Of a DNA stretch of 27,348 bases, positions 1 through 27,348 are shown one piece after another (position 1 is the stretch's first letter; every line of letters starts with the position of its first letter). Source of the DNA: a virus; IMG/VR virus record IMGVR_UViG_3300024520_000412, positions 1 through 27,348 of that record; one strand, given 5' to 3'. The notes below the pieces were generated by a model that had not been told where the DNA came from, ran no database searches, and saw only the letters and a list, made by a program, of their open reading frames with translations. Both the position numbers and the translations under genes were made by a program.

Positions 1-29
1 TCTATTAAACTACTTTTTGCCTGTTTTGT

Positions 30-143
30 TTATTGCTGTAATTCTCTTACAGCTTCTTCAAGCGCAACGGGTTCTAAATATTCCCAATTTTCAGATTCAA
101 ATAACATGAATTCGTCGGCGTGTTTCAATTCTAGTTCATTCAT
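30..143 (-). CDS. Small acidic protein, 37 aa, unknown function
   Basis: A 37-codon frame with ATG at 143-141 and TAA at 32-30. Its ATG overlaps the stop of the preceding 33-codon frame in an ATGA arrangement, the typical junction in this genome and the main reason for calling it. The peptide starts MNELELKHADEF, is rich in Glu/Leu and ends in a probable amphipathic helix (ALEEAVRELQQ). There is no membrane segment and no recognised domain. It is probably translated by reinitiation after the upstream gene. It may be the last gene of this transcription unit; the remaining 29 bases hold nothing I can assign. The frame could be fortuitous, because it is short. Confidence 0.5.
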   Translation of the reverse strand: MNELELKHADEFMLFESENWEYLEPVALEEAVRELQQ

Positions 144-241
144 AGTTTACCGTTCTTTTTAAGGTAACGTCTAAGTATCTCAACCCCAACCATTACCGTA
201 ACTATCAAAGACCAAAAAATAATATCAATCACTACTTCCAT
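140..241 (-). CDS. 33-aa single-pass membrane peptide
   Basis: The ATG at 241-239 lies inside the last codons of the 105-aa gene upstream, and the TGA stop overlaps the next ATG, so the frame is bracketed by coupled junctions on both sides. The peptide is MEVVIDIIFW, then a hydrophobic stretch to about residue 21 (SLIVTVMVGVEIL), then a strongly basic tail RRYLKKNGK. This is a one-helix membrane protein with the positive charge predicted to stay cytoplasmic. Peptides of this type in phages can be holin-like, lysis-regulating or exclusion proteins, but nothing here selects among those. The call rests on architecture and position, not on homology. Confidence 0.5.
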   Translation of the reverse strand: MEVVIDIIFWSLIVTVMVGVEILRRYLKKNGKL

Positions 242-542
242 TTGTCCAGCGTTTTAGTTCGTCATTAACCCCCTTTTCGTAAATTTCTTGCATGTCTTCG
301 GCTGTGAATTTTTTGGGCTGGGCTTGTCTCCCTTCTTTCCACATCTTGTAATCTTCTTCGGTCACGCTTCGTACTGCGGTCGCCCACGGTATAGGATCAA
401 TTAAACCACGGCTTATGAATTCTCGGTTTCGTTTTTGATAAAACAATCTTCGTTCATCACTTACCAACCAAGCACCAAACGCAATTGTTTGTTTCTTAGT
501 GTTATACGTTGCTTTAGACTTCTTTTTTACTTCTTCTGACAT
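225..542 (-). CDS. Conserved-looking phage hypothetical protein, 105 aa
   Basis: A 105-residue soluble protein. The Lys-rich N-terminus (MSEEVKKKSKATYN) is followed by a region with several aromatic and basic residues (FGAWLVSDERRLFYQKRNRE, about 22-41). The C-terminal half has charged helices (EEDYKMWKEGRQ, AEDMQEIYEKG). I do not recognise the family. It is the first gene behind a good Bacteroidetes-type promoter at 564-593, with a roughly 20-nt A-rich leader, so it probably heads a short transcription unit with the two micro-ORFs downstream, the first of which begins inside this gene's last codons. There is no membrane segment, signal peptide or metal motif. Confidence 0.75.
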   Translation of the reverse strand: MSEEVKKKSKATYNTKKQTIAFGAWLVSDERRLFYQKRNREFISRGLIDPIPWATAVRSVTEEDYKMWKEGRQAQPKKFTAEDMQEIYEKGVNDELKRWTNGSSD

Positions 543-563
543 GTTGTTAATTGTTTGTTTTGG

Positions 564-593
564 TAAAGATACCTTAATTTAATTGATACGCAA
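564..593 (-). promoter_or_regulatory. Predicted Bacteroidetes-type promoter upstream of the 105-aa gene
   Basis: Read on the minus strand, TTG (593-591) is separated by exactly 19 bases from TATCTTTA (571-564). This matches the Bacteroidetes primary sigma consensus (TTTG near -33, TAnnTTTG near -7) with one mismatch in the -7 box. The -33 element sits in the last codons of the upstream gene. The implied transcript starts 10-20 bases before the ATG at 542. The leader is A-rich with no Shine-Dalgarno sequence, like the other leaders here. Confidence 0.6.
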
Positions 594-971
594 GTTTTTA
601 TTATTTAAAATGTAATAATCTCTTATTGATCTAAGGTTTACGGGTTCTATACCCCAATACCCATACATTAAAGAATACCTCTCAATCTCTTTTAATCTGC
701 TTAATTGTTCTGGAACACCCGTAAGAACGAAAGGATTTTCTTTTACTCTCTGTTCAATACTGAAACCACGAAATAAAGACGGGCTACCAATAGCACTATT
801 AATAATACTGGCGCTTGACCTGAAAAAATCACTTTCTAAGTCTTTTATAGTTTCTGGATCGAATTCAATATTAAAATATTGATCCATCGGAATCAATTTG
901 ATACTCTTAATGCCACCCATGTTAGCACCGCCGCAACATTCTGTAACTTTCTTTTCTGTAAATCTTTTCAT
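579..971 (-). CDS. Hypothetical phage protein, 130 aa
   Basis: The start chosen is the ATG at 971-969, which overlaps the upstream stop codon as TAATG; a start three codons earlier is possible but lacks that logic. The 130-residue protein begins MKRFTEKKVTECCGGANMGG, with a Cys pair next to a Gly-rich loop. It continues with a mixed alpha/beta stretch and a C-terminal segment rich in Tyr and Arg (IERYSLMYGYWGIEP). I do not recognise it. The C-terminus overlaps the -33 element of the next promoter. The N-terminal CCGG looks disulfide- or metal-capable but has no matching second Cys pair, so that is speculative. It probably belongs to the same coupled operon as the lipoprotein and the acidic Cys-rich protein upstream. 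Confidence 0.7.
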   Translation of the reverse strand: MKRFTEKKVTECCGGANMGGIKSIKLIPMDQYFNIEFDPETIKDLESDFFRSSASIINSAIGSPSLFRGFSIEQRVKENPFVLTGVPEQLSRLKEIERYSLMYGYWGIEPVNLRSIRDYYILNNKNLRIN

Positions 972-1249
972 TAGTAACAAGTTATTTTATATCGGTTTGT
1001 TTGACCTTGGTAAATATATTCGCCAGTTTCTAAACTACAACTGTTTGTTTCCGCTGGTGTTTCGTAATCTAAAACCCATTGCAAGGACGGTAAACCGTTA
1101 ACGTTTACAGGTTCTAAAATCTCATGTTGTTCTAAGCATTCGCATTGAGGTTCTAAACTCGCGTCTACTTCTTTATTACAGGAGTTGAGCGCGTAACCCA
1201 ACCCCAATAATAAAAGAGTGCCGAACAAAAAGCCCTGTAAGCTATTCAT
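971..1249 (-). CDS. Predicted small lipoprotein, 92 aa
   Basis: The N-terminus has a short polar start and a hydrophobic core (residues 5-21, GFLFGTLLLLGLGYAL), followed by LNSC with Cys24 as the candidate lipidation site. The lipobox is imperfect because Asn occupies the -2 position. The mature part is acidic, contains CECLE and two further Cys residues, and ends with a possible beta strand (NRYKITCY). The ATG lies eight bases inside the 3' end of the upstream gene and the stop overlaps the next ATG, so it is translationally coupled on both sides. Phage lipoproteins include outer-membrane spanins and superinfection-exclusion proteins. No inner-membrane spanin partner is obvious nearby, so its role is open. 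Confidence 0.7.
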   Translation of the reverse strand: MNSLQGFLFGTLLLLGLGYALNSCNKEVDASLEPQCECLEQHEILEPVNVNGLPSLQWVLDYETPAETNSCSLETGEYIYQGQTNRYKITCY

Positions 1250-1997
1250 AAGTACCTACAATCGCTTTAAGTTCTTTCATTAAATCCCTCATGCAACCCG
1301 AACAGCTACCAACTTGTGAAACGTCCATTCTAAAGATACGGGCGTAAATAGTTCGCATTTGCATTGCTTGACTTGCATTTGCTTCAAACGGGTTTGAATC
1401 GAAGAAGCCTTTAAGAAATGTGTATTCGTCAAGCTCCAAGCAGTAAGGTTGCTTACCTCGTAAATGCAACTCGTTCAGCTTCTTACGTCGTTCTTCACAG
1501 CCGCAATCTTCACCTTCGGGCGTGAAAAATTTAACAAGCGATTTAATACCCGTTGCAGTTGTAACAGCGTTCACAACGTCACCTAAACCAGTTGGTGCGT
1601 TAGCTTCGAATGATTCGTTTAAATCTTCTTGCGTTTTTTCAGGCATAACCGCCAAAGTGTTTTCGTTGTTTTCGCCTTCTAAGGGTACAAAATCTTCGTT
1701 TGCTGGTTCTTCACTGGTAAAAGCTATGAAGGGTTCACCGTGAGCGGGTTCGTCTGTTAGAATCAATTTTTCAACGCCTGTTGGTTCTTCTTCGATTAAT
1801 TCAATCGTTGTCGCTTCGTCCAATTGTAAATCTGCACCCTCTACAACTGGTTCAACTGGTTCGGCTACTTCTTCTTTGCTTGCGTTTTCGCGCTTCTTTT
1901 GAGCAATTGTAACGCCTTTCTTCTTTTCTTCAAGCGTCATTCCTACGGCTTTTTCTTCATTACTTAGTCGAACTCTTGTTTTTTTGTTATTTCCCAT
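1242..1997 (-). CDS. Acidic protein with C-terminal CxC/CxxC cysteine domain, 251 aa
   Basis: Two regions are visible. Residues 1-40 are very basic and charged (KKTRVRLSNEEK, EEKKKGVTIAQKKRE), and about 40-140 are Glu-rich, low in complexity and probably disordered. From about 145 onward there is a compact domain: TATGIKSLVKFF, then EDCGCEERRKKLNEL, a YCLELDEY segment, and finally SCSGCMRDLMKELKAI. The CGC, single Cys and CSGC spacing suggests a zinc-binding or redox-stabilised fold. I have seen similar 'GIK..V...DCGCxxRKxxLN' segments in Bacteroidetes phage proteins next to packaging or structural genes, but this is from memory and unverified. It overlaps both neighbours by a few bases. The function is unknown; a structural or DNA-packaging accessory role is the best guess. 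Confidence 0.8.
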   Translation of the reverse strand: MGNNKKTRVRLSNEEKAVGMTLEEKKKGVTIAQKKRENASKEEVAEPVEPVVEGADLQLDEATTIELIEEEPTGVEKLILTDEPAHGEPFIAFTSEEPANEDFVPLEGENNENTLAVMPEKTQEDLNESFEANAPTGLGDVVNAVTTATGIKSLVKFFTPEGEDCGCEERRKKLNELHLRGKQPYCLELDEYTFLKGFFDSNPFEANASQAMQMRTIYARIFRMDVSQVGSCSGCMRDLMKELKAIVGTYE

Positions 1998-2157
1998 CGT
2001 TCAAATCTTTTAGTAAGTCTTTAATAATCACAGACTTTGTTATTAAATAATCGCGTCTTTCCTTGTCTACATTATCCGCTAACGCTTCTTTTGCGGTGTC
2101 TTGTGCTTTCATAACTAGAAAGTCGGTTACGGCTCTAACGCCTTGTTTTTTCGTCAT
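1987..2157 (-). CDS. Short helical protein, 56 aa, unknown function
   Basis: A 56-codon frame with ATG at 2157-2155 inside the end of the sigma-like gene and TAA at 1989-1987, a few bases into the next gene. It fills what would otherwise be the only gap of more than 130 bases here. The peptide (MTKKQGVRAVTDFLVMKAQD...) is charged, predicted all-helical, and ends LLKDLNDGK. There is no membrane segment or known motif. Overlap on both sides matches the local pattern and supports a real gene. Small helical proteins next to sigma-like factors can be adaptors, but nothing in the sequence tests that. Confidence 0.6.
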   Translation of the reverse strand: MTKKQGVRAVTDFLVMKAQDTAKEALADNVDKERRDYLITKSVIIKDLLKDLNDGK

Positions 2158-2713
2158 TCTGTAAAATTAGTTCGTAATCTTCATTTAATAAATCTTCGAA
2201 GTCTTCTTTAAGTTCTTCGGATAACTGCGCTTTGCAGTTTTTTAGAGTGGTAAAGACACTTGATAGGCTTATACCTACTTCGTCTCTAATACCTCGCATT
2301 GATTTGTTTTCGTAAACGTAAAGCGTGAATAGCTCTTGGTTGAAAGGATATTTACCCTTCTTATCGAGTTTAGCTATTTCGCTGTGCATTTTGTCTAAAA
2401 CAACATTCGTTGCGGCTTCTTTTAATTCGTGGTGTTCGTCAGCTTTTAAGACACCTTCAACGTCTCCAAAATCTACATTATTTGCTTTCTTCTTTGCTTT
2501 TACGTTCGCAATGAACATCGTGTGAAGAATGCACCAAAAATAAGTCTTGTTAACCTTTCCGTTATCTTTTAAGACACGATCACCGTAACCACCTTGGTAA
2601 ACTCGTAAGTAAGAATCTTGTATAATATCTTCAACGTCAGAGGTTGCGCCCATCTTGTGAAGGTATTTAACCCATTCTTTACGGTGTTTATCCAAAGCTT
2701 CTAAGTAATCCAT
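2135..2713 (-). CDS. ECF-like RNA polymerase sigma factor, 192 aa
   Basis: This probably directs RNA polymerase to phage promoters. Residues 25-40 (TSDVEDIIQDSYLRVYQ) match the sigma-70 region 2.1/2.2 signature typical of ECF sigma factors (D-x-E-D-hydrophobic-hydrophobic-Q-D-x-hydrophobic-x-R-V-Y). The segment at about 55-75 (TYFWCILHTMFIANVKAKKK) fits region 2.3/2.4. Residues 120-160 contain the region 4 helix-turn-helix (ELFTLYVYENKSMRGIRDEV followed by GISLSSVFTTLKNCKAQL). The length of 192 aa is normal for the family. A linker of about 40 acidic/Lys residues separates the two regions. Phage proteins of this kind are also found as terminase small subunit-like HTH proteins, which is the main alternative. 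The 71 bases upstream hold no good promoter; a TAACTTTA at 2734-2727 lacks a -33 element. Confidence 0.72.
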   Translation of the reverse strand: MDYLEALDKHRKEWVKYLHKMGATSDVEDIIQDSYLRVYQGGYGDRVLKDNGKVNKTYFWCILHTMFIANVKAKKKANNVDFGDVEGVLKADEHHELKEAATNVVLDKMHSEIAKLDKKGKYPFNQELFTLYVYENKSMRGIRDEVGISLSSVFTTLKNCKAQLSEELKEDFEDLLNEDYELILQNDEKTRR

Positions 2714-2784
2714 ACGCTTAAAGTTTTAAAGTTATTCGGCTAAGTTACTCAATCTTTAGAGAACCACCAAATTTATTTCAATAA

Positions 2785-3051
2785 TTATCGTTTTTTCTTT
2801 GGTTTCGCACCAACTACGCCACGTTCAAACGCTTTTGAATCTTCGGTTTCTAGGATAAATAACAACGTTTCCTTTATCATTTTAGCCTGTAAACTGTTTT
2901 TCTTGTCTTCTATACCGTGTACAATGTGCGCGTCGATCCTTACAAATGCGTGCAAGTCCTCTATAAACCGAGTTCCCCCACCAACATTTGTGATGGTGAG
3001 GGAACAATTTTTGCGGCTTAACAGACAATTAACAATATCTGTAAACTTCAT
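2785..3051 (-). CDS. Hypothetical basic-tailed protein, 88 aa
   Basis: The ATG at 3051-3049 lies one base after the stop of the ssDNA-binding protein gene, so this start is preferred over an upstream in-frame ATG that would overlap the SSB gene. The product begins MKFTDIVNCLLSRKNCSL, contains a probable beta-hairpin (LTITNVGGGTRFIED) and ends in the very basic tail AKPKKKR. It is not recognised. Co-transcription with the SSB and the Lys/Arg tail suggest a nucleic-acid-linked role, which is only an inference. The 71 bases after its stop hold no terminator that I can see. Confidence 0.7.
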   Translation of the reverse strand: MKFTDIVNCLLSRKNCSLTITNVGGGTRFIEDLHAFVRIDAHIVHGIEDKKNSLQAKMIKETLLFILETEDSKAFERGVVGAKPKKKR

Positions 3052-3052
3052 A

Positions 3053-3403
3053 TTAGAAAGGTAAATCGTCGTCTTCTGCGCTTTCTGTACTTGCTGGTTC
3101 GCTGTTTGCTTCACCTTCTACTTTTGTACATTTCCAGTGCGAAAGCGTTGTAAAAACTCTGTCTTTTTCTTCCCAAAGGCGAGGGCGAATATTAAACTCA
3201 ACTTCTACAACGTCACCAATTTTATTGTACTTAGCAAAATTGTGCGCGTGTTCTACGTGGTCAACTCCCTTGTAAATTTCAAACTCCCACAGGTTATTGT
3301 ATTGGTCGCCTGTATCAATTCGGTAGCTCAATTTAGCCGCTCCGCTTGCTAATACTTCAACCTCTGTGATTGCTGTAATTGTTCCTTTTACTGTGTAATT
3401 CAT
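3053..3403 (-). CDS. ssb: ssDNA-binding protein, DUF3127-like OB fold, 116 aa
   Basis: This would coat single-stranded DNA during phage replication and recombination. From the ATG at 3403-3401 the protein is 116 aa: a beta-rich OB-like domain (residues 1-95) then an acidic linker ending in DDDLPF. That acidic tip with terminal Pro-Phe is the hallmark of bacterial SSB, used to recruit partner proteins. Segments such as WEFEIYKG, GDVVEVEFNIRPR and FTTLSHWKC resemble DUF3127, the SSB-like family frequent in Bacteroidetes phages, rather than classical E. coli SSB; this assignment is from memory. A start 13 codons upstream is possible, but the chosen one begins MNYTVKGTI, like a first beta strand. 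It has its own strong promoter at 3440-3471, so it can be made independently of the exonuclease gene. Confidence 0.85.
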   Translation of the reverse strand: MNYTVKGTITAITEVEVLASGAAKLSYRIDTGDQYNNLWEFEIYKGVDHVEHAHNFAKYNKIGDVVEVEFNIRPRLWEEKDRVFTTLSHWKCTKVEGEANSEPASTESAEDDDLPF

Positions 3404-3439
3404 ACTGCTTTTGTTTATTTGTTTGTTATTAATTGAATG

Positions 3440-3471
3440 CAAATGTAAGTAACTTATTTCGTTAAATCAAA
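3440..3471 (-). promoter_or_regulatory. Predicted promoter for the ssDNA-binding protein gene
   Basis: On the minus strand TTTG (3471-3468) is followed by a 20-base spacer and TACATTTG (3447-3440), an exact match to the Bacteroidetes TTTG/TAnnTTTG boxes. The -33 box overlaps the TGA stop of the exonuclease gene. The start point should fall near 3433, giving a roughly 30-base A-rich leader before the ssb ATG. Confidence 0.75.
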
Positions 3472-4417
3472 GCTTCATTAAAGAAATATTCAATTTAAGT
3501 CGATTTTTTTCAAAGATGGTTACTTTTTCACCTTTATGTTTCTTGTATTTAGTCGGCGTTGTAATCTCCCAAAAGTCTAATTCTAAGTCTTTTACGCATG
3601 GGATTGAATAAGCTTCGTAAACCGCTCTAAGCATTCCGAAATTGCTTTTACCTTCTAACAATTTTTCTGCTTTTTTCTCACCTACACCGTTTGCGCCTTT
3701 GATATTGTCGGAATTATCACCCACTAAACATTGTTTTAAAAGAAGTTCGTAACCTTCCTGTTCGGTAGTGTAAGACCAACCGCGAAATTCTTTTTTCTCG
3801 ATCATTATTTGATAACCTGTTGGCGTTTCAAATGGAACTAAGATTGTGTTACCGTCTTCACTCTTAACCTTGTCTTTGTAATAGTTAAAATGTGCGCCTT
3901 TAATTTGTCTTAAATCCTTATCAATCGCAACAATTATACCGTTACTAATTAATTTAGCTTCAATTCCTACAAGGTCGTCAGCTTCTAACGTGTCACTGTA
4001 CCGAACATCTATAAAATCTTCTTCTAACATTTGAATAACGTAACTCTTAAATATGCTTACCGTTTGCATTATTTCGTTAGGCTTACGATTTGCTTTATAG
4101 CTTGGTAGTAAGGCTTTGCGAAAGTTTTTACGGCACGTTGTAAAGAAAACTATAACGTCTTCAACGTCGTAACCGTCGTCTTCAATTTGCCATTTAACCG
4201 CGTCAATTTGCTTGTTAAAATCTAAGTACATTTCTTCGGGGTCGTATTCGTTTTCTCTGTGAGCGTGTACAACATTGTACAACATTGAATCAGCATCGAC
4301 TAAGAGAGTATAGAAGCTCTCATTTAAGAAAGCTTCTATATTATCTCTTCTAGTTGCCTGCCCCTCACTAAGTTGAATAAATCCTTTTAAAAATTCTAAT
4401 TCTTCTTTCGGGTTCAT
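3467..4417 (-). CDS. 5'-3' exonuclease, FEN/T5 D15-like, 316 aa
   Basis: A metal-dependent flap/5' exonuclease that would remove primers or resect ends for recombination. Motifs in order: LLVDADSM (39-45, first metal-binding Asp residues), SYKANRK (106-112, helical arch base), LEADDLV (144-150), AIDKDLRQI (164-172), and GDNSDNIKG followed by GVGEKKA (233-250), the H3TH DNA-binding loop with the last metal-binding Asp residues. All expected acidic residues are present, so it should be active. The length of 316 aa is close to the T5 D15 family size. An N-terminal extension of about 33 residues precedes the first strand. It lies two bases after the ERF gene and upstream of ssb, forming a recombination cassette (annealing protein, exonuclease, SSB). 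Confidence 0.92.
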   Translation of the reverse strand: MNPKEELEFLKGFIQLSEGQATRRDNIEAFLNESFYTLLVDADSMLYNVVHAHRENEYDPEEMYLDFNKQIDAVKWQIEDDGYDVEDVIVFFTTCRKNFRKALLPSYKANRKPNEIMQTVSIFKSYVIQMLEEDFIDVRYSDTLEADDLVGIEAKLISNGIIVAIDKDLRQIKGAHFNYYKDKVKSEDGNTILVPFETPTGYQIMIEKKEFRGWSYTTEQEGYELLLKQCLVGDNSDNIKGANGVGEKKAEKLLEGKSNFGMLRAVYEAYSIPCVKDLELDFWEITTPTKYKKHKGEKVTIFEKNRLKLNISLMKL

Positions 4418-4419
4418 CT

Positions 4420-5220
4420 TTATTTTTTTAGGTCGTTAACTTGTTTAATTTGTTCGTCTGTAAGATCGTAGAAATCTAAAACGGCTTGCGGTGTTGTCTT
4501 CGCTGTACCTCTAAAAATAGCTTCGCAAATTTCATCAAGCTTAGATTGAAGACATTTTAACTTAGCCGCTTTAACTGGTTTCTTTTCCGCTGGTGCTTCT
4601 TCTTTTTTCGGCACTTCTACTGGTGCTTCTACTGGTGTTTCTTCTTTTTTCGGTTCATCCTTCTTAACTTTAACCGCGTCAATCGCTGTTATTTGCTCTT
4701 TAGATAGGTCGTAATTCTTCTTAATTCCATCTTTAGACCATTTAGCGTTACCGCTCTCGATACCGTCGCAAATCGTCTTAAATTGCTTCGCGTCTAACTT
4801 CGCTTTTGGTTTCGTTGCTGGTTTGTTTCCGTCTGTCTGTTTGTGGTGTTCGTCTGTATCAACATCTTTTGAATCATCAATAGCAAACAAACCATTTAAA
4901 GCGTACTTTCGAGCGTAAGAAGACGTTGCGCCCGTTACTTGTGCCGAATCCATGCCTTTTTTATTTTCCGCTTCTCTTGCGAACGCTGTTGAAACAATCG
5001 GTTCACCGTCACCGTGAAGCGTTGCGGTTGCTTCTACGTAGTAACGTTCTCCAATCAAAACTATTTTATCCGTTACGATCAACGTTAATTCAGCTTCTTT
5101 TAAAAGCGGCTTAACCGATTCTAAAATATCTTCACAACTTCGATAATTGTACTTTCCAAAGTTATTTCTTTGGTTTTTAGCGGCTTTCAACTCGCTTTGA
5201 ATCTTTACTAATTTTTTCAT
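4420..5220 (-). CDS. erf: ERF-family single-strand annealing recombinase, 266 aa
   Basis: Residues 1-118 are an ERF domain. The N-terminal helix QSELKAAKNQRNNFGKYNYR is followed by ILESVKPLLKEAEL, beta strands with a YYVEATATL segment, and the signature GATSSYARKYALNGLFAIDD (97-116). ERF proteins anneal complementary single strands and work with a 5'-3' exonuclease, which is the next gene. The C-terminal half is unusual: two related modules of about 43 residues (141-183 and 222-264), both ending in a YDL(S/T)xEQI motif, are joined by a Pro/Glu/Lys-rich linker. The linker contains VEAPVEVPKKEEAP-type repeats. The modules look like a tandem duplication. A 26-base A-rich leader separates it from the preceding gene. 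Confidence 0.9.
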   Translation of the reverse strand: MKKLVKIQSELKAAKNQRNNFGKYNYRSCEDILESVKPLLKEAELTLIVTDKIVLIGERYYVEATATLHGDGEPIVSTAFAREAENKKGMDSAQVTGATSSYARKYALNGLFAIDDSKDVDTDEHHKQTDGNKPATKPKAKLDAKQFKTICDGIESGNAKWSKDGIKKNYDLSKEQITAIDAVKVKKDEPKKEETPVEAPVEVPKKEEAPAEKKPVKAAKLKCLQSKLDEICEAIFRGTAKTTPQAVLDFYDLTDEQIKQVNDLKK

Positions 5221-5246
5221 TTTGCTTTTTATTTACTGTTTAATAA

Positions 5247-5597
5247 TTACTCTTCAATATCTTGACATTCAGATATATCGAATGTTCTAACAATTTTATC
5301 ATCTTTATCAATTACCAATGTTAATTCACTTGAATAGTACCCGTTATTATAACCATGACCAGCTATTCTTACAGAGTACCCGTATACAGGTATAAGCTCT
5401 ATACCATACCCTTTGACCCTTCTAAAAAACTCGTCGTCAAGGTTAAATATCAATCCATCAAAGTCTAATATATCAAGGTCTTCAATACATAGGTCGTGTG
5501 ATTCGCAACAGTCACTTACATGATCCGCATACAAAGAATATCCGTTGTTAAATTGAATAATACCATTATCCAAACTTACCACTTTTAAATTTTTCAT
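5247..5597 (-). CDS. Conserved hypothetical protein with SDCCESHDL motif, 116 aa
   Basis: A soluble, probably all-beta protein of 116 aa. Its features are an N-terminal LDNGIIQFNNGYSLYADHVS, the motif SDCCESHDLCIEDL (about 28-41), and a C-terminal GYNNGYYSSELTLVI strand followed by FDISECQD. Proteins with a DCCE...GYYSSxLxL pattern are common in phages and I think they are classed as DUF7448, but I cannot verify that. The function is unknown. The adjacent Cys, His and Glu residues could bind a metal. It is the first gene behind the promoter at 5620-5650, so it likely starts a transcription unit that continues into erf, exonuclease and perhaps ssb. Confidence 0.75.
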   Translation of the reverse strand: MKNLKVVSLDNGIIQFNNGYSLYADHVSDCCESHDLCIEDLDILDFDGLIFNLDDEFFRRVKGYGIELIPVYGYSVRIAGHGYNNGYYSSELTLVIDKDDKIVRTFDISECQDIEE

Positions 5598-5619
5598 CTG
5601 TTTAATTTATTTGTTTTTG

Positions 5620-5650
5620 TAAATGTAACTACTCTTTTTGGTTTGACAAT
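5620..5650 (-). promoter_or_regulatory. Predicted promoter before the 116-aa gene and the recombination cassette
   Basis: Minus strand: TTG (5649-5647), a 19-base spacer, then TACATTTA (5627-5620), which has one mismatch to TAnnTTTG. The -33 box is embedded in TTTTTCCATTG, and nearly the same extended element (TTTTCCATTG) precedes the promoter at 9106-9135. The leader to the ATG at 5597 is A-rich (CAAAAACAAATAAATT). Confidence 0.65.
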
Positions 5651-5658
5651 GGAAAAAT

Positions 5659-6048
5659 CTATTTTATTTTGAAATAATCGTCAATTAATTTTACGATTGC
5701 GTCAAAATCCCATTGAAAAGAAGCGTTGTAACCCATTACATTAAGGCGTTCAATCGTTTCTAACTGATTTTTTAAATGATCTTTTGGGCTTGCTTTAATT
5801 TCTCCGTTAAGTTTAAAAGGTGTTTTTATCTTCAATTCGATAAATAAACCCGCGTAACCGTTTCTAGGTTCTAAAATCAACAAGTCAGGGCAATGGAAAT
5901 TTCTATTTTGAATAGATTTGTTTCGTTGCTGTTGTTGCGGTGTAAGTCTTACATTGCTTATCGCATCGGATAAGAAAAACGCTTTCGGATATTGTAGCTT
6001 TAAATAACTGCAAACCCTTTTTTGTAATTTGTATTCGTCGTGCTTCAT
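5659..6048 (-). CDS. VRR-NUC domain nuclease, 129 aa
   Basis: A stand-alone VRR-NUC (PD-(D/E)XK superfamily) nuclease, expected to cut branched or structured DNA during phage recombination or replication. The N-terminal helix contains the conserved Glu (MKHDEYKLQKRVCSYL). The core has HCPDLLILEP (52-61, catalytic Asp55), then GLFIELKIK (68-75, Glu71-x-Lys73), and HLKNQLETIERLNVMGY (91-107) with the Gln of the family's QxxxL motif. All expected active-site residues are present. The length of 129 aa is normal for the phage stand-alone form. It is separated from the helicase-side genes by a 65-base spacer with a weak promoter-like sequence, so it may be expressed separately. Confidence 0.9.
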   Translation of the reverse strand: MKHDEYKLQKRVCSYLKLQYPKAFFLSDAISNVRLTPQQQQRNKSIQNRNFHCPDLLILEPRNGYAGLFIELKIKTPFKLNGEIKASPKDHLKNQLETIERLNVMGYNASFQWDFDAIVKLIDDYFKIK

Positions 6049-6066
6049 TTCTAACTGTTTGATTTG

Positions 6067-6097
6067 TAAATGTTTAACTATTTATATTGGTGAAAAA
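6067..6097 (-). promoter_or_regulatory. Weak promoter-like sequence before the VRR-NUC gene
   Basis: Minus strand: TTTT (6097-6094), a 19-base spacer, then AACATTTA (6074-6067), with about two mismatches to the -7 consensus. The bases after it (CAAATCAAACAG) resemble the leader of the better promoter at 5620-5650. An AAAAGTATATATTTTT run just upstream resembles a sequence upstream of the 9106-9135 promoter. Confidence 0.35.
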
Positions 6098-6113
6098 TAT
6101 ATACTTTTATATA

Positions 6114-6431
6114 TTATCCTTGGATTTTCATACCTCTACGCTCTAAAGATTCGAAACTATATTGTTCGTATTGATGCCACGCGCAATAGTCACGAATAAA
6201 GCGTTTAATGTGTTTTTTGTTCTTTTTTCCTACTGTTATGCGCTTGTAGTACACTTCAACAACAAACGTCGTTGTATGGTTCTCTAAATGCCCTACACGT
6301 TGTTTGTTGTAGTAAATTTCCGCGTAAGTAGAATCTACCTTAACAAATTCAATCTTTTTATGATCGTAATTTTTGGCGAAATCCTTAAACAACCCGCGCG
6401 GCTTAGTACATTTAATTTCCCAATTTTCCAT
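6114..6431 (-). CDS. Basic hypothetical protein, 105 aa
   Basis: A 105-residue, Lys/Arg/Tyr-rich protein starting one base after the helicase stop. It contains KKIEFVKVDSTYAEIYYNKQ (probable beta strands), VEVYYKRITVGKKNKKHIKR and a terminal helix EQYSFESLERRG. Strong basicity and cotranscription with the helicase hint at nucleic-acid binding, but there is no recognisable HTH or zinc motif and I do not know the family. The 60 bases after its stop carry the weak promoter-like sequence of the next gene and no terminator. Confidence 0.72.
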   Translation of the reverse strand: MENWEIKCTKPRGLFKDFAKNYDHKKIEFVKVDSTYAEIYYNKQRVGHLENHTTTFVVEVYYKRITVGKKNKKHIKRFIRDYCAWHQYEQYSFESLERRGMKIQG

Positions 6432-6432
6432 T

Positions 6433-7383
6433 TTAAAAATCGTCGTTTGGCATTAGTGTATTCATTGGTGTTGGTTGTTGTAGTTGTTCGGCAAATACTA
6501 TGTTACCGTCTACAAACTCGTAATAGTGTCCTTTCTTGACATCGTAAGAAAGTGAACAAGCACCACGAACACCAACAATGTTTGGTTTTGCTTTTGCTAT
6601 AATCACATCTAACGCATTGCTTTCGAAATCTCTATCTACAATTATTATGCTTTTACCATTGTTTCCCCATTCTGAACCACCTTTTAAACTGTGAATATCG
6701 GGTGTTATGGTTTTACCTTCTGAATCCTTACGCGCCTTTGTTGGGTGTATGATCGTGTGAAAGTGTAAATTGCTACGCTCTGCAAGCTCATTTCTAAAAC
6801 TTAAAGTATCTTCTAACCACTTATCTTCGCGGGCAAATCCTTCTATATCGTGGCGCATGTAGTTCCACGAATCAATTACAGCCGAAAACAAACCGTGCTT
6901 TTCCTTGTTGGCAACCGCAAATTTCCAAAATTCTTTTGGTGTTAATGCTTTTGAATTGTTCTTTTTCTTCGGGTCTAAAACCTTAAACCAATCAAGCACA
7001 TTAGGCAACCATTTATCAATTTCGGCTTCTGTTAAACGATCTTCGATTAATACGCGGTTTCCTTTTGCATCGTAATAGAATTCTTCGAATTGCTTACCGC
7101 TTAACTTATGAATCAATTTACCTATAACTTCTTGCGTTGTTCCTGCGTCGGGCATGTGTATTAAATGCTTATGACCGTACCAACGCGATTGATTTTTTAA
7201 GATGTCCAAAAGCAATTCAGATTTACCCGAACCAGCGTAACCCGTCCAATCTGTACAACCGCCCTCTTTTACTGAATAATGCTTGGCTAAACCTTTATAG
7301 CCGCAATACCAAGTTTTACCGCCGCCGTTACGATGTAATTCTATTACTTTGTCTCTGATTTCGTCTTGTTGTACTATATCCAT
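6433..7383 (-). CDS. Replicative DNA helicase, RecA-fold DnaB/Twinkle-like, 316 aa
   Basis: An ATP-dependent helicase of the RecA-fold hexameric type, expected to unwind the phage replication fork. A Walker A motif is clear at GYAGSGKS (48-55), a Walker B-like strand at LFSAVIDSWN (165-174), a sensor-like strand at FHTIIHPTK (208-216), and the DnaB-style DIHSLKGGSEWGNNGKSIII region (229-248). A KPNIVGVRGACSLSYD segment (266-281) resembles the family's C-terminal arginine-finger region. There is no primase or N-terminal DnaB domain; at 316 aa it is a minimal helicase core. It follows a replication protein and a small coiled-coil protein that could be initiator and loader, and is followed by a basic protein. 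Compared with E. coli DnaB the Walker B region is weakly conserved, so a related RecA-fold ATPase is possible. Confidence 0.85.
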   Translation of the reverse strand: MDIVQQDEIRDKVIELHRNGGGKTWYCGYKGLAKHYSVKEGGCTDWTGYAGSGKSELLLDILKNQSRWYGHKHLIHMPDAGTTQEVIGKLIHKLSGKQFEEFYYDAKGNRVLIEDRLTEAEIDKWLPNVLDWFKVLDPKKKNNSKALTPKEFWKFAVANKEKHGLFSAVIDSWNYMRHDIEGFAREDKWLEDTLSFRNELAERSNLHFHTIIHPTKARKDSEGKTITPDIHSLKGGSEWGNNGKSIIIVDRDFESNALDVIIAKAKPNIVGVRGACSLSYDVKKGHYYEFVDGNIVFAEQLQQPTPMNTLMPNDDF

Positions 7384-7386
7384 TTC

Positions 7387-7539
7387 TTAAAATAATTCAG
7401 TTTGATTACTACTTGCGCTTTCCAACTTTTCTACAATTCTTTCTAACTCCTGTTGTTCTTCTAGCAATCTAATTCGTTCACGGGTCTTTATGGCAATAAT
7501 CGTCTTTAACGTATTAATGAGTTCGATACGTTCGTCCAT
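7387..7539 (-). CDS. 50-aa coiled-coil protein with C-terminal clamp-binding-like motif
   Basis: The ATG at 7539-7537 overlaps the replication protein stop as TAATG, and the TAA at 7389-7387 lies three bases before the helicase ATG, so the frame is tightly coupled on both sides. The peptide is a predicted continuous helix (RERIRLLEEQQELERIVEKL) followed by SASSNQTELF at the extreme C-terminus. QTELF fits the bacterial beta sliding-clamp-binding pattern Q-x-x-L-F. Its place between initiator-like protein and helicase suggests a helicase-loading or clamp-tethering adaptor. This is inference; no homologue is recognised. Confidence 0.65.
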   Translation of the reverse strand: MDERIELINTLKTIIAIKTRERIRLLEEQQELERIVEKLESASSNQTELF

Positions 7540-8522
7540 TACATTGTGCGTTTTTTCTCTGCTAATCGCTTTTCGTTCGCTTCTTGTTGCGTCAACGGGT
7601 CTGCTAAGTTAGAAACTTTTTCTGTAATTGCAACAACTCCTAAAAATTTAACCGTATTTGTTAATGTTGATTTCCAATTTAAAATCGGTCTAGTCTTGTT
7701 ATCTCTCGTTATACTCCAATCGTTATCTTTCCAAGAAAAATATTTTAAACGTACATCTTCGGGGTTTACATCTGCTTTACGCTCTTTAGCATGTGCAATA
7801 AATTCTTCAAGCGAAGGCATAGGCAAAGCCTTTTTTGCTTTAGGTGCTTTAACTTGTTTCTTCTCTCTTACTGTATCTGTATCTGTATCTGTATCTGTTA
7901 CTGTCTCCCTTACTGTTGATTTTGCTAAGTCTTGTTGAAAGGTGTTAACACTTGTTGAAATACTTACCTTATTAATAATCAAGTCTTTATCTTTGATGTT
8001 GTAACATTCAGTATGTCCACCAAAATGAATCTTTGGTTTATAGCTTTTAAAAGTATCGTTTATTTCGCACTCCATTTTATTGGTATCCTCACCACCCTTA
8101 TTAAATATCGACTGCGCTAAAACCTTATAATTATACGGCATTTTAACAGAGTTACCACTAACAGAAGAATAACGGCGAGTAATAGATAGATCAGTAACTC
8201 CAACCTTTATAAATCTCTCTAAATCATTCCAGCACTCAAGAACGTATAATTGACTACCTTGTAGTTTTCTAGCTTCTGCACTTGCCTTTCCTGCTCCTGA
8301 ACGCTTCTTAACCATTTCCTTCCATTTAACCAAATCGCGTTCAAATGTAGCTTTAAAAGGAATAAACAAAAGGTTAATTAATTGATCTTCTGAAACTGGG
8401 TTTTCATCATTAACGAAAGAAAACATGTGTTTTATCAGTTTTCCCGCCGTTTCATTATCGAGAGCCTTAAAAGTTTCGTACCAATCCGTGTAAAATTGTA
8501 CTGTCTTTTTGTCTTTTGCCAT
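7539..8522 (-). CDS. Phage replication protein with embedded GIY-YIG-like domain, 327 aa
   Basis: Three parts are seen. Residues 1-86 match a phage replication-protein N-terminal domain (FYTDWYETFKALDNETAGKL, then SGAGKASAEARK) that I associate with DUF6291. Residues 90-180 look like an inserted GIY-YIG/T5orf172-like domain: QLYVLECWND, RFIKVGVTDLSITRRYSS, MPYNYKVL, MECEINDTF and HFGGHTECYNI, with the expected Tyr, KxGxT, Arg and Glu positions. Residues 200-225 are a Thr-Asp repeat linker. Residues 235-300 (PSLEEFIAHAKERK, YFSWKDNDWSI, PILNWKSTLT) match the C-terminal DNA-replication part of such proteins. It is expected to bind the origin or load the helicase that follows. The ATG at 8522 is one base after the preceding stop. 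Whether the embedded domain cleaves DNA is unknown. Confidence 0.8.
   Translation of the reverse strand: MAKDKKTVQFYTDWYETFKALDNETAGKLIKHMFSFVNDENPVSEDQLINLLFIPFKATFERDLVKWKEMVKKRSGAGKASAEARKLQGSQLYVLECWNDLERFIKVGVTDLSITRRYSSVSGNSVKMPYNYKVLAQSIFNKGGEDTNKMECEINDTFKSYKPKIHFGGHTECYNIKDKDLIINKVSISTSVNTFQQDLAKSTVRETVTDTDTDTDTVREKKQVKAPKAKKALPMPSLEEFIAHAKERKADVNPEDVRLKYFSWKDNDWSITRDNKTRPILNWKSTLTNTVKFLGVVAITEKVSNLADPLTQQEANEKRLAEKKRTM
7871..7898 (-). repeat. Hexanucleotide tandem repeat encoding Thr-Asp linker
   Basis: CTGTAT is repeated four times on the plus strand with a partial fifth copy, encoding alternating Asp and Thr in the linker of the replication protein. Copy-number change would lengthen or shorten the linker without shifting the frame. 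Confidence 0.8.
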
Positions 8523-8523
8523 G

Positions 8524-8679
8524 TTACTTGTTTTTTCTATTAGTATTTCGTTTAATCGGTTGCACCGTTTTAGACGTTTTAAGAGGTTTTAACCCTTTTG
8601 GTGGTGTGTATTCATTACTTGGTAAATCAACATCGTTAGAGACGTTGAAAAATGCGCTTATTAAATCTTTAGGTTTCAT
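8524..8679 (-). CDS. Small basic protein, 51 aa, unknown function
   Basis: The ATG at 8679-8677 overlaps the preceding TGA as ATGA, and TAA at 8526-8524 is followed after one base by the replication protein ATG. The product MKPKDLISAFFNVSNDVDLP continues with a Pro/Lys-rich basic tail (PPKGLKPLKTSK, IKRNTNRKNK). It is probably disordered at the C-terminus and nucleic-acid-compatible. Coupled junctions on both sides and placement in the replication operon support a real gene. No family is recognised. Confidence 0.6.
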   Translation of the reverse strand: MKPKDLISAFFNVSNDVDLPSNEYTPPKGLKPLKTSKTVQPIKRNTNRKNK

Positions 8680-9083
8680 ATCTTATGCAATTCTTCGTTA
8701 AGGTTTTCAATTATATTTTCTGCTTGGTGTGTAATCTCTTTTTTAAGATCATCGGAAAGCTTGGAACGGTCTATATCTTTACCGTGAATCGTAATGTTTC
8801 CTAATTCGTAACCGTAAGTTTGCTCGTAAAAATCTTCTTGCCTATCATCAAATTTATTCGCTTCGAATGTTACCACGCAAATTTGTCTATCTGATTCGTT
8901 GTAAATAATCAATTCGCCGTCTACGGTATCACATCTTAAAGAATCTTCACAAGGGTAAGCGCAATTTAAAACGCTTTCGCTAATTGTGCCGCCGTCAAGC
9001 TCGAAAGTTTTTATTACTGCTTCGTCTTTCGCTACGAAGTTTCCCATTAGTAAGTTGCTGTATTGTACTGTAAATATTTCCAT
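8676..9083 (-). CDS. Hypothetical acidic protein, first gene of replication operon, 135 aa
   Basis: A 135-residue acidic soluble protein: MEIFTVQYSNLLMGNFVAKD (beta strands), then FELDGGTISESVLNCAYPCE with two Cys residues, DRQICVVTFEA, and a C-terminal helix (LKKEITHQAENIIENLNEEL). I do not recognise it. It is the first gene behind a strong promoter (9106-9135) and after the structural-module terminator, so it should be among the earliest products of the replication region, a position often held by host-takeover or regulatory proteins. That is inference only. Confidence 0.75.
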   Translation of the reverse strand: MEIFTVQYSNLLMGNFVAKDEAVIKTFELDGGTISESVLNCAYPCEDSLRCDTVDGELIIYNESDRQICVVTFEANKFDDRQEDFYEQTYGYELGNITIHGKDIDRSKLSDDLKKEITHQAENIIENLNEELHKI

Positions 9084-9105
9084 TTGTTTTGTTTTATCGT
9101 TGGTA

Positions 9106-9135
9106 CAAATCTAATGAACTTATTTTAATCTACAA
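9106..9135 (-). promoter_or_regulatory. Predicted main promoter of the replication module
   Basis: Minus strand: TTG (9135-9133), exactly 19 bases, then TAGATTTG (9113-9106), a perfect TAnnTTTG box. The -33 box lies within TTTTCCATTG, shared with the promoter at 5620-5650, and is preceded by an AT-rich tract (AAGTATATTTTTATATA) that could act as an UP element. It sits between the terminator at 9167-9200 and the ATG at 9083, with an A-rich leader (GATAAAACAAAACAAA). Confidence 0.8.
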
Positions 9136-9166
9136 TGGAAAATATATAAAAATATACTTTTTAACC

Positions 9167-9200
9167 CAAAAAAGAGGGTTACAAATGCTGCAACCCTCTC
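9167..9200 (-). terminator. Intrinsic terminator closing the structural module
   Basis: On the minus strand AGAGGGTT (9199-9192) pairs with AACCCTCT (9180-9173): an 8-bp stem with an 11-base loop, followed by a T run. It lies about 20 bases after the metallophosphoesterase stop and just upstream of the replication promoter. It should insulate the two modules. Confidence 0.85.
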
Positions 9201-9220
9201 GTTTTCTGTTAGTTAACGTT

Positions 9221-10483
9221 TTAGATAAATTTTGGTTTAGAAATTAAATCACCATCGGTAAAGGATTCATTAACAAAACCTCTACGACCTTTCTTAAAAT
9301 TAGTCTGTACCCACTGTGAAGAAGGTGACAAGGCAGGGTAATTGAAGTAAAAGAAATCATCACTTGTACACATGTCGAAAAGTGCTTGATGAGAATCACC
9401 CTTTTTAAAGATAACCTTATTCGAGAACTTGTAAATTTCATTCTGTTTACAATACTGGTCAATCTTTTCAATTCCTTTAGAATCTAAGAACGGTTTAAAT
9501 CCAAATTTCAAAGAACTATCATCTTTACCATGTGTAATAATGAAGCAAGTTCGACCAATGTAATAATGGTTCATGAATTGTCTGTAATTGCTCACTGAAA
9601 CGTTACCGTAAGACCGTTCGGCTATTTCTTTAAATGCTGAATTAACAAAATAACCAAAAGACCCTGCGTGATTATCGTTACAGATGTTATTGAATACAAT
9701 ATTATCGTAATGCTCCACAAGACCGTTAAGAACAATCATTTTAAATTGTAAAGCACAATCAAAAGCCTCTTCGTTAGTCATGTTTTGCGGTAATGCGTGA
9801 CCGCCTCGCGTTGTTTGAGCGTTGTAGCCATCTAAGAAATCGCCCAATTCATCAACAATTAAGGTTCTACTTTCTCTTACTTTTAAAGTTCGTTGAACCA
9901 TTGTGCGGGCTTCGCTTAAAATCGCTTCTTTATTCCATTCAACCGCGTACATTGAATTTCCTGTACTGTCCGTGTCCATTCCTACGTGTACGTCTGTGTA
10001 AGTAAGAACGTCAAAATCTGAACCTTTAAATTCGTACGGTAATTTAGAAACCAAATCAATAGGTTTTAAATCCTTGGTGTGCTTTTCGATCATTCCGGCA
10101 AAATCAAATTCTTCAACCTCTTTAGAAATAGTTTCTTTAAATACTATGTTGTAGTGAGGTGTTCCAGTGTGCGAAATAAATTTGTAACTTGTAATGTCTT
10201 TACGAGGTAAATTGTAAACTTCGCAATATTCGTCAATACACATGTTTTGACCAGTTGAACCGTTCCAAGCTGACATGACGAATTTTTCGTTTTTATTATT
10301 CTTGTAATCGTTCGGGTTTGTTTCGCTAATCGTTTCAACCTTTGTAGCTGTTAACGATTTCACTTGTTCGGCTGTAACCATGTAACGGGCTTTCGTGTGT
10401 CCCTTCTGAGGCTCTTTGATTTCTAAACCTAGTTTTTCAGCTTCGGTAGCTGTTAAGTATTTTCTTACTTTCTTGTTATCCAT
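9221..10483 (-). CDS. Calcineurin-like metallophosphoesterase, 420 aa
   Basis: A two-metal phosphoesterase by motif order: TDVHVG (D164-x-H166), DELGDFLDGY (G214-D215, D218), ICNDNHAG (N271-H272, the GNH[D/E]-like box) and ITHGKDD (H318). These cover the usual metal ligands, although the classical GNHD is altered to DNH. Residues 1-60 form a separate Lys/Glu-rich N-terminal region and about 65-125 another small domain, so the phosphoesterase occupies residues 155-400. Phage members may act on nucleic acids (Mre11/SbcD-like) or nucleotides; the substrate is not evident. It is the last gene of the structural operon, after the holin-like proteins and before a strong terminator. The 80-base spacer before its ATG is AT-rich with poly-A/T tracts and no recognised signal. 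Confidence 0.82.
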   Translation of the reverse strand: MDNKKVRKYLTATEAEKLGLEIKEPQKGHTKARYMVTAEQVKSLTATKVETISETNPNDYKNNKNEKFVMSAWNGSTGQNMCIDEYCEVYNLPRKDITSYKFISHTGTPHYNIVFKETISKEVEEFDFAGMIEKHTKDLKPIDLVSKLPYEFKGSDFDVLTYTDVHVGMDTDSTGNSMYAVEWNKEAILSEARTMVQRTLKVRESRTLIVDELGDFLDGYNAQTTRGGHALPQNMTNEEAFDCALQFKMIVLNGLVEHYDNIVFNNICNDNHAGSFGYFVNSAFKEIAERSYGNVSVSNYRQFMNHYYIGRTCFIITHGKDDSSLKFGFKPFLDSKGIEKIDQYCKQNEIYKFSNKVIFKKGDSHQALFDMCTSDDFFYFNYPALSPSSQWVQTNFKKGRRGFVNESFTDGDLISKPKFI

Positions 10484-10563
10484 AAATAAATGTTAATTAT
10501 TAATAATGCAATGATAAGTAAAATTTTATAATCTAAACGTTTTTTTTGTCTTTTTTTTTAATC

Positions 10564-10779
10564 TTACTGTTTTTTATTGTGTTGCCACGAAGCAACACCA
10601 GCCAACGCGAGAACGAAACCACAAAGCGTAATTAATATAGCTGGTAAATTAGAAACGGTTGTGAATGCTATTACCACGCCTACAATTAGCAGTGTGATTA
10701 TCAGCATAATAAAGCGTTTAGAAGATTCTTTCGAGTCGCTTGAAATTAGCTCTTTAATATATTTAAGTATATTTTTCAT
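10564..10779 (-). CDS. Holin-like two-helix membrane protein, 71 aa
   Basis: A 71-residue protein with a charged, Lys/Ser-rich N-terminus (KNILKYIKELISSDSKESSK), two hydrophobic segments (about 23-40, MLIITLLIVGVVIAF; about 44-64, LPAILITLCGFVLALAGVA) and a short polar tail WQHNKKQ. Size, two helices and charged ends fit class II holins, which form pores in the inner membrane at lysis. No endolysin gene is next to it, so holin is a topology-based guess. It is coupled by ATGA overlap to the coiled-coil membrane protein upstream, and the pair may act together. Confidence 0.6.
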   Translation of the reverse strand: MKNILKYIKELISSDSKESSKRFIMLIITLLIVGVVIAFTTVSNLPAILITLCGFVLALAGVASWQHNKKQ

Positions 10780-11009
10780 CGGCTTTTTACTAGCTCTTTT
10801 ATTTCGTCTAAGCTTTCTTTTATCGTGTTAAATTGAACTTGTCGCATTTCTTTTTCGTGCTTAACCTCATTAGAAACCTCTTGAATTTTTCCGCTATTCT
10901 TGCCAACGTCTTTGGTGTTTTGTCTCACGTCCGAATGGAGAACCTTTGAGAAGTAACCAAGGACAGCAATAATGCCACCCATAACTATCTGAATTATTAA
11001 ATCTGTCAT
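10776..11009 (-). CDS. Membrane-anchored coiled-coil protein, 77 aa
   Basis: An N-terminal hydrophobic helix (residues 3-22, DLIIQIVMGGIIAVLGYFSK) is followed by a long polar coiled coil (QNTKDVGKNSGKIQEVSNEV through LDEIKELVKSR). This layout is seen in XhlA-like and other phage lysis-cassette proteins and in some inner-membrane spanins. It lies immediately before the two-helix holin-like gene, with ATGA coupling. Here the membrane segment is N-terminal and the coiled coil would lie on one side of the membrane. The lysis role is inferred from topology and position. Confidence 0.65.
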   Translation of the reverse strand: MTDLIIQIVMGGIIAVLGYFSKVLHSDVRQNTKDVGKNSGKIQEVSNEVKHEKEMRQVQFNTIKESLDEIKELVKSR

Positions 11010-11350
11010 TACGCGACTATTTCAATGTCCTCAATACCTATCCTGAAAGTTTTTGCCATTTCGAAAATGAATCCTAAGTAGAATGAAACTCTATTCGTGC
11101 CCCTGTAATCTAAATCTTTAGGGATTGATTCTTTTATAGCTTTGTAAAGTGCTTCCACATCTTCTCCGCTAACTGTAAAACCATCTTGATAAAAGACTTT
11201 ACCGTCTGGTGCTGTGTAACTGTAGTTAGCACCTATTACATTAAAATCTTCAAGCCAAAAAGTGTCCTGTAATCGCCCTTCAATTATCCCTTTTGATGTT
11301 CCGGAAGCACCGCTATTGTAGTTTACTTCCGTTTTAGTTCTTAACTTCAT
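11009..11350 (-). CDS. Hypothetical protein after the fibre gene, 113 aa
   Basis: A 113-residue soluble protein, probably beta-rich in its first half (MKLRTKTEVNYNSGASGTSK, then WLEDFNVIGANYSYTAPDGK) followed by FTVSGEDVEALYKAIKESIP and FEMAKTFRIG. Similar 'Y.V.G.D.D.LY..I...LP' segments occur in small proteins beside tail genes of Bacteroidetes phages, as far as I recall, so it is probably a minor virion or tail-fibre accessory protein. The stop overlaps the next ATG (TAATG). The 57-base spacer upstream contains an imperfect TACCG/CGGTA hairpin without a T run. Confidence 0.68.
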   Translation of the reverse strand: MKLRTKTEVNYNSGASGTSKGIIEGRLQDTFWLEDFNVIGANYSYTAPDGKVFYQDGFTVSGEDVEALYKAIKESIPKDLDYRGTNRVSFYLGFIFEMAKTFRIGIEDIEIVA

Positions 11351-11407
11351 TTTTTTTAATTTTAAATATCTGTTTATGTTTAACTATTTTTTACCGGTAT
11401 CGTTTAT

Positions 11408-12151
11408 TTACGGTACTAATGTTTTAGATATGTAAATCCCTTCCTCGAAAGTCATACTAGCGATGTCACCAGTGCTGCCACCTCCAAAAGTTACGGTTTC
11501 ACTTTGCCCTATACCTCCAGAAGGAACTCTAATACTTCCATTAAGAATGTTTAAAGCGTAATTGTTAGCTCCATTCGTCACGTCACAAGTAAACCCAATA
11601 TTCGCAGCGGTATTAGTCCCGTTAATAGAGGCCCTGTGTGCTATTCTATCGGCTGTAGCTGCCGTATTAGACTCGCTATTATATCCAATTTGGTTGTCGC
11701 CTATATTACTACATGTAAACTTGTTTGTGGCTGAAGTGCTTAAAACCCTAACACCCGCAACAGAGTATGTTCCATCAACATATAATCCGTAAGCAAGTCC
11801 ATGAGCACCACCGAGTCTATATTGTATTATTGCATTAGGAGTCATACCGTGACCTACTCGGCCTGTTGGAATATATACAGAACTGTCGCCTCTAAATTGT
11901 ATAATGTCGTTTGTCGCAGCATTTTTAAATGTTAATTTATTAGTGGATATCGAGCCGTTAAGCTTAAATATCCTTTCGTTCGATATACTTGTTAAGTCCG
12001 TACCTCCAAGGTTTGAAGAGGCTGGAACTAAGTCAGCAATTGCTTGCGTCGTCGTTTTGACCGTGTCTCCAACCTGAACAACTGGCAGCTCTTCCGTTCC
12101 AGTTAGTGCCGCCGCTGGGTCTAAGTTACTTATTTTTGAATTTCCCGCCAT
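11408..12151 (-). CDS. Tail-fibre-like protein with KISNL N-terminus, 247 aa
   Basis: Residues 1-45 (KISNLDPAAALTGTEELPVV, then TTTQAIADLVP) match the short attachment segment common at the N-terminus of phage tail-fibre and tail-spike proteins. The rest is Gly/Asn/Thr-rich with repeated short beta strands, as expected for a trimeric fibre. It ends with a GGGSTGDIASMTFEEGIYI segment resembling fibre C-terminal repeats. It probably forms a receptor-binding or adhesin component. At 247 aa it is short for a full fibre, and there is no chaperone or peptidase (S74-like) domain at the C-terminus. It lies downstream of the connector gene, away from the main tail cluster, with a 75-base spacer in front that holds nothing recognisable. 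Confidence 0.7.
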   Translation of the reverse strand: MAGNSKISNLDPAAALTGTEELPVVQVGDTVKTTTQAIADLVPASSNLGGTDLTSISNERIFKLNGSISTNKLTFKNAATNDIIQFRGDSSVYIPTGRVGHGMTPNAIIQYRLGGAHGLAYGLYVDGTYSVAGVRVLSTSATNKFTCSNIGDNQIGYNSESNTAATADRIAHRASINGTNTAANIGFTCDVTNGANNYALNILNGSIRVPSGGIGQSETVTFGGGSTGDIASMTFEEGIYISKTLVP

Positions 12152-12226
12152 TTTTTTGCTTGTTTAGTTTTATTTTAAATGCTTTCATTTTGTCTGTATT
12201 AGACTTCTTCTGTGCGTATGTGTTTT

Positions 12227-12727
12227 TTATAGTACCCATCCACCAAAATAATTGTCGGTTTCGGGCTTCATGTCTTCCGCTGTATTGTTGCTGTATTCAG
12301 GGAATTTATCTTTATTCTTACAGATGTAATCTAAAAATCTTTGCGTGTAATGTTCTGCTACGTCTCTCGATTTGCTTACCAAAAAGTCTACTTCGTTTTT
12401 TTCTACCGAAGTGCTATTTTCTGAACCATGCTTGTAAACGCCTTTATTCGCTACCGTGTAACTCGCGAACGGTAAAAAGTGTGTCATTGTCCAATGTATA
12501 AGCATTGGTTTAATGAAACGGTTTTTAAGGTCTAAATAATCACCTGTAAGATTGTCGTTTAGTAAATCCGTGTTTATCTTTTCGTAAAGATTAGAACCTA
12601 ACGCACCTTGAATATTAATATCCTGTGCGATTTTAACGAACTGAATGAATTTGTCAGGGTCTAAGCCGCCATTTAAGGCAGTAAACTTAATAACGTCGTC
12701 TGTTTGTATAAAAAGTGCTTGTTCCAT
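12227..12727 (-). CDS. Head-tail connector-like protein (DUF6712-like), 166 aa
   Basis: A mostly helical 166-aa protein. Segments such as FIQFVKIAQDINIQGALGSN, FIKPMLIHWTMTHFLPFASY, GVYKHGSENS, EVDFLVSKSRDVAEHYTQRF and the C-terminal FGGWVL match my memory of the DUF6712 family, found directly after the portal in Bacteroidetes phages and likely serving as a head-completion or head-tail adaptor. It starts 13 bases after the portal stop. The role is inferred from position and family; the structure would be expected to resemble SPP1 gp15/HK97 gp6-type adaptors. Confidence 0.75.
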   Translation of the reverse strand: MEQALFIQTDDVIKFTALNGGLDPDKFIQFVKIAQDINIQGALGSNLYEKINTDLLNDNLTGDYLDLKNRFIKPMLIHWTMTHFLPFASYTVANKGVYKHGSENSTSVEKNEVDFLVSKSRDVAEHYTQRFLDYICKNKDKFPEYSNNTAEDMKPETDNYFGGWVL

Positions 12728-12740
12728 GTCTTAAATCGTT

Positions 12741-14546
12741 TTATGCTACGTCTGACGGTAGATTGTTATTATTTGGGTGAAATCCTTTACGTTTCATATC
12801 GTTAGGCATCATTGAAACTTTTGCTTCGTTTGTCGGTCTGTAACCGAATGAACGCGCTTTGTTTGTGCTAATCGTGTTTACATTTGGGTTATTAACGTCA
12901 ATGCTTCGAGTATCGCTTAAATACGTGATTCTCTGCCACTTATGGTGACATCTTGGGCCGCCTTTGTATAGCCAAATTGAATAAGTATCTGCGCCTTTTT
13001 CGCCAAAACCAGCGTTAACAGCCTGTGAACCCATTTGCAAAATATCTTCTTTACGGTAAACTTTGTTAGAAGACATCATAGTTTTACAAAAATCACGATC
13101 ACCACCGCCCGAACCAACGTATTTGTATCGAACCTTGAAAAATTTACCGTCAATTTCCGCGTCTTGTGCGCTTTTTGCGTTAGCTCTTGCCGTTCCTGAA
13201 CTAACTAAACCTATCAAACCGCTTTTAAGTTTGCTTAAAGTCGTTGGTACTGGTGCTAATGAGCGTTCAAAGTTTGTTAATTGTTCGGTTAAAGCGTCGT
13301 CGTTGTCGTAGTCAACTTCTCTTGTGTCGATAATTTCCCAATCTTCACCTTCTTTTTCTCCGTACTGATCCAATAAACCTGACAAATGAACCGATAAGTT
13401 AGTATCTTCTTTTTGGTCGTTCATTTCTTCAAGGTTTTCAAGTAAGTTTAAATCCTTAAAGTACAAATCAAGAGCTACACCGTTAAAGGCTAAAATTTCT
13501 TCAACCCCTTCTATGATAGTATCTTGATGCGGCTTAACTGATTGATTGTAGAAAAACGATGTTGCGGTTTTAATTTCGTCAGCACTAGAGCTAAATCCCT
13601 GACCACTAGGCGTAATACCTACAATGTAAGAAGATACAACGTTATGATTATTCAAGATTTTAGCTTGGCATTCGTCCGATAGGTATTTGTAGTGCGATGG
13701 TGCGTCGTTTAACGGTATATCGTCAACAGTCGTTTTACTTTCCGCATTATCATTGAAAGCTACAATAACTTTCATTCCTTTAGAGCCTGTAAGCTTAGAA
13801 GTTGTTTTACTTGCTACTTCTTCTTGCTTCTCTATGCTTGGAATTCCGTTATTGTAGTTTACAACCTTCGTGCCGCTGAATGAATTTTGAGTATCATTAA
13901 TTAGGTAGTCGGCTATTTCTTCTTCAAGAACGCAATAAGGTAAACACGCTTGATAATCAACCTCGTTAAAGTATTTCAAATCAATTGATTCTTCACCGAT
14001 AACAAGGAATTCAATATTTTCTTTAGAAGTTCCAAATTTAGGCACTCTTTTCGGTACGTACTTATTTGTGTCGCTCCAATCATCACAGTAGTAATAAGCT
14101 TCTATATCTCCGTCTTCGTTGCACTTTTCAGGTCTAACAAGCTTAGTTTTAACCGAAGTTACTTTTTTTACCTTTGTGTGGTTCTTATTGAATACACATT
14201 GAAAAACACCAGCACCCAACATTTTAAGATTCTTTGCAACTGCTTTTAAATCCTTTGGTTTGAATAGCGATTTCATTTGTGCGTAGTCTTGCGGTCGTCT
14301 GTGAGCGTCTAAAGCATGTAAACCACGCCCCGTAATTAAACGGCTTGTGTTGTTGATAATAGAATTATTCGTTGTTGAATTCTTGTAACGATCAATCAGC
14401 CAACCGTAATAGTCGTTGTCGTCGCCGTATTCAATCCACTCATTTTGCATATTCTCGTTAACGCTAGGCTTAACGTAAGAGGTCAAGTTAACAACGTGAA
14501 CGTTTACGTTCTCTACGTGGTCTTCTGCTTTAGTTTCTCTACTCAT
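12741..14546 (-). CDS. Portal protein with C-terminal MuF-like domain, 601 aa
   Basis: The portal forms the dodecameric DNA channel at a capsid vertex. It begins with a charged lead, then NEWIEYGDDNDYYGWLIDRY (about 35-54) and IINNTSRLITGRGL, typical of the portal clip/wing start in this phage group. The mid region has long helices (QAKILNNHNVVSSYIVGI, SSADEIKTATSFFYNQSVKP). From about residue 470 a distinct domain follows: DGKFFKVRYKYVG, RDFCKTMMSSNKVYRKEDIL, DTYSIWLYKGGPRCHHKWQR. The Cys plus His pair resembles the C-terminal domain of phage Mu F-type minor head proteins. Portal and MuF-like parts are therefore fused into one polypeptide. No terminase large subunit precedes it, contrary to the common order. 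Confidence 0.88.
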   Translation of the reverse strand: MSRETKAEDHVENVNVHVVNLTSYVKPSVNENMQNEWIEYGDDNDYYGWLIDRYKNSTTNNSIINNTSRLITGRGLHALDAHRRPQDYAQMKSLFKPKDLKAVAKNLKMLGAGVFQCVFNKNHTKVKKVTSVKTKLVRPEKCNEDGDIEAYYYCDDWSDTNKYVPKRVPKFGTSKENIEFLVIGEESIDLKYFNEVDYQACLPYCVLEEEIADYLINDTQNSFSGTKVVNYNNGIPSIEKQEEVASKTTSKLTGSKGMKVIVAFNDNAESKTTVDDIPLNDAPSHYKYLSDECQAKILNNHNVVSSYIVGITPSGQGFSSSADEIKTATSFFYNQSVKPHQDTIIEGVEEILAFNGVALDLYFKDLNLLENLEEMNDQKEDTNLSVHLSGLLDQYGEKEGEDWEIIDTREVDYDNDDALTEQLTNFERSLAPVPTTLSKLKSGLIGLVSSGTARANAKSAQDAEIDGKFFKVRYKYVGSGGGDRDFCKTMMSSNKVYRKEDILQMGSQAVNAGFGEKGADTYSIWLYKGGPRCHHKWQRITYLSDTRSIDVNNPNVNTISTNKARSFGYRPTNEAKVSMMPNDMKRKGFHPNNNNLPSDVA

Positions 14547-14548
14547 TT

Positions 14549-14875
14549 TTAGTATGTAATTAAATTATTGTCTGTTACCGACTCTTTGTAAACACCATCG
14601 TTTATAGAGTAATTATCTTTGTCTTGGTCAGTACAAAATATTGAACCTAAAAAGACTTCTTCCGTACCGTTAAGAACGCGAAAACTGTACTTGCCGCCTT
14701 CTTTTAAAGAGTAAGTAGCGTAAAATTTTAAAAAATACCTGTCAACAGTTGGGTTAATTGGCTTTATTAAAGTTTCGTTTGTTCCTTCGTCCGTAATATG
14801 TATTTCCGTTGCTTCTAGTACTCTAGGCACTATTACAAGTTCTTGCGGGGCTGGTGTTGTTTTTAATATTGTCAT
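14549..14875 (-). CDS. Hypothetical small virion-linked protein, 108 aa
   Basis: The ATG at 14875-14873 is preferred. An in-frame ATG 60 bases upstream would place the first codons inside the terminator hairpin, and MTILKTTPAPQELVIVPR looks like a natural beginning. The protein is beta-rich (ATEIHITDEGTNETLIKP, YSFRVLNGTEEVFLGSIFCT) and ends SVTDNNLITY. Similar 'EGxxYxxxV...V..G.IFCTDQ' proteins sit next to portals in Bacteroidetes phages as I remember, but their role is unknown to me. It comes two bases before the portal ATG, so coupled translation is likely. Confidence 0.72.
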   Translation of the reverse strand: MTILKTTPAPQELVIVPRVLEATEIHITDEGTNETLIKPINPTVDRYFLKFYATYSLKEGGKYSFRVLNGTEEVFLGSIFCTDQDKDNYSINDGVYKESVTDNNLITY

Positions 14876-14911
14876 GCTTATTAAACTATTTTTTTCATTT
14901 TTTGTTTGTGG

Positions 14912-14957
14912 TTTAAAAAAAAGCCCCGCTAACAAGTCGTTAACGGGGCTTTTTATT
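14912..14957 (-). terminator. Strong intrinsic terminator after the tail tube gene
   Basis: On the minus strand AAAAAGCCCCG (14954-14944) pairs with CGGGGCTTTTT (14928-14918). An inner TAAC/GTTA extension past one mismatch and a 5-base loop complete the hairpin. A T run follows on the minus strand, and the symmetrical A/T flanks would also allow termination on the plus strand. It limits flow from the capsid/tube region into the portal region. Confidence 0.9.
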
Positions 14958-14974
14958 TATGGACAATTATTTTT

Positions 14975-15529
14975 TTACGCTCCTGCTACTACTAATAAAC
15001 CAGCATCAGACAATAAAGCTTCTGTTGTTGCGTTCATAAAGTTTGCAGGTGCTTTTTCCATTGCTGTAAGTGTAAGCGTGTAACCGCTTAAATCACCCAT
15101 TGCCGCACCTGTTACAATCGTTCCAGCTGTAACGTCTGCACCGTTTTCGATACCCATTAAGAAGAAATTACCGTTGTAATCTTCAACTACAATTTTTGGT
15201 CTACCGTAAGAAATCAATTTAATTTCTTTGTGCGTATTCAAATCTTGCTTTTTCAAGGTAAGGTTCAAAACTTGTTCAACAAACATAGTTCCGTTTTCTC
15301 TCGAAGCCGTAATATTTTGCTCAAACGTTGAACTTCCTTTAAGCTCAAATTTGTAAGCGTTAATTGTTGAAGGTGTAGCGTTTACCGTATCTACAACGTC
15401 CGTGTTTGTTAGATCGTAAACAATATCTGAATAAGGTGCTTCGGCGAAGTTCATAAAGTAAACCGCTCTCAATCCACCTACTGAATCTTTACAAGGCTCT
15501 AAGCGTCCTTTAGCTATATCACATGACAT
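14975..15529 (-). CDS. Major tail tube protein, 184 aa
   Basis: A predicted beta-rich 184-aa protein of the size expected for a siphovirus tail tube subunit. It starts MSCDIAKGRLEPCKDSVGGL and contains NAYKFELKGSSTFEQN, a VEQVLNLTLKKQDLN strand, KLISYGRPKIVVED, and GYTLTLTAMEKAPANFM near the C-terminus. The ENG-x-TAGTIVTGAAMGDLSGY segment is typical, as I recall, of the tail tube proteins of this phage group. It directly follows the capsid gene, from which only a moderate hairpin separates it, and it is followed by a strong terminator. High expression is therefore likely and compatible with a major virion protein. Confidence 0.78.
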   Translation of the reverse strand: MSCDIAKGRLEPCKDSVGGLRAVYFMNFAEAPYSDIVYDLTNTDVVDTVNATPSTINAYKFELKGSSTFEQNITASRENGTMFVEQVLNLTLKKQDLNTHKEIKLISYGRPKIVVEDYNGNFFLMGIENGADVTAGTIVTGAAMGDLSGYTLTLTAMEKAPANFMNATTEALLSDAGLLVVAGA

Positions 15530-15550
15530 ATTTTTTAGTTTTTAAAGTTA

Positions 15551-15582
15551 ATAATAAGGGGGCTACTAACCCCCTATTTAAA
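15551..15582 (-). terminator. Moderate hairpin between capsid and tail tube genes
   Basis: GGGGG (15558-15562) pairs with CCCCC (15570-15574), extended by A-T. The loop is 7 bases, and outer A/T pairs continue after two mismatches. The minus-strand 3' flank is TTATTATTAA, a weak terminator tail. It may be a partial terminator or an RNA-stabilising hairpin at the capsid mRNA 3' end. Confidence 0.6.
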
Positions 15583-15594
15583 ATTGTCGCTTGC

Positions 15595-16524
15595 TTATAC
15601 AGCAGTTGACAAATACCAAATGATTTCAGCAGGGTTAACGTACTGAACACCAGCCGTGTAAACCATTTTGTAACGAACCATTCCGCTTAAATCTGACTCG
15701 TCCATATCTTTGATACGAATGTCGTTATGATCTGCCATAAGTCCAGTACCAAAGTAAAGGTTCTTAGTTTGGAAAATTACGATTGTGTTGTCAGGCAAAC
15801 CGTTTATTTCGTTAAGCTCAAAAGAACCATACTTAAGAGGTAAAGCTTCACCACCCAAACCGCTTGTGATTTGTGGAGTGATCAAAGATTGTTGGTAAGC
15901 TAATGCAACGTCAGGCGAAACACCCATTACCATATCTTTCTTACGTCTCAAAGCGCGAGGAATAGCCGCCGTTACTTTTTCAAGTTCAGAAACCACGTTG
16001 GCCTTAGTAATTGCCGCACCTAATGCAGTAATTCCGTTACCATGCTTAATGATACCACCGTCAGCGTCAAACTTGATAATAAAACCATCAAATTCACCCG
16101 TGTTAGTCGCGTCACCTTGCCACATATCGCGGTCAGTTGCTTCGGCTGTATCTCCAAGAATTTCGTTCAACAATGCTGTTTGTTCATCTTTTGGCATTGA
16201 ATCGTTATGGGCAGAGAATCCCATTGTTTGAGAACTCCAAATTTGTGAAAGTTCTTCTTTACAGATCTCTTGTTCGTTCTTGATTTTCTTAGGTGCTAAG
16301 ATAACTTCTGAAAGTGTAACCGCTCCCGTTGGTGTGAATCCACAAGCATAATCAACACGCCCGTTAGCGTATGAAATCTTACGTAAAGACATTTGATATT
16401 TAATGTTCGGTAGAACTGTAACCAATTTCTTCGTTAATGTGTCAGCTTCTTTAAAAGCCTTACCGATGATTGCACCAGCCACTTCGCCGTTATAGTTTGA
16501 GTTTACTGTTGTTGTTGTTGCCAT
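15595..16524 (-). CDS. Major capsid protein, HK97-fold, 309 aa
   Basis: A 309-residue protein that would assemble the head shell. Supporting segments: an N-terminal arm with repeated Thr (MATTTTVNSNYNGEVAGAII), the E-loop/P-domain type regions (LRKISYANGRVDYACGFTP, EICKEELSQIWSS), DRDMWQGDATNTGEFDGFII and a LYFGTGLMADHNDIRIKDM segment near the end. It closes with YVNPAEIIWYLS. Together with the neighbouring scaffold-like and protease genes this gives the standard capsid operon. The start at 16524 follows a 44-base A-rich leader without Shine-Dalgarno. No promoter can be seen in that leader; its transcription probably comes from upstream. Confidence 0.88.
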   Translation of the reverse strand: MATTTTVNSNYNGEVAGAIIGKAFKEADTLTKKLVTVLPNIKYQMSLRKISYANGRVDYACGFTPTGAVTLSEVILAPKKIKNEQEICKEELSQIWSSQTMGFSAHNDSMPKDEQTALLNEILGDTAEATDRDMWQGDATNTGEFDGFIIKFDADGGIIKHGNGITALGAAITKANVVSELEKVTAAIPRALRRKKDMVMGVSPDVALAYQQSLITPQITSGLGGEALPLKYGSFELNEINGLPDNTIVIFQTKNLYFGTGLMADHNDIRIKDMDESDLSGMVRYKMVYTAGVQYVNPAEIIWYLSTAV

Positions 16525-16568
16525 TTTTCTTTTGTTTTTTGTTTGTAATTAATTGTTAAAAATTTTGC

Positions 16569-17240
16569 TTATTTCAAGCCGTTTAAATAGTCCATTAAAG
16601 AACCGCCGTTAATAGAACTCAAATTAACATCGTTTGTTTTTTCGGGGTTGTGTTTGATCTCTTTTTCTGCTGGTTCGTCTTCTGCTTTTTTAAGCTCTAA
16701 AACTTCCGCTTTAAGTGCTAAAATTTCAGCGTCTTTACCGTTTTCTGTTGCTTCTTCTTCCATTCTTGAAAGCATAGTTTCAACGTTTTTTGTAATCAAG
16801 TCTACATCTTCTTTCGAAAAATGTGACTCTCTCGTTACAGCTTCAACGATTTTTTTAGCTACTGGCGAAGTGTTAGATTCTGACGCGGCTACTTCTTCGG
16901 TTGGTTTTTCTTCGGTTGGCGTTTCTTCTTCGGCTGGTTTTTCACCAATAGAGAAAATTACACCTTCTTCCTTAACTACCAAGATTTGCCCGTCTTCTAA
17001 AACGTAACCTTCTTCGTTAACTGGTAATGCTGTTCTTTCTTCGTCTTCTGTAACGATAAAGACAGGTTGTCCAGCTTCGAAAACTTCGGCTTCAATAACT
17101 GTTACCTTGTCTTCTAATCGCATTGCGGCTAACTCTACCTTAACCTCTGGCGTTTCCTTGACTTCTTCCTTTTTTTCGGCTTTAGTCAATTCCACAACGA
17201 AAGCTTTTAGCGAAGTAAGCAAATTTGTTTTTTCACTCAT
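16569..17240 (-). CDS. Acidic scaffold-like capsid assembly protein, 223 aa
   Basis: Residues 1-30 are helical and charged. About 46-100 form a beta-rich domain (VTVIEAEVFEAGQPVFIV, EEGYVLEDGQILVVKEEGVI). A Glu/Pro/Thr linker follows (EEETPTEEKPTEE), then long helices (VDLITKNVETMLSRMEEEAT, AEILALKAEVLELKKAED) and a conserved-looking C-terminal MDYLNGLK. Coiled-coil plus acidic composition, a short C-terminal tail and position just before the capsid gene and after the protease fit a capsid scaffolding protein, which the protease would cleave during maturation. The inference is from composition and context; no catalytic motif is present. Confidence 0.78.
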   Translation of the reverse strand: MSEKTNLLTSLKAFVVELTKAEKKEEVKETPEVKVELAAMRLEDKVTVIEAEVFEAGQPVFIVTEDEERTALPVNEEGYVLEDGQILVVKEEGVIFSIGEKPAEEETPTEEKPTEEVAASESNTSPVAKKIVEAVTRESHFSKEDVDLITKNVETMLSRMEEEATENGKDAEILALKAEVLELKKAEDEPAEKEIKHNPEKTNDVNLSSINGGSLMDYLNGLK

Positions 17241-17317
17241 GTTGTTAAAATTTTAAATTTATATTGTTTATGAATAGTTTAACTAAAAATGATTAGTTTT
17301 GTTTTATTTTCGAATTC

Positions 17318-18691
17318 TTATCTTTGTTCTAAAATCCAGTCGGAATTCAATTCTAGTGTTACATTGCTGTTTCCCGAATTGTTTCTAACTTGAAAATAAA
17401 CGTAGTCGTTTTTATCTAGCGAAATGTTAAACGAGAAGTTAAAAATTGCAACGTCTCGACCACCAACCAAGCTGTTAACCTGTCTTTTTCTTTCTGAAAA
17501 ATCAACAAAAGAACCCGAAGAATTATCCCACTTCCTAAGCCTTATTCCTAAATCGTTGTTAGCTGTTGATTCAATAACAAAGTTCACATTACACCTGTAT
17601 TCCCTTGGTGAATCTCCCAAGTGCCGCAACTGACCGCTTGAAGGGCTATCGTAATGCTCTAGATTTGAAGCTGACCAGATAGCATTAATATCGTACCATG
17701 TGGAGCCCGCACTAATATTTGTTAGGTTTTCACTTGACACTGTTAATCGACCACCTTCAAAAGTGTTCCCTACACCCCTATTACCTGTGAAGTCGCTAGA
17801 TAAATCCGATTTGTCTATGTTGCTAAAAATATTCGAATCCGTAGCGTCTGTCGCTCCGTTTCTCGTAAAGATAGCCCCTTTAACTTGTAGCGTTGACGGG
17901 TTCGGGAAATTGGAAGGTGCAAAATCCATGAAAGCCGCCAAGTTTGGTAAATCGCAATTTATATCAGTTAGAAATCTAGCTGACATTGAAAAACCAGCAC
18001 CAGCCTTAAAAAGCGGCTCAGTCATAGAAGACGAAAGAACACGAACAATTGACGTTGTTATTCTAAATCCGTTCCAATTGCCGCGAAGCTCTAAAGATGG
18101 TGAACCGCCAAAACGACCCGTACCAGTTTCTAAACCCTGTCTGTAACCGTCAATGTAACCTAGTGAAGCACAGTTATTATAGTTGATTCTTGAAAATTCG
18201 AAAGCGTCAAAACCAGTAGCCGATTCAAGCGCGTAAACCTTTGAATTAGAACCAGTTACTTCGATTGCGTAATCAATGCCTAAAACGTTACCGCTACCGC
18301 CAACAGGAGATGTAAACATTGTGTAATTTGGGTCGCTACAAACCATCTTGGATACGTCAAAATCAAAACCTTTAATATTAACCCCTCCCGCTGGAACTTC
18401 AATGGTTACGCCGCTCATATCAATGACACCGTCTAAGAAATATTCTTTACCCGAGTCAATTAAACCGCCCAGCGTTGTAGCTACGTTTTCTTGATTTACA
18501 ATTATTCTACTTTGAAAAGCTGTTGATTCGGGAGTTTCAGCTAATGCCGCCCAGCTTGAACCGTTCCAGCCTTCGTAGCGCCCATTGCTAGAATTGAAAA
18601 TTAACGCTTTTTGACCTTCAACTATTGCTAAATCTTCATTTGATAAGGTTTCAATTGGCGTTTGGTACTGCGTGTTGTGTTGTGTAGCCAT
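17318..18691 (-). CDS. Putative head or tail fibre protein, 457 aa
   Basis: The N-terminal 60 residues (SNEDLAIVEGQKALIFNSSN, YEGWNGSSWAAL) are the short repeat-like module seen on phage fibre proteins. Residues about 70-310 carry right-handed beta-helix-like patterns (IDMSGVTIEVPAGGVNIKGF, and LELRGNWNGFRITTSIVR). The C-terminal 130 residues (STWYDINAIWSASN, REYRCNVNFVIES, SLDKNDYVYFQVRNNSGNSN) form a jelly-roll/C1q-like domain often used for trimerisation or receptor binding. It lies between scaffold and protease, inside the head-gene block, so a capsid-attached fibre is plausible, though a tail spike cannot be excluded. The start overlaps the protease stop (TAATG). Confidence 0.75.
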   Translation of the reverse strand: MATQHNTQYQTPIETLSNEDLAIVEGQKALIFNSSNGRYEGWNGSSWAALAETPESTAFQSRIIVNQENVATTLGGLIDSGKEYFLDGVIDMSGVTIEVPAGGVNIKGFDFDVSKMVCSDPNYTMFTSPVGGSGNVLGIDYAIEVTGSNSKVYALESATGFDAFEFSRINYNNCASLGYIDGYRQGLETGTGRFGGSPSLELRGNWNGFRITTSIVRVLSSSMTEPLFKAGAGFSMSARFLTDINCDLPNLAAFMDFAPSNFPNPSTLQVKGAIFTRNGATDATDSNIFSNIDKSDLSSDFTGNRGVGNTFEGGRLTVSSENLTNISAGSTWYDINAIWSASNLEHYDSPSSGQLRHLGDSPREYRCNVNFVIESTANNDLGIRLRKWDNSSGSFVDFSERKRQVNSLVGGRDVAIFNFSFNISLDKNDYVYFQVRNNSGNSNVTLELNSDWILEQR

Positions 18692-19302
18692 TATTTCGCA
18701 CCGTTTAAGAGGTTCATTACCTCGGTTAATATTTCGTTGTCTGAAAGCTCTACTTTAGACTGTTTAAGTTGCTCGAATCCTTTGTAAAGTGCTTCAATAG
18801 AAAACCCTTTGTAAGTTCCGTTCTTAGCTTTTTCATATTCCTCGTTGTTGTAAAGCTTCATCATAATTACCCACTCGCCGCCCTTCGCGCCTAAGTTGTA
18901 TAAATTAGACTTATCGTTTTTTGGGTCTTCTACAATCCACGATTCAATTACGCAACAGCCTTTTACGGGTTTTTTATGCTCACTTGTAACGTTTGCGTTG
19001 TTGAGATTTTTCATGTAAAGTTCAGCCGTTTTAGCTACGGTTGGCGCACTCATAAAAATGTTGAAAGTCTTACCGTTTTGTTTACGAAGAATTTCCTTAT
19101 CGGGAACAAGCGCGAAACCTACAACTATTCTTCGTTCGTCGTCTATTCCAGTAGTTTTAAATTCGTATAGATCGTTGTCAACTTCTGACAATGCTACAAA
19201 GTCTTCCTCTGTTGCTGGTGAATTCACCAAGCTAATCGCAAAAGCCCCGTCGTTAGCTTCGTCACGTATTGTTAACTCTATTGTTTCGATTTGCTCACTC
19301 AT
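18691..19302 (-). CDS. Prohead protease, XkdF-like, 203 aa
   Basis: It has the pattern of XkdF-type capsid assembly proteases. An early ISLVNSPATEEDFVALSE is followed by RRIVVGFALVPDKEILRKQN, and the block NVTSEHKKPVKGCCVIESWI contains the conserved His and a likely Ser/Trp active-site region. GGEWVIMMKLYNNEEYEK and GTYKGFSIEALYKGF complete the fold. At 203 aa it is a normal length for the stand-alone protease. It presumably processes the scaffold-like protein, and perhaps the capsid N-terminus, during head maturation. It follows the tape measure gene after a 55-base spacer with no recognised signal. Confidence 0.85.
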   Translation of the reverse strand: MSEQIETIELTIRDEANDGAFAISLVNSPATEEDFVALSEVDNDLYEFKTTGIDDERRIVVGFALVPDKEILRKQNGKTFNIFMSAPTVAKTAELYMKNLNNANVTSEHKKPVKGCCVIESWIVEDPKNDKSNLYNLGAKGGEWVIMMKLYNNEEYEKAKNGTYKGFSIEALYKGFEQLKQSKVELSDNEILTEVMNLLNGAK

Positions 19303-19357
19303 TGTTAATTATTTATTAGGTTACATATTAGATATGAATAACACTAATCTGTTTTAT

Positions 19358-21637
19358 TTACAGACTAGCGTTATCAATTTTATTCCTGTCTAAACTCTGT
19401 TGTGTTGTCACTTCTGAACCTACTACAAACGCTTGTACAGGCGGTTGATTTCCTAACGATTCAGCTAGTTGATTCGTTCCACTATCACCGACAACGTTAA
19501 AGCTTGCGGGTTGAGAACCACCACCGCCAACAGCACCGACAGAAGGCGCAGAAGGCGCAGAACCACCGCCACCGCCACCGCCGCCGCTTTTGTATTTTGA
19601 CGTTGCGATTTTACCGATGTTAATTGCAGTTGTACCAGCCGCCAAAGCTAAAGAGGCGATACCAGCGGGGTTAGGAATTGGTCCGATTGCGATAGGAGAT
19701 TGAGCCAAAGAACTAGTGATAGCGCGAAAACCGTCAATAACTGCCATACCTAACTGCAACCCTTTATTTATGTTAAATTGTCGCTTTGCTCTTTTCTCTT
19801 TGCTTGCGTCGTCTTGCTTTCCGATGTTGTTAGATATTTCGAAAATGCCTTGCGCCAAACTATTAACAGAACTTGCGTAATCTTGTGCTGTCTGTATCTT
19901 CTTGTCGAAACTTGCTTGTTGTCGTTCATTTTCTCTCGCCGCGTCAGCATCTTTAAGCGCGTTAAGTTCCTCAGACTGAGCCAATTCCAATTCCATTTCA
20001 AGTTCTTTATTTCCTACGGCTAAAGCAAATTTTACTTCGTAATCCGCTACAATCGCTTCAATTTCCGCTTCACTATCTGTATTTTTTAGACTGTTAAGAA
20101 GTTTAAATTGTTCGTCTTGTCTCGCGTATTCTTCTTCAAGTCTTTTAGCTTCTTGCTCGTTGATATTGATTAGTTCCGCTTCACGTTTTGCGGCTCTATC
20201 TAATACAATTTCATCTTCGGCTTCTTGTTGAAGTGTTTCGTAACTCGCTATAATATCTCTACGCTCACTTTGTAGCAACGTTTGATTCTTTTTAGTATCT
20301 TCTATTAACCTTTCGAATTTAATGTTGTTAGCGGTGATTTCGTCGCCTTCGATTTGGTCGTGTAAATCTTGCGCCAACCTACGCGCACTTATGCGATTTT
20401 TATTGTAAGTTTTCCAAGCTGCTAACCTTTTTTGTTGTTGCTTTTCCTCTTCGGCTGCTCTCTTCTCTTCTTCTGATTTCAAAAAATCCGAATAACTTTT
20501 TTCTTCTTCCCTTCTTGATAAGTTGAATTCTTCGTTATTTAGTTTTAATTCTGCTATTCTTGCCTTGTCCGTCTTTATGCGATCCTTTATAGATTTAGCT
20601 GTTTCGTTGTCTTCTTCTTTTAAAGCTTGCTCATATAGCTCTAATTGTTTATTATACCCATTCTTTAAGGATATTAGTTCTACAACTCTTTCACTTTCTT
20701 CTTCGCCTAGTCTTTTTAATCTTGCCTCGTGTTTTTCTTTTTCACTAGCTTCTAGGATTTCAAGCTCTCGCATTCTGCTTTCATGCAGCTTAGCACTCAC
20801 AACTCTTAGTCTTTCCAGTGCCGCTGCTTGTCTGTCTAAACTAGCATTCAACTCTTCGCTTTTTTCCGCTGCCGTTTCAGAATCAGAAGAAAAGAAAGCA
20901 AAAGCCGCAGCTAAAGCAGCAAAAGCAGCTATAAGTATAAACACAGGGTTTAGGCTCATAACAAAGTTCAGAACTTGCATTGCACCAGCGCCAACAATTT
21001 GCGCGGCTGCTAATGCTTTTTGCGCTAACGTAACACCTTTAGTTGCACCAGCAGCACGAACTTCGGCGGCGGCTAAGATGTTTGTACGAACCGTTCGAAC
21101 CTTTAAACCTAACGCCGTTTCGTCACTTAAAGCATTCGCAACGGAATTAACACCGTTTAAGATGGATTGAACCGCCATCATTTTCTGAATGCCTTTTGTA
21201 ATTTCTTCGTTCTCTGAGCCTAACAATTGAGTAACGCCTATCGCACCTTGTGCCGCGCCACCCATTGCTTGAAAGGCTTGTACACCTAATTGCAAATTGG
21301 GGAAATCCGCTGACATTGCTTTGGTTGCCGCTTTCGCGTTGTTTACTTGATCTTTTAAAACACCCGCTTCTTTTGCAAGCTTCTGAAATTGAGGACTCCC
21401 AACGTCTCCAATGTCTGCCATTTCGTCCTCTAATTCTCGTAAACGTGTCTTTACAGACTTCACAGCCTCACCTGTCTTCGCTGATTCTTTTTGAAATTTC
21501 TTCAAATTCTCACCGTCAAAAGTCTTGTCGGCTTGTTTGTCGATGTCTTTTAAATTCTGCTCGATGCTCTCTAAATCCTTATCTAATTTCTTAGTGCCTT
21601 TAGATTGTATGTCAACTTGTACTACTTTCTTAACCAT
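19358..21637 (-). CDS. Tail tape measure protein, 759 aa
   Basis: The length ruler of a siphovirus tail. It begins with coiled coil (DLESIEQNLKDIDKQADKTF; SVKTRLRELEDEMADIG), then a Gly/Ala-rich region and a very hydrophobic segment (222-250, NFVMSLNPVFILIAAFAALA) as expected for a tape measure. A long Glu/Lys/Arg coiled-coil region follows (about 270-580). The C-terminus is a Gly run of about eight residues with a Ser/Pro/Gly linker (residues ~680-715) and a hydrophilic tail. 759 residues correspond to a tail of roughly 110 nm if 0.15 nm per residue holds. Unusually, it is transcribed after the two large tail proteins rather than before them. It overlaps the preceding 50-aa gene. Confidence 0.9.
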   Translation of the reverse strand: MVKKVVQVDIQSKGTKKLDKDLESIEQNLKDIDKQADKTFDGENLKKFQKESAKTGEAVKSVKTRLRELEDEMADIGDVGSPQFQKLAKEAGVLKDQVNNAKAATKAMSADFPNLQLGVQAFQAMGGAAQGAIGVTQLLGSENEEITKGIQKMMAVQSILNGVNSVANALSDETALGLKVRTVRTNILAAAEVRAAGATKGVTLAQKALAAAQIVGAGAMQVLNFVMSLNPVFILIAAFAALAAAFAFFSSDSETAAEKSEELNASLDRQAAALERLRVVSAKLHESRMRELEILEASEKEKHEARLKRLGEEESERVVELISLKNGYNKQLELYEQALKEEDNETAKSIKDRIKTDKARIAELKLNNEEFNLSRREEEKSYSDFLKSEEEKRAAEEEKQQQKRLAAWKTYNKNRISARRLAQDLHDQIEGDEITANNIKFERLIEDTKKNQTLLQSERRDIIASYETLQQEAEDEIVLDRAAKREAELININEQEAKRLEEEYARQDEQFKLLNSLKNTDSEAEIEAIVADYEVKFALAVGNKELEMELELAQSEELNALKDADAARENERQQASFDKKIQTAQDYASSVNSLAQGIFEISNNIGKQDDASKEKRAKRQFNINKGLQLGMAVIDGFRAITSSLAQSPIAIGPIPNPAGIASLALAAGTTAINIGKIATSKYKSGGGGGGGGSAPSAPSVGAVGGGGSQPASFNVVGDSGTNQLAESLGNQPPVQAFVVGSEVTTQQSLDRNKIDNASL

Positions 21638-21774
21638 GCTTTTTGTCTTTTAATTTGTTCGCTTTTTTCCTTGATGGTTTGGGGTAATTTGTACAACCCC
21701 TTTGCAATTTCTATGTTTTTAGTTGCTCCGTAATAGTTATGATCGTTAAGAAGCTGTATTAAGTTGTCTATCAT
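21622..21774 (-). CDS. Small helical protein upstream of the tape measure, 50 aa
   Basis: The ATG at 21774-21772 overlaps the stop of the large tail gene as ATGA, and TAG at 21624-21622 lies within the start of the tape measure gene. The peptide MIDNLIQLLNDHNYYGATKN continues with a Lys-rich helix (EKSEQIKRQKAWLRK). It resembles an amphipathic helical linker protein and has no membrane segment. It fills the only gap in this part of the operon. No homology is known to me; the function may be a tail assembly accessory. Confidence 0.6.
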   Translation of the reverse strand: MIDNLIQLLNDHNYYGATKNIEIAKGLYKLPQTIKEKSEQIKRQKAWLRK

Positions 21775-24179
21775 ATTAAAATATTATCTAATCCCTCTGT
21801 TAATAATTCACCGCCATTTTCAAGCAACAATTTGAAACCGCTTTTTTCCTGTGAAATAGAAATGTATTCCTCACTTTCTAGTTCTCCGTTAGACTTGTAA
21901 TAGCTAACTTTTATTGTTTGGTTTCGCCGTTCGTCCGTGTTGTTATTTGGTATCGTAATTGTTAAACTAGATTCAGTTAAAAATGTTTTAGGTAACGTTG
22001 GAGAGAAAACAACAAAAGGCGGTTCTATCGGCTCGTGAACTATTACCCAGCCCCCGCCTTTAGTCGGTCGTATAGGTACAACAATTTCCCCGCCCGTATG
22101 CGGTACGCTTGGCGGTAATGATGGTATTTTTGAATGTTTAGTAATCCAATCAGAAATTAAAACCAACTTAACCAGCCCGCTTGTTAAATCTGTCGTCATG
22201 TCGTTAATTCTATACTTCTTATCTCGTATCAATATCGCGTCATCTAGCGTTAATCTAGTTAGTATATCTAGCGGTAAAACACACTTAACCGTAACTATTC
22301 GCGTTTTAGGGTCGAACAAATTTACTAGATACGGTTGATAATAAGTACTATACAATGAGTTTTCAGCGGTTGTAAGGGTTAAAGAACTAAGTTCTTCACC
22401 GAAATTCATTGAATTACTAGCCGTGTTGTACTCCGTTTCCTGTCCAAACGGTACGTAACTAGACACTTGACTATTACTAAAACCGTTATTAAACTGGAAG
22501 TTACACACTTTTGAAGTGCCTAAATACAATTTTACAGGCTTAGGAATGTAATCTTTATAGTCAGGCGCTTTGGTTAAGCAGTAGCCGACCTGTAGATTAC
22601 CGTTAATAGTATCGAAATTATTGAATAACATCGTTTCAAAAGGTATTTTAACCGAATATTTACCCCCGTCATGATTGGGGAATATCTGTTTCAAGTCTCC
22701 GTAGCTTCTATTGTTGAACTCTTTAAAGGCTTCATTCATAAAAGACTTCGATTTGGCGAATTCAAAAGCTATTTCGTTGTACAATTTAGCTCTATCAACC
22801 TGAACCTTCTTAGTGTCAACGTATTGCGTTATGTCAACCGTTTCACCGTTCGCGTACCAATCCGCTAATGGTTCGATTTGAAACGTTTCTACGTCTCTGG
22901 TTGGGTAACATGTAAGGTTGAACTCCTTTAAAGTACCGTTAAACCAATCTAATATCTTCATATCGGGCGCGGTTGTATTGAAATCAAACGCAGTTCCAAC
23001 CGTTACGCTAGTACTTACCAATGAATCTTCTTGCCAAATGCCTATCGAACTATCAGTTCTAATATACTTTGCATATAATCTGTAACGGAAATCTAAGTTC
23101 ACATCGTAACCCCCTTTAACACCTCTCATTTTGAATGTGTATTCGTCGTTAGTTCCATAAGCATTCAACAAGAAAGGTAAAACCGTTTCGCTTTGTCCAC
23201 CACTGAAAGTAAAATCTTCGTAAGAATTAACTAAAGTTCCATTCTTGAAAACGTCCAACGTGTAAAAATCTACAATTGCCGGTACTGGATTCATGTAAAC
23301 TTTAATACTTTGCCACTCTTGACCAATCCAATTTTGGAACAATGGCGGTTGCGGAATGCTTGACATATCAACATACTTAATGTCTATCTTGCTGAATGCT
23401 ATAGGGTTGTATGGTAAATTTGGATTAACTAAACTACCTAATTCGTTAAATAAAATGTCTACGGGTTGAGTTGTAAAGCCAGCAGTTCCAGCGGGGTTAA
23501 TACTTCTGTTTTTCCACCATGTAAAAGAATTGATCAACCTATCATTGGTTAAAAAATTTCCTTCAAAAGTAACGTTATATTTTGACGCGATCAATTGCAT
23601 TATTTTTGCGTCGCTTATGGCTGGAAATAATTCTTCGTAATCAATTGCGTGTGCTGGCAAATCAATACCGCTACCATCGTCGTAAGTCCAAACGCGCTTA
23701 CTTGAAATCAAAGGAAAACGTACATCTAATTGTGCTGTATTCGTCATGGAGTCTTTAACCGCGTCACCGCTATACGTGAAAGGTGTAGAAGTAAAATCTA
23801 AGTCTTTCAATTTGTCTTCACCGAAGCGATCTTTTAAAGTTACAACGTCACCGAAGAAACTAATTTTATAGCTTTCAACTTGTCCGTTCTTAACTATCGC
23901 GCCTTCTAACTGAATTTTTCCCTCTCTAAAAGCTGTATGGTCAATCTCTATACGTGCGTCTAATCTAACATTAGCGTTCAAAACTCCTAAATCGTTATTG
24001 TAGTAATGACCTAGAATTGGGTTATTGATTACGTCGGCTGGAACTGTAAACGTTTGCGAAAAGTCCGTGAAAATTTTGGATATGTTCTTGATATCCTGAA
24101 CCGTTGATTTGATACTAATCTTTTCATCTTTGAAGAGGTTAATTCTTTGGTTTTCTATGTATATTTGAACTTTTCTCAT
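21771..24179 (-). CDS. Large tail/baseplate protein, 802 aa
   Basis: The N-terminal region (MRKVQIYIENQRINLFKDEK, KNISKIFTDFSQTFTVPADV, HYYNNDLGV, HTAFREGKIQLEGAI, SYKISFFGDV) resembles a family of large tail proteins in Bacteroidetes phages that I have seen before the tape measure. They may be tail-hub or tip proteins, and the name is from memory. Long beta-rich middle regions follow. The last 100 residues carry an Ig- or BACON-like beta-sandwich (TESSLTITIPNNN, RRNQTIKVSYYKSNGELESE, EYISISQEKSG), possibly for host-surface carbohydrate binding, and a short repeat-type tail (LLLENGGELLTEGL). It lies one base after the preceding tail gene and is coupled to the 50-aa gene downstream. Confidence 0.8.
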   Translation of the reverse strand: MRKVQIYIENQRINLFKDEKISIKSTVQDIKNISKIFTDFSQTFTVPADVINNPILGHYYNNDLGVLNANVRLDARIEIDHTAFREGKIQLEGAIVKNGQVESYKISFFGDVVTLKDRFGEDKLKDLDFTSTPFTYSGDAVKDSMTNTAQLDVRFPLISSKRVWTYDDGSGIDLPAHAIDYEELFPAISDAKIMQLIASKYNVTFEGNFLTNDRLINSFTWWKNRSINPAGTAGFTTQPVDILFNELGSLVNPNLPYNPIAFSKIDIKYVDMSSIPQPPLFQNWIGQEWQSIKVYMNPVPAIVDFYTLDVFKNGTLVNSYEDFTFSGGQSETVLPFLLNAYGTNDEYTFKMRGVKGGYDVNLDFRYRLYAKYIRTDSSIGIWQEDSLVSTSVTVGTAFDFNTTAPDMKILDWFNGTLKEFNLTCYPTRDVETFQIEPLADWYANGETVDITQYVDTKKVQVDRAKLYNEIAFEFAKSKSFMNEAFKEFNNRSYGDLKQIFPNHDGGKYSVKIPFETMLFNNFDTINGNLQVGYCLTKAPDYKDYIPKPVKLYLGTSKVCNFQFNNGFSNSQVSSYVPFGQETEYNTASNSMNFGEELSSLTLTTAENSLYSTYYQPYLVNLFDPKTRIVTVKCVLPLDILTRLTLDDAILIRDKKYRINDMTTDLTSGLVKLVLISDWITKHSKIPSLPPSVPHTGGEIVVPIRPTKGGGWVIVHEPIEPPFVVFSPTLPKTFLTESSLTITIPNNNTDERRNQTIKVSYYKSNGELESEEYISISQEKSGFKLLLENGGELLTEGLDNILI

Positions 24180-24180
24180 G

Positions 24181-25233
24181 CTATGAATTGTAATTTAAAG
24201 TGCTGTGTGCATAATTAAACTCTAATTTGTAGTTAATGTTTTTATTGTTAATATTCTCTTGTAATTCGGTAGACTTAGTTTTAAGCACTACGGGCTTATT
24301 CTCTAACTTTATGTGTTCACTGTGCATTAGTTCCGCAATAGTCTGTTTATAGCTCTCTAAAACCCAACCAGTATTCACCGTTATACTTTCGTTTCCGTTG
24401 ATGTTAAAAGATTGTGTAACGTTTTCGTCAGGGCTATAGTCAACGCTTGAAGGCATCATATTAAAATCTTTAGTCTTAACGCTTATCTTAGTTTTAGAAG
24501 CCTTAAAGAAAACGATTCTTTGCCAAGCTCCATTCTTGTTAACGAACTCACACTTTATAGGTGTGTATTTTGGTTCACATGACGGTATAAACTTATACTG
24601 AGCAATTACGCTTACGCCTTGGTAAATCTTAACGTTAGCACCAACAGAAGCTAAAACAGGGTGAACGTTAGGCATGTTGTTAACCTCGTTAGATATTAAC
24701 GTTGAAAACGTAGGAGACCCGTCTGGGTGCGCATACTCTATGTACATATCATTCAATGAAGGGTCCGGATTCCAAACAGTTAAGTTACCTAAACCGTTTG
24801 TTTCTTCCGTGTAATACGTTCCTTCTGTCATTAATGAAAGCGGCGGCGTTGGGTTGTTTCCTTCTTGATGCCAACCGAAACCGTCAAAGCAAATATACTT
24901 GTAAGTGAATCCCGCTAAGTTATCTTCCAATACGCCGTCTAAATAAACTTTAACGTAGCAATAGCAATAGTGCGCCGCTGGTGTTTCAACCACCGTAGGA
25001 ACTTGCGCGGGTGTACTAAAATTAATAAACTTTCTAATCCACGGTGCAATGTCGTAAGTGTTCTCAGTTATTAACGTGCTAGGTATCGGCTTTTCTAGTA
25101 TGTAAGTTGGTGCAACTGGAAAGCCCGAAGGTGAATTGAACATGTGTAATTGAACCCTAGTAACTTGACCAGCCGAACCTGCCACGCTTACATGTCGTGG
25201 ACTTCTTAAAAAAATTGGTGAATGTAGTATCAT
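24181..25233 (-). CDS. Tail protein, distal-tail-like, 350 aa
   Basis: A 350-aa beta-rich protein with N-terminal segments MILHSPIFLRSPRHVSVAGS and VQLHMFNSPSGFPVAP, a TYDIAPWIRKFINFSTP motif, a Cys/Tyr cluster (AAHYCYCYVKVYLDG), and PKYTPIKCEFVNKNGAWQRI followed by IVFFKASKTK. I recognise the combined 'YDIAPWIRxF ... KYTPxKCxFVNxxGAxQ' pattern from tail structural proteins of Bacteroidetes siphoviruses, probably a distal tail or baseplate-type protein. It lies between the gp10-like protein and the large tail protein. The ATG overlaps the upstream stop as ATGA. The precise tail position is inferred only from order. Confidence 0.75.
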   Translation of the reverse strand: MILHSPIFLRSPRHVSVAGSAGQVTRVQLHMFNSPSGFPVAPTYILEKPIPSTLITENTYDIAPWIRKFINFSTPAQVPTVVETPAAHYCYCYVKVYLDGVLEDNLAGFTYKYICFDGFGWHQEGNNPTPPLSLMTEGTYYTEETNGLGNLTVWNPDPSLNDMYIEYAHPDGSPTFSTLISNEVNNMPNVHPVLASVGANVKIYQGVSVIAQYKFIPSCEPKYTPIKCEFVNKNGAWQRIVFFKASKTKISVKTKDFNMMPSSVDYSPDENVTQSFNINGNESITVNTGWVLESYKQTIAELMHSEHIKLENKPVVLKTKSTELQENINNKNINYKLEFNYAHSTLNYNS

Positions 25234-25769
25234 TTTCTTTTGTTTTTATTTAATGAGTGTTCTAATAAGTTGTCAATATCAAGCCCGAATCTCTCTACGA
25301 GTTCGTTAGGCAATCTTTTAAAGGCGGCTTCAAATGGCTTAGTAAAAAACATTGTTGGTGCTTGTCCTTTATTATACTTACTTCGTGCCATTATGTAACC
25401 CATAGATTGATGCGACATAAATTTACCCGTCTTTTTATCTTTCCATTGAAAGCCCTTACGCTTGGCGTACTCTGTCATTATCTCGCTTAAAGACTTTCCA
25501 CCCGTAGAACTTCCAGTACCAAAGCGAAAAGGTGAATTCGGGGCGCGTGAACTTGACTCTTTACCCTTAACACCTTGGTCTAAGTATGAACCGTACTCTT
25601 CCATAAAGAACGCGAGACTAAACGAATTCTTTCCTACCGTTACTTCTTTACCTAATGAGTTGTAAAGTGCGTTAGAATCGTTCTTGCCCTTCTTTGTGAG
25701 GTTTTGACGCGCACCCTTAACGACGTTCATTGCAAAATTATTTAGATATTTTCTTGTTTCGTCGCTCAT
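25230..25769 (-). CDS. HK97 gp10-like head-tail joining protein, 179 aa
   Basis: A 179-aa protein with the HK97 gp10/neck pattern: a basic N-terminal helix (NNFAMNVVKGARQNLTKKGK), SNALYNSLGKEVTVGKNSFS, FMEEYGSYLDQGVKGKES, then a Gly/Ser loop and a Lys-rich C-terminal region. The YGxYLDQGVKG motif is characteristic, as far as I recall, of gp10-like proteins that join the head-completion proteins to the tail. It is preceded by a 107-base spacer, which also carries the plus-strand promoter-like element and ORF. Its stop overlaps the next ATG. Confidence 0.78.
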   Translation of the reverse strand: MSDETRKYLNNFAMNVVKGARQNLTKKGKNDSNALYNSLGKEVTVGKNSFSLAFFMEEYGSYLDQGVKGKESSSRAPNSPFRFGTGSSTGGKSLSEIMTEYAKRKGFQWKDKKTGKFMSHQSMGYIMARSKYNKGQAPTMFFTKPFEAAFKRLPNELVERFGLDIDNLLEHSLNKNKRK

Positions 25770-25783
25770 TTAGTTTAACTTTG
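25754..25783 (+). promoter_or_regulatory. Plus-strand Bacteroidetes-type promoter, antisense to the operon
   Basis: Plus strand: TTG (25754-25756), a 19-base spacer, then TAACTTTG (25776-25783), a perfect TAnnTTTG box. It overlaps the first codons of the gp10-like gene on the other strand and points right, against every other gene. It would drive a transcript through the 107-base spacer and into the antisense of the tail-completion gene. Confidence 0.5.
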
Positions 25784-25811
25784 TACTTTAATAACCAATT
25801 AACTTTTAATT

Positions 25812-25880
25812 ATGACTTACTATTTTTACTATGACGTTCACGGTTTTAACATCATATATCTGTATCCAGACTATTTTTAA
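25812..25880 (+). CDS. Candidate 22-aa aromatic-rich peptide on the opposite strand
   Basis: An ATG 28 bases downstream of the plus-strand -7 box opens a 22-codon frame ending TAA at 25878-25880. The peptide MTYYFYYDVHGFNIIYLYP ends DYF; 10 of 22 residues are Tyr or Phe. The leader is A/T-rich (CCAATTAACTTTTAATT), similar in style to other starts here. It ends over the stop codon of the converging tail-completion gene. It could equally be a fortuitous frame on an antisense RNA. Confidence 0.3.
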   Translation: MTYYFYYDVHGFNIIYLYPDYF

Positions 25881-26332
25881 CAAATCGTCATAGTGTTCGC
25901 GTAGATTACGTCAAAAGTTGAAGTCCAACCAGCTAAATAGTTTTCAAAACGATCTGTCCAAGGCTGTATATCGGGTTGCCCGTCTAATTGAAACGTGCCG
26001 CCGTAATTATCACCCCTGTAAAAGTCTTCAATAGTCTTTACCGCCACGGCTAATTGAGTGTTTAAAATGTCGTGTTCGTCTGAATTACCTTTGAAGTCGT
26101 CAGTGGCTTTGTTGCTGGTTTGGTTTTCAATATCCATGTGAAGAATTGAAACGTTAAACCGTAGCGTATTACCTTCGTGGTTTACGCTGTTAATCATAAC
26201 GTGAGACAATGGGAACAATGTACGTTTATTAATGTCTACGTTAAAAATTGAACCCTCTGTTACACTCGTAACGTTTGGGTTTGCTTCTAAACTGTCTTTA
26301 AGAATCTTGATTATATCGTAATATCCTGTCAT
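25877..26332 (-). CDS. Tail-completion/terminator-like protein, 151 aa
   Basis: A 151-aa protein with an N-terminal helix (MTGYYDIIKILKDSLEANP), beta strands (FPLSHVMINSVNHEGNTLRF, NVSILHMDIENQ) and a C-terminal part containing YLAGWTSTFDVIYANTM. Size, fold pattern and position next to the gp10-like gene suggest a tail-terminator or tail-completion protein, which closes the top of the tail tube and joins the neck. Its ATG forms an ATGA overlap with the stop of the frameshifted chaperone reading frame (TGA at 26331-26329), which strongly supports that frame being translated. Family assignment is by context and resemblance only. Confidence 0.7.
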   Translation of the reverse strand: MTGYYDIIKILKDSLEANPNVTSVTEGSIFNVDINKRTLFPLSHVMINSVNHEGNTLRFNVSILHMDIENQTSNKATDDFKGNSDEHDILNTQLAVAVKTIEDFYRGDNYGGTFQLDGQPDIQPWTDRFENYLAGWTSTFDVIYANTMTIC

Positions 26333-27080
26333 GCTTTTGGTATTTGATTTTGAATTAAACTTTTTTCAATGTCGCCTTTTCCTTTGAGAAAGTCGAGGTA
26401 TGTGAGTGCAGACATGAGACCACCTCTAGTGGCATTTTCAATTTGCTGATAATCTGAATTAGCGAGGGCATATACGCTAGAGTACCAGCCCCATTTTCTG
26501 TTAAATTGTGCAGTTCTTGAGTAGTCAGTTCCTTCGTTATTTCCTGTACTGAATAAGTCAGGGAATGCCTTAATAATTCGCTCCCTAAATTGTAAAAAAA
26601 AACCATAGAACCTAATGCAGCTTCTAGCGGTAACGTTTTCATATCTTCGCCGTATTTATCCGAGCCGTGATAGTCTTCTATTAGATATTCTTCCTTTCGC
26701 CGCTTGGTTACAGGTCGATACATAACCGCCATTGCTTTGTGCATATCGTCCCACTCGTTAATATACTTATCGAGGTCGATATATTCGCCGAAACTCATAT
26801 TTTTCATGTCGTTAAGAAATCCGAATTCTTTACCGTCTACTTTTACAAGCGGGTGCAATCTTGAATCCATTGCGAACAGTGTATTAATATCGCCGCTTAT
26901 CTCTCGAATGTCCTGTAATCGAATATAACGAACTGATTCAATATTAAGCTTACAGAACACCGACACGTTAAGCTGTGCGAGTTCGTCACCTTCAAGGTGT
27001 TTAGCTTGCTTTAAATAGTTTTGATATTGTCCTAACGTAATTTCTGCTAGGCTCTGAGGTGCTGTGATTTGTTTTTCCAT
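26329..27080 (-). CDS. Frameshifted tail assembly chaperone (GT-like), about 250 aa
   Basis: Predicted -1 programmed frameshift product: 162 residues shared with the unshifted protein, then 88 residues from the -1 frame. After TTT codons at 26600-26595 the ribosome would slip one base and continue TTA CAA TTT AGG. The tail reads LQFRERIIKAFPDL, then KWGWYSSVYALANSDYQQI and GGLMSALTYLDFLKGKG, ending IPKA. The KWGWYSSVYALA signature is one I associate with a conserved tail chaperone domain in Bacteroidetes phages. The -1 frame has no early ATG of its own and stops exactly in an ATGA overlap with the next gene. By analogy to lambda G/GT this binds the tape measure protein during tail assembly. 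The coordinates span the joined product, not a single reading frame. Confidence 0.72.
26355..27080 (-). CDS. Tail assembly chaperone, unshifted (G-like), 241 aa
   Basis: The ATG at 27080 (MEKQITAPQSLAEITLGQYQ) is the chosen start. An in-frame extension 18 codons upstream runs toward the terminator at 27115-27150 and lacks a sensible leader. The first 160 residues contain ITLGQYQNYLKQAKHL, KEFGFLNDMKNMSFGEYIDL and DDMHKAMAVMYRPVTKRRKE, which match tail-chaperone-like proteins of Bacteroidetes phages as I recall. After the T9 slip region the zero frame continues YNLGSELLRHSLTYSVQEI and LTENGAGTLAYMPSL, which still looks protein-like. It is the first gene of the tail operon in this window. No promoter is convincing between its ATG and the terminator upstream. 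Confidence 0.78.
   Translation of the reverse strand: MEKQITAPQSLAEITLGQYQNYLKQAKHLEGDELAQLNVSVFCKLNIESVRYIRLQDIREISGDINTLFAMDSRLHPLVKVDGKEFGFLNDMKNMSFGEYIDLDKYINEWDDMHKAMAVMYRPVTKRRKEEYLIEDYHGSDKYGEDMKTLPLEAALGSMVFFYNLGSELLRHSLTYSVQEITKELTTQELHNLTENGAGTLAYMPSLIQIISKLKMPLEVVSCLHSHTSTFSKEKATLKKV
26594..26603 (-). other. Probable -1 frameshift slippery site
   Basis: Minus strand G followed by nine T (GTT TTT TTT TAC in zero frame). T TTT TTT fits the X XXY YYZ heptamer for -1 slippage. Eight bases after the run, AGGGA (26586-26582) can pair with TCCCT (26564-26560), a weak potential stimulatory stem. Confidence 0.7.
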
Positions 27081-27114
27081 AACCGTTAGACTAATAACAG
27101 TTAGATTTGTTTCA

Positions 27115-27150
27115 AAGAAAAAAGACACTATCAATTAAGATAGTGCCTTT
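27115..27150 (-). terminator. Terminator or attenuator upstream of the tail operon
   Basis: CACTATC (27126-27132) pairs with GATAGTG (27139-27145) around a 6-base loop; AAAG/CTTT extends the stem past one A-C mismatch. On the minus strand it is followed by TCTTTTTTTCTTTG. It lies after the 56-aa membrane protein gene and only about 35 bases before the chaperone ATG. Confidence 0.75.
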
Positions 27151-27173
27151 CGTTTGTTGTTGTTGTTTGATGT

Positions 27174-27344
27174 TTAGAACCAAACCGTTATCGAAGCCGT
27201 TGGAGGAATGAACACACCAACCGCACGAATTACTTCGCCTTTGTACGGTGCTTCAAAGTCTTGATTGATGAATTGAACCAAGTTAACAACCCACGCGATA
27301 ATGAAATAAACCCAAATCGCAAATACTAATAATGCACTTTTCAT
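27174..27344 (-). CDS. Small membrane protein, 56 aa
   Basis: ATG at 27344-27342, TAA at 27176-27174. The sequence starts MKSALLVFAIWVYFIIAWVV (one hydrophobic helix, residues 4-25), then QFINQDFEAPYKGEVIRAVG and a second, weaker hydrophobic stretch with a terminal VFIPPTASITVWF. I recall similar 'NLVQF...DFEAPYK.E..RA.G.FIPPAS..TVWF' proteins beside tail genes of Bacteroidetes phages, which supports a real gene; their role is unknown. It is followed by the terminator at 27115-27150, so it may be a separate transcription unit whose promoter lies beyond the window. Confidence 0.72.
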   Translation of the reverse strand: MKSALLVFAIWVYFIIAWVVNLVQFINQDFEAPYKGEVIRAVGVFIPPTASITVWF

Positions 27345-27348
27345 AAAA

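Follow-up and report, generated by a model that had tools for sequence, protein, structure and literature searches.

A T5orf172-Type GIY-YIG Nuclease Domain Inserted in Frame into Replication-Initiator-Like Proteins of Phages

Introduction

The window analyzed in this study is a whole virus record of 27,348 bases. Its minus strand carries the gene of a 327-aa protein, in which a DUF6291 domain is followed by a T5orf172-type GIY-YIG nuclease domain, a disordered linker, and a C-terminal part (Table 1). The locus raises the question of how a nuclease domain came to lie within a probable replication initiator and what it might do there. The arrangement is real and not an artefact, and its evolutionary pattern is the strong part of the answer given below. 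The reading as a whole, to which we would assign a probability of about 50%, is that a spreading in-frame nuclease uses the initiator to find its target and cuts the initiator gene or origin of co-infecting relatives that lack the insert, a cut that would serve homing, interference, or both.

Protein Layout and Gene Context

The 327-aa protein is probably a replication initiator, as judged by homology and gene context. Its relatives in Olleya phage Harreka_1 and Flavobacterium elemo phages are annotated "replication protein", its phrog matches include a "primosomal protein", and the C-terminal parts of two other insert-bearing proteins matched phrog "replication initiation" families. Furthermore, genes near the initiator matched primase/helicase families as well as an Erf annealing protein. 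Within the record, the protein matched its own gene alone, and this was the sole DUF6291 gene of the contig.

Table 1. Features of the initiator locus in the window (L003, sister phage contig; ~, approximate).
Feature	Position	Strand	Evidence
Replication-initiator-like gene with embedded nuclease domain	7539..8522	-	ORF call, 327 aa
DUF6291 N-terminal domain (residues 9-83), ends in KRSGAGKASAEARK motif	8274..8498	-	Pfam PF19808, E 3e-20
Inserted T5orf172-type GIY-YIG domain, folded unit (residues ~88-190)	7953..8261	-	phrog_681, model, VIA-align, BFVD, absence from L003
Retained disordered linker (residues ~190-236)	7815..7955	-	pLDDT < 50 in residues 198-227
6-bp tandem repeat CTGTAT x4.7 in linker DNA	7871-7898		TRF
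Initiator C-terminal part (residues ~234-327)	7542..7823	-	C-terminal BLAST piece of 108 aa, 84% identical to L003
Gene downstream: phrog_5482, with phage primase/helicase families as weaker matches	6433..7383	-	Syntenic in L003 (82%)
Erf-like ssDNA annealing protein, a recombinase	4420..5220	-	phrog_155, E 1.2e-48

In the full-length model, the DUF6291 part was all-helical (helices 14-20, 23-37, and 47-85), the nuclease domain came directly after its long helix, and the disordered linker then followed. According to this model, the nuclease domain is added on the N-terminal side of the linker and does not replace it. The preliminary description had put the domain between the N- and C-terminal replication parts, where a disordered linker is usual; the position between the two parts was borne out, but the linker had not given way to the domain. 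In the second-look structural alignment of the full-length model, no useful fold match was obtained for the DUF6291 part, and the matches of residues 235-306 to sigma factors and others (Z about 5-6) were not taken as meaningful. A literature search found no papers on DUF6291.

Identity, Fold, and Active Site of the Inserted Domain

Residues 88-216 matched phrog_681, "endonuclease", with an E value of 1.5e-16, and the profile match covered residues 90-176 (7995-8255). The borders proposed earlier, 7983-8260, were close to this match and to the folded unit. The score of the window domain against Pfam T5orf172 (PF10544) was 18.3 bits, below the cut-off of 20, whereas insert-bearing relatives of the same clade exceeded this cut-off (L033, 22.1 bits; L181, 21.3 bits).

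The domain model, obtained from a 55-row alignment (A7), had a pLDDT of 86.1 and a pTM of 0.78, and its elements were arranged as beta-beta-alpha-beta-alpha-beta-alpha, which is the GIY-YIG order. A sequence search against solved structures found no relative, the few rows returned being chance, and a Foldseek search of the model against the PDB gave nothing at E <= 1. In the second-look alignment (VIA-align), PDB ranks 1-6 were all GIY-YIG proteins, with weak Z scores and unrelated ribosomal rows just below at 3.9. They were 1ywl (4.9) and 1zg2 (4.4), which we take to belong to the GIY-YIG family, two structures of Slx1 (6sei, 4.2; 6seh, 4.1), and two of UvrC-N (1yd3, 4.1; 1yd2, 4.0). In addition, the predicted viral structures of BFVD gave 43 matches at E <= 0.001, and the named ones include T5orf172, CapR, and GIY-YIG proteins. 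The GIY-YIG/T5orf172 identity put forward in the preliminary description was supported by profile, model, and structural matches, and the predicted fold was GIY-YIG-like and not an unrelated one.

The motif positions listed in that description were all found: Y93 in LYV, K106-V-G108-V-T110, R116/R117, the acidic E151, and HFGGHTECYNI with E172. Y93, K106, G108, R116, R117, E151, and E172 were invariant in 7/7 inserted domains, the other six of which were 39-48% identical to that of the window. In the 55-row alignment, Y93, K106, G108, E151, and E172 were invariant, and R117 was kept in 90% or more. By alignment, the conserved active-site Tyr, Arg, and Glu of T5orf172/GIY-YIG are intact in the window domain. 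Decay of the inserted domains is argued against because the seven invariant positions include catalytic ones, and the inserted nuclease domain is probably active.

A captured domain without a catalytic role, either neutral or only binding DNA, is quite unlikely. The classical GIY-YIG motif has a second Tyr, at which the window domain carries Lys (K106), and one T5 Orf172 protein (BFVD row 2) is labelled "DNA-binding domain"; both would suit such a passenger. The retention of the seven residues at so low an identity speaks for catalysis instead, and so does Odn, a DNA-cutting protein with this type of domain that is inactive in its E180A form (PMC8263062).

Empty Allele in a Sister Phage

The sister phage L003, an IMG/VR contig, had the same gene order at 1020-6713 as the window at 3470-10492, with 77-95% protein identity of the annotated genes. 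Its initiator was 244 aa long, had no nuclease domain, and kept a short linker segment between the N- and C-terminal pieces, the former being 90% identical to that of the window. The initiator gene of L003 is an empty allele at the insertion site. For the host parts of the two initiators, dN/dS was 0.050/0.800 (86 codons) and 0.159/0.801 (138 codons), indicating purifying selection. The divergence of these host parts may predate the insertion.

The domain was also found in 0 of 80 DUF6291 ORFs (best 80 of 577 relatives). Since the region is missing from these and from L003, it is not an ordinary part of the replication domain, in agreement with the view taken in the preliminary description. 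Among phrog_29280 ORFs, the domain occurred in 2/80 (nearest 80 of 280 relatives), both of them on the contigs from which the queries L020 and L021 came. Such rarity in both families is below expectation for an efficient homing element.

The Same Insertion in Other Initiators

The domain scan kept 80/208 relatives; together with further scans and a uniform extraction, it yielded 124 distinct sequences bearing the domain. More than 55 residues followed the domain in 9/124, and seven of these nine were initiators. The DUF6291 hosts were the window protein, L019 (= L250), L033 (= L034), and L181, and the phrog_29280 hosts were L020, L021, and L063; the six beyond the window were of phage or prophage. 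L019/L250 came from the genome of an isolate, Sphingobacterium allocomposti DSM 18850. The first conserved Tyr was located 15-22 residues past the AG of a KRxxAGxxGG-like motif in 7/7 inserted cases. Within the stretches compared, L033 shared the initiator alone with Olleya phage Harreka.

An assembly artefact in the form of a chimeric contig can be practically dismissed. The window is a virus contig and not an isolate, which might raise this suspicion, but the insert is in frame between syntenic flanks, and the same arrangement was present in an isolate genome and in independent contigs.

The remaining two of the nine sequences were L028, a Zn-finger-type nuclease with a tail, and L010 (1506-3305 of LR756504.1, a 636-kb uncultured phage), in which a Zn-finger-type T5orf172 nuclease lay in one open frame with a domain resembling IMP dehydrogenase/GMP reductase (Pfam IMPDH, E 5e-40). 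In L010, too, a homing-type nuclease is fused in frame to an unrelated gene. In L176 (946-1785), an insert-free DUF6291 initiator gene was directly preceded by a homing-type gene, which encoded a stand-alone MUG113/T5orf172 protein (E 5.5e-12 and 1.6e-8) and overlapped the initiator start by a few bases. Moreover, Nostoc sp. CCCryo 231-06 (L255, 2824-3324) had the same domain type (phrog_681, E 4e-9) after a short N-terminal region without a confident family match, and domain relatives with 34-38% identity were present in nine Acinetobacter plasmid records.

Among Bacteroidota genomes, 2/395 matched; one was the centre genome itself and the other was L257 (E 1.3e-4). When annotated phages were searched by tblastn with four inserted domains, the proteins inspected among the matches listed were free-standing or RepA_N fusions. 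In the accessible portions of the papers returned by a literature search, no report of a GIY-YIG insert within a phage initiator was recognised.

Domain and Host Trees

The domain tree comprised 94 domains and 83 columns, after the 124 distinct sequences, 123 of which were long enough, had been reduced at 85% similarity. The seven inserted domains formed one clade (95/77), recovered in 94% of 200 bootstraps, a bootstrap that was not fully settled and drew on few columns, and 0/500 shuffles were as low for this grouping. Free-standing homing-type nucleases surrounded the clade. Furthermore, a Gln two residues ahead of the first conserved Tyr occurred in 7/7 inserted domains and in 0/87 of the others (7 of the 87 undetermined).

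In the 80-domain DUF6291 tree, the four insert-bearing hosts were scattered, with 4 changes, at least 3 of them forced by well-supported branches, and 0/200 bootstraps had one change only. The window-L003 and L033-Harreka pairs were each supported at 100/99, and L181 was a long branch. Because of these scattered and largely forced changes, a single ancient insertion into DUF6291 with loss everywhere else seems unlikely, the change counts by themselves being compatible with gain and loss alike. One domain clade, scattered DUF6291 hosts, and two host families together demonstrate, at the level of sequence comparison, that the insert lineage spreads laterally and independently of the host gene. 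By the same comparisons, the insert entered initiators at the same joint several times, in two apparently unrelated families.

The drawn tree mixed the host families inside the inserted clade. Back-and-forth exchange between the families was considered and not adopted: AU tests rejected neither the DUF6291-hosted inserts as one clade (p 0.232) nor the phrog_29280-hosted ones (p 0.622), and the constrained tree of the second test was even the likelier one. Since neither constraint was rejected, one cross-family move was taken as the minimum, and repeated exchange was not established.

These results bear on the suggestion in the preliminary description that the domain is a domesticated homing-type endonuclease, which was offered alongside a putative new origin-binding/nicking module. 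The homing-type derivation agreed with the tree and profiles, but recurrent, scattered acquisition agrees no less well with an element that is still mobile than with a domesticated one. A domesticated replication module whose nick in the origin of the phage itself helps to start replication would account for the purifying selection on the host parts and for the kept catalytic residues. It is nevertheless highly improbable, as the domain would be dispensable for such replication because it is missing from L003, whose replication module is otherwise the same, and from nearly all relatives examined in the two families (best 80 of 577, nearest 80 of 280). Scattered gain is likewise unlike a core function.

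Leader Motif and Linker Repeats

An AGxxGG-like motif was native in DUF6291, where it was present in 82/83 proteins. In phrog_29280 proteins, the leader AGxKGG was found in 3/67, exactly the three with the insert (nearest 80 of 280 relatives). A truncated ORF, L360, which entered a second count (103 domain rows), had an NGSKGG variant and no insert in view. The simplest reading would be that the leader and the nuclease domain were transferred into phrog_29280 as a single piece. The DUF6291 and phrog_29280 profiles shared 25 columns only, around KRxxAG (probability 21), and because they share so few columns the two families were treated as unrelated, with this caveat. As compared by eye (L099-L178 and L287-L366), the C-terminal parts of the two families seemed interchangeable and the N-terminal domains differed; modular shuffling at the linker between the two kinds of initiators is suggested.

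In the linker DNA of the window protein's gene, repeats were above the level of synonymous-codon shuffles (16 vs. 3.2). Linker repeats exceeded synonymous shuffles in 68/83 DUF6291 and 47/67 phrog_29280 genes, and the corresponding N-domain controls were 1/83 and 11/67. Such repeats may be the sign of an origin within the initiator gene, for which ori-lambda in gene O is a parallel (PMC6022878). They were not used as proof of an origin, because recent slippage yields the same signal. The candidate iteron AACAAGTGTT was rejected, as it had 4 matches with one mismatch allowed against 4.67 expected.

Proposed Mechanism

As the domain itself, the empty sister allele, and the nuclease tree show, a T5orf172-type GIY-YIG domain, kin to phage homing-type endonucleases, has been inserted in frame at the joint between DUF6291 and the flexible linker. 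Because this joint tolerates an extra domain, intron or intein splicing is not needed. The following course of events may be proposed. The presumed DNA-binding region of the initiator, with DUF6291 as the putative targeting part, would bring the nuclease to the initiator gene or origin, where it could cut or nick the copy of a co-infecting relative that lacks the insert. Such a break would block the replication of the rival, and its repair from the insert-bearing copy, helped by the phage's Erf-type annealing protein, would spread the domain together with its flanks. Resistance of the insert-bearing gene to its own nuclease is presumed, because its own site has been changed.

A more specific form of this proposal is advanced tentatively and is on balance doubtful. 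It supposes that a mobile domain with its own AGxKGG leader, and with neither a splicing domain nor a DNA-binding domain of its own, spreads across phages and unrelated initiator families and uses the initiator to destroy or convert the origin of insert-free relatives.

The fusion might also be kept as a weapon against another replicon with the same initiator type, be it a satellite or a rival phage, whose origin it would cut; selection would then act on interference and not on the spread of the domain itself. ICP1 Odn and Gp5 and three coliphage proteins are described as joining T5orf172 to a RepA_N that matches the initiator of a satellite (PMC10448857, PMC8263062). Moreover, ICP1 ORF5 was match 42 in BFVD, and ICP1 Gp5 was matched by the domain of L033 in tblastn. 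The window fusion is, unlike Odn, the phage's only DUF6291 initiator, lies at a syntenic locus, has kept its C-terminal part, and would need to spare its own origin, which makes an Odn-like role unlikely.

If the reading of a spreading nuclease guided by the initiator is true, homing can hijack the targeting of an essential replication protein by means of an in-frame domain, not an intron, an intein, or a separate gene. It would also link the choice of essential genes by homing nucleases with the origin of origin-directed weapons such as Odn. L003 and the window form a ready empty/occupied pair for tests, to which the isolate prophage can be added.

Comparison with Known Systems

Inteins and intron-encoded homing endonucleases also place a nuclease inside an important gene, and empty alleles of such genes exist. 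The window protein resembles them in both respects. It differs from inteins in that the domain stays in the protein within one open frame, and no splicing (Hint) domain was among the Pfam matches of the window protein at E <= 10.

The nuclease domain is of the same type as that of the T5orf172 homing-type endonucleases, in which CapR, DUF723, or DUF4397 Zn-finger repeats are combined with T5orf172 (PMC10448857). Those enzymes are encoded by free-standing genes and mostly bring Zn-finger-like repeats of their own, whereas the window domain has no such repeats and is not a gene of its own, since a single open frame encodes it together with the initiator.

ICP1 Odn/Gp5 and the coliphage RepA_N-T5orf172 proteins are alike to the window protein in that T5orf172 is joined to a replication-initiator domain, and they offer a working analogy for origin targeting. 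Odn, a fusion of T5orf172 and RepA_N, cuts an origin (PMC8263062), and initiator-T5orf172 fusions are presented in another study as repeated domestication of HEGs against satellites (PMC10448857). The Odn, Gp5, and coliphage fusions are separate accessory genes whose RepA_N matches the satellite's initiator, and in ICP1 Gp5 the nuclease is at the N-terminus, as read from its sequence. The window protein differs from such fusions in being the complete initiator of the phage itself; its domain sits next to DUF6291, and no RepA_N was among its Pfam matches at E <= 10.

Phage PhiPA3 provides a precedent for the proposed benefit. A homing endonuclease of this phage, gp210, gives a competitive advantage by aiding one phage against a co-infecting one (PMC11620839). 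PhiPA3 gp210 is of the HNH type and intron-encoded, whereas the window domain is of the GIY-YIG type and in frame with the initiator.

Follow-up and report, generated by a model that had tools for sequence, protein, structure and literature searches.

A candidate tail assembly chaperone gene of Bacteroidota phages appears to encode two conserved tails in overlapping reading frames

The gene described here lies on the minus strand of a 27,348-nucleotide stretch of viral DNA (IMG/VR record IMGVR_UViG_3300024520_000412, positions 1 to 27,348; hereafter the window) and, judging from comparison with its relatives, appears to yield two proteins that have a common start and end in two conserved tails encoded in overlapping frames. 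That comparison also strongly supports a frame change into -1 that is programmed at a homopolymeric slip run. The gene is probably that of the tail assembly chaperone of a Bacteroidota siphophage, with two main isoforms. Chaperone isoforms that arise by a -1 frame change are known already; what sets this family apart is that the two tails overlap over a long dual-coded stretch and are both selected, together with an invariant homopolymer of 9-10 bases.

The slip run and the frames around it

The frame-0 open reading frame (26355..27080, minus strand) starts with ATG and encodes 241 residues, which comprise a shared N-terminal domain (approximately residues 1-160) and a frame-0 tail. A sequence-only reading of this DNA had pointed to a T9 on the minus strand in the codons GTT TTT TTT TAC, and the run is indeed found within this gene at 26602-26594, where it contains an in-frame T_TTT_TTT heptamer (26601-26595) and is one of only two nine-base A/T runs in the window. 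A -1 shift at the T9 leads into a 90-residue tail (26329..26601, minus strand; FFLQFRERI...KWGWY...) and gives a 250-residue product that ends with the TGA at 26331-26329. The 81 codons of the frame-0 tail (26358..26600, minus strand) lie entirely inside the -1 tail, so that this stretch is dual coding. The third frame is closed on the same strand by a TAG, read from the sequence at 26585..26587, four codons past the slip. As the sequence-only reading had described, the -1 extension lacks an early internal start and meets the next gene (25877..26332, minus strand; 151 residues, phrog_30964) in an exact ATGA overlap, with the TGA sharing bases with the ATG at 26332-26330. The signature that it had singled out, KWGWYSSVYALA, is present in the extension as well, and KWGWY proves to be the best-conserved segment of the -1 tail in 96 relatives.

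The -1 frame could instead be an independent gene that overlaps frame 0 and has a start codon of its own, as it is annotated in Nonlabens phage P12024L (AFM54761), and the records of P12024L and P12024S do list two hypothetical proteins, the second with an annotated start about 30 codons past the junction. We consider such a gene very improbable. The first ATG, GTG or TTG of the -1 frame in the window stands at codon 80 of a 108-codon open stretch; translation from this sole start would cover about 26 residues, and many relatives lack any such start. Through 40 codons past the slip, the -1 frame is free of ATG, GTG and TTG in 65 of 174 loci, and free of ATG in 158 of them. Moreover, conservation of the -1 frame starts at the slip site, ahead of any start codon. 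We propose that genes 40 and 41 of P12024L (L002/L259) and genes 38 and 39 of P12024S (L003) are probably one recoded gene each.

Just upstream of the gene, also on the minus strand, is a strong terminator-like hairpin of 13 pairs followed by a T-rich stretch (27151-27120). Given this hairpin, the gene may begin a new transcription unit, apart from the small open reading frame upstream.

Relatives and selection on both tails

The gene appears to belong to a family found in viruses of marine Bacteroidota. Among cultured phages, tblastn matched only P12024L and P12024S; in IMG/VR the relatives number in the hundreds, and the gene also occurs in three genome bins of Bacteroidota. Retrieval by protein homology matched the frame-0 product and the -1 tail, in a -1 relation to each other, across 258 loci (about 62 sequence clusters), and homologues of the -1 tail, which the sequence-only reading had asked after, are thus present in other phages. 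Two apparent exceptions to the offset (L089 and L090) have a broken frame 0 upstream of the slip, hence their computed offset differs. The frame-0 open reading frame matches phrog_32199 (E 2.5e-10), as do 93 of the 96 relatives compared. Three profile matches lacking the run (L423, L241 and L351), which were partial and lay in an unrelated frame full of stops, were discarded.

The slip-site homopolymer is 9 or 10 bases long in 258 of 258 loci: T9 in 230, T10 in 22, A9 in five and A10 in one. The A runs (TTA AAA AAA AAG; L027 and L175-L179) mark a single lineage, the only one in which an A-type swap was seen, and they occupy the same place with both frames kept. Every other relative has a T run of at least 9 at the slip site; away from it, 571 kb of sequence from related loci contains only 12 such runs, and the run is therefore there beyond chance. 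Homopolymers are prone to sequencing and assembly error, and error or a decaying gene might be invoked to explain the arrangement. The comparative data refute this explanation, to which we give next to no probability: hundreds of independent assemblies and two cultured phages show this run length with both frames open.

If one frame alone mattered past the slip, it should pile up differences at its third positions; codon-position differences were counted in 43 independent close pairs. Upstream of the slip, frame-0 positions 1, 2 and 3 differ at 0.068, 0.037 and 0.263, and past the frame-0 stop, with -1 as the sole coding frame, the -1 positions differ at 0.049, 0.025 and 0.189. Over the overlap the values for the -1 positions are 0.089, 0.053 and 0.102; that is, the third-position excess is lost over the overlap and regained past the frame-0 stop, which argues that both frames are selected. 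The drop at -1 position 3 (frame-0 position 2) in the overlap is significant by the Wilcoxon test (p = 7e-4, 36 pairs) and by a pooled Fisher test (p = 2e-9). In the overlap, changes that are silent in both frames run at 103 per 1000 weighted sites, on just 23 events; the rate is 24 where a change is silent in -1 alone, 15 where it is silent in frame 0 alone and 12 where it alters both proteins. Ordinary silent changes, for comparison, have rates of 68 upstream of the slip and 49 past the frame-0 stop. On this comparative evidence, both tails are under purifying selection and dual-coded in the same DNA. The near-equal size of the unshifted and shifted products (241 and 250 residues), which had been remarked on earlier and is borne out here, follows from this selection on both tails over shared DNA.

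It is conceivable that only the -1 tail is functional, with the frame-0 continuation an unselected run-off that merely looks conserved as a consequence of the -1 protein. Such a continuation would explain why the position of the frame-0 stop varies from 27 to 96 codons past the slip and why constraint is stronger on the -1 tail than on the frame-0 tail. It would not, however, account for the 2-3 fold reduction, lasting until the frame-0 stop, in changes that are silent in -1 but alter frame 0, nor for a frame 0 that stays open longer than expected under synonymous recoding of the -1 protein (p of about 0.03 or below for 18 of the 21 representatives), and we regard it as improbable. The frame-0 tail usually has 55-90 codons in relatives; it is just 27 or 38-41 codons in some lineages, and hence is not essential everywhere.

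Polymerase or ribosome at the slip run

The sequence-only reading proposed a programmed ribosomal frameshift. The programmed change into -1 is strongly supported, since the site, the frame relation and both tails are all conserved; that it is ribosomal is not established. We lean toward programmed transcriptional slippage over purely ribosomal -1 frameshifting because what is kept is a run of 9 or more without interruption, and not just an X_XXY_YYZ heptamer. Run length alone is no proof of the slippage mechanism, since hydrophobic codons of either frame could account for the outer T's. A heptamer is moreover contained in every T9, and the main support for the polymerase thus comes from the invariance of the last T and its compensation in T10C. 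Changing the last Phe codon from TTT to TTC alters neither protein (Phe/Phe; Leu TTA/CTA), and TTC makes up 23% of Phe codons upstream of the slip. Among the matches listed in a targeted IMG/VR scan, no family member has T7C or T8C, and the T7C and T8C matches (at least 14) are all unrelated sequences. The last Phe is TTC in 82 family members among the matches listed, with the run extended 5' to T10 in 82 of 82; the T7C, T8C and T10C counts are all samples of IMG/VR from targeted scans. Therefore, the run is kept at 9 or more beyond coding need and TTC is tolerated only with T10 among the matches listed, as is expected of transcriptional slippage.

To our knowledge, all characterised phage chaperone frameshifts are ribosomal. 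A purely ribosomal -1 frameshift at T_TTT_TTT in the style of lambda G/GT, leaving RNA polymerase no part in the switch, is a genuine though less than even possibility. An in-phase X_XXY_YYZ heptamer is present in 258 of 258 loci, including every T-type site; U_UU.U_UU.Y motifs are among the efficient ribosomal -1 motifs in E. coli and shift even without a stimulator (PMC4066793), and ribosomal frameshifting in phage tail chaperones has precedent (PMC5009743). However, T_TTT_TTC, with seven T's, would fit the heptamer and be silent in both proteins, yet it is unused among the matches listed, where TTC goes together with a lengthening to T10. A silent T7C change offers a simple prediction that would discriminate between ribosomal and polymerase slippage.

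The 3' stimulatory structure that is common, but not obligatory, at ribosomal -1 sites was also not found in conserved form when 96 relatives were set against control stretches. The mean z downstream of the slip is -0.22, no different from the controls, and the slip region has no Rfam match. The AGGGA/TCCCT stem suggested by the sequence-only reading (26586-26582 / 26564-26560, minus strand) does pair in the window, weakly (z about -1.4); it is not conserved and is probably non-functional.

In the mechanism that we favor, RNA polymerase would be the main slipper, on the homopolymer of 9-10 bases. Transcripts with one extra U would be read into -1, and those short of one U into the third frame, with a stop within 3-5 codons; the isoforms would be carried by the mRNA pool itself. 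Unswitched molecules would give the 81-residue frame-0 tail and a switched fraction the 90-residue -1 tail, and ribosomal slippage at T_TTT_TTT could contribute. Both the polymerase mechanism and the product ratio are inferred here. The fullest form of this proposal, in which polymerase slippage in a tail chaperone would generate mRNAs of three classes and as many as three proteins (one with the frame-0 tail, one with the -1 tail and one that is the bare N-terminal domain), both tails being conserved and encoded by shared DNA, is one that we advance tentatively, at slightly under even chance. The third frame does stop within 3-5 codons past the slip in 258 of 258 relatives; this early stop may be a by-product of dual coding and not an independent signal, since Leu TTA together with an Arg or Lys codon in -1 forces TAR.

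Runs of this kind have been put to use elsewhere. Nine-base A/T runs serve transcriptional slippage in Thermus dnaX and Shigella mxiE (PMC1088944, PMC5009743), and in many bacterial genomes selection against transcriptional slippage begins to show at a run length of nine bases (PMC1088944), a known threshold for polymerase slippage that the lengths kept here match. The present family shares with dnaX, mxiE and insertion sequence (IS) elements an uninterrupted run of about 9 bases in coding sequence (PMC1088944, PMC5009743) and a stop soon afterwards in one alternative frame, but differs from them in that both of its alternative tails are long and conserved.

The proposed chaperone role and known relatives

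The designation as a tail assembly chaperone, made earlier from the sequence alone, is likely by position and architecture, whereas no sequence or PDB match confirms it. The order TerL, T9 gene, phrog_30964, phrog_29822, phrog_35281, phrog_38559 and tape measure protein is found in relatives, and in the window as far as it reaches, where the tape measure protein (19358..21637, minus strand; phrog_9483, E 3e-10) lies five genes downstream of the T9 gene. The order around the gene is the same in two relatives, L054 and L028, the first of which also has the phrog_30964 neighbour. A place among tail genes upstream of the tape measure, combined with paired isoforms, fits a chaperone role, and conservation points to two isoforms with a common N-terminal domain by way of a programmed -1 change, as chaperones have. 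Sequence profiles from Pfam, NCBIfam and PDB yielded nothing credible for chaperone homology, no homology to named chaperone families was detected for the family, and a PDB fold search with both models was equally empty of credible matches. The only named structural match is a weak BFVD entry called 'tail assembly chaperone' (E 0.029); SAM_1 and haem-binding matches fell below the cut-off and were ignored.

The AF2 models were made by folding two parts, the frame-0 open reading frame and the -1 tail, separately. For the shared domain, the pLDDT is about 97 across residues 11-160; a long helix follows, within which the slip site falls. The model of the -1 tail is all helical (pLDDT 85), and the frame-0 tail is less certain, with block means falling from ~87 to 42. 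If lambda is a guide, the tape measure protein would be bound by the shared domain, and one of the two tails would bring in the tail tube subunit; the chaperone role and the partner of each tail are what we infer from position and from this likeness.

Lambda gpG/gpGT, like the homologous chaperone frameshifts of other phages (PMC5009743), resembles the present system in that two products with a shared N-terminal domain come from one gene upstream of the tape measure, and in its -1 change at a slippery run. In lambda, however, the shift lies near the 3' end of G. In the T9 family the frame-0 product ends in a conserved tail of its own, 55-90 residues long, which shares its DNA with the -1 tail; the two products are nearly equal in size, and the homopolymer at the slip site has 9 bases or more. 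Another close system is that of genes 40/41 of P12024L and 38/39 of P12024S, phages of Nonlabens (Persicivirga), which have the homologous pair in a -1 relation with a T9, directly after the large terminase, and which differ in a frame-0 tail of 27 codons and in their annotation as two separate hypothetical genes. Flavobacterium phage 6H, a distant structural relative, was read directly and rejected as an instance of the same arrangement, having T6C and an immediate -1 stop. Its gene (L260, AGN89393, 10352-10927) has the T6C near the 3' end and, later, a long -1 stretch that stays open and ends in a plausible tail; 6H may use a different recoding scheme.

The open-licence literature that we searched held no description of this family, nor of transcriptional slippage in a phage tail chaperone. 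The family extends the lambda G/GT scheme to a large, uncharacterised group of Bacteroidota phages in which there is a selected tail on either outcome of the frame choice, and among tailed phages it offers a clear natural example of dual coding over a long stretch of one strand. It further calls for annotation corrections in hundreds of genomes, where the -1 tail is currently missing or split off. Elsewhere on the minus strand of the window, a 457-residue protein (17318-18691; phrog_16509, E 3e-122) is flanked by the XkdF-like protease on one side and by the presumed genes for scaffold and capsid on the other.
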